Source: an uncultured Nitrospiraceae bacterium (GTDB taxonomy: Bacteria; Nitrospirota; Thermodesulfovibrionia; Thermodesulfovibrionales; Thermodesulfovibrionaceae). Taken from it: 64,000 nt of DNA. The stretch is taken from contig CAKZQH010000021.1 of NCBI GenBank assembly GCA_937139565.1, forward strand, positions 1-64,000, given 5' to 3'. The position numbers were made by a program, and so were the translations under genes. Below the pieces are notes generated by a model. That model had not been told where the DNA came from and did not search any database. It saw only the letters and a list, made by a program, of their open reading frames with translations. Position 1 is the stretch's first letter. Every line of letters starts with the position of its first letter. Below are positions 1 to 64,000 of this stretch, piece after piece.

Positions 1-111
1 GACGTGGTTATTGAGCCTGATGAACGAAACAATATAAAAAGGGAAGTATTGATTCCTAAAGGTCACTCTAATGAACCAAGCCAGAGAAGCAGAACGAAGA
101 GAAATGAGTGA
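1..111 (+). CDS. C-terminal fragment of an unidentified CDS (truncated by window edge)
   Basis: Open frame 1 from base 1 (DVVIEPDERNNIKREVLIPKGHSNEPSQRSRTKRNE*), followed by a plus-strand terminator hairpin. Confidence 0.3.
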   Translation, partial: DVVIEPDERNNIKREVLIPKGHSNEPSQRSRTKRNE

Positions 112-167
112 AGATTAATCATGATTTTTTAGAGAAAAGCCTTGGAAAAAGTTTCTAAAGAATCTAT

Positions 168-211
168 AAAGGTCCTTCCACTTTTTAAAAGTAGAAGGAC
201 CTTTTATTTTT
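168..211 (+). terminator. Rho-independent terminator
   Basis: AAAGGTCCTTC...GAAGGACCTTT perfect 11-bp stem, inner ACTTTT/AAAAGT pairing, then TTATTTTTAT. Confidence 0.8.
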
Positions 212-1175
212 ATAGAGTTATCTTTGTAAGTTTGTCAAAGATGTGAATTGTGTCAACGAATCTTATTAACCTTTGCTTGGAATCAATTGCCAATGAATGA
301 GTTCTTGCTCCACCACCGAAAAACCTGACTCCATTTAAAAGGTCTCCCTTTGTTACTCCAGTGGCTACGAAAATTATATTATTTGCCGGAACAAGGTCAT
401 CAAGGGTATAGACTTTGTCTTCACTTATATCCATACCATACTGAATTGCTCGCTTTTTTTCATCCTCATTTCGCCATCTCATCCTTGCCTGCATCTCTCC
501 TCCAAGACTCTTTACAGCTGCTGCTGAGAGAACCCCTTCAGGAGCACCCCCAATTCCCATCAGGGCATGGATTCCAGTTCCCTCTACTGTGGCTGCAATT
601 GCTGGAGTGATGTCTCCATCGGAGATTAGCTTTATTCTGGCGCCAGCAGCCCTGATCTCTTTAATCAAACTTTCGTGTCGAGGCCTATCAAGAACTACTA
701 CCACAAGGTCATCTATATCCCTTCCAAGAGCCTTAGCAAGAGATTCAAGATTGTCCTTAACTGGTCTTCTTATGTCAACCATTCCCTTTGCCTGAGGTCT
801 TACAACAAGTTTTTCCATATAGGTGTCTGGGCAATAAAGAAGGCCGTTTCTATCTGTAACAGCCATTACTGTAAGTGCATTTGGCATTCCAGTGGCGCAG
901 AGATTGGTTCCTTCAAGAGGATCAACTGCAATGTCAACTTCAGGGCCTGTTCCATCTCCAACTTCTTCTCCTATGTATAACATGGGAGCTTCATCTCTTT
1001 CTCCCTCACCAATTACAATTCTTCCACGAATTGGAATATCATTGAGGGCTTTCCGCATAGCTGAAACAGCTGCCTGATCTGCTTCTTTTCTATTACCTTT
1101 CCCCATAAGTCTTGCTGACTCTATGGCAGCAAGCTCACAAACCCTTAAAATGGAAAGTATCAAATCGCTGTTCAT
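210..1175 (-). CDS. glpX: Fructose-1,6-bisphosphatase class II
   Basis: GlpX family motifs (GEGERDEAPMLYIGEEVG, DPLEGTNLCATGMPNA, GIGGAPEGVLSAAA). Confidence 0.95.
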   Translation of the reverse strand: MNSDLILSILRVCELAAIESARLMGKGNRKEADQAAVSAMRKALNDIPIRGRIVIGEGERDEAPMLYIGEEVGDGTGPEVDIAVDPLEGTNLCATGMPNALTVMAVTDRNGLLYCPDTYMEKLVVRPQAKGMVDIRRPVKDNLESLAKALGRDIDDLVVVVLDRPRHESLIKEIRAAGARIKLISDGDITPAIAATVEGTGIHALMGIGGAPEGVLSAAAVKSLGGEMQARMRWRNEDEKKRAIQYGMDISEDKVYTLDDLVPANNIIFVATGVTKGDLLNGVRFFGGGARTHSLAIDSKQRLIRFVDTIHIFDKLTKITL

Positions 1176-1236
1176 CTTTGCTCCTCCTTGTATTTTTTTT
1201 AATTAACAAAACACAGGGTATTTCAAGCTTCGTCCC

Positions 1237-1911
1237 TTAAATTACTCCCTTTTCTTTAAGACTAATATAGCAACCATTCCCTATAATTACATGGTCAAGA
1301 AGGGAAATTTCAAGTATTCGGGAGGCTTCTAAAAGCTTCTTAGTTATCTCTATATCCTCTTTACTCGGAGTAGGATCTCCGCTTGGATGATTATGGGCAA
1401 CCACTAATGCATAGGCTGACTCTTTTATAGCTTCCTTAAAAACTTCTCTTGGATGAATAAGGGATTGATTCAGAATACCCTCTGAAATTTTTACTTCTTT
1501 TATAAGTTTAAGCTTGGTATCAAGTAGAAGCGCAATAAATACTTCTTTCTTTAAATTATTTAACTTGGGTATTAAGTATTCATAGATTGCAGAAGCTGAA
1601 TTTAATAACTGCTCCGCAGCCTTGTGACTTATAAGTCTTTTTCCAATCTCAAAAGATGCTTTTATTTGAGCAATCTTAGCATCTCCAAGTCCCTTAAAGG
1701 CTCTGAGCTCTGCAACAGAAGCATCATCTAATCCTTTAATTCCATCGAATTTTTGCAAAAGTTCTATAGATAGCTCTAAAACTGAGAGATTATTTGTTCC
1801 TGTTCTTAAAATAATGGCAAGTAATTGAGCATCACTAAGAGAGTCTGCTCCATATTTAAGAAGTCTTTCTCTTGGCCTTTCCTGTTCTGGCCACTTTCTT
1901 ATCGAGCTCAT
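1237..1911 (-). CDS. radC: RadC/UPF0758 family JAB-domain protein
   Basis: HxH...D metalloprotease-like motif HNHPSGDPTPSKED and N-terminal HhH region. Confidence 0.93.
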   Translation of the reverse strand: MSSIRKWPEQERPRERLLKYGADSLSDAQLLAIILRTGTNNLSVLELSIELLQKFDGIKGLDDASVAELRAFKGLGDAKIAQIKASFEIGKRLISHKAAEQLLNSASAIYEYLIPKLNNLKKEVFIALLLDTKLKLIKEVKISEGILNQSLIHPREVFKEAIKESAYALVVAHNHPSGDPTPSKEDIEITKKLLEASRILEISLLDHVIIGNGCYISLKEKGVI

Positions 1912-3815
1912 TTTATTCCTGCGCCAGTATTTACCTCTCTGTCAAGGGTTAGAACGGAAATCTTCCCATTTTCATCTGTGGCTGCAAGAAGCATTCCCTG
2001 AGATTCAACTCCCATAAGTTTAGCAGGCTTTAGGTTATAAAGCACTACAATCTTTCTCCCTACAAGCTCCTCAGGAGAATATTGCTCTCCTATACCAGCT
2101 ACTATTTGCCTGAGTTCTCCCACATCTACTTTAATTTTAATAAGCTTCTTAGAACCTTTAATCCTCTCAGCCTCAATAACTTTTCCTACTTTAAGCTTTA
2201 TTTTCATGAAATCCTCAATGCCTATAAGTTCATCCACTTTTTCCTCCTTGTTTTCTTTTATCTTAGTTGGGATTTCCACTCGAGGGAAAAGTTGCTCTAT
2301 TTTCTCAGTATTGACATCCTCAATTTCTATTTGCCACTTTAACATACTTAAATCAGCACTTTTACTGTTAAGTCCAAGAGCAGTCCAAATCTTGGAAAAA
2401 GTCTCTGGCATAAAAGGATAGATAAAGAGAGAGATTAATCGGATTGCATTCCATACATTAAATAGCACATAGGGAACTTCAACTGGATTTTCCTTTGCCA
2501 GCTTCCAGGGCTCCTTTTTTGCAATGTAGTTGTTTGTATGAGAAATTATCTCCCAAATCTTTTCAAGTATCAAATTTAATTTGAACTCATCCCACAATGA
2601 TTCATTATCAATTTCATCAATCAGTTCTTTTATCTTTAAAGTGAAATTATCATCTCTCCATATGGGCTTTATTATGCCAGCAGTGTATTTATCACACATT
2701 ACCAGAAATCTATTGACAAGATTGCCAAGATCATTGGCAAGGTCATTATTTAATCTTCTAAGAAGAGCTTCTTCGGAAAAATCACCATCTAATCCAAATG
2801 ATACCTCTCTGAAAAGAAAATACCTGAACACATCGACACCGTATTTTTGAACAACCTCCTCGGGATTCACGACATTACCAAATGATTTTGACATTTTTGC
2901 TCCTTTCACAGTCCACCAACCATGAGCAAAGATGTTTTGTGGAAGTGGAAGTTCTAATGCCATAAGCATAGTAGACCAATAAACAGCATGAGTTGTGAGT
3001 ATGTCTTTCCCAATTAAATGATGGTCTGGTGGCCACCAATTCGTATCCTTTGGAGAGAGATATTTTAATGCGGAGTAATAATTTACAAGAGCATCAAACC
3101 AGACATAGGTGGTATAATTGGTATCAAAAGGCAAAGGGATTCCCCATTCAAGTCTATGTTTTGGACGGGATATGCATAGGTCTCCTAAGGGCCTTGTTTT
3201 TAGAAATCCGAGAACTTCGTTTTTTCTGGTTTCTGGAAGTATATATAGAGGATTGTTCTCAATATGCTCAATTAAACTATTCTGATATTTTGACATGAGA
3301 AAAAAGTAATTTTCTTCCTCAATACACTCTACTTCTCTTCCACAATCAGGGCATTTTCCATCTATGAGGTCTTTTTCTGTCCAGAATCTCTCACAGGGAG
3401 TGCAATACATGCCACAGTATTTTCTTTTTACAATTTCACCTTTGTCATATAATAATTGAATTATCTCCTGAACAATCCTTTTGTGTTCTTCATCAGTAGT
3501 CCGAATAAAGGCATCATTACTAATATTCAATCTCTTCCAGAGATTCTTAAAATTATTAACCATTAAATCTGCATGTTCCTTAGGATGCCTTCCGTGCTTT
3601 TTTGCCGCCTGTTCAACCTTTTGTCCGTGTTCGTCAGTGCCAGTGAGAAAAAACACCTTTCTTCCTTTAAGCCTCTTATATCTTGCCAGAATATCAGCCG
3701 CTACTGTTGTATAGGCATGTCCTATATGAGGAATATCATTCACATAATAAATAGGTGTAGTTATGTAAAACCCTTTTAGAGAGTCTTTCTCTAAAATCTG
3801 CTGAGAATTAATCAT
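1908..3815 (-). CDS. metG: Methionine--tRNA ligase
   Basis: HIGHAYTTVAADILARY, KMSKS signature, C-terminal tRNA-binding (EMAP-like) domain. Confidence 0.97.
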   Translation of the reverse strand: MINSQQILEKDSLKGFYITTPIYYVNDIPHIGHAYTTVAADILARYKRLKGRKVFFLTGTDEHGQKVEQAAKKHGRHPKEHADLMVNNFKNLWKRLNISNDAFIRTTDEEHKRIVQEIIQLLYDKGEIVKRKYCGMYCTPCERFWTEKDLIDGKCPDCGREVECIEEENYFFLMSKYQNSLIEHIENNPLYILPETRKNEVLGFLKTRPLGDLCISRPKHRLEWGIPLPFDTNYTTYVWFDALVNYYSALKYLSPKDTNWWPPDHHLIGKDILTTHAVYWSTMLMALELPLPQNIFAHGWWTVKGAKMSKSFGNVVNPEEVVQKYGVDVFRYFLFREVSFGLDGDFSEEALLRRLNNDLANDLGNLVNRFLVMCDKYTAGIIKPIWRDDNFTLKIKELIDEIDNESLWDEFKLNLILEKIWEIISHTNNYIAKKEPWKLAKENPVEVPYVLFNVWNAIRLISLFIYPFMPETFSKIWTALGLNSKSADLSMLKWQIEIEDVNTEKIEQLFPRVEIPTKIKENKEEKVDELIGIEDFMKIKLKVGKVIEAERIKGSKKLIKIKVDVGELRQIVAGIGEQYSPEELVGRKIVVLYNLKPAKLMGVESQGMLLAATDENGKISVLTLDREVNTGAGIK

Positions 3816-4561
3816 TTTTCTCCTCCTGTGTTTTCATCGGAAGAATCATCTGCGGTTTTATTTAAAATGTATGAAATTCTCTTTATCTCAGGCTCCATTT
3901 CTTCTTGTGTTATAACTTCATCTTCAACTATCTCCTCTATTTCCCCGTAATATTCATAGCGAAGGCAACATTTGAGTCTTCCACATACTCCAGAGAGTTT
4001 GGACACATTTAATACAATTTCCTGTTCTTTTGCCATTTTTAGTGAAATAGGCTTAAAAAAACTAATATATCTGCGGCAACATATCTCCATACCGCATACT
4101 CCAATACCACCAAAAAACTTTGCTTCATCCCGAATTCCTATCTGGCGCATTTCAATTCTTGTTTTAAATTTTGCAGCTAAATCCTTCACAAGCTCCCTAA
4201 AATCAATGCGTCCTTCAGCAGTAAAATAAAAAATTATCCTCTTCCTGTCTAATGCCGCCTCAACAACAAGAAGCTTCATTGGAAGTTTTCTTTCTTTTAT
4301 CCTCTCAAGACAAAACTCTTTGGCTTCTTGCTCAAGAATTAAATTTTTTTGATAATTTTCCATATCTTCCTGTGTGGCAATCCTAATTATAGGCTTTAAA
4401 TTAGTCTCTTCTCCCTTTGACTGATGCACAACCTTACCTAAGGTTATGCCAAAGTCTCCTTCCACAACAACCATATCTCCTACTTTTATTTCTTCAAAAT
4501 TGCTTACAAAACGATAAACTTTCCCAAAAGGTCTTATTCTTACATGAACTATATTATCCAT
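3812..4561 (-). CDS. PSP1 domain protein (RicT/YaaT-like)
   Basis: PSP1 C-terminal domain with CGMEICCRR and GVCGRLKCCLRYE cysteine motifs; adjacent to holB as is common. Confidence 0.9.
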   Translation of the reverse strand: MDNIVHVRIRPFGKVYRFVSNFEEIKVGDMVVVEGDFGITLGKVVHQSKGEETNLKPIIRIATQEDMENYQKNLILEQEAKEFCLERIKERKLPMKLLVVEAALDRKRIIFYFTAEGRIDFRELVKDLAAKFKTRIEMRQIGIRDEAKFFGGIGVCGMEICCRRYISFFKPISLKMAKEQEIVLNVSKLSGVCGRLKCCLRYEYYGEIEEIVEDEVITQEEMEPEIKRISYILNKTADDSSDENTGGEK

Positions 4562-5486
4562 TTATTATTCCCTCAACTAATTTTTTAGTATAATTCCATA
4601 CTATTGATTTATTAAGATTTAGATCAATGTTTTTTCTAATCTCAAGCATTTTGTCATATATATCAAATATATCCTTAAGTTGTAAATTATCCTTTTGCTC
4701 TAACTCAACGGATAAAATTTTAGCATCTTTACTCAAGAATCGGCATACGAGCATATCTCGAAGTACAATGCAAAAAAAATCAATCCATCTTTTAATATCT
4801 TCGTTTTCTTTCCATGGAGGTCTTTTATTCCCCTTTAAATTCAGGCTATCAATGAACCACTTTACATCATTAAGCAAATCACCATATATTAAAAATCCCG
4901 GTCTTCCCATAGCTAAACTTAAAAGCAATGTTTTATTGTCATATGAAGAAACAAAATCTTCCATTGCTTTCTTAGGAAGTGGAGTAAAGTATATTTTAAA
5001 ACATCGAGAGATTAATGGTTCTGGAAGAGAATAAATGTTTTCGCAAGTAAGAATAATTGTGGTATTCAAAGGCGGCTCTTCAAGGGTTTTCAAAAAAGCA
5101 TTTGCTGCTGATATGTTCATTCTATGAGCTTCCTTTACGATTACTACCTTATACTTTGACTCAAGAGCACGATAGTATATAAATTCTTCAATCTCCCTTA
5201 TTAAATTTACGGTTAATACCTCTTTTTCTGGCAAAATAAGCTTTACATCAGGATGAACTAAGGCATCTATTTTTTTACAGGATTGACATTGGTTACAAAA
5301 CTCAAACTCCTCTGAGTCTTTAGATAGAGTCATATTATTACAATTTAAAGCCTTTGCATAGGCAATTGCAGTCTCTGTTTTTCCTATATACGGATCTCCT
5401 ATAAAAAGAAAAGCATTGGGAATTTTACCTGTTCTTAGTGTACCACTTAACATTTTTATTACTTTTTTTTGAAAAATTCCCTTCAT
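4554..5486 (-). CDS. holB: DNA polymerase III delta' subunit
   Basis: GDPYIGKTETA Walker A-like, CNQCQSCKKI zinc cluster, TLEEPPLNTTIILTCEN. Confidence 0.85.
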   Translation of the reverse strand: MKGIFQKKVIKMLSGTLRTGKIPNAFLFIGDPYIGKTETAIAYAKALNCNNMTLSKDSEEFEFCNQCQSCKKIDALVHPDVKLILPEKEVLTVNLIREIEEFIYYRALESKYKVVIVKEAHRMNISAANAFLKTLEEPPLNTTIILTCENIYSLPEPLISRCFKIYFTPLPKKAMEDFVSSYDNKTLLLSLAMGRPGFLIYGDLLNDVKWFIDSLNLKGNKRPPWKENEDIKRWIDFFCIVLRDMLVCRFLSKDAKILSVELEQKDNLQLKDIFDIYDKMLEIRKNIDLNLNKSIVWNYTKKLVEGIING

Positions 5487-5491
5487 ATTAT

Positions 5492-6115
5492 TTAAAGCCC
5501 AAAGATTAAACTAATTTTTCTATGAACTTCTTCACAAATTTCAATCGGTGGTCTGTAGGCATCTATTACTAAAAATCTTTCTTTCTCAATTGATGCAATC
5601 TGAAGATAACCCTCTCTAACTTTGTTGTGAAATTTAATGTCTTCCATCTCAAAGCGGTCCCTTTTATTTATATCTTTGTTTCTTTTAAGTCCTATTTCTG
5701 CTTGAAGATCCAATAGCACTGTAAAGTCTGGCATGAAGTCGCCTAAAAGCATTTTATTTAAATTACGGATTAAATCAATTGAAACACCTCTTCCAAATCC
5801 TTGATAAGCAAGAGTTGAGTCAGTAAATCTATCGCATATAACAATATAGCCTTCTTTCAAAGCCGGTTTAATGACTTCCTCTACATGCTGAACCCTATCA
5901 GCAAAATATAGCAAAAGTTCGCATAGACTATTTATAGGCACATTCGAGTTTAGCAATATTTCACGAATTTTTTTACCTGCTAAGGTGTCTCCCGGTTCAA
6001 AGGTCTTCAATACCTTAAAACCCTCTGCCTTAAACTTTTCAGCAAGAAGGTTCACCTGAGTGGTTTTACCAGAGCCTTCGATACCTTCAAATGTTATGAA
6101 AATTCCTTTAGTCAT
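5492..6115 (-). CDS. tmk: Thymidylate kinase
   Basis: FITFEGIEGSGKTTQ P-loop and DRFTDSTLAYQGFGRG. Confidence 0.95.
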   Translation of the reverse strand: MTKGIFITFEGIEGSGKTTQVNLLAEKFKAEGFKVLKTFEPGDTLAGKKIREILLNSNVPINSLCELLLYFADRVQHVEEVIKPALKEGYIVICDRFTDSTLAYQGFGRGVSIDLIRNLNKMLLGDFMPDFTVLLDLQAEIGLKRNKDINKRDRFEMEDIKFHNKVREGYLQIASIEKERFLVIDAYRPPIEICEEVHRKISLIFGL

Positions 6116-7106
6116 TCAGGAGTGAGTTTTTCAAATCTTGAAGAAGCCTGCAAACTCTTTGAGAGGCTTCTATGTCTAAGGATCCCATCCCACAGGATGG
6201 TGAAATGAGGGAATTTTTATTTATAAGAGGTATTTCCCTTTCAAACTCTTTGATTTTCCTTTTAGCAGCACTAATGATATCTTCGTCACTGAGCGAATAG
6301 ATATCATCGGTAGTAGGAACGAATCCCCAGGCAACAAATCCTCCCTTTTTCAGAAATTCTTCGAGGTCATCCTTGTAGCTTTTCAAAAAATCAAAAAAGA
6401 AAAAGGCATCAAAACTTAGAATATCTATGCCTGAAGATAGAACATCCTTCCAATCAGCTCTTCCACAGCAGTGAAGCCCTACCTTTGCATTGAGGGATTT
6501 AATAAAGGAGACCATTTCTGTGATTAATCTCATACTTTCAGCCTGCTCAACAGCTATATACGCAGATGTTCCAACTGCCTGTAATATGGGCTCATCTATG
6601 AATATTAATACTTCATCAGCAAAATTCCCTAAAAAATCTATCTGCCAGCGAACTTTTGCCTTAAGATGAAGTAAGGTCAACTCTCTCAATGTTTCATCAA
6701 AATATATAGGCTTTCCCTCTTCATCTTTTAGTGAAAGAGCAAAGGTAACTGGACCTGTTATCTGTCCTTTGAAAAATCTAAGCCTCTTTCCTTTAAGTCT
6801 ATCAGCTATTACATAAAGTCCCTTAGCATAGTCTTCGCCTATAGGAATAGAAAGGTCATCGGAATATTCACTTAACCATTGTATAATCTTTTCTTCGTCT
6901 TTTTTTAAAAACACCCTATCGGATTCAACAATTAAACAGGGAAAACCTTCGGAATATTGAGCTATCATAGATTCTCGAGGAGAATATTTAGGAAGCTGAG
7001 GCCAAAAGGGTATGTCAAAATACTCCATAATTAGTTCACAGGCTTGAGAAGCTTCCTCATGAGGCATGCTTCCTATGCCTGTTGTGCTAAAAGGCAGAAA
7101 AGTCAT
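6108..7106 (-). CDS. Cobalamin-independent methionine synthase/UroD superfamily protein
   Basis: TTGIGSMPHEEASQA start, FIDEPILQAVG, GLHCCGRADWKDVLSSGIDILSFDA, SPSCGMGSL motifs. Confidence 0.75.
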   Translation of the reverse strand: MTFLPFSTTGIGSMPHEEASQACELIMEYFDIPFWPQLPKYSPRESMIAQYSEGFPCLIVESDRVFLKKDEEKIIQWLSEYSDDLSIPIGEDYAKGLYVIADRLKGKRLRFFKGQITGPVTFALSLKDEEGKPIYFDETLRELTLLHLKAKVRWQIDFLGNFADEVLIFIDEPILQAVGTSAYIAVEQAESMRLITEMVSFIKSLNAKVGLHCCGRADWKDVLSSGIDILSFDAFFFFDFLKSYKDDLEEFLKKGGFVAWGFVPTTDDIYSLSDEDIISAAKRKIKEFEREIPLINKNSLISPSCGMGSLDIEASQRVCRLLQDLKNSLLND

Positions 7107-7108
7107 GA

Positions 7109-7324
7109 CTACTCCTTAGATTTAATCTTTCTCAATATTTCAGGATATTCCTTAGTAAAATCAGGATAAACTCTTTTTAAAAAAAGTTTAATTGCCTTGA
7201 TTTCTATATCTATATCATCTATTCGGCCCAGTTTTTTTTCAATAAGTTCAAGCTTCTCTGATATGCTCTTAATCTCTTTTTCAATCAGGGCAATCTGTTC
7301 TTTTAAAACTATTAAGTCTTTCAT
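7109..7324 (-). CDS. Small coiled-coil hypothetical protein
   Basis: 71-aa ORF packed between operon genes; heptad-like E/K/L-rich composition. Confidence 0.65.
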   Translation of the reverse strand: MKDLIVLKEQIALIEKEIKSISEKLELIEKKLGRIDDIDIEIKAIKLFLKRVYPDFTKEYPEILRKIKSKE

Positions 7325-7343
7325 TTGTTATTCCTTAAAAAAA

Positions 7344-7439
7344 TTATTTATTTCTTCTTTGAGCTCTCATTTTTTTGCGGAGTTTTCTGTACTTGTGCTT
7401 TTTTATTTTTTTCTTTCTCCACTTAAGAACATTTCCCAC
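7344..7439 (-). CDS. AURKAIP1/COX24 domain (bS22/mS38-like) small ribosomal-type protein, not in ORF track
   Basis: GTG start with GGAGG SD at 7448-7452; translation MGNVLKWRKKKIKKHKYRKLRKKMRAQRRNK*, matching the basic KWRKKKxxKHKYRKLRK signature. Confidence 0.85.
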   Translation of the reverse strand: MGNVLKWRKKKIKKHKYRKLRKKMRAQRRNK

Positions 7440-10400
7440 TCACTTCACCTCCTTTACTTTTAGCGTTGCCATAAAAGCCTCAATCCACAGTTCATTTACC
7501 GTGGAATTTAATCCATCATAGGCAAGTGAAACAATCGGTATATTATAATCCTTTTGTATAAATCTTAACAAAGCTGTCACTATAGCACCAGGCATACAGC
7601 CAAATGGCATAGTATTTATTATGCCACTTACACCTTTTTTTATTAAATCAATACTCTTACCAATACTAAGCACAGTTTCGCCCTCAAAGGAATCTGGTAT
7701 ATATGGATAGGCAAAGTTAAAAAGCTCTCCTGTGGAGGGCTCCTTCAAAAATTTTAACTTTCCCTTCAAAAGAGCAGAAAAATTCCTTTCAACTTTCCAC
7801 TGGAAAAATTTATTAACAAGAATTTTTATAATAGCAGATTTATCCTTTTTTATCAAGGCCTTTCTTAATGCCATTTTGTTTACATAGTGTATCCACTCTT
7901 CCATAGGAGTAAGATAAACCTCTGCACCTAATGCTTCGAGCTTTCTTATTAAATTTTCATTTGAAAAGCTGTGTGATCTAACAAAAATCTCTCCCACAAT
8001 TCCTACCACTGGCTTCTTGTCATTATATTTCTGAATGCCCTCAAAGTCTCGACGCATAGATTTTATTAGAACTTTTAAATCTCCATTTTTTGCTCTGAGG
8101 GTGTCGTAAATTTTGTGAAGATAATGTTCATAAATTTCATCGGTCTCACCCTTGTTTTTCTCATAGGGTCGTGTTTCAAGTAAAAGTTTTATAAGTAAAC
8201 CATAGGCAACTATTCCCTGCCATGCCCGAAGTGAAAACTCTCCACCTGCAATGTTTAAGTCTCTGTAAAACTGAGCATCCTGCTGTGGGGAATAAACGGG
8301 AACATCTTCCAAACCGACTCTATTGAGAATAATCTTATGGGACACATTATACTGGCCAAACCTGCAAGGACCAGCTCCAGATGGCATGAAAAAGGCTGTT
8401 TTTTCAGCCTTAAAATCTGAAGAATGGACTATCTTCAGCATGTCACCAAGAGTTACAAGATAAGGAAAACACTCTCCACCGCCAATATATTTTTTAGCAA
8501 GCTCAAGGGATTCCTTGTCTGATGGAGGCATAACTTCTGCATCTATACCGCAGTAATTAAAAGCTGCTTTGAGAGCAAATGCATGGTCAGACATACGAGG
8601 AATGTAAATTGTCCTTTTTGTAATATCTCCAATTTTACTTCTAAGGGTATAAACAGAAAGATTTATATCCTTTGCATTAAATCTATCTCTACTTTCTAAA
8701 CTTTCTATAAAAGCCTCCAGCCTTGTGAGAACTCCTGCATCAGCACTGTGTTCATCAATCTCAAGAATGAGATTCGGTTTTTTCCCTAATTCATTCTTAA
8801 AATAATTGATTATAAAGGAATCCGGTCCACATGAGAAATTAGTGATGTAAATTGGGTATATTTCGTCAGTTTTTAAGATAAATCTGGCTGCTCTTACTAT
8901 CCTCTGCCCAGAACGCCAGTAAAGGTTTGTCCAGTCTTCTTTTATATTTATTTTTTCAAGCGGAAGCATGTCAAATGGAATAGGCAAAACATTAAGTCGT
9001 GTAAGTTTTCCAGAAATATCAAGGCTTACAGCAGAATCAAAGGAGTTATATGCTCTACCTACTAAAACCACCGTTGCTCTCTGTCCCAAGGTTTTATCTC
9101 GAGCAGTTTCAAGTAGCCTCATTCCTTCTCTCTGAAGAGCTATTAAAAAATCTCTCTGCTTTTCTTTAGCTAAGTTAATTAGCGTATCAATATTCTTAAG
9201 ATTTACAAGTCCTCTAAAAGCTTCTTTGAGTTCTTTTCTTAAATAATCATAACCCCTTGAATAATCTATTCTCGGTATGATAAATCTCCCTTCAGGAAAA
9301 AGTCCCTTACTTACATAAGGAATAGTTTGAACAAGAGGACAGCAAAGACCTCTCTCATATTCATCATTCATGTTTAAATTAATGAAACTCGGTATAAAGA
9401 TGAGATCCACTCCTCTATCAATCAGTTCTGCAATATGTCCATATGATACCTTGAGGGGAAAACAGGCTTCAGAGGGAATTTTTTCAATTCCCTTAGATAT
9501 GATTTTTTTGTTTGTTTTTCCAGATATTTCAACGTTAAATCCAAGTTCCCATAAAAAAGTACTCCAAAAAGGAAGTTGTTCTTGAAAAAAGAATATATAG
9601 GGAATACCAATAACTGGTGCTTTTCTATGTTTAAATTTTTCCTCATACTCTTTGTGAACCTTCCACAGAAGCTCTTCCCTTGTTTTTACAGGATCAAGAA
9701 GTTTTGAAGAAAATTCTCTTTTCTCATATTTTTCGCATCGTCCTCCGTAGAACAGATAGGTATCATCACTCTGTATTTTTACTCGGTTTATCTCGCAGTA
9801 ATTTGGACAACCCTGACACTCAAAAGATGAAATGCTATATGTGCTATCTACAAGGGAGAAGCCCTTAAATTTTGTTTCTTTTCCATTTTTCATTTTATCT
9901 TTCGCTATTAAAGCTACACCAATTGCTCCCATTACTTCGTGATGAGGAGGGATTATGAAATCAAAGTTTTTGCCTATTTTTGACTCAAGATAGTTTTTAA
10001 AAGCTGCTACAACAGCCCGATTGAAAGCCACTCCACCTTGAAAAAAAATCCTCTCTCCAATAGGCTTTTCAGCCACTACTCGATTTATGTAATTTTCTAC
10101 AATACTATAACAAAGCCCTGCTATAAGATCCTCTTTTTTTGCTCCTTTATGAAGATTAATTACAAGTGAGTTCTCCATAAATACAGTACATCTTTCACCT
10201 AATCTACAGGGTTTTTGAGATGAGAATGCAAGGCGCTGAAATTCCTGAAGAGTCACTCCTAATTTATCAGCCTGTTCCTCAATAAAAGAGCCTGTTCCAG
10301 CAGCACAAGCCTTATTCATCTCAAAGTCAACTACTTTTCCGTCCTTGAGCTTTATATATTTTGAATCTTGTCCACCTATTTCGAAGATAGTATCAATGGT

Positions 10401-11588
10401 GCTATCAATGTATATAGCACCTCTTGCATGAGCAGTTATTTCGTCTTTTACCACATCAGCACCAACAAAATCACCAATCATATAGCGACCAGAACCGGTA
10501 ACTCCAACTCCCTTTATTTTAATGTGAGGATACTCTTCAGAAATTTGTCCAATTCCCTTTTTTACTGCATCAATGGGACGGCCTGCTGTAAGTAGATATC
10601 TTTTTGTAATTAGTTTGCCTTCTTCATCTATTAAAACTACATTTGTACTTACAGAACCAACATCAATACCCAAATAGGCTGATTGTGAAGTTGAGGAAGA
10701 CTCTGGAATTGAGATTGACTGAACAGACTCTTCTACAAGAGGTTTAGGACCATACTCTATCTTAGTTTTTATTTTTGTTAGGCGTTCAATCAAGCCTTCA
10801 TCAAGATAAACTGTCGACTCTACTGCCTTCAGTGCCGCACCTATTGCTCCCGTTACCTCAAAGTTTTGGGGAATAAGAATCTCATCTATTTCAAGTACTC
10901 TTTTAAAAGCCTCCACCATACCTTTATTAGCAGCAACTCCACCTTGAAAGGCAACTACAGCCTCTGGAGTTCTTCCTTTAAACATCGTTGCCTTAAAATT
11001 TCTTGCCAGGGCAAAACAAAGACCAGCAATAATATCCTCAACAGGAGTGGCGATCTGCTGGAGATGTATCATATCAGATTTAGCAAATACGCTGCATCTT
11101 CCAGCTATCTTTGATGGTTTTTTTGACCTAATTGAAAGCTCACTAAACTCTTCAATCCTAAGACCTAATCTTTCTGCCTGCTGCTCAAGAAAAGAACCTG
11201 TGCCAGCTGCACAAATACTGTTTAAGGAAAAATCCTTAATTCGGCCTGAACTATCAAGAAATATAAGTTTAGAATCTTCTCCACCGATTTCTATTATAGT
11301 TCTAACCTCGGGATACAAAAAGGACGTTGCTGTTGCTTGAGATACGATTTCATTCACATAAGGTGCAGAGAGAGTTTTTGCAATAAATCGGCCTGATACC
11401 CCTGTGAAACATACTTTAAGATTTCCTCTTTTTTGTAAGATTTCTTTTAAAATTCCATAGAGTATTTGTGCAGGTTTTCCGAAGTGTTTAACATATCTTT
11501 TTTCGAAAAGAGTTCCTTGAAAATCTATAATAGCTATCTTTGCAGTCTCACTTCCTACATCAATTCCGAGAAAAAACTCAGAAACCAT
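7440..11588 (-). CDS. Giant acyl-CoA dehydratase activase-like protein (two BadF/HgdC ASKHA ATPase domains + HgdB/DUF2229-like region)
   Basis: Two repeats of FLGIDVGSETAK / YLGIDVGSVSTN, each followed by FEIGGQDSK-type and CAAGTGSF motifs; C-terminal GGECFPYLVTLGD and MPFGCMPGAIV. Confidence 0.88.
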   Translation of the reverse strand: MVSEFFLGIDVGSETAKIAIIDFQGTLFEKRYVKHFGKPAQILYGILKEILQKRGNLKVCFTGVSGRFIAKTLSAPYVNEIVSQATATSFLYPEVRTIIEIGGEDSKLIFLDSSGRIKDFSLNSICAAGTGSFLEQQAERLGLRIEEFSELSIRSKKPSKIAGRCSVFAKSDMIHLQQIATPVEDIIAGLCFALARNFKATMFKGRTPEAVVAFQGGVAANKGMVEAFKRVLEIDEILIPQNFEVTGAIGAALKAVESTVYLDEGLIERLTKIKTKIEYGPKPLVEESVQSISIPESSSTSQSAYLGIDVGSVSTNVVLIDEEGKLITKRYLLTAGRPIDAVKKGIGQISEEYPHIKIKGVGVTGSGRYMIGDFVGADVVKDEITAHARGAIYIDSTIDTIFEIGGQDSKYIKLKDGKVVDFEMNKACAAGTGSFIEEQADKLGVTLQEFQRLAFSSQKPCRLGERCTVFMENSLVINLHKGAKKEDLIAGLCYSIVENYINRVVAEKPIGERIFFQGGVAFNRAVVAAFKNYLESKIGKNFDFIIPPHHEVMGAIGVALIAKDKMKNGKETKFKGFSLVDSTYSISSFECQGCPNYCEINRVKIQSDDTYLFYGGRCEKYEKREFSSKLLDPVKTREELLWKVHKEYEEKFKHRKAPVIGIPYIFFFQEQLPFWSTFLWELGFNVEISGKTNKKIISKGIEKIPSEACFPLKVSYGHIAELIDRGVDLIFIPSFINLNMNDEYERGLCCPLVQTIPYVSKGLFPEGRFIIPRIDYSRGYDYLRKELKEAFRGLVNLKNIDTLINLAKEKQRDFLIALQREGMRLLETARDKTLGQRATVVLVGRAYNSFDSAVSLDISGKLTRLNVLPIPFDMLPLEKINIKEDWTNLYWRSGQRIVRAARFILKTDEIYPIYITNFSCGPDSFIINYFKNELGKKPNLILEIDEHSADAGVLTRLEAFIESLESRDRFNAKDINLSVYTLRSKIGDITKRTIYIPRMSDHAFALKAAFNYCGIDAEVMPPSDKESLELAKKYIGGGECFPYLVTLGDMLKIVHSSDFKAEKTAFFMPSGAGPCRFGQYNVSHKIILNRVGLEDVPVYSPQQDAQFYRDLNIAGGEFSLRAWQGIVAYGLLIKLLLETRPYEKNKGETDEIYEHYLHKIYDTLRAKNGDLKVLIKSMRRDFEGIQKYNDKKPVVGIVGEIFVRSHSFSNENLIRKLEALGAEVYLTPMEEWIHYVNKMALRKALIKKDKSAIIKILVNKFFQWKVERNFSALLKGKLKFLKEPSTGELFNFAYPYIPDSFEGETVLSIGKSIDLIKKGVSGIINTMPFGCMPGAIVTALLRFIQKDYNIPIVSLAYDGLNSTVNELWIEAFMATLKVKEVK

Positions 11589-13023
11589 ACTCTCGCCATC
11601 TGGTATTTACAAGTTCAATAATTTCCTTTGCTTGCCTAATCTCCTCTGGCCAATCTCTCATCATGCCCTCTTCCTTTGTTTTTCGAGTGGCATCAATTCC
11701 CATTTTCCCACCAAATCGAGGAAAACTTGATGCATGATCTAACTCATCAAGGGGACCCTCTGAAATAATAACATCTCTTCTCCAGTCAACATTATTAAGT
11801 ACCTTCCAGGCTGTAGTTGAAAGGTCCTGAACATTAACGTCCTCATCAACTACAATAATAAGCTTAGAAAACATCATTTGTCCCATTCCCCAAAGGCCAT
11901 GAATTATCTTTTTGCCATGACCTGGATACTGTTTTTTTATGGAAATAATTGCTGCATTGTGGAAAACTCCTTCCATTGGCAGATTCATATCCACAATCTC
12001 AGGAAACTGTAAGCGTAAAAGAGGAAGAAAAATGCGCTCTGTAGCTTTACCCATGTAACAATCTTCCATAGGAGGTTTTCCCACTACCGTAGCTGGATAA
12101 ATAGGCTCCTTTCTGTGAGTCATACAAGTGAGATGGAATACAGGAAATTTATCAACAGGAGAATAAAAGCCTGTATGGTCACCAAAGGGACCTTCATCCC
12201 TGAGTTCACCTGGTTCTACATAACCCTCTAAAACAATCTCTGCATTAGCCGGCACTTCTATATCTGAGGTTACACATTTTACCATCTCCACAGGACTTTT
12301 TCTCAAAAAACCAGCAAATACCATCTCATCTACTCCATAGGGAAGAGGAGCTGTAGAGGCATAAATCACAGCTGGATCTCCTCCTATAGCAACAGCTACT
12401 GGCATTCTTTTACCGAGTTCCTTGTATTTCCGATAATGGACTGCACCGTCCTTATGAATATGCCAATGCATGCCAGTAGTTCTACTATCATACACATGCA
12501 TTCTATACATACCGCAGTTTTGGTTGCCTGTTTCCGGGTCTTTAGTAAAAACTAAGGGAAATGTTATAAACCTTCCTCCGTCAAGGGGCCAGGTTTTTAA
12601 CACAGGAAGCTTGCTTAAGTCTGGCTCGTGATTTATTACTTCCTGACAGGGCGCTGATTTAACCCTTTTTGGAAAGTATTTCTGAATCTCAATGAGTTCA
12701 AAGACTGCTTTTATTTTTTCCTTAAAGCTACGAGGAGGTGTCTGATTTAAAAGGGCTATGATTCTCTTTGCTACATCATCTAAAGAAGTGACTTCTAAAG
12801 CCAAACACATCCGCTGAAAGGAACCAAATATGTTTGTAACAACAGGAATATTTGATCCTTTAACTTTCTCAAAAAATAGAGCTTTTCCACCGTTTGGACT
12901 TTTGCTCATCCTATCGGTAATTTCTGAGATCTCGAGTTCAGGATCAACCTCTACTGGAACTCTATGTAAAAGCCCATGTTCTTCAAGGTTTTTTATAAAA
13001 TCTCTTAAGTCTCTATATGCCAT
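11578..13023 (-). CDS. ubiD: UbiD family decarboxylase
   Basis: AYRDLRDFIKNLEEHGLLHRV, MYRMHVYDSRTTGMHWHIHKDGA, EGPFGDHTGFYSP motifs. Confidence 0.93.
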   Translation of the reverse strand: MAYRDLRDFIKNLEEHGLLHRVPVEVDPELEISEITDRMSKSPNGGKALFFEKVKGSNIPVVTNIFGSFQRMCLALEVTSLDDVAKRIIALLNQTPPRSFKEKIKAVFELIEIQKYFPKRVKSAPCQEVINHEPDLSKLPVLKTWPLDGGRFITFPLVFTKDPETGNQNCGMYRMHVYDSRTTGMHWHIHKDGAVHYRKYKELGKRMPVAVAIGGDPAVIYASTAPLPYGVDEMVFAGFLRKSPVEMVKCVTSDIEVPANAEIVLEGYVEPGELRDEGPFGDHTGFYSPVDKFPVFHLTCMTHRKEPIYPATVVGKPPMEDCYMGKATERIFLPLLRLQFPEIVDMNLPMEGVFHNAAIISIKKQYPGHGKKIIHGLWGMGQMMFSKLIIVVDEDVNVQDLSTTAWKVLNNVDWRRDVIISEGPLDELDHASSFPRFGGKMGIDATRKTKEEGMMRDWPEEIRQAKEIIELVNTRWREYGF

Positions 13024-13127
13024 ATGTTATTATCTCTTCTACAAAAGCCTTCTGTCAAATGGGAGCATTTATAGCTTTTTTAGAAATTAAGCAGTGTTTT
13101 ACAACAATTCTCCCAAAAAAGACCTAT

Positions 13128-14342
13128 TTAATCCTTTTTTCTTGAAGGAAGCACCGCAAGACCAGGCAATTCTTTACCCTCAAGAAGTTGAAGGGCTGCG
13201 CCTCCTCCTGTAGATATGAAAGATATGGAATCGCTAACTCCTGCCTTATGAACAGCATAGTCAGTGTCACCGCCTCCAACAATGGTAAATGCATAGGAAT
13301 CAGCAACAGCATGGGCAAGAGCAAGGGTTCCTCTTGAGAAGGCATCTATTTCGAATACTCCCATAGGTCCATTCCAAAGAATAGTTTTTGCATCATGCAG
13401 AGCCTCTGTAAAGAGCTTAACAGAAGCTGGCCCTATGTCAAGACCACGCCAGTTAGGTGGAATTTCCTGTACAGGAACTATTTTTGCTTCTGAAGTGTTT
13501 TCCATGCTCTGAGCAATAACCACATCAACAGGCAGATAAAACTTAACTTTGTTTTTGCGAAGCTTTTCCATTGTTTTTAATGCAAAATCTATCATCTCGT
13601 TTTCAACAAGGGAGTCCCCTACCTCGTATCCCATTGCTTTTATGAAAGTAAAAGCCATTCCTCCACCAATTATTACCTTATCTGCCTTGTCAGCAAGATT
13701 CTCAAGCACACCAATCTTTCCTCCCACCTTTGCTCCACCAAGGATTACTACAAAGGGTCTTATGGGAGACTCAACTGCACCTTTTAAATACTCAATTTCT
13801 TTTTTAAGAAGAAAACCAGCAGCAGAAGTTAAAAATTTAGGTATTCCAACAATAGAAGCATGGGCTCTATGGCATGCTCCAAAAGCATCGTTCACATAAA
13901 AATCTGCCAGTGATGCAAGTTGCTTTGCAAATTTTTCATCATTTTTTTCCTCTTCAGCATGAAATCTGAGGTTCTCAAGGAGTAAAACATCGCCTTCTTT
14001 CATCTTAGCAACCATCTGTTCTACCTGAGGGCCAACACAATCGGGAGCAAATAGAACCTCCTTGTTTAGCAATCTCTGAAGCCTTCTTGCTACCGGCGCA
14101 AGAGAAAACTTTGGATCCATCTTTCCTTTTGGTCTTCCAAGATGGGAGGCAAGAATAACCTTTGCACCCTCATCAATAGCATAGTTAATAGTAGGAAGGG
14201 TTGAACGAATTCGTCTATCATCGGTAATCATCAGATTTGCATCTAATGGAACATTAAAATCAGCCCTAATGAATACTCTTTTGCCCTTTAAATGAAGATC
14301 TTCTATTGTCATTTTATCAAAGGAATTATTAAAAGGTGCCAT
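13128..14342 (-). CDS. pgk: Phosphoglycerate kinase
   Basis: RVFIRADFNVPLD, LASHLGRPKG, NGPMGVFE, VVGGGDT-like motifs. Confidence 0.97.
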   Translation of the reverse strand: MAPFNNSFDKMTIEDLHLKGKRVFIRADFNVPLDANLMITDDRRIRSTLPTINYAIDEGAKVILASHLGRPKGKMDPKFSLAPVARRLQRLLNKEVLFAPDCVGPQVEQMVAKMKEGDVLLLENLRFHAEEEKNDEKFAKQLASLADFYVNDAFGACHRAHASIVGIPKFLTSAAGFLLKKEIEYLKGAVESPIRPFVVILGGAKVGGKIGVLENLADKADKVIIGGGMAFTFIKAMGYEVGDSLVENEMIDFALKTMEKLRKNKVKFYLPVDVVIAQSMENTSEAKIVPVQEIPPNWRGLDIGPASVKLFTEALHDAKTILWNGPMGVFEIDAFSRGTLALAHAVADSYAFTIVGGGDTDYAVHKAGVSDSISFISTGGGAALQLLEGKELPGLAVLPSRKKD

Positions 14343-14353
14343 TTATTTACCTC

Positions 14354-15373
<1,020 letters not shown>

Positions 15374-16633
15374 TTAAAGGTGTTCTTTGAAGCTGTTTAT
15401 GACCATGCCGGTGAGAAGTTTTGGATAAAAGTATGTTGATTTGGGAGGCATTCTGAGTCCTGCAAGCGCAACTTTTTCTATATCCTCTACTTTTGTACCT
15501 CTAAGAATAAAAAGGGCATCGCATTTTCCCTCTTTTATCATTGTGATCCCTCTTTTTATATCTATATCATAGCAAACTTCCTTAGCAGGAAACATTTTTT
15601 TTAAAATTACCTCTTCAAGTATGGTTACATCAAGTTCCCTCAACTCAGGAGGAAGATGCTCAGGAGCAGGACCTTTATACCTAAGGATAAAAGCACCTGT
15701 ATTAAGATAAACACCTATATTTCTTGTTCCCAGTTTTTCAATTAGGTTTAATAAATCTTCATCAGATGAGTCTTTTTCTATTAAATCAAATAGATGCTTA
15801 TTTTTCTCTAACTGCTCCTTTACAGGAACAGTAGTGCTTACCAGGCGGTGCGTGGGAAGAATTAGATATCCATCTTCTTCTATGTTACTTAGAAACATAA
15901 GAACATAGTTCCAGGAAGGATCCCTTTCACTAGGGAAAAGTCTATTCATTTCAGATTTGAATTCAAGGGCAACCTCATATCTGTGATGACCATCAGCAAT
16001 AAAGATTGGTCTACCCTTAAACTCATCAATTATCTCTTCAATATCATTCTTTTTATCAATTTTGTAAAGCCTATGCACATGGCCGTTTAAATCCTGTGCT
16101 TCGATATAGGGATTTCCAAGCTTTTTAAGTATCTCGGTTGTTTTTCTTTCCCGCGATCTATAAATAGAAAAGATAAGGGAAGTATTTGCCATGCATGATT
16201 TCATTAAATTTAGTCTATCTGCTTTTGGTTTTGAATAAGTTTGCTCATGGGGATAAACACCCTTGCCAAGTTCTTCCAGTTTTACAAGACAGACTATCCC
16301 CCTTAAGATTTTGCTTTTATTCATATAAGAATACTCTACCTCATATCCGTAAAAGCAGGGTCTATCATCCTGAACAAGAATACCTCTATGAAGCCACTCA
16401 TTTAGATAATTTTTTGCAATTGTATATTTATCTAATTCTGATGAGTTCTTGCCAAAGTCTATTCTTACAATATTATATGGACTTTTTTCATAGAGATGCT
16501 CTCTAAGATCTTCGGAAATTATATCATAAGGAGGACACATTACATCACTGGCAGAGACTTTTTCGGGATTATAAAGTATGCCCTTAAAAGGTTTAATTAT
16601 AGCCATAGAAAATATGATAACATTTAAAAGCAA
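15374..16633 (-). CDS. DUF1015 family protein
   Basis: IKPFKGILYNPEKV..PPYDVI-type N-terminus and FIADGHHRYEVAL motif. Confidence 0.9.
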   Translation of the reverse strand: MLLNVIIFSMAIIKPFKGILYNPEKVSASDVMCPPYDIISEDLREHLYEKSPYNIVRIDFGKNSSELDKYTIAKNYLNEWLHRGILVQDDRPCFYGYEVEYSYMNKSKILRGIVCLVKLEELGKGVYPHEQTYSKPKADRLNLMKSCMANTSLIFSIYRSRERKTTEILKKLGNPYIEAQDLNGHVHRLYKIDKKNDIEEIIDEFKGRPIFIADGHHRYEVALEFKSEMNRLFPSERDPSWNYVLMFLSNIEEDGYLILPTHRLVSTTVPVKEQLEKNKHLFDLIEKDSSDEDLLNLIEKLGTRNIGVYLNTGAFILRYKGPAPEHLPPELRELDVTILEEVILKKMFPAKEVCYDIDIKRGITMIKEGKCDALFILRGTKVEDIEKVALAGLRMPPKSTYFYPKLLTGMVINSFKEHL

Positions 16634-16783
16634 CCTATCTCAACAATTTAAATTCACTAATGGCAGTAAAATTCCTGTTTCGCTTATTATAAAAAACTTC
16701 ACTTAAAAAAATTAGCTAGCAATGTTAATTTTTAATCTTTTTTTAAGGTATAATTAAGAAATTATCAAGTAAAGAGGTTTGAT

Positions 16784-18097
16784 ATGTCAAAATTTTTAAT
16801 TTTCCTTATTCTTGTGTTTCTGACACTTATTGGCCTTTTTGCTATGGAAAATAAAGATTCTATAATCCTAAAGGTCCCCTTTGGCTCTTACTATGAAATT
16901 ACAAAAATAGGACTCATTCTTCTCTCCCTTAGTGTAGGTGCTTTTTTTGTTTTCATTATATTTTTTATAAGGGATACATCCAATTTAATAAATAAACTTC
17001 ATATGCAAAAAAAGCATAAAAGAGAGGAAAGGATTAAAGAATATTATGCTAAAGCTCTTAATGCCATTATCAGGGAGAAAACTTCAGAAGCTAAGGATGC
17101 CTTACAGGAAATTCTAAAGGAAGAACCAGACCACATAGACGCTATCATTAGGCTTGGAGATCTAGCTATAAAGGAGGAAGACTATAAAGGAGCCCTTAAA
17201 TACTATAAAAAAGCCTATGAGCTCGATCCAAAAAATATCGTGCCTCTCTTGTCACTTGAAAATGTAATGGAGAAAATGAATGAAAATGAAATGGCACTAA
17301 AATATATTGAGCAGATAACCAGTCTTGAGCCTGATAACATAGTGGCTCACCTAAAGATGAGAGCAATTTTAGAGAAGCTAGAAAAATGGAATGAACTAAT
17401 AAATGTTCAGAAGAAAATTATCAAACTTTTTCCACAATACAAAAAAGCTGAGGAGGAAAAAAGACTCCTGGGATATACTTATGAATATGCAAGAATAAAC
17501 CTTGAATCAGGAGATATTGATCAGGCAGGAAGAATTTTTGAAAGCCTTATGAATTCTTCTCCTTCCTTTGTTCCTGCCTATTTAGGTTTTGCTGAAGTGA
17601 TGATTTCAAGGGGGGAAACTGAGGAGGCAGTTGAATTTTTACAAAAATCTTACATGACTCTAAAATCAAACCTTTTGCTTCTCAGGCTTGAAGATTTGAT
17701 TATTAGCATGGGAGATCCAAAAAGATTAATTCAATTCTATTTGAAAGCAATTACCGAACAGCAGCAAAATATTGAACTAAAGTTTCTACTTGGAAGGCTT
17801 TACTATAGACTTGAAATGATTGATGATGCTCTGGAAATTTTAACTTCTATTGATCCTGCCATTTGTTCAACACCAAAGCTTAGTTGTATTAAAGGATATC
17901 TTTACCTGAGAAGAAATCAACTAGGAAAAGCAGTTTCAGAATTTAAAGAGCTGTGCCCTGAAAAAAAGGTTGCAAATCTTACATATATCTGTAAGGAGTG
18001 TCGAACCACTTATGATGAATGGGCAGGAAGATGCAACACCTGTAATCAGTGGAATAGCTTTGAGGTTGATCTTAGAGGTTGTGAACTTCTCAAATGA
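16784..18097 (+). CDS. lapB: LapA-LapB fusion: two-TM LapA/YciS-like N-terminus, TPR array, C-terminal rubredoxin-like zinc ribbon
   Basis: N-terminal TM hairpin with MENKDSIILKVPFG; multiple TPRs; C-terminal YICKECRTTYDEWAGRCNTCNQWNSF. Confidence 0.8.
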   Translation: MSKFLIFLILVFLTLIGLFAMENKDSIILKVPFGSYYEITKIGLILLSLSVGAFFVFIIFFIRDTSNLINKLHMQKKHKREERIKEYYAKALNAIIREKTSEAKDALQEILKEEPDHIDAIIRLGDLAIKEEDYKGALKYYKKAYELDPKNIVPLLSLENVMEKMNENEMALKYIEQITSLEPDNIVAHLKMRAILEKLEKWNELINVQKKIIKLFPQYKKAEEEKRLLGYTYEYARINLESGDIDQAGRIFESLMNSSPSFVPAYLGFAEVMISRGETEEAVEFLQKSYMTLKSNLLLLRLEDLIISMGDPKRLIQFYLKAITEQQQNIELKFLLGRLYYRLEMIDDALEILTSIDPAICSTPKLSCIKGYLYLRRNQLGKAVSEFKELCPEKKVANLTYICKECRTTYDEWAGRCNTCNQWNSFEVDLRGCELLK

Positions 18098-18678
18098 TAG
18101 ATATTTTTCGAAAAAAGCGAAGAATTGTCATAGATACGAGTGTATTTATAAACCCTGATGTAAGAAAATATTTTGGTAGAGATCCAGAAGAAGCAATAGC
18201 TGAGTTTATCAAACTTGCAAAAAATCTAAAAAATTTAGAAATCTACATTCCTTCCTCTGTTTTTAAGGAACTTATGTATTTTATAGAGGAAAAAAAAATT
18301 CCAAAGGATTTCTATTTTTTTGTAAGAATCAAATCTCCGGATAAGTATAGAATCCTTTGCCCTGCCATCTTTTTTTATGAGCTTGTAGAGGAGATTAGAG
18401 TAAGGGTAAATAAAGGACTGAGAGTGGCGGAAAACGCTGTTAGAGCTACAAGTGAAAAGGAAACAAACGATATTATCAAAGATCTACGAAAAAAATACAG
18501 AGAGGCTCTTAGAGAAGGAATTATAGACAGCAAAGAAGATGTGGATCTTTTATTTCTTGCTCTTGAACTTAAAGCTGCGTTGGTTACCGGAGATCAAGGA
18601 CTTATTAAATGGGCTGATAAGTTAGGAATCGAATGGGTTGTGCCTGAAAAAATTAAGGATTATCTTTCTACCGCCTAA
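18094..18678 (+). CDS. RNA ligase partner protein (PIN-like, UPF0278 family)
   Basis: RRIVIDTSVFINPDVRKYFG, DSKEDVDLLFLALELKAALVTGDQGLIKWADKLGIEWV. Confidence 0.8.
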   Translation: MIDIFRKKRRIVIDTSVFINPDVRKYFGRDPEEAIAEFIKLAKNLKNLEIYIPSSVFKELMYFIEEKKIPKDFYFFVRIKSPDKYRILCPAIFFYELVEEIRVRVNKGLRVAENAVRATSEKETNDIIKDLRKKYREALREGIIDSKEDVDLLFLALELKAALVTGDQGLIKWADKLGIEWVVPEKIKDYLSTA

Positions 18679-18685
18679 AACTAAC

Positions 18686-19651
18686 TTAAGAAAAACTTCC
18701 TATTTTTCTAAATTTTTTATATCTTTCTTTGATAAGTTCCTCTATTGGAAAACTCTTTAACTCTTCAATGGTGCTTATAATTTTGGATTTAATCCTTTTT
18801 GCTATCTCCTGTGGCTCTCTATGGGCACCACCGAGAGGTTCAGGGATGATGTCATCAATTATACCAAAACTTTTAAGGTGTTGTGCTGTAAGTTTCAACT
18901 CTTCTGCAGCTCGGGCATAGTCTTCTACGCCAACCTCACCGCTTTTTTTCCAGAGTATTGCTGCACATCCTTCAGGTGATATAACTGAATAAATTGAATG
19001 TTCAAGCATAAAAATTCTGTCAGCCACACTGAGTGCCAACGCACCTCCGCTTCCACCCTCACCTATCACTATGCTTATTATTGGAGTTTTTAAAAGAGAC
19101 ATTTCCATTAAATTAGTTGCTATTGCTTCTGCCTGTCCTCTCTCTTCAGCACCTATTCCAGGAAAAGCTCCTGGTGTATCAATCATGGTGATAATAGGCA
19201 TTGAAAACCTTTCTGCAAGTTTCATTACTCTAAGTGCTTTTCTGTATCCCTCTGGATGGGCTTGACCGAAGTTTCGATAAATTCTCTCCTTTATGGTTCT
19301 TCCCTTTTGATGACCAACTATTGCAATAGATTGATTTTCAATCTTTCCAATTCCTGCCACTATTGCAGGATCATCACCGAATCTCCTGTCTCCGTGAAGT
19401 TCTATAAAGTCATCTAAAATCATTGATATGTAATCAAGAGTATATGGTCTTTCGGGATGTCTTGCAAGTTGAGTTTTTTGCCAGGGAGTTAGATTTGAGA
19501 ATATTTCAGTCTTTAATTCTTTTAGCTTTTTGTTTATTCTCTTTATTTCCTGTGTAAGGTCAATATCACTTCCATCAGACAGTTTTTTTAATTCTTCAAT
19601 TTTTGTCTCTAAATCCTGAATTGGTTTTTCAAAATCAAGATAATAGGTCAT
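18686..19651 (-). CDS. accA: Acetyl-CoA carboxylase carboxyltransferase subunit alpha
   Basis: [51 protein letters not shown]. Confidence 0.96.
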
Positions 19652-22600
19652 ACCAACCTCACTTGACAGTTTTTTATTTTGTTTATTTTTAAGTCAAAAT
19701 CCATGCAGGGTTCATAGGGACTGAGAATTTTAACACAACAGTCTCTAAAATTTAAACATATATAAAGGCCACCATTTCCGTTTATTTTTTCAGTTAGGCA
19801 TTTTCTTATCTCTTTAAGACTCTGATAGGCTAACTCCTCGTCGTCACAATCTACAATTATTTCGTATTTCATTTTTAATTCTGTCTCTATCAAAGGCGAT
19901 ATCTCTCTTGCCAAAAACTTGGTTGTGTCAGCAGATTTGAAAATAATGCCTTTAAGAAGAATGCTGTTTCTTTCTTTCAAAATCTCGCTATATTTTTTAA
20001 ATAGATCAGAGTAAATAACAACTTCTAACCTTCCTGTTTCATCCTCTATGGTAATGTAACCTGTAACTCCCTTTTCTTTTGCCTTGCTTTTTACTTCCTC
20101 AATAATTCCGGCAATACTTACCTCTTGAGACTCTTCTCCTCCATTGTCTAACTCTTCTTCTGCTATTTCAAAAATGTCAGCAATAGTGGTAATACCCCTT
20201 TTGTTCAAGGCAGTACGAAGAGGTTTTAAGGGATGTCCTGAAAGATAAAAACCAAGAGAGGCTTTTTCCTCGTTTAGAACTGTTTTATTGTCCCACTCTT
20301 GTATTTCTTCTTCATTTGAGAACAACGCACCCCTTGGTGCAGAGCCTTTATGAGAAATAAGCTCACTCATTGCTAAAGCTCTACCTCTGTTTGGTGGATA
20401 GGATGGATAAAGAGAATCAAAGGCACCAGCTTTGATGAGTGACTCAATAACCTTTTTATTCACCTTTCTTGTATCCACCCGAAGCATAAAATCTGTCATA
20501 GATTTGAATTTTCCTTTACTTCTTTCCTTAAGAATTGATTCTAAGGCTGCTCCTCCAACACCTTTAACAGCTTCAAGGCCAAAAAGAATAGAGGATCCAA
20601 TAACTGTAAAGGCTCGCTCCGACTCATTTATGTCTGGACCTTTTATTTCGATACCCCAGAATTTGCATTCGTTTATGAACTTTACAATTTTATTTGTGTC
20701 GCCCATTTCATTAGATAGGTTTGCGGCAAAAAATTCAACTGGATAATGGGCTTTTAAATAGGCAGTAATGTAAGATAGATAGGCATAAGCGGCAGAATGA
20801 GATTTATTAAATCCATATTCACCAAAGGCTGCCATTAAATTAAAGAGATTTTCAGCCTTTTCTTTTGGCACACCCCTTTGTACAGCACCCTTTACAAACT
20901 CCTCTTTAAGGCTTGCCATTAGCTCAGGAATCTTCTTGCCCATTGCTTTTCTTAGGACGTCTGCCTGTCCCATAGAAAATTGAGCAATCTTGTTTGCAAT
21001 TTTCATAACCTGCTCTTGATAGAGTATTACACCATAGGTTTCATCGAGAATTTCCTTAAGCTCAGGTAATTCGTACTCTACTGGAATGAGGCCCTTTTTT
21101 CTCCTGATAAAATCATCAACCATGCCACTTCCAAGAGGTCCTGGCCTGTAAAGAGCAACGAGAGCAATAAGGTCTTCAAATCTTTCAGGTTGCATTTTCT
21201 TAAGTATATCCCGCATCCCTCTACTTTCAAGCTGGAATATACCTGTTGTGTGTCCTGAAGACAAAAGCTCATAGGTTTCTTTATCATCAAGGGGAATTTT
21301 ATCTATATCTATTTCCTTCCCCTGCGTTCTCATGTATTTAAGCGTATCATCAATTACAGTTAGAGTTTTTAAACCGAGAAAATCAAATTTAAGAAGTCCT
21401 ATATCCTCTAATGCCTTCATGTCAAATTGACTTATAATGTTATCTTCTCCCGGATTTTTATAAAGAGGCATAAGGTCTTCAAGAGGCACAGGAGAAATTA
21501 CAATTCCTGCAGCATGCTGAGATGCATGCCTTGAAAGGCCTTCAAGTCTTAAAGCTATATCAATTAGTTGGCGCACAGAATTATCACCTTTATAAAGAGC
21601 CTGCAGCCTAGGCTCTAACTCTAAAGCCTGCTGCAAAGATGGGCATGCAAAGGGAATTAACTTGGCAATTTTATCTACTTCTGAATAAGGAATATTAAGA
21701 CCTCTGCCAACATCCCTTACAACAGCTCTTGCAGCCATTGTTCCAAAGGTAATTATGTGAGCAACCCTGTTTTTTCCATACTTTTCCTCCACATATCGAA
21801 TAACTTCCTCTCTTCGATCTTTACAGAAATCAACATCAATATCTGGCATACTAATTCTCTCTGGGTTGAGAAATCTTTCAAAGAGAAGTCCATATTTTAT
21901 AGGATCGATATCGGTTATTCTTAATGAATATGCAACAAGACTTCCAGCAGCCGATCCTCTTCCAGGGCCAACAGGAATTTTTCTCTTCTTAGCATAATTT
22001 ATGAAGTCCCAGACAATTAAAAAGTAAGATGAAAATCCCATTTCAGTTATTACTTTTAGTTCCCTATAGAGTCGCTCATTGTATTCCTCTGGTGGATTAC
22101 CATTGAATCTCTCATTTAGTCCTGCTATGGCAAGCTCCCTTAGATACTCTTCTTCAGTGTAACCAGCGGGCACATCATATTTAGGCAACTTGTATTCGCC
22201 AAGCGAGAAATCAAAGTTGCATTTATCAGCAATAATTAGAGTATTTTCTAATGCCTTTGGTATTTCCTTGAAGGCGCTATACATTTCTTCTGGAGATTTA
22301 AAATAGAATTCATCTGTTTGAAATTTAAGTCTTTTTTCGTCTTTTATGGTTTTTCCTGTTTGAATGCAGAGTAAAACCTCATGAGCCATTGCATCTGACC
22401 GATGTAGATAGTGACAATCATTGGTAGCAACAAATTCTATTTGGAGTTTTTTTCCTATATCGAGAAGTCCTCTATTTGCTATTACTTGCTCAGGAAGACT
22501 GTTTGATTGAAGCTCAAGGAAAAAGTTATCTCCAAAAATCTCTTTAAGCTTTTTTGCAGTGCTAATTGCCCTTTCCATGTTCTCATGCACAATATTGTAT

Positions 22601-23055
22601 GGTATCTCACCCTTTAGACAGCCTGAAAGAGCAATTAATCCTCTGCTATGTTCACCTAAAAGTTCCATATCAATTCTCGGCTTGTAATAAAAGCCTTCAA
22701 GATAGGAACGGGTTACCAGTCTAGTTAGGTTTTTGTAACCCTCTTCATTTTGTGCAAGTAAAGTAAGATGGAAAGAAGCTTCTTCAGGCATACCTGGATC
22801 TTTGTTTACCTTAGTTTTGTCAAATCTACTCTGTGGTGCCACATACACTTCACATCCAATAATCGGCTTTATTTCTGATTTTCGAGCTTTCTTAAAAAAT
22901 TCCACAGCTCCAAACATGTTTCCATGGTCAGTGATAGCCACTGCCGGCATTCCATATGCTTTAGCCTGACGAATCAATTCATCAATTCTAATTGCACCAT
23001 CAAGCAGGCTATATTCTGTATGAAGATGAAGATGGACAAACTGAGGTGTGCTCAT
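19648..23055 (-). CDS. dnaE: DNA polymerase III alpha subunit
   Basis: PHP domain [37 protein letters not shown]-fold C-terminus. Confidence 0.97.
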
Positions 23056-23424
23056 ATTATGTAATGTTAAAATTTTAACCTAATCTAAGTCAATTTCTCG
23101 CCTTTCCTCAAAAAACCTCTTTAACATAGCATTCTTTCCTCATAATTGACAAAAGGCAACCATCTTTTAAAACCCACTGATATAACATCTAAATCTTCTC
23201 ACAAGAGATTATCACCCACCTTCATCACTAAGAACTTAAAAACCTTTGTAAATCAATAAGTTATTATCTACAGATTAGTCTTAGTGCCCTCTAAGCTATT
23301 TAAAACCATCTGATTCTCCTTTAACTGTCTATATTTTCTTCCTGCCCTGTTATCTCATGTGCGAATCTGATCATCTCTCTACGTTCCGCTCTATTTTTTC
23401 CAATTAGAACCTCTCCCCCTTTTC

Positions 23425-23923
23425 GTTATTGCGAGGAGCGTAAGCGACGAAGGGATCTCGTCTTTTCTCCTACTTGGACGAGATGAGATTCCTCACTTCG
23501 TTCGGAATGACGGTGGAGGAGGAGTCATTGCGAGCGTCAGCGAAGGGATCTCCTGACCACTCGCCTTGGCGAGAGACTGCTTCGGGGCATCGAGCCCCTC
23601 GCAGTGACAAGTGGAGTGTCATTGCGAGCGAAGCGAAGGGATCTCGTCGTTGCCTCTTCGCAGGCTTTACTTATAGACCCTGTCGGGATATGGAGCCCCT
23701 CGCAGTGACAGAATGAGACTGCCACGGCCACTTCGTGGCCTCGCAGTGACAAAAGAAGGATATCATTGCGAGGATTTTCCCTTCTGTCATTGCGAGGAGC
23801 GCAAGCGACGAAGCAATCTCATTCCGTTGGTCTTTGAGACTGCCTCTGCCACTCAGTGGCCTCGCAGTGACATGTGGGGGGTGTCAGAGACTGCTTCGCC
23901 TCATCGAGAGGCTCTCAGTGACA
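23425..23923. repeat. Cluster of long imperfect-palindrome dispersed repeats (TGTCATTGCGAG...CTCGCAGTGACA ends)
   Basis: Complete or partial units at about 23425-23510, 23524-23609, 23617-23710, 23713-23750, 23785-23872, 23881-23923; related units at 45915-46085. Confidence 0.9.
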
Positions 23924-24030
23924 CAATGCATATGCTATGTTCTCAGAGCCCTCCTTCCTGACTTTATTCTCTCACTCATAGGTCACTCTATCCTTTACCA
24001 ATCTCCACATTCATGTCATCTCTTAACCGT

Positions 24031-24304
24031 GATACCTTTATATTAGCAAGATTATACGTAGAATATTATGGATTAAAAGTGGAAATCAAGAAAGAGGAGA
24101 CATTTCTTTGATTCAGGTTTTGCCAGAGAGATTTTGATACTATTAAACAGAGTGAAAGAAAAATTGGCTTTAAAAAGTGGAAAAGTTATTAGACTATAAT
24201 TAGATGAGCAGGGAAGATATAAGTCTTTTAAATATTTAGTTTTTTTGAATAAAATACACCATAAATTGATGAAGTCAGAGGAAAGACAATATCCCTTTTA
24301 TTAA
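24031..24304 (+). pseudogene. Decayed coding remnant of unknown identity
   Basis: Protein-like reading DTFILARLYVEYYGLKVEIKKEETF / (frame change) / FDSGFAREILILLNRVKEKLALKSGKVIRL*LDEQGRYKSFKYLVFLNKIHHKLMKSEERQYPFY*, with a frame change and an internal TAA. Confidence 0.35.
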
Positions 24305-24376
24305 CTAATCTCGAAAATCAAATAATTTCGGCAATTCTATAGTAAGCTCCTTGATAAAATCAAATAATGTGAAGGA

Positions 24377-25705
24377 TTATTTTCTTTCAAGGGCAGTTGC
24401 TTTTTTCCTCTCGTTTGATGAACCTAAAGCCTTTATAGTCTCTAAAAGGTCTTCAGGTTCTGTTCCAATTTTTACAGGATTAACAGAGAGAATTCTCTCG
24501 ATATCTTGAATAGTCATATTGTCAAGAAACATATCTTCACTATCTCTAACTGTAACATCTGGCACGAGAATTATATCTCCAGGTTCTGTGTAAAGAGCAA
24601 GCCCTTTTATTATATCTTCTCCTGTTAAGAGGCCAGTTACTGTTACTCCTTCACCAAAAAGATTATTCTTTATCGGATAGAGATCTATAGCGATGCCTTT
24701 TTCTTTCAATTTTTCGACAAATTGAAGCAAATAGGGGTAAAAAGACACTCCTGTGAATGCAATGAAACGCCTTTTTGTTTTAATGGATGGGATATCTAAT
24801 TTCATGGCCTTGTATAAAAAAAGTGGCACCAATCCAACACCATTTTCAATCTGAGGAAATTCATCATAAGTTCGAATGGGTGGGAAGGGTTTCTCACACC
24901 GAATATAAAATTCATCGGCAAGGTAAACAAAGGAGATTCCATGCTTTCTTCGAAATCTTTTCTGAAGAGGTTCAACTATCTTTATAGTTTCTTCAGCCTT
25001 ATAAGGTGTAACAGGTTTAAGTCCGTTTTTGTGATACTTTGTAAGCCCCACAGGCACTATGGCAAGGGAAGATACATAGGGATAAAACTTATAGAGCTCT
25101 AAAATTGTCTTCTCTAAAACATCGCCGTCATTATACTCAGGACATAAAACCACCTGGGTGTGCATTCTTATCTTCATCTTTGCAAGCTTTTTTAGTTCAT
25201 GAAGTATTGGTGGTGCATCGTAGTTTCCAAGTAGAGTGTTTCTTATCTCAGTATCCACTGCATGAACAGAGACATACAGAGGACTTAAATGCATTTTTTT
25301 TATTCTGTCATAATCATTTGAAGTTAAGTTTGTAAGGGTAATATAGTTTCCATAAAGAAAACTTGCTCTGTAGTCTTCGTCTTTTATATAGAGCGATTTC
25401 CTTAACCCCTTAGGCAGTTGCTCAACAAAGCAAAAAAGACATTTGTTTTTACATCTCCGAATAATAAAAGGTTCAACCTCTATTCCTAAGGAAGTGTTGT
25501 CTCTTAAAATTTGAAAATTTAATCTTTCTTCGCCTCTTAGGACAAATATGTTTAGATATTCTGTGTCAGAGTGAAACATTATATCTAATGCGTCTTTTAC
25601 ATAATGCCCGTTTATTGATATAACTCTGTCACCCTCTTTAATACCTGCCTTAAAAGCAGCACTGTGAGGAAAGACTTTTTGTATTTTTACTCCCCTTCTA
25701 TTCAT
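24377..25705 (-). CDS. DUF512 family protein (PDZ + radical SAM-like)
   Basis: N-terminal PDZ (SAAFKAGIKEGDRVISINGHYV), RRCKNKCLFCFVEQLPKGLR cysteine motif. Confidence 0.9.
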   Translation of the reverse strand: MNRRGVKIQKVFPHSAAFKAGIKEGDRVISINGHYVKDALDIMFHSDTEYLNIFVLRGEERLNFQILRDNTSLGIEVEPFIIRRCKNKCLFCFVEQLPKGLRKSLYIKDEDYRASFLYGNYITLTNLTSNDYDRIKKMHLSPLYVSVHAVDTEIRNTLLGNYDAPPILHELKKLAKMKIRMHTQVVLCPEYNDGDVLEKTILELYKFYPYVSSLAIVPVGLTKYHKNGLKPVTPYKAEETIKIVEPLQKRFRRKHGISFVYLADEFYIRCEKPFPPIRTYDEFPQIENGVGLVPLFLYKAMKLDIPSIKTKRRFIAFTGVSFYPYLLQFVEKLKEKGIAIDLYPIKNNLFGEGVTVTGLLTGEDIIKGLALYTEPGDIILVPDVTVRDSEDMFLDNMTIQDIERILSVNPVKIGTEPEDLLETIKALGSSNERKKATALERK

Positions 25706-26231
25706 CGCTAAAACGAATAATAAGGTACTGAACCAATGAAATAATCGATAAAAAAGAGACTAAGTAGTAACCCAAAGGTGGCACCTGAGGCACAGAGAAA
25801 TTTATAGAAAAAAGAATATAGCCAAATATGATAACCTGCGAAGCACTACTAATTTTACCAAGCATTGTAGGTTTGCTTATCTTCTTCTTTGTAAGATATG
25901 TTTCAACCCAGCCAATAGCTACAAGCATATCTCTCGTAAGTACCAGAAGAATAAACCATCTTGGAGCTAATTCATGGATATAAAAGGAAACCATAACACT
26001 AAGAAGAAGCATCTTGTCTGCCAATGGATCAAGAAATATTCCTATCTTTGAAGTCTGATTAAACTTACGAGCAATTAATCCATCAAGACCATCTGTTATA
26101 CCGGCAAAAATTACGATTTTTAAGGCTATTGAATAATCCTTTGAATTCATGGCAAAGAGAAAAAAAGGAACCAGAAGAATTCTTAAAAAAGTAAGCGCAT
26201 TTGGAATAGTGAGTACCCTATTAGTTATCAT
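25698..26231 (-). CDS. pgsA: CDP-diacylglycerol--glycerol-3-phosphate 3-phosphatidyltransferase
   Basis: CDP-alcohol phosphotransferase motif ITDGLDGLIARKFNQTSKIGIFLDPLADK. Confidence 0.92.
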   Translation of the reverse strand: MITNRVLTIPNALTFLRILLVPFFLFAMNSKDYSIALKIVIFAGITDGLDGLIARKFNQTSKIGIFLDPLADKMLLLSVMVSFYIHELAPRWFILLVLTRDMLVAIGWVETYLTKKKISKPTMLGKISSASQVIIFGYILFSINFSVPQVPPLGYYLVSFLSIISLVQYLIIRFSDE

Positions 26232-26237
26232 AAAACC

Positions 26238-27275
26238 TTATGGGATGTTATATGGAATTGGAAGATTGCCATTAATAAAACCTCTTGCATACTTTTTCTC
26301 AGCAGCAAAATCAAAGGTCTCGCAAATATTTAATGCCTCTTTGAAATGGAACTTTGCTAAAGCCTTTCTCTTCTTCATATACATAATCATTCCCTTTAGA
26401 AGCCTGCAGTAGGCCTTTCCTCGTATATCTTCACATTTTTTGAAGTTGTTCTCTGCTTTTTTTATGTATCTCTCAGCATTTCTAAAGCTTACCATGGAGT
26501 CATTTTCCTTATTTTTTATGATCTCTAACATTGCCATGCTCCATAGAGTATAGGATGAACTTACTATATCGCCAATATCTCCATAAATTTCAAGAGCCCT
26601 TTTAAAATTTTGCTCTGCACTAATAAAATCACCTTTCATTCTATAAGCATTACCAATTCCACAAAATGAATAGGCTTCTCCGAATTTATCGCCTATTTCT
26701 CTAAATATTTCATTTGCCTTTTTATAAAAATCCATAGACTGGTCATAATTTCCATAAATCCTGTTGCTTCCTCCTAATCCACAATAGGTATAACCAACGG
26801 CTTTCTTGTCCTTGAATTTTCTAAAATAGGATAATGCCTTAGAGAAAGCTTCTATGGATTTTTTCCCTCTTCCTCCAAATCGCCACGCTGCGCCCTCAGC
26901 CCAATAGGTAAAGGCTATGCCCTTTTTATCTTTATTTTTTTCATAAATTTTTCTTACCTTTTTTATTATTTCTAATGCCTCTTTCCACTTACCCACTCCT
27001 TTTTTCGTAAGAGCAAGTCCTATTAAAGCATCACAATAGTCAAGTTCACTGTTTAAAGCCATGGCCATCTCAGATGCTTCTAAATAAAGACTCTCTGCCT
27101 TTCTAAACTGCCCTAGAATTCTCTTTAAGTCTGCTATTGCCATAAGAGAATCGAGAATTAGAGGAGCATCCATTTTCTTTAATGAAGCTTTATAGATTTT
27201 CTGCCATAATTTAGCAGACTCTTTAAAATCTCCAACTTCTCTGAATTTTTCAGCTTTTGTGATAAGTGCCTTCAT
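26238..27275 (-). CDS. Tetratricopeptide repeat protein
   Basis: Multiple TPR units (YTYCGLGGSNRIYGNYDQSMDFYKKANEIFREIGD etc.). Confidence 0.85.
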   Translation of the reverse strand: MKALITKAEKFREVGDFKESAKLWQKIYKASLKKMDAPLILDSLMAIADLKRILGQFRKAESLYLEASEMAMALNSELDYCDALIGLALTKKGVGKWKEALEIIKKVRKIYEKNKDKKGIAFTYWAEGAAWRFGGRGKKSIEAFSKALSYFRKFKDKKAVGYTYCGLGGSNRIYGNYDQSMDFYKKANEIFREIGDKFGEAYSFCGIGNAYRMKGDFISAEQNFKRALEIYGDIGDIVSSSYTLWSMAMLEIIKNKENDSMVSFRNAERYIKKAENNFKKCEDIRGKAYCRLLKGMIMYMKKRKALAKFHFKEALNICETFDFAAEKKYARGFINGNLPIPYNIP

Positions 27276-27925
27276 TTAAGTTCTTTTCTTAACCTTTTCA
27301 TAAATTTTTTATAATCTTCCTGTCCAAAAAACTCAGAACCCATTACTAAAATATCCGCACCAGCTTTAACTATTTCTCGGGCATTTTCCAATTTTACACC
27401 ACCGTCAATCTCTATCATAGCCTTTGATTTCTTTGAAAGAAGCATCTTCTTAGCCCTTCTAATTTTATCCATACAAAAGGGTATAAATTTCTGTCCTCCA
27501 AACCCCGGATTTACTGTCATAATTAGAAGTAAATCAATATCCAAAATTATCTCCTCCACAAGGGAAAGAGAAGTGGCAGGATTAAGGGATACTCCAGCCT
27601 TTATACCTAACTCTTTTATCCTTCCTATAGTCCTGTGTAGGTGAGCAGAAGCCTCGATATGGACAGTTAAGAAATCTGCACCAGCTTTAACGAAATCTTC
27701 TATATATCTTTCAGGATTAATAATCATTAGATGAACATCAAGGGGTAGATCGGTTATTCTTCTTATTGCCTCTACTATCAATGGACCCACAGTAATATTT
27801 GGAACATATACTCCATCCATAACATCTATATGGATTATGTCTGCTCCAGCTTCCTCAGCAAGTTTAATATCTTCAGCAAGTCTGCAAAAATCAGCAGAAA
27901 GTATTGATGGTGCAATTAATGTCAA
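27272..27925 (-). CDS. rpe: Ribulose-phosphate 3-epimerase
   Basis: APSILSADFCRL, HIDVMDGVYVPNITVGP, MTVNPGFGGQKFI. Confidence 0.97.
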   Translation of the reverse strand: MTLIAPSILSADFCRLAEDIKLAEEAGADIIHIDVMDGVYVPNITVGPLIVEAIRRITDLPLDVHLMIINPERYIEDFVKAGADFLTVHIEASAHLHRTIGRIKELGIKAGVSLNPATSLSLVEEIILDIDLLLIMTVNPGFGGQKFIPFCMDKIRRAKKMLLSKKSKAMIEIDGGVKLENAREIVKAGADILVMGSEFFGQEDYKKFMKRLRKELK

Positions 27926-27927
27926 CT

Positions 27928-28419
27928 TTATTCCTCCTTTTCACCTAAACTTACCAATAATCTGATTGATTTTCCTCCTTCATCTGGTTCAGGTCTTTGA
28001 GCAATAACAGTGTTTTTTTCGTATTTTTTCGAGTGAATAAAGATTACTCTCTCAATGGGAATTCCTTTTTCAACTAAAATCTTTTCTGCCTCCTCTAAGG
28101 AAAGTCCCACAACATCAGGCAAAACAGGGAACCTAACTCCTTTACTAACAATAACTCCGATTTCACGGCCTTTTTTTACTTTAGTATCTGGTGGAATAGT
28201 TTGCTTTGAGATTGTTCCTAAGGGAAAATCCGAATATTCTTCGCCGTCTATTCTCATGTAGAGCCCTCTTTCTTTAAGTATCTGATTTGCTTGGACTATA
28301 TCTTTACCTCTTAAATCCGGAATCTCTGTGGTGCCACTTGAAACAAAAATGGATAGAAACAAATATCCAGATAAAAATCCTCCTATTATAACAGCAAATA
28401 TATATAAAATCTTTTTCAT
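27928..28419 (-). CDS. Membrane-anchored PASTA-domain protein without kinase domain
   Basis: N-terminal TM, then PDLRGKDIVQANQILKERGL and PDVVGLSLEEAEKILVEKGI PASTA repeats. Confidence 0.88.
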   Translation of the reverse strand: MKKILYIFAVIIGGFLSGYLFLSIFVSSGTTEIPDLRGKDIVQANQILKERGLYMRIDGEEYSDFPLGTISKQTIPPDTKVKKGREIGVIVSKGVRFPVLPDVVGLSLEEAEKILVEKGIPIERVIFIHSKKYEKNTVIAQRPEPDEGGKSIRLLVSLGEKEE

Positions 28420-29711
28420 ACTCTCTTTAAAAGCTTAGCAAAAAAAAATCCATCCATTCCATCTTTATGAGGATAAGTACGAAATATTTCTATACTACAA
28501 AATTGAAAATGCTTCTGTAAAAAATCATCTATCACTTTTTCACCCTCTTCTGGTTCTGTGGAACATACAGAATAAAGCAAAATACCTCCTTCGGATACAA
28601 AATTAGATATCTTATGTAGCATTTCTCTCTGAAGTTTCGATAGTCTTTCTATCTCTGCCTCCTCTACCCTGTATCTAACATCAGGATTTCTCCGTATAAC
28701 CCCTAAAGATGAGCAAGGAGCATCAAGAAGAACTCTATCAAATAGATGAGGTGGTTGAAATTTAAATATATCTTTAAATTGTGGCTCAATCTTCACATTA
28801 GGTAAGAATTTTCTAACTCTGTCTATATTTTCAAGCAGAATCTTAAATCTTTTCATGTTATTTTCAAGGCAAAGTATTTTCCCTTTTTTCATAAGAGCTG
28901 CTGTTAAAAGAGTTTTCCCTCCAGGACTTGCACAAGCATCAAGTACTGTTAAATCTTCTTTGGGCTCTAAAAGAAAACAAGCAAGTTGACTACCTTCATC
29001 CTGAACAACCCAAAAAAAGGGAGCTTTCTTAAGAGTTTCTATAATTTCATGTCCCTGGCCCTCTATCATTAATCCAGAGGATACATGTCTTGAAGGATTT
29101 ACCACAAATCCTTTTTTTTCAAAATAATCGGCAATCATATCCCTTTCTTCAGGCTTTACTCCAATACAAAAGGGCGGTTTTTCGTTGTTTGCCTTAAGAA
29201 GAGCCTCTAATTCTTCAGGAGAGAATCTCGACTGCCATCGCCTTATTAGCCATTCTGGATGGGAATAGGCTATTTGAAGATTTGGAGGCTTGATTCTTTC
29301 CCTAATTTCTTGGAGACTTGCTCCTTCGAATTTTCTTAAAAAATTTCTAAGAATAGCATTTACTACTGCTGGCCTTCCTTTAAATGTTTTCTCAATATTT
29401 ACCCCTTCATTAATTGCTGCATAGGCAGGTATATTTAGAAAAAGGATTTGATAGATACAACATCGTAAATTGTTAATAGTGAGCGAAGAAAGAGTTTCTT
29501 TTCTCTTAAAGAATTCTTCCAAAAGAAAATCAAGGTAATATAAATTTCTTAAAACTCCATAAACTATTTCAATGAGAAATGCCCTATCAGAATTTTTAAA
29601 AAGATTAAGAATCCTATCTGTTAGGGTATATTTAAGAGGTTTTTTCTTACCTAAAACTACATTTAAAACTTCTACTGCAACTTTTCGTGGATTTTCTCTT
29701 TTGTGAACCAT
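28416..29711 (-). CDS. rsmB: 16S rRNA (cytosine(967)-C(5))-methyltransferase
   Basis: NusB-like N-terminus; LDACASPGGKTLLTA; DAPCSSLGVIRRNPDVR. Confidence 0.93.
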   Translation of the reverse strand: MVHKRENPRKVAVEVLNVVLGKKKPLKYTLTDRILNLFKNSDRAFLIEIVYGVLRNLYYLDFLLEEFFKRKETLSSLTINNLRCCIYQILFLNIPAYAAINEGVNIEKTFKGRPAVVNAILRNFLRKFEGASLQEIRERIKPPNLQIAYSHPEWLIRRWQSRFSPEELEALLKANNEKPPFCIGVKPEERDMIADYFEKKGFVVNPSRHVSSGLMIEGQGHEIIETLKKAPFFWVVQDEGSQLACFLLEPKEDLTVLDACASPGGKTLLTAALMKKGKILCLENNMKRFKILLENIDRVRKFLPNVKIEPQFKDIFKFQPPHLFDRVLLDAPCSSLGVIRRNPDVRYRVEEAEIERLSKLQREMLHKISNFVSEGGILLYSVCSTEPEEGEKVIDDFLQKHFQFCSIEIFRTYPHKDGMDGFFFAKLLKRV

Positions 29712-30223
29712 CCAATAGCATCCTCAACTTTCTGCAAATTTACTGTGGTATCAACACATGGACCAAAGGGCCTTTCATTTAAAATCCCTATCACAGGAAT
29801 TGGATAGGTATCAACTATTCCACTTGAAAGGTCCCTTTCGCAAGCAACTGCAACAATGGCATCGGGTCTAACCTCTTTCACAACCTTGCGGGCAATTGTT
29901 CCACCCGTTGCAATAGAAATGCACACCCCCCTTTTTTCCGCAAGAGATATAAGTTCAGCTATTTTACAATTTCCACATCTACGGCATCTGAAAACATCGA
30001 AGGTAAGTCTTATGTCACATTTAGAGTTTTGTATGCAATGAGGCAGCAAAAGAAGAATTTTTTTTACCTCTTTGTTCTCCTTCATAACTAAATAGTTATT
30101 AAGCTTTACAATATAGGCTTGCAACGAGGATTTCTTTGATTTAACAAAAGCTCCAATTAGCATAAGAGTAGGATAAAAAACCTTTAGTACAAAACCTCTA
30201 AGAAAATGAGTCCAGACCTTCAT
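29672..30223 (-). CDS. DUF116 family protein
   Basis: LLLPHCIQNSKCDIRL...CRRCGNCKIAELISLAEKRGV; overlaps rsmB and fmt, a common arrangement. Confidence 0.88.
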   Translation of the reverse strand: MKVWTHFLRGFVLKVFYPTLMLIGAFVKSKKSSLQAYIVKLNNYLVMKENKEVKKILLLLPHCIQNSKCDIRLTFDVFRCRRCGNCKIAELISLAEKRGVCISIATGGTIARKVVKEVRPDAIVAVACERDLSSGIVDTYPIPVIGILNERPFGPCVDTTVNLQKVEDAIGWFTKEKIHEKLQ

Positions 30224-31136
30224 TGATTCTTCTTCCCAAAATAAATTCCTTCGCAGTCATCTCCTTTTTGCCTTCAGGCTGAATGGAAAGAATTTTAAGC
30301 AGACCTTTTCCTGTTGAGACAACAATCTCATTATTTGCTTTTATAATCAAGCCTGGAGCACTACTTTTTCCCTCTAAAACTTCAGCTTTTATTAATTTCA
30401 CTCTCTCACCTTTAAAAAAACAATAAGCGCATGGCCAAGGATAACAACCCCGTATAAGGTTAAAAATATCCCTTGCTGATAAACTCCATATAACCCTTCC
30501 ATCTTCTTTTTTAAGTTGAGGAGCATATGTAGCCTCACCAATTTGAGGAGTTGGCTTAATTAGTCCTTGCCTTATTTTCTTTATGGTTTCAACAACCAAA
30601 TCTGCACCTAAATTAGAGAGTTTCTCTGATAGTGTAAGTGCATTGTCTTCGTCATCTATTTGAACTGCCTTTTGCAAAAAAATAGGACCTGTATCTAACC
30701 CTTCATCTATTAACATTGTAGTAACGCCCGTTGTCTTTTCGCCCCTGATAAGAGCCCATTGAATTGGAGCAGCACCTCTGTATTTTGGTAACAAAGAAGC
30801 ATGAAGATTAATACAACCCTTTTCTGAAGCATGGAGTATTTCACTTGGAAGAATTTTTCCATAAGCAACAACCACTCCAATTTCTGCATTTAGTTCCCTA
30901 AGCATTGAGAAGAAGCTTTGATCCCTTATTTTTTCCGGTTGCACCACTTTAAGGCCGTATTCCAAAGCAACTTTTTTTACTTCGGGAGGCTGAATCTGCT
31001 TTCCTCTACCTTTTGGTCTATCCGGTTGAGTTACAACAAGAACTATTTTTTCTCCATTAGAAATTAAAGCTTTTAGGGTTGGCACAGCAAACTCTGGTGT
31101 TCCAAAAAAAATTATTCCCTCATTTTTTTTTAACAT
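30198..31136 (-). CDS. fmt: Methionyl-tRNA formyltransferase
   Basis: IIFFGTPEFAVPTLKAL, INLHASLLPKYRGAAPIQWALIRGE. Confidence 0.96.
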   Translation of the reverse strand: MLKKNEGIIFFGTPEFAVPTLKALISNGEKIVLVVTQPDRPKGRGKQIQPPEVKKVALEYGLKVVQPEKIRDQSFFSMLRELNAEIGVVVAYGKILPSEILHASEKGCINLHASLLPKYRGAAPIQWALIRGEKTTGVTTMLIDEGLDTGPIFLQKAVQIDDEDNALTLSEKLSNLGADLVVETIKKIRQGLIKPTPQIGEATYAPQLKKEDGRVIWSLSARDIFNLIRGCYPWPCAYCFFKGERVKLIKAEVLEGKSSAPGLIIKANNEIVVSTGKGLLKILSIQPEGKKEMTAKEFILGRRINEGLDSFS

Positions 31137-31146
31137 AATGGTTAGT

Positions 31147-31647
31147 TTACTTTTTTGATTTTAAATATTTTCTTCTGAAAAGCTCTCGTTTTAAGGGGCT
31201 TATTCGATCAATTAAAAGAATGCCTTCAAGGTGATCTATCTCATGCTGAAGGGCTCTTCCCAAAAGTCCTTCTCCTTCAATCTCTACTTCTTTACCCTCT
31301 CTGTCTAATCCCTTTATCAAAACCTTCTCTTTTCTCTTAAGCCTTGTTAGAAATCCTGGCAGACTAAGACATCCTTCCTCTGAAAGAATCTCTCCATCTG
31401 ACATCACTATCTCAGGATTAACTAATACTATCAGTCCGCTTTTATTTTCCCTTTGACTTGTATCAACTACAATTAATCTCTTCGATACTCCTACCTGTGG
31501 TGCTGCAAGACCTATGCCATTGGATTTATACATAGTTTCTATCATATCATCAATGAGTTTTTGAAGCTTTCCATCAATGTTAGAGATAGGCTGTGCTTTC
31601 TTTTTTAAAACTTCATCGGGATATTTTCTTATCTCAAGAATTGCCAT
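31147..31647 (-). CDS. def: Peptide deformylase
   Basis: GIGLAAPQVG, EEGCLSLPG, LQHEIDHLEGIL (HEXXH). Confidence 0.97.
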   Translation of the reverse strand: MAILEIRKYPDEVLKKKAQPISNIDGKLQKLIDDMIETMYKSNGIGLAAPQVGVSKRLIVVDTSQRENKSGLIVLVNPEIVMSDGEILSEEGCLSLPGFLTRLKRKEKVLIKGLDREGKEVEIEGEGLLGRALQHEIDHLEGILLIDRISPLKRELFRRKYLKSKK

Positions 31648-31659
31648 AGAAAATTATAA

Positions 31660-32610
31660 CTAAAATACGCTAAATTTGAAAAATTTTTTCGGATTTTTCT
31701 TAATCTCTTCTATCAACTCTCTAATTTCCCTAACACTCTGCCTTAAATCTTCAGCTGTGTTTTTATCTTTAAGTAAAAGCTGAAGGGTGCCTTCAGATTT
31801 TTGAATTTCATCGAGCAATGCTTCAAGCTTTTTTGAAGAACTGAGAAGATTATCATACAGAGATGGATCATTAATCATTTTTCCAAGAGTTCCATCTGAG
31901 GATACCATCTTATTTGAAATTTCTTCAAAATTTTTGGCGCTCTTTGACAATCTCTCGTATAACTCCTTATCTTTTGCAAGCATTCCAATACTTCCTTGCC
32001 TAAATTCCTTTATAGTTTCTCTTAACTCATAAACCGTTGAATTCAAATTATTGTAAAGGGAAGGATCGAAAAGCAGCTTTGAAACTGTGCCTTCAGATTT
32101 CTCAAGTTTAGAGGCAAATTCATCAATTTTTGATATGAATCTTTCGAGCTTATTCAACATAGAAGTTGCAACTCCAACAATTTCTCGAACTTCAATTTGA
32201 GGATAACCGTATATCCCCTTTGAAATTTGAAGTTTTTCCTCTGCCTGTCCTGGAATTAATTCAATGTATTTATCTCCAAGCAATCCCAATGTCTGAACCG
32301 TAGCTTTTGCATCAGTCTTTAAAAATTCGGTAACATCCTTGTCAATTGAAACCTTTACAATTGTTCCATATTCCTTGCTAAGCTTTATATCCCTCACTTC
32401 ACCAACATCAACACCAGCCACTCTAACAGCTGATCCCTTTCTTAGTCCTTTAACATCAGTAATATAAATATCAAGTAAAACTCTCTTTGTAAGAAGAGAT
32501 TGAATACCACCTGAAAATATGATCACTATAAATATGATTAAAAGAGTAAGTGTTATTACAATGCCAACCTTAAGGGATGCCCATCTTAACTGCTTCTTTC
32601 TATCAAACAC
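31660..32610 (-). CDS. mlaD: MlaD/MCE family lipid transport protein
   Basis: Single TM then MCE domain (VLLDIYITDVKGLRKGSAVRVAGVDVGEVRDI), long coiled-coil C-terminus. Confidence 0.88.
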   Translation of the reverse strand: MFDRKKQLRWASLKVGIVITLTLLIIFIVIIFSGGIQSLLTKRVLLDIYITDVKGLRKGSAVRVAGVDVGEVRDIKLSKEYGTIVKVSIDKDVTEFLKTDAKATVQTLGLLGDKYIELIPGQAEEKLQISKGIYGYPQIEVREIVGVATSMLNKLERFISKIDEFASKLEKSEGTVSKLLFDPSLYNNLNSTVYELRETIKEFRQGSIGMLAKDKELYERLSKSAKNFEEISNKMVSSDGTLGKMINDPSLYDNLLSSSKKLEALLDEIQKSEGTLQLLLKDKNTAEDLRQSVREIRELIEEIKKNPKKFFKFSVF

Positions 32611-32612
32611 TT

Positions 32613-33083
32613 TTAAATCCTGCTTAAAACTTCTGCATACCTGTTTACCATCTCAGTAAGTTCCTTCTCAACTCTCTCATCTGGTTTACCAATTGCAACA
32701 GGACCATAATGTCCAAGCCTTGTAAATCCAAGACACAGACAACCATGAATAAGAAAGGCTTTGAGAATATCAAGACATACAGTCTCTCCTCCACCTCCAA
32801 TCATTCCAGTTGAAGTAAAGGCTGCAACTAACTTTCCCTCTATTTTTCTGTAGTATTTGACACTTTCATCAATGAATTTTTTAACCTCTGCAGCCATGGT
32901 TCCAAAGTAGTTTGGAGAACCAATTATATAGCCATCGTAATTAGGAAGCACATCTACATCTACCTCATCAACTTTCTTTAAATCAACGGCTATATTCTTG
33001 TTTGCCAATCCCTCTGCAATCTTTTTTGCCATTTTTTCTGTATTACCTGTCCTTGAATAATATAAAACCAAAACTTTTTTCAT
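32613..33083 (-). CDS. Flavodoxin/NAD(P)H:quinone oxidoreductase-like FMN protein
   Basis: VLYYSRTGNTEKMAKKIAEG phosphate-binding loop, GYIIGSPNYFGTM. Confidence 0.88.
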   Translation of the reverse strand: MKKVLVLYYSRTGNTEKMAKKIAEGLANKNIAVDLKKVDEVDVDVLPNYDGYIIGSPNYFGTMAAEVKKFIDESVKYYRKIEGKLVAAFTSTGMIGGGGETVCLDILKAFLIHGCLCLGFTRLGHYGPVAIGKPDERVEKELTEMVNRYAEVLSRI

Positions 33084-33207
33084 CCTCTACCTCCTATGTT
33101 TTATTAAAACATTATAAAATATCTACTATAACCCAGGAAAGATAAAACTCAAATTCTTAAGTTTCAGTGGGGAAACTCCTCTTTCATCTTGGCGCAAAAA
33201 GCTGGCA

Positions 33208-33242
33208 TTTGTGACATCAAAAGATGTGATATAATTTTATCA
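33208..33242 (+). promoter_or_regulatory. Candidate sigma70 promoter for nnr; possible leaderless transcript
   Basis: TTGTGA-like -35, TATAAT at 33230-33235, only 6 nt before the ATG at 33242; ACATC-AAAA-GATGT palindrome at 33214-33227. Confidence 0.5.
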
Positions 33243-34762
33243 TGAAGGTTGTTACTGCCAAAGAAATGGCTGAAATTGACTCCCTAACAATAGAAAAGTA
33301 CGGAATTCCCTCGTTGGTTCTAATGGAAAGGGCAGCACTTTCGGTGGTCAATTGCATAGATGAGATTAATGACCAAACCATTTTAGTTTTGGCTGGTCCA
33401 GGAAATAACGGTGGAGATGGTATAGCTGTTGGAAGAATGCTTAAAAACAAAGGAGCTAATGTAATAGTGTTTCAGCTTTTTCCTGAAGACAAATTATCTT
33501 CAGATTGTAAAGCACAGCTTCAAATTGCAAAAAATTTCGGAGTTCCCGTTAAATTTGGATTTCCATCAATCGAAGAAATTAACAATGCTCAAATTATTAT
33601 AGATGGAATTTTTGGCACCGGGCTTAAAAAGCCTATTGAAGGTAAACTCGCTGAGCTAATTAAAAATTTGAATTTATACCGAAAAAATACCATAGCTATT
33701 GACATGCCTTCGGGAATATCTTCTGATACAGGTGAAGTTTTAGGTGTTGCCATAAGGGCTCACTTAACAGTTACATTTGGACTTCCAAAAAGAGGACATT
33801 TTCTTTTTCCAGGCAGGGAATATGTAGGTAGACTAATTATCGAAGACATTGGTTTTCCAAGAGAGCTTATTGAGTCCGATAAATTAAGAATCGGTCTTTT
33901 AGATAAAAAACTTGCTAAATCTTTTGTACCGCCACGTCCTCTATATTCGCACAAAGGAACATATGGTCATGTTTTAGTAATAGCAGGATCTTCCGGCAAG
34001 ACTGGTGCTGCTTTAATGTGTGCAAAAAGCGTCTTAAGAACCGGCGCAGGGCTTGTAACATTAGCAATTCCTGCTGCTTTAAAGGTTGTTTTTCAGAGTA
34101 ATGTGCTTGAGGAGATGATTCTTTCTCTTCCCTGCAATACTCAAACTTTGTCAAGTAAAGCCATTGAAGAATTAGAGAGATTTATCAATGAAAGGGCTGA
34201 TGTAGTTGCCTTTGGACCTGGAGTAGGAATAAACGAAGACACAGAAGAAATTTTAAAATTTCTTCTTAAGAAATGTGCATGCCCTATTGTTATAGATGCC
34301 GATGGTATAACACTTCTTAAAAATAATCTTGAATTACTTAAAAGCTCGAAAGCCAGCACTATTATTACTCCCCATCCTGGTGAATTGGGAAGACTAATAA
34401 ACATGCCAATAGGGGATATTGAAAGAAAAAGGATAGAAATAGCCATTAGTGTAGCAAATAGCTTAAATACCATAGTTGTTCTTAAGGGAGTTCCTACCGT
34501 CATATCATCGCCAGAGGGGCATACTCTCATTAACTCAACTGGAAATCCTGGCATGGCATCAGGTGGTTCAGGAGACGTACTAACGGGGATGATTGCATCT
34601 CTAATTGGTCAAGGGATGGCTCCCTTTGAAGCGGCCTGCCTTGGTGTATATTTACATGGTTTAAGTGGTGACATAGCTTCATACTCTAAGGGATTTCATG
34701 GCATGATTGCCCGAGACATTATTGAAAGTATTCCTGCAGCATTTATAGAATTATCAAAGTGA
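33242..34762 (+). CDS. nnr: Bifunctional NAD(P)H-hydrate repair enzyme (epimerase + dehydratase)
   Basis: YjeF-N ([16 protein letters not shown]) plus carbohydrate kinase-like domain ([12 protein letters not shown]). Confidence 0.95.
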
Positions 34763-35550
34763 AAAAAATTGATAGCATTCAAAATCCTCTCATTAAAGAG
34801 ATAGAAAAGCTAAAAAAACATCCCGAAGATAAAATTTTCATTGAAGGTAAAAATCTCATAGAGGCTGCTTTAAACTCTCCCCTTTCAAGTATTGATAAAG
34901 TTCTCCTAACTGAGGAATTTGCTCAAACGGAAATAGAATTTTTAAAATCCATTGAAGATAGAGCCTTACCTGTGATAATTCTTTCTCAAAAAATTGCAAA
35001 AAAAATATCTGACACTGTTACACCGCAAGGCATTTTTGCTCTTATAAATTACAAAATACAAACAATTAAAAATATCTCTTTAAAAGAGCCTTCACTAATA
35101 GTCATTGCTGACAAAATTAGAGACCCTGGAAATCTTGGGACTTTGATAAGAGTTGCAGAAGCATTTGGAACAGAGGTTTTTTTTGTAACAAAAGAAACCT
35201 GCAATCCCTTTTTACCAAAAACACTCCGAGCTTCAGCAGGAAGTCTTTTCTTTTTTCCTATTATTAAAACCGATGGAAAAACAATTAAAGAATACATCCT
35301 TAAACATAAACTTTCCCTTGTTATTACCGATCCGCATGCAGAGAATTTAATCTTTCAAATAGACTTTAAAAAGCCTATGGCTTTAGTTTTTGGAAATGAA
35401 AGGCAGGGAGTTTCAGAAGAAATCTCTACCATCTCTCATATAAAGTGCAGAATTCCTCATATAGGAAAAACAGAAAGCTTAAACGTGGCAATAAGTGCCT
35501 CTATTACTCTTTATGAAGTACTTCGTCAACGTACTCTATCAGCAATGTAA
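34759..35550 (+). CDS. TrmH/SpoU family RNA methyltransferase
   Basis: [52 protein letters not shown] motifs. Confidence 0.93.
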
Positions 35551-35712
35551 ATAATTTAAAAACTGCTTAGGAAGCAAAGTTCCCCAAAAAAGATTTGGAA
35601 GGTGTCGAAAAGTGATGATCGGGAGTTTAGTTGAAATTTGGATTACTCAAAAGGTCTTTCGATTTATGGTATCATATAATAATCCAAATGAAAAATTTTT
35701 TGAGGAGGTATA

Positions 35713-36156
35713 ATGAAAGTAATTCTCAAAGATAATATTGAAGGTTTAGGAAAGGCTGGTCAGATTATTAATGTTAAAGATGGTTATGCAAGAAATTTTT
35801 TACTTCCTCGTGGGCTTGCCCTAATAGCTGATGAAAAAAATATGAAGCTTCTTGAGTATCAAAGGAAAAAAATTGAAGAAGAGGCAAAGAAAAAACTCCA
35901 AGATGCCCAATCAATTGCTGAGCGTATGAGCAACATTACTCTTACATTAAAAGCAAAAGCTGGCGAAGACCTTAAACTTTTTGGTTCCATAACGCCAAAG
36001 GACATTGCAGAGGCTCTTGAAAAGGAAGGCTTTAATATTGACAAAAAACAGATAAATATCGCAGAACCTATAAAGAGAATCGGAGAATATGAAGTCGAGG
36101 TAAAATTAGCCAGTAATGTAAGTGCAAAAGTTAAACTAAATGTAGTTTCTGAGTAA
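35713..36156 (+). CDS. rplI: 50S ribosomal protein bL9
   Basis: MKVILKDNIEGLGKAGQIINVKDGYARNFLLPRGLA. Confidence 0.97.
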   Translation: MKVILKDNIEGLGKAGQIINVKDGYARNFLLPRGLALIADEKNMKLLEYQRKKIEEEAKKKLQDAQSIAERMSNITLTLKAKAGEDLKLFGSITPKDIAEALEKEGFNIDKKQINIAEPIKRIGEYEVEVKLASNVSAKVKLNVVSE

Positions 36157-37538
36157 TGGCCTATTTAAAAGAGATAGGTGCTTCTTTAGACAGACTACCA
36201 CCTCAAAGCATAGAGGCTGAGCAGGCTGTTATAGGAGCAGTAATTCTTGAAGGAGAATCTCTTACAAAGATTATTGAAATTTTATCTCCGGAGGATTTTT
36301 ACAGAGAGTCCCACCGCAAAATTTATCAGGCAATGTTGGAACTTTTTGATAAAAATGAGCCCATTGACTTAATAACCCTCACAGAACATTTAAGAGATAA
36401 AGGAGAGCTTGAAGAAGTAGGCGGTTTAAGCTATATTAGCCATCTTACAACAATAGTACCCACATCAGCAAATGTAAAATATCACGCAAAAATTGTTAGA
36501 GAGAAGGCTCTTTTAAGAGCTCTTATTCGTGCTTGTACGGAAATTTCGTCTAAAGTCTATGAAGAGCCTGAGGACGCTGAGGAAATGATAGATTTTGCTG
36601 AAAGGCTAATTTTTGCCATATCAGAGAAAAGAACAAACACGAGCTTCTATCAGATGAAAGATGTGGTGAGAAATACTTTCAAAATATTGGAAAGCATGTA
36701 CGATAAAAAAGCGGTAATCACTGGAGTTCCTTCAGGATTTAAAGACTTAGATGAACTGACAAGCGGATTTCAACCAGGTGATTTAATAATAATTGGAGGC
36801 AGGCCTGGAATGGGAAAAACTGCCTTCTCTCTTAATATCGCCCAGCATGTGGGCGTAGACCTTGGAGAACCCGTTGCCTATTTTAGCCTTGAAATGTCAA
36901 AAGAACAGATTGCCATGCGACTGCTAAGTAGCCTCGCCATGGTAAACTCGTCAGCCTTAAGAAAAGGCTTTATAGGAAAAAGAGATTGGGAACGCATTAC
37001 AGAAGCAGCTGTAAAACTAAGCGAAGCCCCAATTTACATAGATGACTCCTCTCAAATGAGTGTTCTTGAAATAAGAGCTAAGGCAAGAAGACTTAAAATG
37101 GAACAGGGAAAACTTGCCCTTATCATCATCGACTATCTGCAACTCATGCGTGGAAAGTCCAATTACGAAATAAGAGAGCAGGAAATTGCTGAAATATCTC
37201 GTTCACTAAAGGCTATGGCAAAAGAACTAAAAGTTCCTGTAATTGCCTTAAGCCAGTTAAATAGATCAGTGGAAAAAACCTCTGACAGAAAACCTACCTT
37301 AGCCAATCTTAGAGAATCAGGTGCCATAGAACAGGATGCAGATGTAATAATATTTCTCTACAGAGATGAAGTCTATAACAAAAAAAATCCGGCAAATAAG
37401 GGCAAAGCAGAAGTAATTGTTGCCAAGCAGCGTAACGGCCCAACCGATGAGATAACTCTAACATTCCTCAGTGATTACACGAGATTTCTCGATTATACGG
37501 ACAAGTATGCAGGAACTGAGATAGAGGAGGAATCCTAA
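36156..37538 (+). CDS. dnaB: Replicative DNA helicase
   Basis: PPQSIEAEQAVIGAVI, GGRPGMGKTAFSLNIA, LRESGAIEQDADVIIFLYRDE. Confidence 0.97.
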   Translation: MAYLKEIGASLDRLPPQSIEAEQAVIGAVILEGESLTKIIEILSPEDFYRESHRKIYQAMLELFDKNEPIDLITLTEHLRDKGELEEVGGLSYISHLTTIVPTSANVKYHAKIVREKALLRALIRACTEISSKVYEEPEDAEEMIDFAERLIFAISEKRTNTSFYQMKDVVRNTFKILESMYDKKAVITGVPSGFKDLDELTSGFQPGDLIIIGGRPGMGKTAFSLNIAQHVGVDLGEPVAYFSLEMSKEQIAMRLLSSLAMVNSSALRKGFIGKRDWERITEAAVKLSEAPIYIDDSSQMSVLEIRAKARRLKMEQGKLALIIIDYLQLMRGKSNYEIREQEIAEISRSLKAMAKELKVPVIALSQLNRSVEKTSDRKPTLANLRESGAIEQDADVIIFLYRDEVYNKKNPANKGKAEVIVAKQRNGPTDEITLTFLSDYTRFLDYTDKYAGTEIEEES

Positions 37539-37539
37539 A

Positions 37540-38349
37540 ATGTTTGTAAGAAAACCTGCTGTAGCAGGATATTTTTATCCTTCCTCACCAAAGGAAATCC
37601 TTTCTGAAATAAAAGAATTCATGCCAACACTGAAAGGCAAAGAAGCATATGGAGCCATCTGTCCTCATGCAGGCTATGTTTACTCAGGAAGCGTTGCTGG
37701 TGCCGTATATGCCCAACTTAAACCAAAAGAAGTCTTTATTCTCTTAGGACCAAATCATACCGGTTATGGAAAAGACGTATCAATTATGCCAGAAGGTGAA
37801 TGGGAAATACCTCTTGGAAAGCTTTCTATTCACCAAGAACTAGCAGAAAAAATATTAAAACACTGCCCTTTTGCTTCATCTGATATAAAAGCCCATTTGC
37901 ATGAGCATTCCCTTGAGGTTCAGCTTCCCTTTATATACTATCTAAATCCAAATGCAAAAATTGTTCCAATAACCCTAAAAGCTCTATCCCTTGATGATTC
38001 CCTAAGTCTTGCGCAAAGTATTGGAGAATCGCTGAAGGAGAGCGCTCTTAGTGAAAAGGCTATAATTATCTCAAGCACAGACATGAGCCACTATCTTCCC
38101 GATGATTTAGCAAAAAAAGTGGATGCATTGGCTATCGAAAAAATAAAAAACTTCGATCCCTCGGGGCTTTATGAAACAGTCTTTACCCATCAAATATCCA
38201 TGTGTGGAGTTATACCTACAGTTGTTATGCTTTTTGCAACCAAAATTCTTGGTGCAACGCATGTAGAAATAGTTAAATATACGACCTCGGCAGAGGTAAA
38301 CAGAGATTACGAGAGAGTTGTAGGATACTTAGGTGCTATTGCCCTCTAA
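37540..38349 (+). CDS. MEMO1 family protein (AmmeMemoRadiSam system protein B)
   Basis: VRKPAVAGYFYPSSP, CPHAGYVYSGSVAG, HEHSLEVQLPFI. Confidence 0.93.
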   Translation: MFVRKPAVAGYFYPSSPKEILSEIKEFMPTLKGKEAYGAICPHAGYVYSGSVAGAVYAQLKPKEVFILLGPNHTGYGKDVSIMPEGEWEIPLGKLSIHQELAEKILKHCPFASSDIKAHLHEHSLEVQLPFIYYLNPNAKIVPITLKALSLDDSLSLAQSIGESLKESALSEKAIIISSTDMSHYLPDDLAKKVDALAIEKIKNFDPSGLYETVFTHQISMCGVIPTVVMLFATKILGATHVEIVKYTTSAEVNRDYERVVGYLGAIAL

Positions 38350-38941
38350 AATTCCTCTCTCTGCCGCTATTCTTGCTGGTGGCAGATCAACGAGAATGGG
38401 GAAGGAAAAATGTCTTCTTAAAATAAGAAGCAAAAAAATAATCGACCATATAATTGCCAATCTAAAAGACCTCTTTCAAGAGATTTTTATTGTAACCAAC
38501 TCTCCACAACACTATTTTTTTTCAGGATTTACCCTTTTTGGAGACATATATCCCTACAGAGGCCCCATGTCTGGAATTCATGTCTCATTAAAAAATTCGA
38601 AATTTGATGTGTTTGCCTTTGCCTGTGACATGCCTTTTGTAAAAAAAGATTTAATCTACACTCTTTCAGAGATACACCTTACTGGTAAAAGTTATGCCAC
38701 AGTTGGAGCACTGGATGAAAAAATTTACCCTCTTCCCGGAATATACTCGAAAAAAACCTTTGATGAACTTGAAAGGCTTATAAAAGAAAATAAGTTAAGT
38801 ATGATGAAATTTGTACGGGATATGGATGCTCAAGTAGTAAATGTTGCAAATTTAGACAAAGAAGGATTATCTTTTATTAATATAAACACTGAGGATGACC
38901 TTTTAATCCTCGAAAAAGGAGGCATAAGATGTTTGGATTAG
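38333..38941 (+). CDS. mobA: Molybdenum cofactor guanylyltransferase
   Basis: [42 protein letters not shown]. Confidence 0.9.
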
Positions 38942-39114
38942 GAACCCAAGAATTACTAATAATTCTCGTTATTGTAGTTATACTTTTTGGGGCGACAAGA
39001 CTTCCACAGATTGGAAAAGGAATTGGAGAGGCAATTAAAAATTTTAAGAAAGCCACTTCTGAAAAAGAAGAAATTGATGTAACTCCAAAGAAAGACACAG
39101 AAGAGAAAAAATAG
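38929..39114 (+). CDS. tatA: Sec-independent protein translocase TatA
   Basis: [42 protein letters not shown]. Confidence 0.95.
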
Positions 39115-39116
39115 AT

Positions 39117-40208
39117 GTGAGTAGATTTCTTGAAGCTGAGATTAATCTCACACAGTTAGCTGAAAACTTTAAACAAATTAAACAATACTTAAACGAAAAA
39201 AAGGCTTCCTGCAAGACTATAGCCATAATTAAAGCTGATGCCTACGGTCATGGTGCTATAGAAAGTGCAAAATGTTATGAAGCTTTAGGTGTAGATTATC
39301 TAGGAGTTGCCTTTTTTGAGGAAGCCCTAATTCTTCGTGAAAGCGGAATAAAATCAAAGATACTTATGCTATTTGATAGAGAGATTGAAGGAGTATTTAA
39401 AAACAATCTTACTCCCGTTGTTTTTGACTACAAACAGGCAAAGATGCTCTCCAAAGAAGCAGAAAAAAGAGGAATGATACTTCCCATACATGTAAAAGTG
39501 GAAACTGGAATGGGAAGACTTGGAATATATGAAAATCCCTGCAATGCAATAAAAGAAATTGCTAATCTTAAAAATTTAAAAATTGAAGGTATAATGAGTC
39601 ATCTATCCATTGCAGAAGATAAGGATTGGACACAAAATCAGGTTGAAAAACTAATGAAAATTAGAGATTGTCTAAGGAAATTTGGATTAACCCCGATATT
39701 TCATATTGCTAATTCAAGAGGACTTTTTTACGAAAATGCTCTTTTTGATGCTGTACGTCCAGGACTTATGCTTTACGGATACGGCTCAGTAAATAGCCAA
39801 ATCATTGTAAAACCCTGTATGACAGTTAAAACAAAAATCTTGGACATAAGAAAACTTCCTGCCGGAATGCCAATTAGCTATGGAGGAACTTTTAAAACAA
39901 AAAGAGAGAGCCTTATTGGAGTAATTCCAGTTGGATATGCGGATGGATATTTGCGAGGGCTTAGTAATAAAGCAATGGTTATTGTAAAAGGCGAAAAAGT
40001 TCCTGTTGTAGGTACTATATGCATGGACCTTACCATGATTGATCTTACTCAAATAAAGGATGTAGAGATTAATGATGATGTAATTCTTATGGGAGAGAAA
40101 AATCAGGAGAAGATAACTGCTGAAGACATAGCTACTTGGGCAAATACAATACCCTATGAAGTTCTTATCTGTTTAGGAAGTAAAGCTAAAAGAAAATATA
40201 TTCAATAG
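39117..40208 (+). CDS. alr: Alanine racemase
   Basis: IAIIKADAYGHGA PLP-lysine motif, VKVETGMGRLGI, GTICMDLTMIDLT; GTG start. Confidence 0.95.
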   Translation: MSRFLEAEINLTQLAENFKQIKQYLNEKKASCKTIAIIKADAYGHGAIESAKCYEALGVDYLGVAFFEEALILRESGIKSKILMLFDREIEGVFKNNLTPVVFDYKQAKMLSKEAEKRGMILPIHVKVETGMGRLGIYENPCNAIKEIANLKNLKIEGIMSHLSIAEDKDWTQNQVEKLMKIRDCLRKFGLTPIFHIANSRGLFYENALFDAVRPGLMLYGYGSVNSQIIVKPCMTVKTKILDIRKLPAGMPISYGGTFKTKRESLIGVIPVGYADGYLRGLSNKAMVIVKGEKVPVVGTICMDLTMIDLTQIKDVEINDDVILMGEKNQEKITAEDIATWANTIPYEVLICLGSKAKRKYIQ

Positions 40209-40217
40209 GAGGAATGA

Positions 40218-41408
40218 ATGATCTCTGAAAGAGGTAGAAAAATTAAGCCTTCACCTACTTTGGCGGTTGACTCCAAGGCTAAGGAACTTAAAGCTAAAGG
40301 CATTGATGTTGTTAACTTTGGTGTTGGAGAGCCAGATTTTGACACTCCAGAACACATTAAAGAAGCTGCTATAAAGGCAATTAAAGATGGTTTTACTAAA
40401 TACACACCTGTTGGAGGAATAGACGAACTTAAAGAGGCAATAGTCGAGAAACTTGAGAGGGAAAATGGTCTTAAATACAGCAAAGAAAACATTCTTGTTT
40501 CCTGTGGTGCTAAACACACCCTATACAACATAGCGCAGGCTCTTTTTGGTCCTGGAGACGAAGTTATAATTCCATCTCCTTACTGGGTCTCCTATCCTGA
40601 TCAGGTTTTGATAAATGATGCTGAACCAGTGATTGTGGAGACCTATGAAGAGGACGATTTCATGTTAAGACCTGAAGCCCTTGAAAATAAAATTACGAGC
40701 AGAACGAAAGCTATTATTCTTAACTCACCTTCAAACCCTACAGGATTCATATACAATGAATCAGCACTAAGAAAAATAGCTGAAATCTCACTTAGGCACA
40801 ATCTTTATATTATCTCCGATGAAATTTATGAAAAGCTTTTATATGATGGAGAAAAACACATAAGCATTGCTTCCTTCGGAGAAGAAATAAAGGCAAGAAC
40901 AATTGTAGTAAATGGACTAAGTAAATCCCATTCAATGACTGGTTGGAGAATAGGCTATGCAGCAGGTCCAGCAGAAATCATAAAGGTGATGACAAACATT
41001 CAGAGTCAATCCACCTCTAATCCTACCTCTATTGCCCAAAAAGCAGCAGTTGCCGCATTAAAAGGTCCTCAGGATTGTGTAGAAAAAATGAGACTCGAAT
41101 TTGAAAAACGAAGAAACTTCCTCGTTGATGGTCTAAACAAAATCCCAGGTATCCGATGCAAAATGCCTAAGGGTGCTTTCTATGCCTTCCCAAATGTGAA
41201 AGAAATACTCGGTAAAACTGCCAATGACAAAAAGATAGGCACTTCTATGGATTTAAGCATATATCTCCTTGAGAATGCCCATGTGGCGTTAGTTCCAGGT
41301 TCAGCCTTTGGAGGAGAGGGACACATAAGAATCTCCTATGCCACTTCAATGGAGAATATTCAAAAAGGGTTAGAACGTATAAGCAAAGCAGTGGAATCGC
41401 TCCAATGA
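40218..41408 (+). CDS. Class I PLP-dependent aminotransferase (aspartate aminotransferase-like)
   Basis: VNFGVGEPDFDTPEHIKEAAIKAI, NSPSNPTG, GLSKSHSMTGWRIGYAAGP. Confidence 0.94.
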   Translation: MISERGRKIKPSPTLAVDSKAKELKAKGIDVVNFGVGEPDFDTPEHIKEAAIKAIKDGFTKYTPVGGIDELKEAIVEKLERENGLKYSKENILVSCGAKHTLYNIAQALFGPGDEVIIPSPYWVSYPDQVLINDAEPVIVETYEEDDFMLRPEALENKITSRTKAIILNSPSNPTGFIYNESALRKIAEISLRHNLYIISDEIYEKLLYDGEKHISIASFGEEIKARTIVVNGLSKSHSMTGWRIGYAAGPAEIIKVMTNIQSQSTSNPTSIAQKAAVAALKGPQDCVEKMRLEFEKRRNFLVDGLNKIPGIRCKMPKGAFYAFPNVKEILGKTANDKKIGTSMDLSIYLLENAHVALVPGSAFGGEGHIRISYATSMENIQKGLERISKAVESLQ

Positions 41409-42280
41409 GCTTTAAATGTGGATACGTAGCATTAATTGGTAAACCGAATGTAGGAAAATCTACGCTTCTTAATAATATCCTTGGCGAAAAAATCTCCATT
41501 GTAAGTGATAAGCCTCAAACCACCAGAAATAGAATAATTGGAATTAAAAATCTTCCTGAAGCTCAAATAGTCTTTATTGACACACCAGGTATTCACAAAC
41601 CCAGACACAAACTGGGAGAGTTTATGTTAAGGGAAGCTCGCGAGGCTATTGAAATGGTTGATTTGATTGTTTTTATGGTTGAAACAGAAACTCCAAAAGA
41701 TGCAGACCTTGCAATAATTGAAAAACTAAAAAAACTAACAAAGCCTGTAATTCTGGCAATAAATAAAATTGATAAAGCTGACAAAGGTAGCATTCTTCCA
41801 GTTATCGATGTTTATAATCATCTTTACCATTTCAAGGAAATAATTCCTATCTCAGCCCTTAAAAAGGATGGCATTGACATACTTATTGAAAACATAAAAA
41901 AATATCTCCCACACTCTCCTAAGTTGTATCCTGACGAAATCATAACAGACCAAGCAGAGAGATTCATCGCATCGGAATTTATAAGAGAAAAAATAATGAA
42001 ATATACAGGCGATGAAATTCCTTACAGTGTAGCCGTAGATATAGAAAGTTGGGAAGAGAGTGAAAAACTCATAAAAATTAAAGCAAATATTTATGTTGAA
42101 AGAGAAGGTCAAAAAATTATTATAATAGGGAAAAAAGGAGAAAGACTAAAAAAAATTGCTACTGAGGCAAGGCTTGATATTGAAAAACTGCTGGGTGCAA
42201 AGGTCTTTCTGGAAGTATGGGTAAAGGTTAGAAAAAAATGGAGAGAAAGAGATATTTTATTGAAATCATTGGGGTATTAA
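41405..42280 (+). CDS. era: GTPase Era
   Basis: GKPNVGKSTLLNNILGEKISIVSDKPQTTRNRI, DTPGIHKP, KH domain C-terminus. Confidence 0.97.
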   Translation: MSFKCGYVALIGKPNVGKSTLLNNILGEKISIVSDKPQTTRNRIIGIKNLPEAQIVFIDTPGIHKPRHKLGEFMLREAREAIEMVDLIVFMVETETPKDADLAIIEKLKKLTKPVILAINKIDKADKGSILPVIDVYNHLYHFKEIIPISALKKDGIDILIENIKKYLPHSPKLYPDEIITDQAERFIASEFIREKIMKYTGDEIPYSVAVDIESWEESEKLIKIKANIYVEREGQKIIIIGKKGERLKKIATEARLDIEKLLGAKVFLEVWVKVRKKWRERDILLKSLGY

Positions 42281-42281
42281 G

Positions 42282-42734
42282 ATGTTAATTGAAATGAAAG
42301 TTGAAGGATTACTTTTTGATCCTCGAAGTGGAATGTATATTTTACTTCTACAGCAAATAGACGGAGAAGAAACACTACCCATATGGATAGGAAAACCTGA
42401 GGCAGACTCTATTGCCCTTGCACTTGGAAAGGTTCTTACTCCAAGGCCACTTACTCATGACCTCATAAAAAACATATTCGAGGAGTTAGATGTTAGAGTA
42501 ACAAAAGTTGTTATCACTGATCTTATTGATAATACCTATTATGCACTTATTTATGCCCATGACGGAGTAAGAGAAAAAACAATTGACTCCAGACCCTCTG
42601 ATGCTGTAGCAATTGCTCTTAGAGTTCAGGCGCCAATATTTGTTGAAGAAGGCATTTTTGAAATTCGAAAGGCCGATGAACTGGAAGAATGGCTTAAAAA
42701 TCTTAAGCCTGAAGACTTCGGCAATATTATGTAA
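42282..42734 (+). CDS. Bifunctional nuclease (DUF151) family protein
   Basis: LPIWIGKPEADSIALALG, TIDSRPSDAVAIALRVQAPIFVEE. Confidence 0.92.
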   Translation: MLIEMKVEGLLFDPRSGMYILLLQQIDGEETLPIWIGKPEADSIALALGKVLTPRPLTHDLIKNIFEELDVRVTKVVITDLIDNTYYALIYAHDGVREKTIDSRPSDAVAIALRVQAPIFVEEGIFEIRKADELEEWLKNLKPEDFGNIM

Positions 42735-43460
42735 TTGATGTTTTTTTCAACTGAAGGGATTGTTCTAAACAATACTCCCTATGGAGAAGCCGACCTGATT
42801 GTAACCTATCTGACAAAGGATTTTGGACTTACCAATCTATTTGCTAAAAGCCCTCGTAAGATAAAAAGTAGATTCGGAAGTTCCTTAGAACCCCTGACTT
42901 ATTCAAAGATAACCTTTATTGGCAGAGAAGAGAAACTACAAAGAATCATTCAGTCTCAAATCCTTCATCCCTTTCACGAGCTAAGAGAGGATTTAAAAAT
43001 ATTTATAAATTTTGCTGAAGTGCTGAAACTCATAATCAAATTTACTCCTGAAAGATTACCTGTTCAGGATTTATTTTCTTTGCTACTTGATACCCTTTTT
43101 ATCCTCCAAAAAACAAATAAGATAAATAACCATATTCTATCTCTGAAGCTAAAAACACTCAAAATTCTTGGATATCTCCCAGAGATTTTCCTTTGTGGAA
43201 TATGTAAGACAAAGATAGAAAAGGAAATCATCTACTCAAAAGGCTTTATCATTTGCCAAAAATGTAAGAATTCCTATCTACAAAATAATAGCGATGTGAG
43301 AATAATAAGCCTTTCTGAAGGAGCAATAGCACTTTTAAGGGGGCTTATAACCTGGCAGATACCTTTCTTAGAAAGAGTTAAAATCTCAGAAAAGCTTTCA
43401 GAAGAAATCAACCTCTTTATAAATACTCATGTTGAGACTATCTTGGGTTATAATAATTGA
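42735..43460 (+). CDS. recO: DNA repair protein RecO
   Basis: STEGIVLNNTPYGEADLIVTYLTKDFGL, FAKSPRKIKSRFGSSLEPLT; CGIC/CQKC zinc pairs. Confidence 0.9.
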   Translation: MMFFSTEGIVLNNTPYGEADLIVTYLTKDFGLTNLFAKSPRKIKSRFGSSLEPLTYSKITFIGREEKLQRIIQSQILHPFHELREDLKIFINFAEVLKLIIKFTPERLPVQDLFSLLLDTLFILQKTNKINNHILSLKLKTLKILGYLPEIFLCGICKTKIEKEIIYSKGFIICQKCKNSYLQNNSDVRIISLSEGAIALLRGLITWQIPFLERVKISEKLSEEINLFINTHVETILGYNN

Positions 43461-43486
43461 GTAGAAAAAGCTAAAGGAGGGAAAAG

Positions 43487-43648
43487 ATGCAGCAACAAAA
43501 ACCAATGTGTGTTATCTGTGCATGGAGAGCAACCTGTCAAAAGCAGTTTTCTCTTAAGGCAGGACAAAAATGTCCCGAATTCGTGAAAGATGTGACCGTT
43601 AAAATTGAAGAAGAGGAAGAAAAAGAAGAAAAAGAGAAAAAAGAATAA
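43487..43648 (+). CDS. Small four-cysteine protein with acidic/lysine-rich tail (not in ORF track)
   Basis: ATG preceded by AAAGGAGGG SD; MQQQKPMCVICAWRATCQKQFSLKAGQKCPEFVKDVTVKIEEEEEKEEKEKKE*. Confidence 0.8.
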   Translation: MQQQKPMCVICAWRATCQKQFSLKAGQKCPEFVKDVTVKIEEEEEKEEKEKKE

Positions 43649-43654
43649 GCCAAC

Positions 43655-44245
43655 ATGGAAATCATCAAATATTTTCTTCTTACCTTCATACCCCTTTTTG
43701 TAGCTATTGATGCACCAGGAATTCTTCCTCTTTACATATCCCTTGTGGATGGAATTCCTGAAAAAGAAAAAAAACGCATTGCCAGACAATCGGTAATAAC
43801 AGCCTTTTTAGTTGCCCTTTCTTTTTTATTTTTAGGCCAATTTATCTTTTCCCTTCTTGGTATAAAACTGGAAGACTTTATGATAGCTGGAGGAGTGCTA
43901 CTTCTTATTCTCTCCATATCTGAAATGCTAAGAGTAAAAGAAAAGGATATTACAATGAGCGATACCTTAGGAGTCGTTCCTATTGGTACTCCACTTCTTG
44001 CAGGACCTGCCACTCTTACAACCCTTGTTATTCTTGCTGGCACCTATAGTTATCCAATTGTTATTTTCTCTCTTTTTTTAAACCTTCTTATTGCCTGGAT
44101 AATGCTTGATCGAGCACAGCTTGTTATTAAAATAATGGGTATCCATGGAATAAAGGCTTTTGCAAAGGTGATGGCTCTTCTCCTAAGTGCCATAGCAGTA
44201 AGCCTTATAAAGCGAGGATTGATGAAAATCCTTGAAACAACTTAA
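43655..44245 (+). CDS. MarC family integral membrane protein
   Basis: FVAIDAPGILPLYISL, IAGGVLLLILSISEML, PIGTPLLAGPATLTTLVIL. Confidence 0.93.
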   Translation: MEIIKYFLLTFIPLFVAIDAPGILPLYISLVDGIPEKEKKRIARQSVITAFLVALSFLFLGQFIFSLLGIKLEDFMIAGGVLLLILSISEMLRVKEKDITMSDTLGVVPIGTPLLAGPATLTTLVILAGTYSYPIVIFSLFLNLLIAWIMLDRAQLVIKIMGIHGIKAFAKVMALLLSAIAVSLIKRGLMKILETT

Positions 44246-44295
44246 AATACAGCTTAACTTTTTTCACCAATTTACATACAAGGAGGGCACTTTAA

Positions 44296-44934
44296 ATGAA
44301 TCCCACTCATGTTATATATCTTTTGCGACATGGAGAAACAGAAGGACCAAAGAGGGTTTACAAAGGTCACATAGATGTGCCCCTTAGTCGTGCAGGAGAA
44401 AAACAGGTAGAGAAGGTTGCTAAGGCTTTAAAGGAGTTTACCAAGAAGTATACTCTTAAATGCGAAACCTGTTACTCCTCTCCACTTAAAAGAGCAGTTA
44501 AGACAGCCCAAATAGTTGCCAAATCCATTCCTCTATTTGTAAAGGAGGAAGAAATTCTCAAGGAGAGGAATTTTGGCGAATGGGAAGGTTTAAGCATAAA
44601 TGAAATAGTCTCTCTTTATCCAGAAGAATTTGAAAGATGGAGAAAGGATCCTGTTAAATTCTCTCCACCACAGGGAGAATCCACCCTTGAGGTAAGTAAA
44701 AGAGCTCATAAAGCAATTGAAGAAATATTAAAGAACCACAGAGGTGAACAAGTATTTATTACTGCTCACGGTGGCATAAATAGAGTAATTCTTTGCAATA
44801 TTTTGGGAGTACCTCTTGAAAACATTTTTCGGATTGAGCAAGAATTTGCATGTGTTAACATCATTGAATTTTATGAAAACTATCCTGTTATTAAGCTTAT
44901 AAACGGAGTTTTCTGGCAAGATGCACCCCATTGA
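44296..44934 (+). CDS. Histidine phosphatase family protein
   Basis: IYLLRHGETEGPKRVYKGHIDVPLS (RHGE), ERNFGEWEGLSINEI, ITAHGGINRVI. Confidence 0.93.
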   Translation: MNPTHVIYLLRHGETEGPKRVYKGHIDVPLSRAGEKQVEKVAKALKEFTKKYTLKCETCYSSPLKRAVKTAQIVAKSIPLFVKEEEILKERNFGEWEGLSINEIVSLYPEEFERWRKDPVKFSPPQGESTLEVSKRAHKAIEEILKNHRGEQVFITAHGGINRVILCNILGVPLENIFRIEQEFACVNIIEFYENYPVIKLINGVFWQDAPH

Positions 44935-45898
44935 AAAAGCCTATCTATTTTTCTATCATCGAAAGAAAAAAAAGGCCCTTCGAAATATTAAAAAGCTTCC
45001 CTTTCCTGTCATAAGTATAGGTAATATAACAATTGGTGGAACAGGTAAGACTCCTTTTACCCTGTCTTTAGCAAAGGAATTAAAAAAAAGAGGCTTCATA
45101 CCAATAGTTCTTACAAGAGGATACAAGGGAAAACACCCAGGCCCAATATTAGTCACTCCTCAGATGAAAGCAGAGGAAGTAGGAGATGAACCTCTCATGA
45201 TTGCTCATTGTGGATATTGGGTTATCAAGTGTGCTGACAGATACAAAGGGGGGCTTTTTGCTTTAGAAAATTTTAAATTCAGTAAAAAAGATAAAGTAAT
45301 TTTCTTAGTAGATGATGGTTTCCAACACTGGAGACTTTACAGAGATTTAAACCTTCTTCTCATAGATGGCTACAGAGGATTCGGAAATAGAAAAATATTT
45401 CCCTTTGGACCTTTAAGATCACCTCTCAGTGAAATAAAAGAGGCACATATGGTTTTCATAACAAAAAGAGAAAACAAAGAGCTTAAGGAAGAGATAAGCA
45501 AAAATGAAATTAAGGATATTTATTTTATTCCTCTTCAAATTCTGGGAATATTTGACCAAGAGGGAAATAGGATTAATGCAGAAGGAAAAAGTATTTTTGC
45601 CTTTTCAGGAATTGGAAATTTTGAAAGCTTTATCAAGACATTAAAGAGGCTAAATTTAAATATTAAGGGCTATAAAGAATTCCTCGATCATAAAAAATAT
45701 TCAGAGAGAACTATTAAAAGGCTCATTTCTATTGCCAAGAATGCCCAGCTTTTAGTCACCACAAAAAAAGACTTTGTAAAAATAAAACAGCTTGAGACAT
45801 TCATACCTAATCTCCATTACATTGATATAGAATTTGAAATAGAAGAAGGAATTATTGATAAAATTCTCACTCATCTAAATAGAATTGGGGAAAATTGA
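44921..45898 (+). CDS. lpxK: Tetraacyldisaccharide 4'-kinase
   Basis: PVISIGNITIGGTGKTPFTLSLA Walker A, VDDGFQHWRLYRDLNLLLID. Confidence 0.94.
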   Translation: MHPIEKAYLFFYHRKKKKALRNIKKLPFPVISIGNITIGGTGKTPFTLSLAKELKKRGFIPIVLTRGYKGKHPGPILVTPQMKAEEVGDEPLMIAHCGYWVIKCADRYKGGLFALENFKFSKKDKVIFLVDDGFQHWRLYRDLNLLLIDGYRGFGNRKIFPFGPLRSPLSEIKEAHMVFITKRENKELKEEISKNEIKDIYFIPLQILGIFDQEGNRINAEGKSIFAFSGIGNFESFIKTLKRLNLNIKGYKEFLDHKKYSERTIKRLISIAKNAQLLVTTKKDFVKIKQLETFIPNLHYIDIEFEIEEGIIDKILTHLNRIGEN

Positions 45899-45914
45899 TT
45901 TTCCGGGATTTTCT

Positions 45915-46085
45915 ATCATTGCGACTTCGAGAGATAGCGAGAAGGAAGCAATTTCCTGACCGTAGGCTTTACTTAGAGACTGCTTCTCCTCATCAAGGGG
46001 CTCGCAGTGACACAAGAAAAGTGTCATTGCGAGGCATCTCATCTTTCATCATCACAAGCATAGCGAAGGGATCTTCTTGCCTCGC
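45915..46085. repeat. Two degenerate copies of the 23.4-23.9 kb palindromic repeat family
   Basis: ATCATTGCGAC...GGCTTTACTTAGAGACTGCTTC...CTCGCAGTGACA (45915-46012) and GTGTCATTGCGAGG...GCGAAGGGATCTTC (46021-46085). Confidence 0.85.
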
Positions 46086-46128
46086 CACATTGGAGAATGG
46101 GAATGAATCAATCTAACAAAAAAGGAGC

Positions 46129-46155
46129 TAAACTTTTTTTTCAATCCGACGATAT
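46129..46155 (+). promoter_or_regulatory. Sigma-28 (FliA) promoter of flagellin gene
   Basis: TAAA-N15-GACGATAT versus consensus TAAA-N15-GCCGATAA, about 105 nt upstream of the flagellin ATG. Confidence 0.85.
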
Positions 46156-46180
46156 ATATAATCAAGACAGCAAGGTGGAA

Positions 46181-46262
46181 AGGAGGTGAAAGATTAAATT
46201 CACCTTGAATGTCTGCACACAGGAGGTGTGCTAAAAAACAAAACATGGAGGTTTAAACCATG
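46181..46262 (+). promoter_or_regulatory. Flagellin 5' leader with hairpins and CsrA-like GGA sites
   Basis: GCACAC-AGGAG-GTGTGC hairpin (46215-46231) with GGA in loop; second GGA in the SD (CATGGAGG, 46245-46251), sequestrable by CATGG/CCATG pairing across the start codon. Confidence 0.55.
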
Positions 46263-47783
46263 GCATTAAGAATTAATTTTAACGCAGAAGCATCAGTGAC
46301 CCACACAGCCCTTCTAAGAAACGAAAGGGCAATGAACAAATCTCTTTTAAGAATTTCAACAGGTAACAGAATTCTCTCAGCAGCCGATGACGCAGCAGGA
46401 CTGTTTATTGCAGACCAGCTCTCAACAGTTGCTGCAGCCCTTGATCAGGGCAACCGTAATATTCAAACAGGTATTAGTGCGCTGCAAATTGCTGAGACGA
46501 ATGTTGGACAAATCTTTGAAAAGCTTCAGACAATCTACACAAAAGCCCAGTCTGCAGCCAATGACATCAATGACCCAAATGCAAGAGCAGCTCTTCAGAG
46601 AGACATTGCTAATATTGTTGATGCAATTCAGAAAATTGGAACAGACACCGAGTATAACGGAATTAAGCTTCTTGATGGAACATTTGCAGGAAAGGTAATA
46701 CACTACGGTGCAAGAGCTGATCAAACAATCACAACAAGTATTTCAAATGTTAAAGCCAATGCTATAGGTGCCTATGTTATTGAAGCAAAAGGAGCAGTGG
46801 CATCCAGTACAGCTGCATATGCAACATCTATTACAGGTAATTGGCAGTTTGATTCTTCTGCTGATACAGTTACTGTAGGTGGTGTTAGTTTAGCAAGTAC
46901 TCTTAGTTATACCGGTGCAGTTGATGCACGGGCAATTGCAGATGCAATTAATAATAATGCTAATCTTCAGCAGGCTGGAATCTCAGCAAGAGCTGTAAAT
47001 ACAAGCACGGCAAGTGTAGATTGGAATAATATTGATAATACCGCAGCTTCAGGATCATTAACGATCAGATTCTATGTTGGCAAAAAAACCGATACAGCCT
47101 CTGCTATAAGTGTAACAGTAGATGCAGGAAAGAGCCTTACACTTGATCAACTTGTATCTGAAATAAATACAGGGGCTTCAACAAAAAATCTTAATATAAC
47201 CGCTGCCAATGTAGGTAATAGACTTGTTCTTACAACTCAAGGTGAAACAATTGGTGTTGAGGTAGTATCTGCCACTGGTTCAGCAGCTGTCAACCTTGGA
47301 ATGCTACTTGAGGGAGCAACCGGTTCTGTTACTGCAAATGCTACAGGTTCAGCCGTTAAAATTGGTAAGCTTATTGTAACAGGTACAGATTCATACTCAT
47401 ATGATTTCAGTGGAATTGCAGATTCTAATTCAGGGTTAGGAGTTACAAATGCGGGTTCTGGGCAGTTTTACAATCTCTATTCGGTTGATGTTACAACAAA
47501 TGCTAAAGCTGAACTCGCAATAGACATAATAAACACAGCAATTAAAAAGGTTGATAAAGTAAGAACTCAGATTGGTTCCGTAATCAATAACCTACAGGCA
47601 ATTTGGGACGGTCAGAAAGCCTCCTTTGACAACACAAAAGAGGCTGAAAATGTCATCCGTAACACAGACTTTGCTGCTGAGATGAGCACCTTCACCACCA
47701 TGCAGATAAGAATGCAGTCTGGTATTGCAATGCTTGCTCAGGCAAATGCTTTGCCTCAGTTAGTACTCCAGTTACTAAGATAA
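46260..47783 (+). CDS. fliC: Flagellin
   Basis: Conserved N-terminal (LLRNERAMNKSLLRISTGNRILSAADDAAGLFIADQL) and C-terminal (AENVIRNTDFAAEMSTFTTMQIRMQSGIAMLAQANALPQLVLQLL) flagellin domains. Confidence 0.96.
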   Translation: MALRINFNAEASVTHTALLRNERAMNKSLLRISTGNRILSAADDAAGLFIADQLSTVAAALDQGNRNIQTGISALQIAETNVGQIFEKLQTIYTKAQSAANDINDPNARAALQRDIANIVDAIQKIGTDTEYNGIKLLDGTFAGKVIHYGARADQTITTSISNVKANAIGAYVIEAKGAVASSTAAYATSITGNWQFDSSADTVTVGGVSLASTLSYTGAVDARAIADAINNNANLQQAGISARAVNTSTASVDWNNIDNTAASGSLTIRFYVGKKTDTASAISVTVDAGKSLTLDQLVSEINTGASTKNLNITAANVGNRLVLTTQGETIGVEVVSATGSAAVNLGMLLEGATGSVTANATGSAVKIGKLIVTGTDSYSYDFSGIADSNSGLGVTNAGSGQFYNLYSVDVTTNAKAELAIDIINTAIKKVDKVRTQIGSVINNLQAIWDGQKASFDNTKEAENVIRNTDFAAEMSTFTTMQIRMQSGIAMLAQANALPQLVLQLLR

Positions 47784-47800
47784 TAGTTTTAACAGGAAAA

Positions 47801-47836
47801 ATCCCCCTCCTCAAGGAGGGGGATGAAAATTTTTTA
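47801..47836 (+). terminator. Intrinsic terminator after flagellin
   Basis: ATCCCCCTCC-TCAA-GGAGGGGGAT followed by GAAAATTTTTT. Confidence 0.85.
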
Positions 47837-47849
47837 GGAGAGAGTTAAG

Positions 47850-48257
47850 ATGCGGATGGATAGTATAGAAAGAGATGTAATTATAATAAATCCATATAGG
47901 TTCAAAAACCCATCTGCCCAAACAGAATGGGAGGCAAAATCCATCCAGAAAGACAATTTAAAAAATTTAGACAAAACCTATAAGGAAAGTTCAACTGAAC
48001 TATCAAAACAAGTAAATCAAAACTTTAATATCTCTCAGGAAGAACTAAAAAAAATAATAGAAGAGATAAAGCATAAAATGAGCATGCTTGAAAAATATTT
48101 ACAAATAAACATAGATGAACAACTTCAAATGCCAATTTCAAAAATTATTGATATGAGAACAGAAGAAGTGATAAGGCAGATTCCACCTGAATGGATTGTA
48201 GAAATCCTAAGAAGAGTAGAAGAGCTGAGAGGTGTTTTCTACTCTAAGGAGGTTTAA
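47850..48257 (+). CDS. flaG: FlaG family protein
   Basis: Position between fliC and fliD; C-terminal VIRQIPPEWIVEILRRVEELRGVFYSKEV typical of FlaG. Confidence 0.85.
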   Translation: MRMDSIERDVIIINPYRFKNPSAQTEWEAKSIQKDNLKNLDKTYKESSTELSKQVNQNFNISQEELKKIIEEIKHKMSMLEKYLQINIDEQLQMPISKIIDMRTEEVIRQIPPEWIVEILRRVEELRGVFYSKEV

Positions 48258-48260
48258 AAA

Positions 48261-49592
48261 ATGGCAGACCTTTATATGTCAGGTCTAACAGGAGCTTTAG
48301 ATTCTGAGACAATTATTAGCAATCTTTTAAAAATAAAACAGCAGCCTCTTACTGCATTAACGCAAAAAAAAGCCCTTGTGCAGGCAAAGGTCTCAAGCCT
48401 ATCGAATCTTTTAGGCTCTATTAAGAACTTTCAGAGTTTTTTTGAATCCCTTAATATAGACAAAATTTTTACAACAAAAAAGGCAATTTCCTCAGATAAT
48501 TCAATTTTTGAAGCTAAAGCCACATCAAATACACCGAATCTTAATATGAAAATTACTGTTAATAAATTGGCTCAGACAGAAATACGATCCTCTACCTTAG
48601 GAATGAATTCTCTGAATGATACTTTCTCCAGCTCAGGCACACTCAAACTTAAATATTGGAAAAATAACTCGGATGTTATTTCCTTTGATATAGATTACTC
48701 TGCAGGACAAACTCTTCAGAATTTTGTTGATAAGATAAATTCCTCACAAAGTTTTATAAAAGCATCAATTTATTTTACAGGCACAGACTATAGACTAATG
48801 CTATCAGAGTCAGATGCTTCCTCTTCATCAAAGGAGACCGATGAAAACAACCAGTCCTTTGTAATTGAAGTTGATTCCTCCTATGGTTTACCCGCTGAGC
48901 TTGGAAATCTTGAGAGTCTTCAAAGCGCTCAGAATGCTTCTATAAGGATTGGAAATTCTTCAAACCCAATTACTTCACCATCGAACACTTTCTCAAATGT
49001 TGTAACAGGACTTGACATTACCGTTAAAAAAGAAGGCTCAGCCACTCTTACCATCAGCGATGACTATTCGCAGCTTAACAGTGTTTTAAATAACTTTGCA
49101 AACAACTACAATGCAGTTGTCTCAATTATAAATTTAATGACTGGAAAGGGTGCCCAGTTTCAGGGAGACAGTGCTATCACCACAATAAAAACAAGCATGA
49201 TAAATCTGCTTAATCCTCTTATTCAAAAGGGATTAATAAATTATTCTGACTCAGACGGCACTATTTCGATTAATACAGAAAACCTTGATAAGCTTAAATC
49301 ATCGGATATAAATAGCCTTAAAGATATTCTTAACACTTTAAATAACTCCTTTTCTACTCAGCTAAAATCCATAGCAAGCACAATAACAACCTATAAAAAT
49401 ACAGGAGAAAGTCAGATAAATTCAATTAATGAGCGAGTCTCACTAATGCAAGCTCAATTAGTCAAATATGAAGAAAGACTTAGAAAAGAATTTGCCCAGC
49501 TTGAATCCTTCATATATCAGATGAATCAGATAAGTACAAGATTAGAAGACTTTGTTGTAACACTTTCAAAAATGACAGGAGGTAAAGAATAA
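48261..49592 (+). CDS. fliD: Flagellar hook-associated protein 2 (filament cap)
   Basis: N-terminal MADLYMSGLTGALDSETIISNLLKIKQQPL, C-terminal coiled coil, flagellar context. Confidence 0.93.
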   Translation: MADLYMSGLTGALDSETIISNLLKIKQQPLTALTQKKALVQAKVSSLSNLLGSIKNFQSFFESLNIDKIFTTKKAISSDNSIFEAKATSNTPNLNMKITVNKLAQTEIRSSTLGMNSLNDTFSSSGTLKLKYWKNNSDVISFDIDYSAGQTLQNFVDKINSSQSFIKASIYFTGTDYRLMLSESDASSSSKETDENNQSFVIEVDSSYGLPAELGNLESLQSAQNASIRIGNSSNPITSPSNTFSNVVTGLDITVKKEGSATLTISDDYSQLNSVLNNFANNYNAVVSIINLMTGKGAQFQGDSAITTIKTSMINLLNPLIQKGLINYSDSDGTISINTENLDKLKSSDINSLKDILNTLNNSFSTQLKSIASTITTYKNTGESQINSINERVSLMQAQLVKYEERLRKEFAQLESFIYQMNQISTRLEDFVVTLSKMTGGKE

Positions 49593-50017
49593 TGACCTAT
49601 GTAGATGCCTATTTACAAAGTAGAGTTTTAGGTGCTGACCCAGTTGAGCTTATATTAATGCTTTATGAGAGAGCAATAGTTTCTCTAAACATTGCAAAGG
49701 AATCTATCCTTGGTGGAGTTGATGATCCTGAACTTTTAAAAAGAAAAGCAACTGAATTAGGAAGAGCAACTAATATAATCTACTATCTTCATGACACCCT
49801 TGACAGAGAAAGAGGTGGCCAAATTGCAGATAATCTCGCCACCATTTACTCAATATTAACAGAGGAGCTGGTTAGAGCAAATCTCTTTAATGATGTGGAG
49901 ATAATTTCAAAGTGTATATCTATACTCAATAACCTTAAAGCATCTTGGGAAGACGTAAAAAAAGAAATGAGAGAAAAGCAAAATGCAGAGCGAAAATCCA
50001 TTGCAGCAGCAGTCTGA
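49592..50017 (+). CDS. fliS: Flagellar export chaperone FliS
   Basis: YVDAYLQSRVLGADPVELILMLYERAI. Confidence 0.95.
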   Translation: MTYVDAYLQSRVLGADPVELILMLYERAIVSLNIAKESILGGVDDPELLKRKATELGRATNIIYYLHDTLDRERGGQIADNLATIYSILTEELVRANLFNDVEIISKCISILNNLKASWEDVKKEMREKQNAERKSIAAAV

Positions 50018-50249
50018 AATAAGAAGTATTTTGATACAAGCAGAATTTGCCTTAAAGGAAAATCGCTATGAAGAGGCTGTTGCAATGCTTTCAAATATTA
50101 ACATGGAGGAAATGGCAAGACTTTCGATGGATGAATTGCAGGCAATCGGTAAACTTCTTAACTACTTAAAAGAAATCGCACAGCAAAAAAAGGATGAATT
50201 AATAGAACAACTTAAAACCGTTCAGGCGTGTAAAAAGTACATTGGCTAA
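49983..50249 (+). CDS. Small helical protein, putative FliT-like chaperone
   Basis: 88-aa helical ORF overlapping fliS by 35 nt, in the typical fliT position. Confidence 0.6.
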   Translation: MQSENPLQQQSEIRSILIQAEFALKENRYEEAVAMLSNINMEEMARLSMDELQAIGKLLNYLKEIAQQKKDELIEQLKTVQACKKYIG

Positions 50250-50253
50250 AATA

Positions 50254-50445
50254 TTAAGCCCTGTCACAGGAGCGTCTTGATATCAATTCCCATGTTTCCT
50301 CGTCTATCTCATCCACATACTCAGATACTTTAAATTCTGCTCCGCACTCACTACAGCAGAGCAATACCCTGCTTCAGTAGAAAAATATGAAAACTGTGTT
50401 TTTACAGTATTTACATTTTACTCCCTTAAGGACTCTTTTTCTCAA
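50254..50445 (-). CDS. Candidate dual-CXXC small selenoprotein (in-frame UGA at 50374-50376)
   Basis: TTG start after GGAGGAGG; (M)RKRVLKGVKCKYCKNTVFIFFY[U]SRVLLCCSECGAEFKVSEYVDEIDEETWELISRRSCDRA*; SECIS-like hairpin at 50337-50364; the ORF track missed it because of the UGA. Confidence 0.75.
50337..50364 (-). promoter_or_regulatory. Candidate bacterial SECIS element
   Basis: UUGCUCUGC-UGUAGUGAGU-GCGGAGCAG: 9-bp stem (two G-U), 10-nt loop starting 18 nt after the UGA with GU at loop positions 2-3. Confidence 0.7.
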
Positions 50446-50459
50446 AGGCCTCCTCCATT

Positions 50460-51065
50460 TTAATTCATTCTTCTTGCTAACTCAATCCATGGATAGTGTT
50501 GAAGAATCTTTACAAGGCTATTTAATCTACCTGAATTTATAAACTCTATTTTTTCATCACTGTCAAAAACTCCGTAGAATGAAGCAGTTTCAAAAAGGGC
50601 TCTGCCAAGATAATTATCCCTTGGTTTTAATACATCATCAGGTCTTGTGTAGAATGGGTCTTCTCCAACTTCACAGGATTTTCCAAACACATTAAACTGC
50701 CTGCAAGCAAGAGGCCTCATTGGATAAATCGAACAGACACCATCAATAAGAAAAGGACAAGTCTCACCCTTTTTATGTTTTAGAAGTGAACTCTTTATCT
50801 GTGAACGGAAAGGCTCTTTAATCTTTTCGATTACATACCAGTAAATTCCAACAATTTCAATCGGATAAACCGGAATGTCTCTGTGAGTTTTACAGCAGTT
50901 ACTGCAACCTCTTTTACAGGCAAGGCTCTTACCTTGCTTTTCAAGTTTTTCAATATCCTTTTTTACACCTTCATCCATAATTGCATAGGCATTTAAGAGT
51001 AGCACTAACCAAGTATGATTTTTTTCATCCTTAGGGAAAGAGAGTCTAAACTTACTTCTTTTCAA
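50460..51065 (-). CDS. YkgJ family cysteine cluster protein
   Basis: CKRGCSNCCKTHRDIPVYPIEI, CPFLIDGVCSIYPMRPLACRQFN. Confidence 0.9.
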   Translation of the reverse strand: MKRSKFRLSFPKDEKNHTWLVLLLNAYAIMDEGVKKDIEKLEKQGKSLACKRGCSNCCKTHRDIPVYPIEIVGIYWYVIEKIKEPFRSQIKSSLLKHKKGETCPFLIDGVCSIYPMRPLACRQFNVFGKSCEVGEDPFYTRPDDVLKPRDNYLGRALFETASFYGVFDSDEKIEFINSGRLNSLVKILQHYPWIELARRMN

Positions 51066-51426
51066 TTTTTATCTTTCTTGCTCCTTTGAGACTTTTAAGA
51101 AGGTCGGGATTATCAATAAGCTTTCCAACTAAATTTACTTCACTTGCTGGAACAGGCTCTTCATCTTTACTAAGTGGTGTTTTCCCAAAGAAAATGGCTA
51201 AAGCCTCTCCCGGAGGCCAATAGCCAATATCTCCAATCTTTACTTTTTTTGTAGCCGTATTGTCAAGAGGGATTTTAACTCCAATTGAAAAATAAAACTC
51301 ATCTCCCCATTCATTTATATCACTTTCAATAGGAAGAGCCATTAAAATCTTTTTTGCACACTCTGTATCGAAAAGCTCTCCTTCTATCTCTTTATCGTCT
51401 ATTATTATCCTAATTTTCTCAGGCAT
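51052..51426 (-). CDS. Cyclophilin-like (TM1367/PF04126-type) protein
   Basis: [46 protein letters not shown]. Confidence 0.85.
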
Positions 51427-52651
51427 TTTTGGCTTTCTCTTTTTGTTTGTAAATCAGTATAGGAGACGATTTTTTATTTACCACATCTTCGTTAATTATA
51501 CACTCACTAATTCCTTTCTCAGATGGTATAATATACATCACATCTAACATTATATCCTCTAAGATGCTCCTTAAGGCTCTTGCACCGGTTTTCCTCTCTA
51601 TTGCCTTCTTCGCAATTGCCCTCAATGCTTCATCGGTAAAGGTAAGTTTTACTCCATCTATACTAAAAAGCTTTTGATACTGCTTTATAAGAGCATTTTT
51701 AGGCTTTGTGAGTATCTCCACCAATGCTTCTTCATTTAGCTCACTTAAGGTGGCAACAACAGGAAATCTGCCCACAAATTCTGGTATCATTCCATACTTT
51801 ATCAAATCCTCTGGTTCCACATGATAAAGAATATTATCTGTCTTTATTTGTGATGTTTCAGATAAAAAACCAACGGTTCTTTTACCTATTCTTTTCTTTA
51901 TTATCTCCTCAAGCCCAACAAAGGCTCCTCCACAAATGAAAAGAATATTTGTTGTATCAAGTTGAATGTATTCCTGATGGGGATGCTTTCTACCACCCTG
52001 CGGTGGTATATTAGCAAGTGTGCCCTCAACAATTTTTAACAAAGCCTGTTGCACTCCCTCTCCGGATACATCACGGGTAATTGAAGGACTGTCTGCTTTT
52101 CTGCTTATTTTATCAATCTCATCAATATAGACAATTCCAATCTGAGCACGCTTTATGTCAAAGTTAGCGTTTTGTAAGAGCTTTAGCAGAATATTCTCCA
52201 CATCCTCGCCAACATATCCTGCTTCAGTAAGAGTTGTAGCATCCGCTATTGCAAAGGGAACATCAAGAAATTTGGCAAGTGTCTGGGCTAAAAGGGTTTT
52301 TCCTGTGCCCGTAGAACCTATAAGCATTATGTTACTCTTTTGAATTTCCTCTGAAGAACTACCTTTAAATATTCTTTTATAGTGATTGTAAACAGCCACA
52401 GAAAGAATTTTTTTTGCTTTTTCCTGGCCTATTACATAGTCATTTAAAAACTTATGAATCTCCTGAGGTGTTGGGAGATTATCCTTTGATTCTTCAAGAG
52501 ATGAAAATTTTTCTTCCTCTAAAATCTCATTACAAAGCGATACACATTCATCACAAATATAAACTCCGCTACCAGCAATGAGTTTTTTAACTTCCTTCTG
52601 GGATTTACCGCAGAAAGAACATTTTAAATTTTCGCCATTTTTCTTTGCCAT
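51419..52651 (-). CDS. clpX: ATP-dependent Clp protease ATP-binding subunit ClpX
   Basis: Zinc-binding [46 protein letters not shown]. Confidence 0.97.
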
Positions 52652-52662
52652 TTTGCTCCCAC

Positions 52663-53250
52663 TTAACTTTTAATTGAAGTGATTACTTCGTCAACTATTC
52701 CATATTCCTTTGCTTCCTGCGCAGACATGAAAAAATCTCTCTCGGTATCTCTCTGTATTTTTTCAATAGACTGACCAGTGTGCTTTGCTAATATTCCATT
52801 AAGAAGCTCTTTCATCTTCAGAATCTCTCTTGCATGAATCTCCACATCTGTTGCCTGGCCATAAAAGCCACCAATTGGCTGATGAATCATTATCCTTGAG
52901 TGGGGAAGGGCAAATCTTTTACCCTTTGTGCCTGCTGCCAGTAAAATACATCCCATAGATGATGCCTGACCAATACAATAGGTGGCAATGTCTGGCTTAA
53001 CATATTGCATTGTATCATATATGGCAAGCCCACTTGATACCATACCACCCGGTGAGTTTATGTAAATGTGAATATCCTTGTCTGGGTCTTCTGTCTGAAG
53101 AAAAAGTAGCTGAGCTATTACCACATTTGCTATCTGATCATTTATCTCGGTTCCAATAAAAATAATCCTATCCTTAAGAAGTCTTGAATAGATATCATAA
53201 ACTCTTTCTGTTCTTCCTGTCTGTTCTATTACTATTGGAACAATACTCAC
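52663..53250 (-). CDS. clpP: ATP-dependent Clp protease proteolytic subunit
   Basis: [34 protein letters not shown] (Ser), RIMIHQP (His). Confidence 0.98.
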
Positions 53251-54485
53251 TCTGATACCTCCTCTTTTTTAACAATCTTTGCCTTTTGCATTAAAACATC
53301 AAAAACTTTGTTCTCAAACACGCTATTTCTCACAGCTTCAAGAGATCCATCCCTAGAAATATAATATTGAACAATGCCTTGAGGAGTAATGCTATATCTT
53401 CTGGCTAAATTCATGACTTCTTGCTTTATTTCATCTTCAGAAACGGTTATTCCCTCTTTTTCTCCAATTATTTGAATCAACAGATAGGCCTTTACATTTC
53501 TTTTTGCCCTTTCAGATATCTTATCCATCTGTATTTCTATGTCAATTCCCATTGATTCGTATTCATCGCAGATTCTTCTCATCTCCATCTCTATAAGTCC
53601 TTCAGGAAGTTCAAACTCATAGTTTTCTAGCAGTTTTTTGAGAATCTCAAGCTTTTGCTTCTGCTCTCTTTGCTCTTTCATTGATATTTCAAGACTTTGT
53701 CGTATGTGATTTTTAAGGCTCTCCATTCCATCAAAGCCGAGCTCTCCTGGAAGTTCCTCATACGGAACATCCTTTTTTCTCTTTATTTCTTTTAGGGTAA
53801 TTTCAAAATTTACTATTTTACCAGCAAAATCTGCGATGGAATTTTCAGGAAAATCTATGGTTACACTGAAACTCTCGCCCTTTCTTTTTCCTTCGATTGC
53901 CTTTGAAAAATCCTCAGGGAAAGGCCCAGCTCCCAGTTTATAAACATAGTCAGTTGCTTCTTTCCCTGCATCGGTTTTGTAATCTATTACCACAAGGTCC
54001 TCACTTTGGGCAGGTTCTTCTGTAGGCTCATAGGTTCCTCTCTCCTTTGAAAGTCTGCGGATAACCTCCTCCACATCCTCATCCTTAACTTCAACTGGAA
54101 TTTCCTCTATTTCAATGTTTTCATAGTTTAAGTTTTCAATTTCAGGTCTCGTTTCAACTATCAATTCAAAATATAGAGGCTCATTTCGTCTTATATCAAT
54201 TGCGTCTTCTGCTAAAGGTGGAAGTACAGGTTTTAAATTAGCCTCTTTAACTGCACTGTCATAGTATTTTGAAACAAGCTTTTCTAATACCTCTGATTCT
54301 GCATCCTTTCCAAATTTCTTTTCAATAATTGAAATGGGTGCTTTACCTGGTCTGAAACCAGGAATTTTTGCCTTTTTTTGAATTTCTCTCAGAACCTTCT
54401 GAATTTCACTTTCTACCACATCTGCAGGTATTTCAATTTTCAATCTCTTTTTAGTTGCTGAGATTTCATCAATTCCCTTTAACAC
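53247..54485 (-). CDS. tig: Trigger factor
   Basis: [16 protein letters not shown] ribosome-binding region, PPIase and C-terminal domains, tig-clpP-clpX synteny. Confidence 0.95.
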
Positions 54486-54600
54486 TTCTCCTCCTTATAA
54501 AATAAATATTTTCCACCTTTAAGTTTAAAAGTCAAAGCTCTTTTTTGTCAATTAAATTAAGGGCTTTTAGAGTAAATTAAAACCTTATATGTTTTTACCG

Positions 54601-55353
54601 CTAATTTTTAAGAGCTATTTCTAAAATTCTTAATCCTTCAATGAAAACAAAATCTTTTTCTGAGCCTTGACCTAACTCCTTTATAAAAAGTTCTTTTTGA
54701 ACCCTTAAAAAGTTATTTCGATCAATATCTGCTCTTTCGCAAAGCTCATAAATAAACTCATGAGGAATGGGCATCTCTAAAAACATCCCATCCCTAATAC
54801 GAGGGTCTGCTCTTTTTTCTGATTTATGAAGGGTTAAGAATAAGTTTTCCATAAAATCCCTCTGGAGGGAGAGGTTTTTTCTCAATTCATCAAACTCTTC
54901 TTTTAGTTTTTGTTCTTTAAAAGCGCCATCCCATGCAATAGGATGGTTATCTTTAAAGCCTTCACAGTTTCTAAAAGCACCTTTTCTCCTTTCTTTAATC
55001 ACCATATGCTGATAGTCTTCTGGAAATGTAACAGAAAAGGGAACCACTCTGCATTGAAGTGGTTTTGGCTTTTCATGGAGCAAACATAGAGAATTTTTTA
55101 AGAACCGACACTTTCTTTTAAACCTATTACCACCTATAAAATCTCCATTAATGAAAGAATTCCCATGCTGAAAGGTGATTTCCTTCAAATATTCTCTATG
55201 GTAGTCATTAACAGGAGATATTTTTCTAAAACCTATTGAAATTGGGAAAAAAGTATATAGGTGTTTTAATTCAGGTAGAGTTAAAATAGTTGCTCCTCCA
55301 CAGCATTGGGAGGAGCAACTGATTGTGCAAGCAAAGTGTATAGATTGGCTCAA
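54601..55353 (-). CDS. YkgJ-like cysteine cluster protein
   Basis: CTISCSSQCCGGATILTLPEL...CRFLKNSLCLLHEKPKPLQCRVVPF. Confidence 0.75.
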   Translation of the reverse strand: MSQSIHFACTISCSSQCCGGATILTLPELKHLYTFFPISIGFRKISPVNDYHREYLKEITFQHGNSFINGDFIGGNRFKRKCRFLKNSLCLLHEKPKPLQCRVVPFSVTFPEDYQHMVIKERRKGAFRNCEGFKDNHPIAWDGAFKEQKLKEEFDELRKNLSLQRDFMENLFLTLHKSEKRADPRIRDGMFLEMPIPHEFIYELCERADIDRNNFLRVQKELFIKELGQGSEKDFVFIEGLRILEIALKN

Positions 55354-55934
55354 ATTTTATTTTTATAAAGCGTCATTACTTCTTCTGTGGTAACAACTGC
55401 TTCAAGTTCCTCAGGATATCCACATTCTGCAAGAAATTTTAGTATATTTTCTCTCCCACCTTCCTGTCTATCAACTAATACAACAACCTTTTTAACAAAA
55501 ACACCTGCTTCTTTAAGTCTTGTTATAGCCTGAATTGTTGAACTTCCCGTGGTTATCACATCATCTACCACCACAACACTATCGCCAGCATCTAAATTTC
55601 CCTCAATCCATTGCATAGTGCCATGTTCCTTTGCCTTTTTTCGAACAACAAAGGCTTCTATAGGACTTCCCTTTATATACGATGTATAGGCTACCGCAGT
55701 CGCAATAGGATCTGCTCCAAGTGTTAATCCTCCTATGGCCTTTACATTAAGAGGAGCTATCATATCATAAATGACATTTCCAATTAAATACATACCTTCA
55801 GGAGAAAGTGTTACGGTTTTACAATTAAAATAATATCTGCTTAACCCACCAGAGACAAGACGAAAAACAGGCTCTTCACTGTATTTAAAGGCTTTTTTGT
55901 AAATAAGCTCTACTATTCTTTCCTTCATACTCAC
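55350..55934 (-). CDS. pyrE: Orotate phosphoribosyltransferase
   Basis: VVVVDDVITTGSSTIQAI PRPP motif; GGLTLGADPIATAVAYTS. Confidence 0.95.
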   Translation of the reverse strand: MSMKERIVELIYKKAFKYSEEPVFRLVSGGLSRYYFNCKTVTLSPEGMYLIGNVIYDMIAPLNVKAIGGLTLGADPIATAVAYTSYIKGSPIEAFVVRKKAKEHGTMQWIEGNLDAGDSVVVVDDVITTGSSTIQAITRLKEAGVFVKKVVVLVDRQEGGRENILKFLAECGYPEELEAVVTTEEVMTLYKNKI

Positions 55935-55984
55935 TTTTTAGAATTGCTTATTAAATTTGATTCTGAGATTATCTGTTCTCAGCC

Positions 55985-56428
55985 TTAATAAGTCCTCTCC
56001 TGCTTTTCAGATTCGCATATTTCTTTTACTGTATCTTTTACAAGCTTACCATTTTCGTAAACCTTTTCAGAGACCTTTCTGCATTTTGTATAGGGATCTT
56101 TATAATAGTAATCACTTGCTGGCTCTGCTCTGTAGTAACCTCTTCCGTCTTCAGTTCTGTATTCAACAGGTCTTCCGCTTTGGTATGCTTCTCTTGAACC
56201 TCTCGTTGAAATATCAGCAATAGTAGCTCCTAAAACTGCTCCAAGTCCTGCTCCTATTACACCACCTCTCCATGGATTTTTCTTATCCAGAAGAGCACCT
56301 GCTATGCCACCCACTACAGCTCCTGCTCCTGCACCTTCGTAATGCTGCTGCTGAAGTTGAGCACAGGCAGTTGTAATTAGCATGAGTAAAGCTAAAATTA
56401 AAGCTGTTAGTTTCATTGTTACCTCCAA
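55985..56428 (-). CDS. Glycine-zipper lipoprotein/outer-membrane protein
   Basis: Signal/lipobox-like ALLMLITTACAQL; GAGAGAVVGGIAGALLDKKNPWRGGVIGAGLGAVLGATIAD glycine zipper. Confidence 0.85.
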   Translation of the reverse strand: MEVTMKLTALILALLMLITTACAQLQQQHYEGAGAGAVVGGIAGALLDKKNPWRGGVIGAGLGAVLGATIADISTRGSREAYQSGRPVEYRTEDGRGYYRAEPASDYYYKDPYTKCRKVSEKVYENGKLVKDTVKEICESEKQERTY

Positions 56429-56449
56429 ATAGTTAATAATTTTGTAATC

Positions 56450-57352
56450 CTATTCTAACATAAAATTCTCATAAATTACTCTGTTTCTGCCACTCTGCTT
56501 AGCTCTGTAAAGGGCAAGGTCTGCCTTATGAAGTATCATGTCAGAATTGAGTATATCTAACCTATTTGAGCAGGAGGTAAAACCTATGCTTACTGTTATC
56601 TTTACATTTTCTCCTTTTGTTGTAAAAAATTCCTTTTTTTCAATTATTGTTCTTAGATTTTCGCATATATGCATTGCCTCGGTTTCGTCAGTTGAAGGCA
56701 TAAGCAAGCAAAACTCTTCTCCTCCATATCTTCCCAAAGTTACCTTAGCTGGTAAGTTCTCCATGCAATAATGCACTAAATCTTTTAAAACCTTATCGCC
56801 AGTAAGATGACCATAGGTGTCGTTAATCTTCTTAAAATAATCGATGTCTAAAATAGCAAGAGAAAGAGGTTCGTTGTAAATTTGACACCAATTAATCTCT
56901 TCAAAAAGTCGTTCCATGAGAAAACTTCTATTATAGGCTCCTGTAAGGGGGTCTTTTGTTAAAAGATTGTCGAATTCCCTTTTTAACTCAATCATTTTTT
57001 TGGCTTTCATTATTTTCAAAAAAAGGTCACACTTATTAAAGGATTCAAGAATATAATCGAAAACTTCATTTTGACAAAGATTTTTTAAAATTGAAGGAGT
57101 TCTTTTTTTTAAAATTACAATAAGAGGAATTTCTCTAATGGATGGAGCAATAGAGATAGTTTCTATAAGCTTTTTCCACCTATTTTTTAAGCCTACAATA
57201 TCAATAAAAAGAATGTCTGGATTAATTTTGTATAATCTATCTACAAATTTTTCATCTATGGAGGAACTTTCAATAGAAGAAACATCATGGGCAAGAAAAA
57301 GTTTAATCCGTCTTGCAATGAAGCTCCTATTAGTTCCGACTAAAATAAGCAT
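56450..57352 (-). CDS. Diguanylate cyclase (GGDEF) with degenerate receiver-like N-terminus
   Basis: LTKDPLTGAYNRSFL, LAILDIDYFKKINDTYGHLTGDKVL, LGRYGGEEFCLLMP. Confidence 0.92.
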   Translation of the reverse strand: MLILVGTNRSFIARRIKLFLAHDVSSIESSSIDEKFVDRLYKINPDILFIDIVGLKNRWKKLIETISIAPSIREIPLIVILKKRTPSILKNLCQNEVFDYILESFNKCDLFLKIMKAKKMIELKREFDNLLTKDPLTGAYNRSFLMERLFEEINWCQIYNEPLSLAILDIDYFKKINDTYGHLTGDKVLKDLVHYCMENLPAKVTLGRYGGEEFCLLMPSTDETEAMHICENLRTIIEKKEFFTTKGENVKITVSIGFTSCSNRLDILNSDMILHKADLALYRAKQSGRNRVIYENFMLE

Positions 57353-57385
57353 TTTTAATTGTCAAACATTATATAATACATGTAC

Positions 57386-58081
57386 TTAGGATGTAAAGAT
57401 TCTTCGGAGAGAATTTCTGGGTGAAGGTGAGGAAGTAACAGCCCTTCCTATCACTAAGTAGTCTGCTCCCATTGTTAAAGCCTCTCTGGCACTCACCACT
57501 CTTTTTTGATCATAGGCAAGATCTTCAGATGAACGAATGCCTGGAGTCACTACTAAAAAATCTCTACCACAAATCTCTTTTATTATCGGAAGCTCCCTTG
57601 CAGAGGATACAACTCCATCTAATCCGCAGTCCTTTGCAAGAGATGAGAGTCTTTTTACAATTTCATGAACGCTAATATTAATCCCGAGATTATACAAATC
57701 TTTTTCATCAAGACTGGTAAGAACGGTAACCGCAATAAGTTTTGTGGAAGCACTCATCTTTACCACTTCCCTTTTCATCTTAGCGCTTACTCTCAACATT
57801 TGTTCTCCGCCAAATCCATGAAGTGTTAACATGTCAATATCATATTGAAGGCAAACATTTAATGCTCTGCTGACAGTGTTCGGGATGTCATGAAATTTAA
57901 GGTCAAGAAAAACTTTTTTGCCCAAATCTTTAAGCCTTTTGACAATAGAAGGACCGCAACTACAGAAGAGCTCAAGCCCTACTTTGTAAAATCCTATATC
58001 TTCGCCAAGCTCTTCTACAATTCTAAAGGCTTCTCTTTCAGAGGAAAAATCAAGAGCTATGATAACCTTTTCAAAGTTCAT
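57386..58081 (-). CDS. pyrF: Orotidine 5'-phosphate decarboxylase
   Basis: IIALDFSS, VFLDLKFHDIPNTVSRAL, VTPGIRSS, YLVIGRAVTSS. Confidence 0.96.
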   Translation of the reverse strand: MNFEKVIIALDFSSEREAFRIVEELGEDIGFYKVGLELFCSCGPSIVKRLKDLGKKVFLDLKFHDIPNTVSRALNVCLQYDIDMLTLHGFGGEQMLRVSAKMKREVVKMSASTKLIAVTVLTSLDEKDLYNLGINISVHEIVKRLSSLAKDCGLDGVVSSARELPIIKEICGRDFLVVTPGIRSSEDLAYDQKRVVSAREALTMGADYLVIGRAVTSSPSPRNSLRRIFTS

Positions 58082-58630
58082 CTATATTTTTGGTAAAACT
58101 ATTCCCTGCTGGGCCTGGTATTTACCTTTTCTGTCTGCATAGGACACTTGACATTCTTCTTCTGCTTTGATAAATATAAGTTGTGCAATTCCCTCATTGG
58201 AATAAATCTTTGCGGGAAGCGGAGTAGTGTTAGAAATTTCAATAGTAACATAACCTTCCCAACAAGGCTCAAGAGGAGTTACATTCACAATTATTCCGCA
58301 TCTTGCATAGGTTGATTTACCAATGCAAAGCACAAGCACATCCCTTGGAATTCTGAAATACTCCACAGAACGAGCAAGGGCAAAAGAATTTGGCGGAATT
58401 ATACAGGCATCTCCTTTGAATTCTACAAAACTCTTTGGATCAAAACACTTAGGATCAACGATAGTGTTGTTTATGTTTGTAAATATTCTGAATTCATCGG
58501 CAACTCTCATGTCATAGCCATAGGAACTAACTCCAAAGGATATAACTCCTTCTCTGACAAGGCCTTCTTCAAAAGGTTCAATCATTCCCTTACTGGCCAT
58601 TTCTTTAATCCAGCGATCATTTCTAACCAT
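58082..58630 (-). CDS. dcd: dCTP deaminase
   Basis: [70 protein letters not shown]. Confidence 0.95.
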
Positions 58631-58636
58631 TAGGCA

Positions 58637-60541
58637 TCACTCCTTTTCATTAAGTATTTCTCTCAATTTGTATAAAATTTCATCTCCTGAAAGGGTTTTT
58701 TCTATGGAGACAATATCCTTGAACTGAACAGGATAACCACTCATAAGTATTGTCTTTATTGAAGGACTGATTTGTCTCAGTTTTTTCATTAATTCAAGTC
58801 CTGTCATGCCTGGCATCACAAGATCAACAAGACAGAGGGAAACTCTATCTTTAATTTTCTCATATATTTCTAATGCTTCATTACCATTTGTAGCTTCATA
58901 GACTTCGTAACCATAATCTCTTAAAAGAGATGCTATGTATTGCCTTGTGTTAGTTTCGTCATCAACAACAAGCAATACTTCCTTTCCTTTCAAAGATTCT
59001 CTGTCAATAGAAGAAAAATCTTTTTCTGTCTGTGGTAAATATATCTTAAAGGTTGTTCCTTTACCTACTTCGCTATAAACATGTATGTGACCACCATACT
59101 GCTTTATCAAGCCAAATACTGTTGAAAGTCCAAGACCTGTCCCCTTTCCCTTTGGCTTGGTAGTAAAAAAGGGCTCAAAAATTCTACTTTTTGTTTCCTC
59201 ATCCATTCCCTTTCCTGTATCAGTTACACAAAGCATTACATAAAGACCAGGCTTTATAAGAGGATGGGTGAAATGATACTCTGTATCAAGGGAAATTTCT
59301 TTTAATGAAAGTGTTATCTCTCCTCCATCTGGCATAGCATCCCTTGCATTAGTAATCAGATTCATCAGAATCACTTCAAGATGGGTTGGCTCAATTTTAT
59401 AAAAAATCTCCTTTTCTGGTAACTTCAACATTACTTTAATATCAGAACCAACGAGTGGCTCTATAAAACCCTGAAAATTAGCGAGATACTCTTTTAAATT
59501 TAGCCTTTTTATTTCTCCAATCTCTTCTTTCCTGCTAAAAGTAAGAAGATTTTTAACGAAAGACTTAGCCCTCTGACAGGACTCAATAATTCTAACTGTG
59601 TAGCCTTTAAGAGTCTCGTCTTCTGCTTTACTCTCTAAAAGCGTTGCAAAACCAAGAATACTGGTGAGCACATTGTTAAATTCATGGGCAATTTTTCCAG
59701 AAAGTACTCCAAGGGATTCCATTTTTTGAGAATGAATGAGCTGCTCTTCTATTTTTTTTCTCTCTGTCATATCAATGATTGAGGCAATAGATTTTTTCGT
59801 ATAGGGTATCATAGCCACATTCATAAGAACTTCCTTTATTTGTCCACTTCTGTCTTTTATTTTCGAGCTATACTGTCTTGGAGCTAAAGATGGCGAAATC
59901 CGCCTTAATTTGTGATATTCTATCATCTTATCAAGCATTTCTTCAGTAAAAAACTCAGTCCACTTCATTTTACCTTCTATTTCTCTCTTAGAATAACCTG
60001 TAAGCATTTCAAATTCATCGTTTGCAAATTCGATTGTCATATCCTCTTCAACTACAATAATAGCAACTCCCACTGAAGATAAGATCATATTCTGCTGTTC
60101 ATAAAGCTCCAAAATATCCTTATGCTGCGTCTTGATTCTATCTATATACTCTATAAATCTGTCCCTCTGCTTATTAATTAGTGCACCAAGCATTCGAACA
60201 ATTTCAATTGGTGAGTCTTCAGAAGCTTTTACTGAAAAGTTTCCCTTTTGAAGTTTTCGTAATACTTCAAAGTGTTCGCATATTCCTATGGCAAGTCCGT
60301 GATTAAGATCTATTAATGACTCTATTTCTTCCCTTAGCTTATTAATACTATCTATTAATCTCTGAACAGCATATCTTTCTACTTTTAAATCTATTTTTGG
60401 GGAAGTATCTCCTTTGCCTATTTTTTCAATAATGTCTGAACAAAGATGAAGAATTTCACTTAGTCTCTGACCGTGTTCACAAAAAAAATTCTTACACTCA
60501 AGAAATCCTCCTTCTGGACAGTGATACTGATTATCGATCAT
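58637..60541 (-). CDS. Soluble PAS hybrid sensor histidine kinase with C-terminal receiver and N-terminal Cys/His motif
   Basis: PAS, HisKA (SGKIAHEFNNVLTSILGFATLL), HATPase (NLITNARDAMPDGG, GKGTGLGLSTVFGLI), receiver (CLVDLVMPGMTGLELM); N-terminal HCPEGGFLECKNFFCEHG. Confidence 0.9.
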   Translation of the reverse strand: MIDNQYHCPEGGFLECKNFFCEHGQRLSEILHLCSDIIEKIGKGDTSPKIDLKVERYAVQRLIDSINKLREEIESLIDLNHGLAIGICEHFEVLRKLQKGNFSVKASEDSPIEIVRMLGALINKQRDRFIEYIDRIKTQHKDILELYEQQNMILSSVGVAIIVVEEDMTIEFANDEFEMLTGYSKREIEGKMKWTEFFTEEMLDKMIEYHKLRRISPSLAPRQYSSKIKDRSGQIKEVLMNVAMIPYTKKSIASIIDMTERKKIEEQLIHSQKMESLGVLSGKIAHEFNNVLTSILGFATLLESKAEDETLKGYTVRIIESCQRAKSFVKNLLTFSRKEEIGEIKRLNLKEYLANFQGFIEPLVGSDIKVMLKLPEKEIFYKIEPTHLEVILMNLITNARDAMPDGGEITLSLKEISLDTEYHFTHPLIKPGLYVMLCVTDTGKGMDEETKSRIFEPFFTTKPKGKGTGLGLSTVFGLIKQYGGHIHVYSEVGKGTTFKIYLPQTEKDFSSIDRESLKGKEVLLVVDDETNTRQYIASLLRDYGYEVYEATNGNEALEIYEKIKDRVSLCLVDLVMPGMTGLELMKKLRQISPSIKTILMSGYPVQFKDIVSIEKTLSGDEILYKLREILNEKE

Positions 60542-60759
60542 ATCCTTATTGTCACCTTGATAGTATTTCCGTGCTTTTCTAAATTAAGTATTGTTTTACC
60601 TAATTTTGAACACCAAGCTTTTATGTCTTTTTCAAAGGTTGGACAATCTCCAAGTACTTCTACTATTTCCCCTTCTTTAAAATTGGGGTATGTAGCACTT
60701 AATTTGAGGATTGGATAGGGACATTTAAGCCCTCTATAGTCTATGAGTCTGTCAGCCAA
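60538..60759 (-). CDS. TusA/SirA-like sulfurtransferase family protein
   Basis: LIDYRGLKCPYPILKLSATY (CPxP motif). Confidence 0.9.
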   Translation of the reverse strand: MADRLIDYRGLKCPYPILKLSATYPNFKEGEIVEVLGDCPTFEKDIKAWCSKLGKTILNLEKHGNTIKVTIRI

Positions 60760-60995
60760 TTTTTTTCCTGTTCCTCCATCTCCTTAAATATCTTTTCGAA
60801 AATCTCTAATGCCTGCTTAGCTTCCGATGGCTCCATTTTGTTTATTGCAAATCCTGCATGAACTAAAACATAGTCTCCTATTTGTGCCTCGTCAGGAAGA
60901 AGCATAAGGCTTATCTGTTTGCGTAAGCCCATCACATCAACTGTTGCCATAACTCCTTCAATTTCTATTATTTTTGATGGGACTGCAAGGCACAT
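60741..60995 (-). CDS. hypC: HypC/HybG/HupF family hydrogenase chaperone
   Basis: MCLAVPSKIIEIEG N-terminus (start moved 4 codons in from the ORF-track start so that Met-Cys is N-terminal). Confidence 0.93.
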   Translation of the reverse strand: MCLAVPSKIIEIEGVMATVDVMGLRKQISLMLLPDEAQIGDYVLVHAGFAINKMEPSEAKQALEIFEKIFKEMEEQEKNWLTDS

Positions 60996-61456
60996 TTTAT
61001 CCCCCAATTTTCAAGTATTTTTAAGACTTCTTCGATTAACAGATTTAGTTTACCAGCTATAGTCGGAGTCAGGTCAAGTCCGATATCAATTGAAAGAGGT
61101 TGAATTCCAACAAGCACCAATTCCTCAGGCATTGTTCCCATTAATCGGGCAACTTCTATTAAATCCTGAACACCTACATGGTGGGCAGAAAGCTTACTTT
61201 TAAGATATGGTGGAATATCCTCTCCTCTTAAGACTTTCATAAATCCAGGTTCTTTGTGGAAATCAACAACATCTATTAGTATCATTTTTCTATATTTTTC
61301 CAAATATGGTAAAAGCTCAAGACCAAGTGTTCCACCATCAATGATTTCTACCTCTGGGTTAAAAGTATAATTATTTTTTAAAATCTCTGCTACTTTTGGT
61401 CCTGTGCCTTCGTCTTGCATAAGAATATTTCCAACTCCAATTATACCTATATCCAT
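60968..61456 (-). CDS. HyaD/HybD-type [NiFe] hydrogenase maturation protease
   Basis: IGVGNILMQDEGTGPKVAEIL, IDGGTLGLELLPYL, LSAHHVGVQDLIEVARLMG. Confidence 0.94.
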   Translation of the reverse strand: MDIGIIGVGNILMQDEGTGPKVAEILKNNYTFNPEVEIIDGGTLGLELLPYLEKYRKMILIDVVDFHKEPGFMKVLRGEDIPPYLKSKLSAHHVGVQDLIEVARLMGTMPEELVLVGIQPLSIDIGLDLTPTIAGKLNLLIEEVLKILENWGIKCALQSHQK

Positions 61457-61470
61457 AGCTTTTCTCCAAT

Positions 61471-61500
61471 TAAAAAGCCCTCCTGCAATAGGAGGGCTTT
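61471..61500 (-). terminator. Intrinsic terminator/attenuator between hydrogenase structural and maturation genes
   Basis: Perfect AAAGCCCTCCT-ATTGC-AGGAGGGCTTT stem followed by U-run on the minus strand. Confidence 0.8.
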
Positions 61501-61520
61501 GTATTTGTGTTATTATTTTT

Positions 61521-63191
61521 TTATTCCTCTTTTACTTCAACAATGTGCATACCACATGCCATACAAGGGTCAAAGGAATGTATGGTTCTTAAAAGCTCAA
61601 GAGGCTGTTTTGAATCTGCAACAGGAGTATTCACAAGAGCTTCTTCAACAGGGCCTCTTACACCTTTATGATCCCTTGGTGAAAGATTCCAGGTAGATGG
61701 AACAACCATCTGATAATTCTCAATCTTCTTATTTTTAATCACTATATAGTGAGAAAGAGCACCACGAGGAGCATCATGCCAACCCATTCCCTTTGCCTCA
61801 GCAGGCCATGTCTTGGGATCCCATTTCTCAGTGTTGGCAATCTTATAATCGCCGTTTTTAATATTTGAGGCAAGCTCACTTATAAAGGATTTTGTCTTGT
61901 AAGCTGTTACAAGCGCAATAATTCCTCTTGCTGCAGTTCTACCAAGAGTTGAGAATAAAGCCTCTGGACCAACTCCAAGTTTTTTAAGCACCATATCAAC
62001 CGCTTCCTTTACCTCCTTATTGCCTGCTGCGTAGGCAACAAGCACTCTTGCAAGAGGACCAACCTCCATTGGAAGTTCTTCATATCTTGGAGCTTTACCC
62101 CAGCTGTATTTTCCATCCACATTAAGATACTCATATGGTGGCTTAGGTCCAGTGTAGTTTGGTGTGGTCTCTCCATCCCATGGATGAAGCCCTGCTTTTT
62201 CACCCTTTGAATATGTATAGTATGAGCGGGTTATGTATTCCATTATCTTTTTATGGTCAACAGGGTGTACTTCTTTCAGATTTTTATTCTTTATAATTCC
62301 AGCAGGTAGCCAGAGTTTTCCATTAGCCTCAGGATATTCACCACAAGCAAGGAAGTTTACATTACCTCCATAATTTGCCCAATCTTTGTAGAAGGAAGCA
62401 ACAGCAAGAAGATCAGGTATATATACCTTTTCAACAAATTCAATTGCCATGTCGGCATATTTATTAAGTGCTGCTATTGTACCAGCATTGATTGCATTCT
62501 GGCTTTCAGGATCTATTGGAATAGCCATTCCACCAACAAGGAATGTCTGAGGATGTGGATTCTTTGCACCTAGCATGGCCATCATCTTAATAACTTCCTT
62601 CTGCCAATCAAGTGCCTCAAGATAATGAGCCACTGCTAAAAGATTTGCCTCAGGAGGAAGTTTCATTGCAGGATGTCCCCAATAGCCATTGCTAAATATT
62701 CCAAGCTGGCCTCTTTCCACAAAGGCTTTAAGTTTGTCCTGCACAGCCTTAAAGTATGAGGTTGAGTTATTTGGCCAAGAAGAAATGCTCTTTGCAAGCT
62801 CTGAAGTCTTTGCTGGATCTGCTTTGAGGGCTGATACCACATCAACCCAATCAAGTGCATGTAGGTGATAGAAATGAATTACATGGTCCTGAACACACTG
62901 GTTTGCCATAATAAGGTTTCTCAAAAGATCTGCATTTCTTGGAACTTTTATCTTAAGAGCATCCTCTACTGCTCTAATTGAGGCAAGTGCATGAACAGTG
63001 GTGCAAACACCACAAAGTCTTTGAACAAAAACCCATGCTTCTCTGGGATCTCTTCCTTTAAGTATTACTTCTATACCACGCCACATTGTACATGAAGAAT
63101 AGGCATCTTTAACCTTTCCATCGGCAACTGTTGCCTCAACTCTTAAATGCCCTTCAATTCTTGTTACTGGATCAATTACTAATCTTGCCAT
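61521..63191 (-). CDS. [NiFe] hydrogenase large subunit
   Basis: RIEGHLR, RLCGVCTTVHA L1 motif, DPCMACGMH C-terminal motif. Confidence 0.97.
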   Translation of the reverse strand: MARLVIDPVTRIEGHLRVEATVADGKVKDAYSSCTMWRGIEVILKGRDPREAWVFVQRLCGVCTTVHALASIRAVEDALKIKVPRNADLLRNLIMANQCVQDHVIHFYHLHALDWVDVVSALKADPAKTSELAKSISSWPNNSTSYFKAVQDKLKAFVERGQLGIFSNGYWGHPAMKLPPEANLLAVAHYLEALDWQKEVIKMMAMLGAKNPHPQTFLVGGMAIPIDPESQNAINAGTIAALNKYADMAIEFVEKVYIPDLLAVASFYKDWANYGGNVNFLACGEYPEANGKLWLPAGIIKNKNLKEVHPVDHKKIMEYITRSYYTYSKGEKAGLHPWDGETTPNYTGPKPPYEYLNVDGKYSWGKAPRYEELPMEVGPLARVLVAYAAGNKEVKEAVDMVLKKLGVGPEALFSTLGRTAARGIIALVTAYKTKSFISELASNIKNGDYKIANTEKWDPKTWPAEAKGMGWHDAPRGALSHYIVIKNKKIENYQMVVPSTWNLSPRDHKGVRGPVEEALVNTPVADSKQPLELLRTIHSFDPCMACGMHIVEVKEE

Positions 63192-63206
63192 ACATGCCCC
63201 CTTTAT

Positions 63207-63980
63207 TTATTCCTTGTTTTCTTTTTTAGTTAAACCGGCTACTGCCATTGCGCCAAGCCCAATCTTGGCAAAGAAGGTATCTTTATTATCAACTCCTGCA
63301 TAAAATGGAGCATAAGCGTCCCAGAATTTTGGCTCTGAACAGGCAACACAGGGATGTCCTGCCATAACAGGCCAGCTTGTGCCATCATTCCACCTTATTG
63401 TCGGACAGTTGTGATAGGCAAAAGGTCCTTTGCAACCAAGTTCATACAGGCACCAACCAAGCCTATGTCCTTTATCTCCCCAAGTTTTTGCAAATTCTTG
63501 AGTATCGAAGTGCCCCCTTCTTTCACAGTTGTCATGAATAAGTATTCCATGGGCAAATAAAGGTCTTCCAAGATTATCAGTTTTTGGAAGCTTTCCAAAG
63601 GTAAGGAAGTAAACTACAGTGGCTGTGAAGTTTTCCACATTAAGTGGACAGCCAGGAAGATTAATTACTGGCTTATCTTTGATTATATCTCTTACTCCTA
63701 CAGCACCTGTTGGATTTGGTTTTGCTGCCGGAATTCCACCATAGGTGGCACAGGTTCCAATTGCAATAATTGCTGCTGCATCCTTTGCAACTTCTTTTAA
63801 AATATCAAGAGCTGATCTGCCACCAATACAGCAGTAAAGCCCTCCATCTTTTGTTGGAATTGAGCCTTCTACAACAACAAGATATTTTCCCTTATACTTA
63901 TGAATAGCATCATGAAGTGATTTTTCTGCCTGATGACCAGCTGCTGCCATGATTGTCTCATGGTATTCGAGAGATACCAC
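63207..63980 (-). CDS. [NiFe] hydrogenase small subunit (N-terminus beyond window edge)
   Basis: AIGTCATYGGIPAAKPNPTGA, NLPGCPLNVENFTATV, CYELGCKGP-like CLYELGCKGPFAYHNCP; the frame very likely extends past 64000. Confidence 0.95.
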   Translation of the reverse strand: MVSLEYHETIMAAAGHQAEKSLHDAIHKYKGKYLVVVEGSIPTKDGGLYCCIGGRSALDILKEVAKDAAAIIAIGTCATYGGIPAAKPNPTGAVGVRDIIKDKPVINLPGCPLNVENFTATVVYFLTFGKLPKTDNLGRPLFAHGILIHDNCERRGHFDTQEFAKTWGDKGHRLGWCLYELGCKGPFAYHNCPTIRWNDGTSWPVMAGHPCVACSEPKFWDAYAPFYAGVDNKDTFFAKIGLGAMAVAGLTKKENKE

Positions 63981-64000
63981 ATCAAGAACAATCTGGCCAA

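Follow-up and report, generated by a model that had tools for sequence, protein, structure and literature searches.

Described bacterial SECIS elements and the dual CXXC family

The published model of bacterial SECIS elements has an apical loop of 3-9 nt, and it covers most, not all, bacterial SECIS (PMC13188914). The small selenoprotein family considered here and its mechanism of selenocysteine (Sec) insertion have already been described. The family is listed as 'dual CXXC motif small protein (hypothetical protein OS_HP3)' in a 2026 review (PMC13188914), and a second name in the literature is 'hypothetical protein DW' (PMC13188914, PMC12013277). We analysed a member of this family in a 64,000-nt stretch of DNA (the window) and compared it with 15 species of Thermodesulfovibrio (congeners) and with more distant relatives. 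The comparison indicated that a hairpin just downstream of an in-frame UGA is very probably a functional bacterial SECIS, serving Sec insertion into a small zinc-ribbon-like selenoprotein. Its register appeared to differ from that of the wider family.

The selenoprotein gene and its reading frame

The 63-codon frame on the minus strand (50445-50254) contained a single in-frame UGA, at 50376-50374. With this codon read as Sec, the translation was MRKRVLKGVKCKYCKNTVFIFFY-U-SRVLLCCSECGAEFKVSEYVDEIDEETWELISRRSCDRA. The features of the gene were as follows.

50254..50445, minus strand: predicted selenoprotein gene, 63 residues, Sec at position 24; TTG start 50445-50443, TAA stop 50256-50254
50449..50456, minus strand: GGAGGAGG, likely ribosome binding site, read from the sequence; some congeners are without it
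50404..50415, minus strand: first CxxC, with Cys11 and Cys14 as presumed zinc ligands; unchanged in all 71 aligned homologues
50374..50376, minus strand: in-frame UGA, predicted selenocysteine codon (residue 24); all homologues recovered by the motif have either UGA or a Cys codon here
50344..50355, minus strand: second CxxC (Cys31, Cys34), whose codons lie partly in the loop and 3' arm of the putative SECIS; invariant in 71 homologues
50266..50268, minus strand: Cys60 of the C-terminal R-x-C-[DN]-R motif; conserved in at least 90%

The TTG start aligned with ATG, GTG or TTG in the 15 congeners. Against NCBIfam NF041197 (NF041197.2), 'dual CXXC motif small (seleno)protein', the whole frame scored 50.4 bits and the 40 residues from the UGA onward alone scored 46.8 bits, the curated cut-off being 40. 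Family membership is established, and by its sequence the gene is an ordinary member of this catalogued family. It resembled NF041197 / OS_HP3 / DW in the placement of Sec between two CxxC motifs, in length and in the C-terminal RxC[DN]R motif. The divergence at the protein level was only normal, whereas the SECIS register differs in Thermodesulfovibrio.

Among the 15 Sec-form congeners, the mean pairwise differences at codon positions 1, 2 and 3 after the UGA were 0.09, 0.017 and 0.49, respectively. The third positions varied and the second hardly did, implying that the frame beyond the UGA is translated.

Structure of the predicted hairpin

Positions given with a plus sign, and codon numbers from here on, are counted from the UGA. 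The minimum-energy structure was the hairpin UGCUCUGC/GCGGAGCA, an 8-bp stem (+11..18/+29..36) of -13.0 kcal/mol closing a 10-nt loop, UGUAGUGAGU. Its probability was 0.93 in the free RNA and 0.99 with the ribosome footprint masked. The elements of the local structure were as follows.

50356..50363, minus strand: 5' arm of the putative SECIS, UGCUCUGC, +11..+18; fold -13.0 kcal/mol, 98.3% of cells paired in 15 species
50346..50355, minus strand: apical loop of the putative SECIS, UGUAGUGAGU, +19..+28, with G20-U21 at 50354-50353; G20 and U21 invariant in 15 species
50338..50345, minus strand: 3' arm of the putative SECIS, GCGGAGCA, +29..+36; fold and 15-species pairing
50355..50373, minus strand: competing 7-bp stem, +1..7 with +13..19, a minor conformer; -9.3 kcal/mol, probability about 0.01-0.05

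An earlier sequence-only reading had placed a SECIS-like hairpin here, and its sequence, coordinates and spacing were right, as was the loop start at +19 with G20-U21. The 9-bp stem that it gave is indeed 9 bp as written (+10..18/+29..37), but the minimum-energy form has 8 bp. The same reading had held that the known bacterial rules apply. This was borne out for the loop G and the UGA spacing, but not for loop size. At least one G is expected in the first two loop bases, and here these are U19 and G20, invariant in 15 species; the distance from the UGA to the apical loop was 18 nt, within 16-37 nt. The stem and its energy also lay within the usual bounds (4-16 bp, -7.5 kcal/mol or lower). The predicted loop exceeded the 3-9 nt range by one base, although non-canonical pairs within it could shorten it. 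Thus, the hairpin resembled the bacterial model in its location in the coding region right after the UGA, stem length, loop G, spacing and energy, and differed from it in the 10-nt loop.

In the E. coli fdhF SECIS the apical-loop G-U also lies at +20/+21, in agreement with the sequence-only reading; the fdhF sequence used for this comparison was confirmed in 5404 of 5426 E. coli genomes. However, the bulged U of fdhF at +14 is missing here, where this base is paired to A33, the loop is much larger, and the two elements have no sequence similarity. The Fdh-like and SelD elements of the window's own genome were likewise G-rich loop hairpins following an in-frame UGA. They differed in having 3-nt loops, GGG at +24..26 in the Fdh-like gene and AGG at +18..20 in SelD.

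The competing stem AGCAGGG/CUCUGCU had also been anticipated, and it does exist. It was not favoured (-9.3 versus -13.0 kcal/mol, and about 5% in the fold of a longer transcript), was complete in only 3 of the 15 congeners, and is barred while a ribosome covers the UGA. Its energy, the ribosome masking and its poor conservation ruled it out as the main structure.

Taken alone, the window sequence was only mildly unusual. Dinucleotide shuffles gave the hairpin a z of -1.6 (14/200), and synonymous recoding gave p = 0.027. The single-sequence evidence was thus weak, while the comparative evidence was strong. An Rfam search of the window found no match, which was expected because, to our knowledge, Rfam has no general bacterial SECIS model.

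Conservation of the hairpin within Thermodesulfovibrio

The hairpin was conserved across the 15 congeners, in which 118 of 120 pairing cells were kept (98.3%). The mean synonymous pairwise difference was 0.07 in codons 5-13 and 0.44 elsewhere (Mann-Whitney p = 1.2e-4). Codons 5-8 and 10-12 had no synonymous variation at all in the 15 species, and codon 9, with its third base in the loop, varied freely. The Leu codon in the hairpin was CTC in 15/15, a codon that accounts for 9% of Leu codons in the long open frames of the window. The stem Cys codons 6 and 10 were TGC (14/14 and 15/15) and the loop Cys codon 7 was TGT (15/15); the first CxxC, in contrast to the TGC of the SECIS stem, was encoded mostly by TGT. 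The inner pair 16/31 varied yet stayed paired, as U-G, C-G or U-A, and both changes alter an amino acid. Within the genus, no pair of the helix had changes on both sides. The pattern is therefore one of constraint, not of classic covariation, and the case rests on the synonymous freezing together with the Cys control.

This control came from the sole Cys-encoding congener (L021), in which the hairpin was lost (-4.6 kcal/mol, z +0.24, versus -12 to -20 in Sec forms). One congener (L042) was predicted to fold otherwise. At the order level, two Cys forms were likewise low, three (L012, L016, L019) folded into a different hairpin, and one (L070) retained the hairpin. The constraint on the hairpin at the RNA level is established, and at the level of sequence the comparative test of its codons is decisive. 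The Cys form that retains a SECIS-like hairpin (L070 in G065, -13.9) comes from a genome without a selA or selB match over the cut-off, and looks like a recent change from Sec to Cys.

Selenocysteine machinery and co-occurrence

The selA, selB, selC and selD genes that a bacterial SECIS requires were all present in the window's genome. The selA match scored 607.8 bits and selB 374.9 bits, the tRNA-Sec (selC) has a UCA anticodon, and selD carries its own in-frame UGA. An Fdh-like gene in this genome also has an in-frame TGA and a hairpin of its own. UGA is used as an ordinary stop as well, since the neighbouring clpX ends in it.

The family was present in 131 of 151 related genomes, nearly all with exactly one TGA, and about 125 of the 131 retained the UGA. 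In the 90 loci read out, besides a diverged paralogue (L051), the Sec position always held a Cys codon or UGA. Since the search motif admitted no third option, a locus with any other residue would have dropped out, but no locus was missing. The conservation of UGA or Cys at this position is established. The diverged paralogue (L051:1130-1276, G010) is a 49-aa CxxC-Sec-CxxC frame that contains an in-frame TGA, and a hairpin GGUAAG-GUGC-CUUACC was predicted in it; it fell below the family cut-off and occurred only in G010 among 121 relatives.

In a hand tally of 299 genomes of the phylum, selA was found in 101 of 105 TGA-form genomes, 2 of 5 Cys-form genomes and 27 of 189 genomes lacking the family. 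The assemblies of the four TGA-form genomes without a selA match are fragmented. Of 42 genomes examined for selB, the four with no match over the cut-off were all Cys-form, and 18/18 Sec-form genomes had selB.

These observations are consistent with the following mechanism. With the ribosome stalled at the UGA (50376-50374), the 8-bp hairpin, which begins 10 nt further on, would remain folded. Its apical part, containing G20-U21, would be bound by SelB carrying Sec-tRNA-Sec(UCA), and SelB would deliver selenocysteine. The product would be a 63-aa protein of zinc-ribbon-like fold, with Sec24 on a turn between the two CxxC motifs.

A probable register shift between the genus and wider relatives

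The sequence-only reading had named a favoured competing stem, and the lack of a conserved apical stem-loop among homologues, as findings that would speak against it. Neither was observed, and its interpretation was supported. The homologues do conserve such a stem-loop, but the exact register was confined to the genus, and the loop of wider relatives lies at +24. For 68 order-level Sec-form homologues, the register was +17..23/+27..33 with a three- or five-base top, which was GGA at +24..26 in 47 of them. In this register 92% of cells paired. The pair 23/27 covaried, with 12 double-sided changes in a 41-sequence subset, and the synonymous freeze fell on codons 6-8 and 10-11. The order-level register has 6 inner pairs, and all 22 class- and phylum-level homologues examined kept 5 or 6 of them; of the 8 Thermodesulfovibrio pairs they kept just 2 to 5. 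Since the order-, class- and phylum-level homologues share the other register, the Thermodesulfovibrio hairpin appears to be the derived one.

We consider it probable that the Thermodesulfovibrio SECIS was re-registered from the ancestral +17..23/+27..33 (loop GGA or GUC at +24) to the longer +11..18/+29..36 with a 10-nt loop bearing G20-U21, and that the protein motif stayed unchanged. The helix would have slid toward the UGA, recruiting codons 4-5 and 12-13, and U21 in place of C21 would have provided the G-U of the new loop. The loops in the window's genome lie at +18 (SelD, AGG), +19/20 (the dual CXXC gene) and +24 (Fdh-like, GGG), so the same SelB would also read 3-nt loops at +18 and +24. 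We know of no earlier account of a SECIS that changed register within an orthologous gene, and on the present sequences this proposed change is well supported.

Alternative explanations of the UGA and the hairpin

The UGA might be a plain stop, or the gene decayed, with an untranslated downstream frame and an incidental hairpin. The mildly unusual single-sequence fold (z -1.6) and the ordinary UGA stop of clpX would agree with this. However, a stop would hardly be kept at an identical position in about 125 homologues from a single phylum, be followed by strong protein-level constraint, coincide with selA in TGA-form genomes, or be accompanied by a codon freeze restricted to the hairpin, and we regard this explanation as very improbable. 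There is equally little to be expected from a reading of the UGA as cysteine or tryptophan by another tRNA, in which the hairpin would have no SECIS role. A tRNA-Cys with a tRNA-Sec-like shape does lie on the same contig at 68818, but with its GCA anticodon it does not read UGA, and decoding by this tRNA was rejected on that ground. Moreover, the genome has a tRNA-Sec(UCA), and in Cys-form homologues the codon is TGT or TGC and the hairpin may be lost.

Another explanation accepts the SECIS but takes the ancestral register (+18..22/+28..32, loop GUGAG at +23) as the part still functional, with the 8-bp hairpin as a helper stem. Five ancestral pairs can still form, and with AGU as codon 8 the loop would start at G23-U24, very near the position that is conserved. 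Against this, the ancestral structure reached -3.7 kcal/mol versus -13.0 (probability <0.01), G23 is not conserved (Ile, Thr or Asn codons in 5/15), and the frozen codons 5, 12 and 13 fit the shifted register only. We consider this arrangement unlikely.

Protein motifs and predicted fold

In 71 aligned homologues, C11, C14, Sec24, C31, C34 and R58 were invariant and C60 was conserved in at least 90%. The Cys60 motif is Asn-Ser-Asp-Arg in three Cys-form homologues and is absent from a few Sec-form ones. AlphaFold2 modelled a small β-rich domain (mean pLDDT 82.8, pTM 0.62). Neither sequence nor fold comparison with the PDB brought up a convincing relative, and the matches to zinc fingers or zinc ribbons were weak; the closest folds included the zinc ribbons of Elf1 and RNA polymerase III subunits, at a non-significant E of 0.4 or worse. 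We infer that the two CxxC motifs may hold zinc in a zinc-ribbon-like fold, and that Sec24, on an exposed turn, may be a redox or metal-binding centre. Cys60 could perhaps act as a resolving thiol for Sec24. The protein probably has a redox or metal-handling role.

Neighbourhood of the gene

In the window, a PF03692 gene (50460-51065) lies upstream of the selenoprotein gene, but its presence at this position is not conserved in the genus. At four other loci (L014, L024, L029, L054), proteins encoded beside the selenoprotein gene, in varying orientation, were noted by eye to have cysteine clusters of a CxxCxxCC-like type; the PF03692 assignment was confirmed for the cysteine-cluster protein of the window only. 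In G014 (L055) the divergent upstream neighbour is seleno_YedE (TIGR04112, 492.8 bits), a putative selenium transporter, and in two further congeners (L043 and L056) the same place is taken by relatives that were grouped with it by BLAST only. Even among congeners the upstream genes lack conservation, so no operon function was inferred from neighbours and this approach was set aside.

On the other side, about half of the genus has the flagellar fliD-fliS block as its convergent neighbour. The small frame following fliS (49983-50249, plus strand) is kept in seven congeners and has no Pfam match; its position suggests a FliT-like chaperone.

Beyond the window end, a tRNA-Cys(GCA) (G000:C21:68818-68907, L010) has an 8-bp acceptor stem and a long variable arm, and scores 61 bits against the tRNA-Sec family. 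These features match the selC* type of tRNA-Cys, which has been described from Nitrospirae among other groups (PMC7609411).

Implications for the family

The annotation of this selenoprotein is corrected here; standard gene callers would overlook the gene or cut it short. Most sampled related Nitrospirota keep the selenoprotein family. The natural series of ancestral register, shifted register, and Cys forms with and without the hairpin may serve to probe what SelB requires. It poses the question of whether SelB depends on loop size, on loop position, or only on an exposed G-G or G-U.
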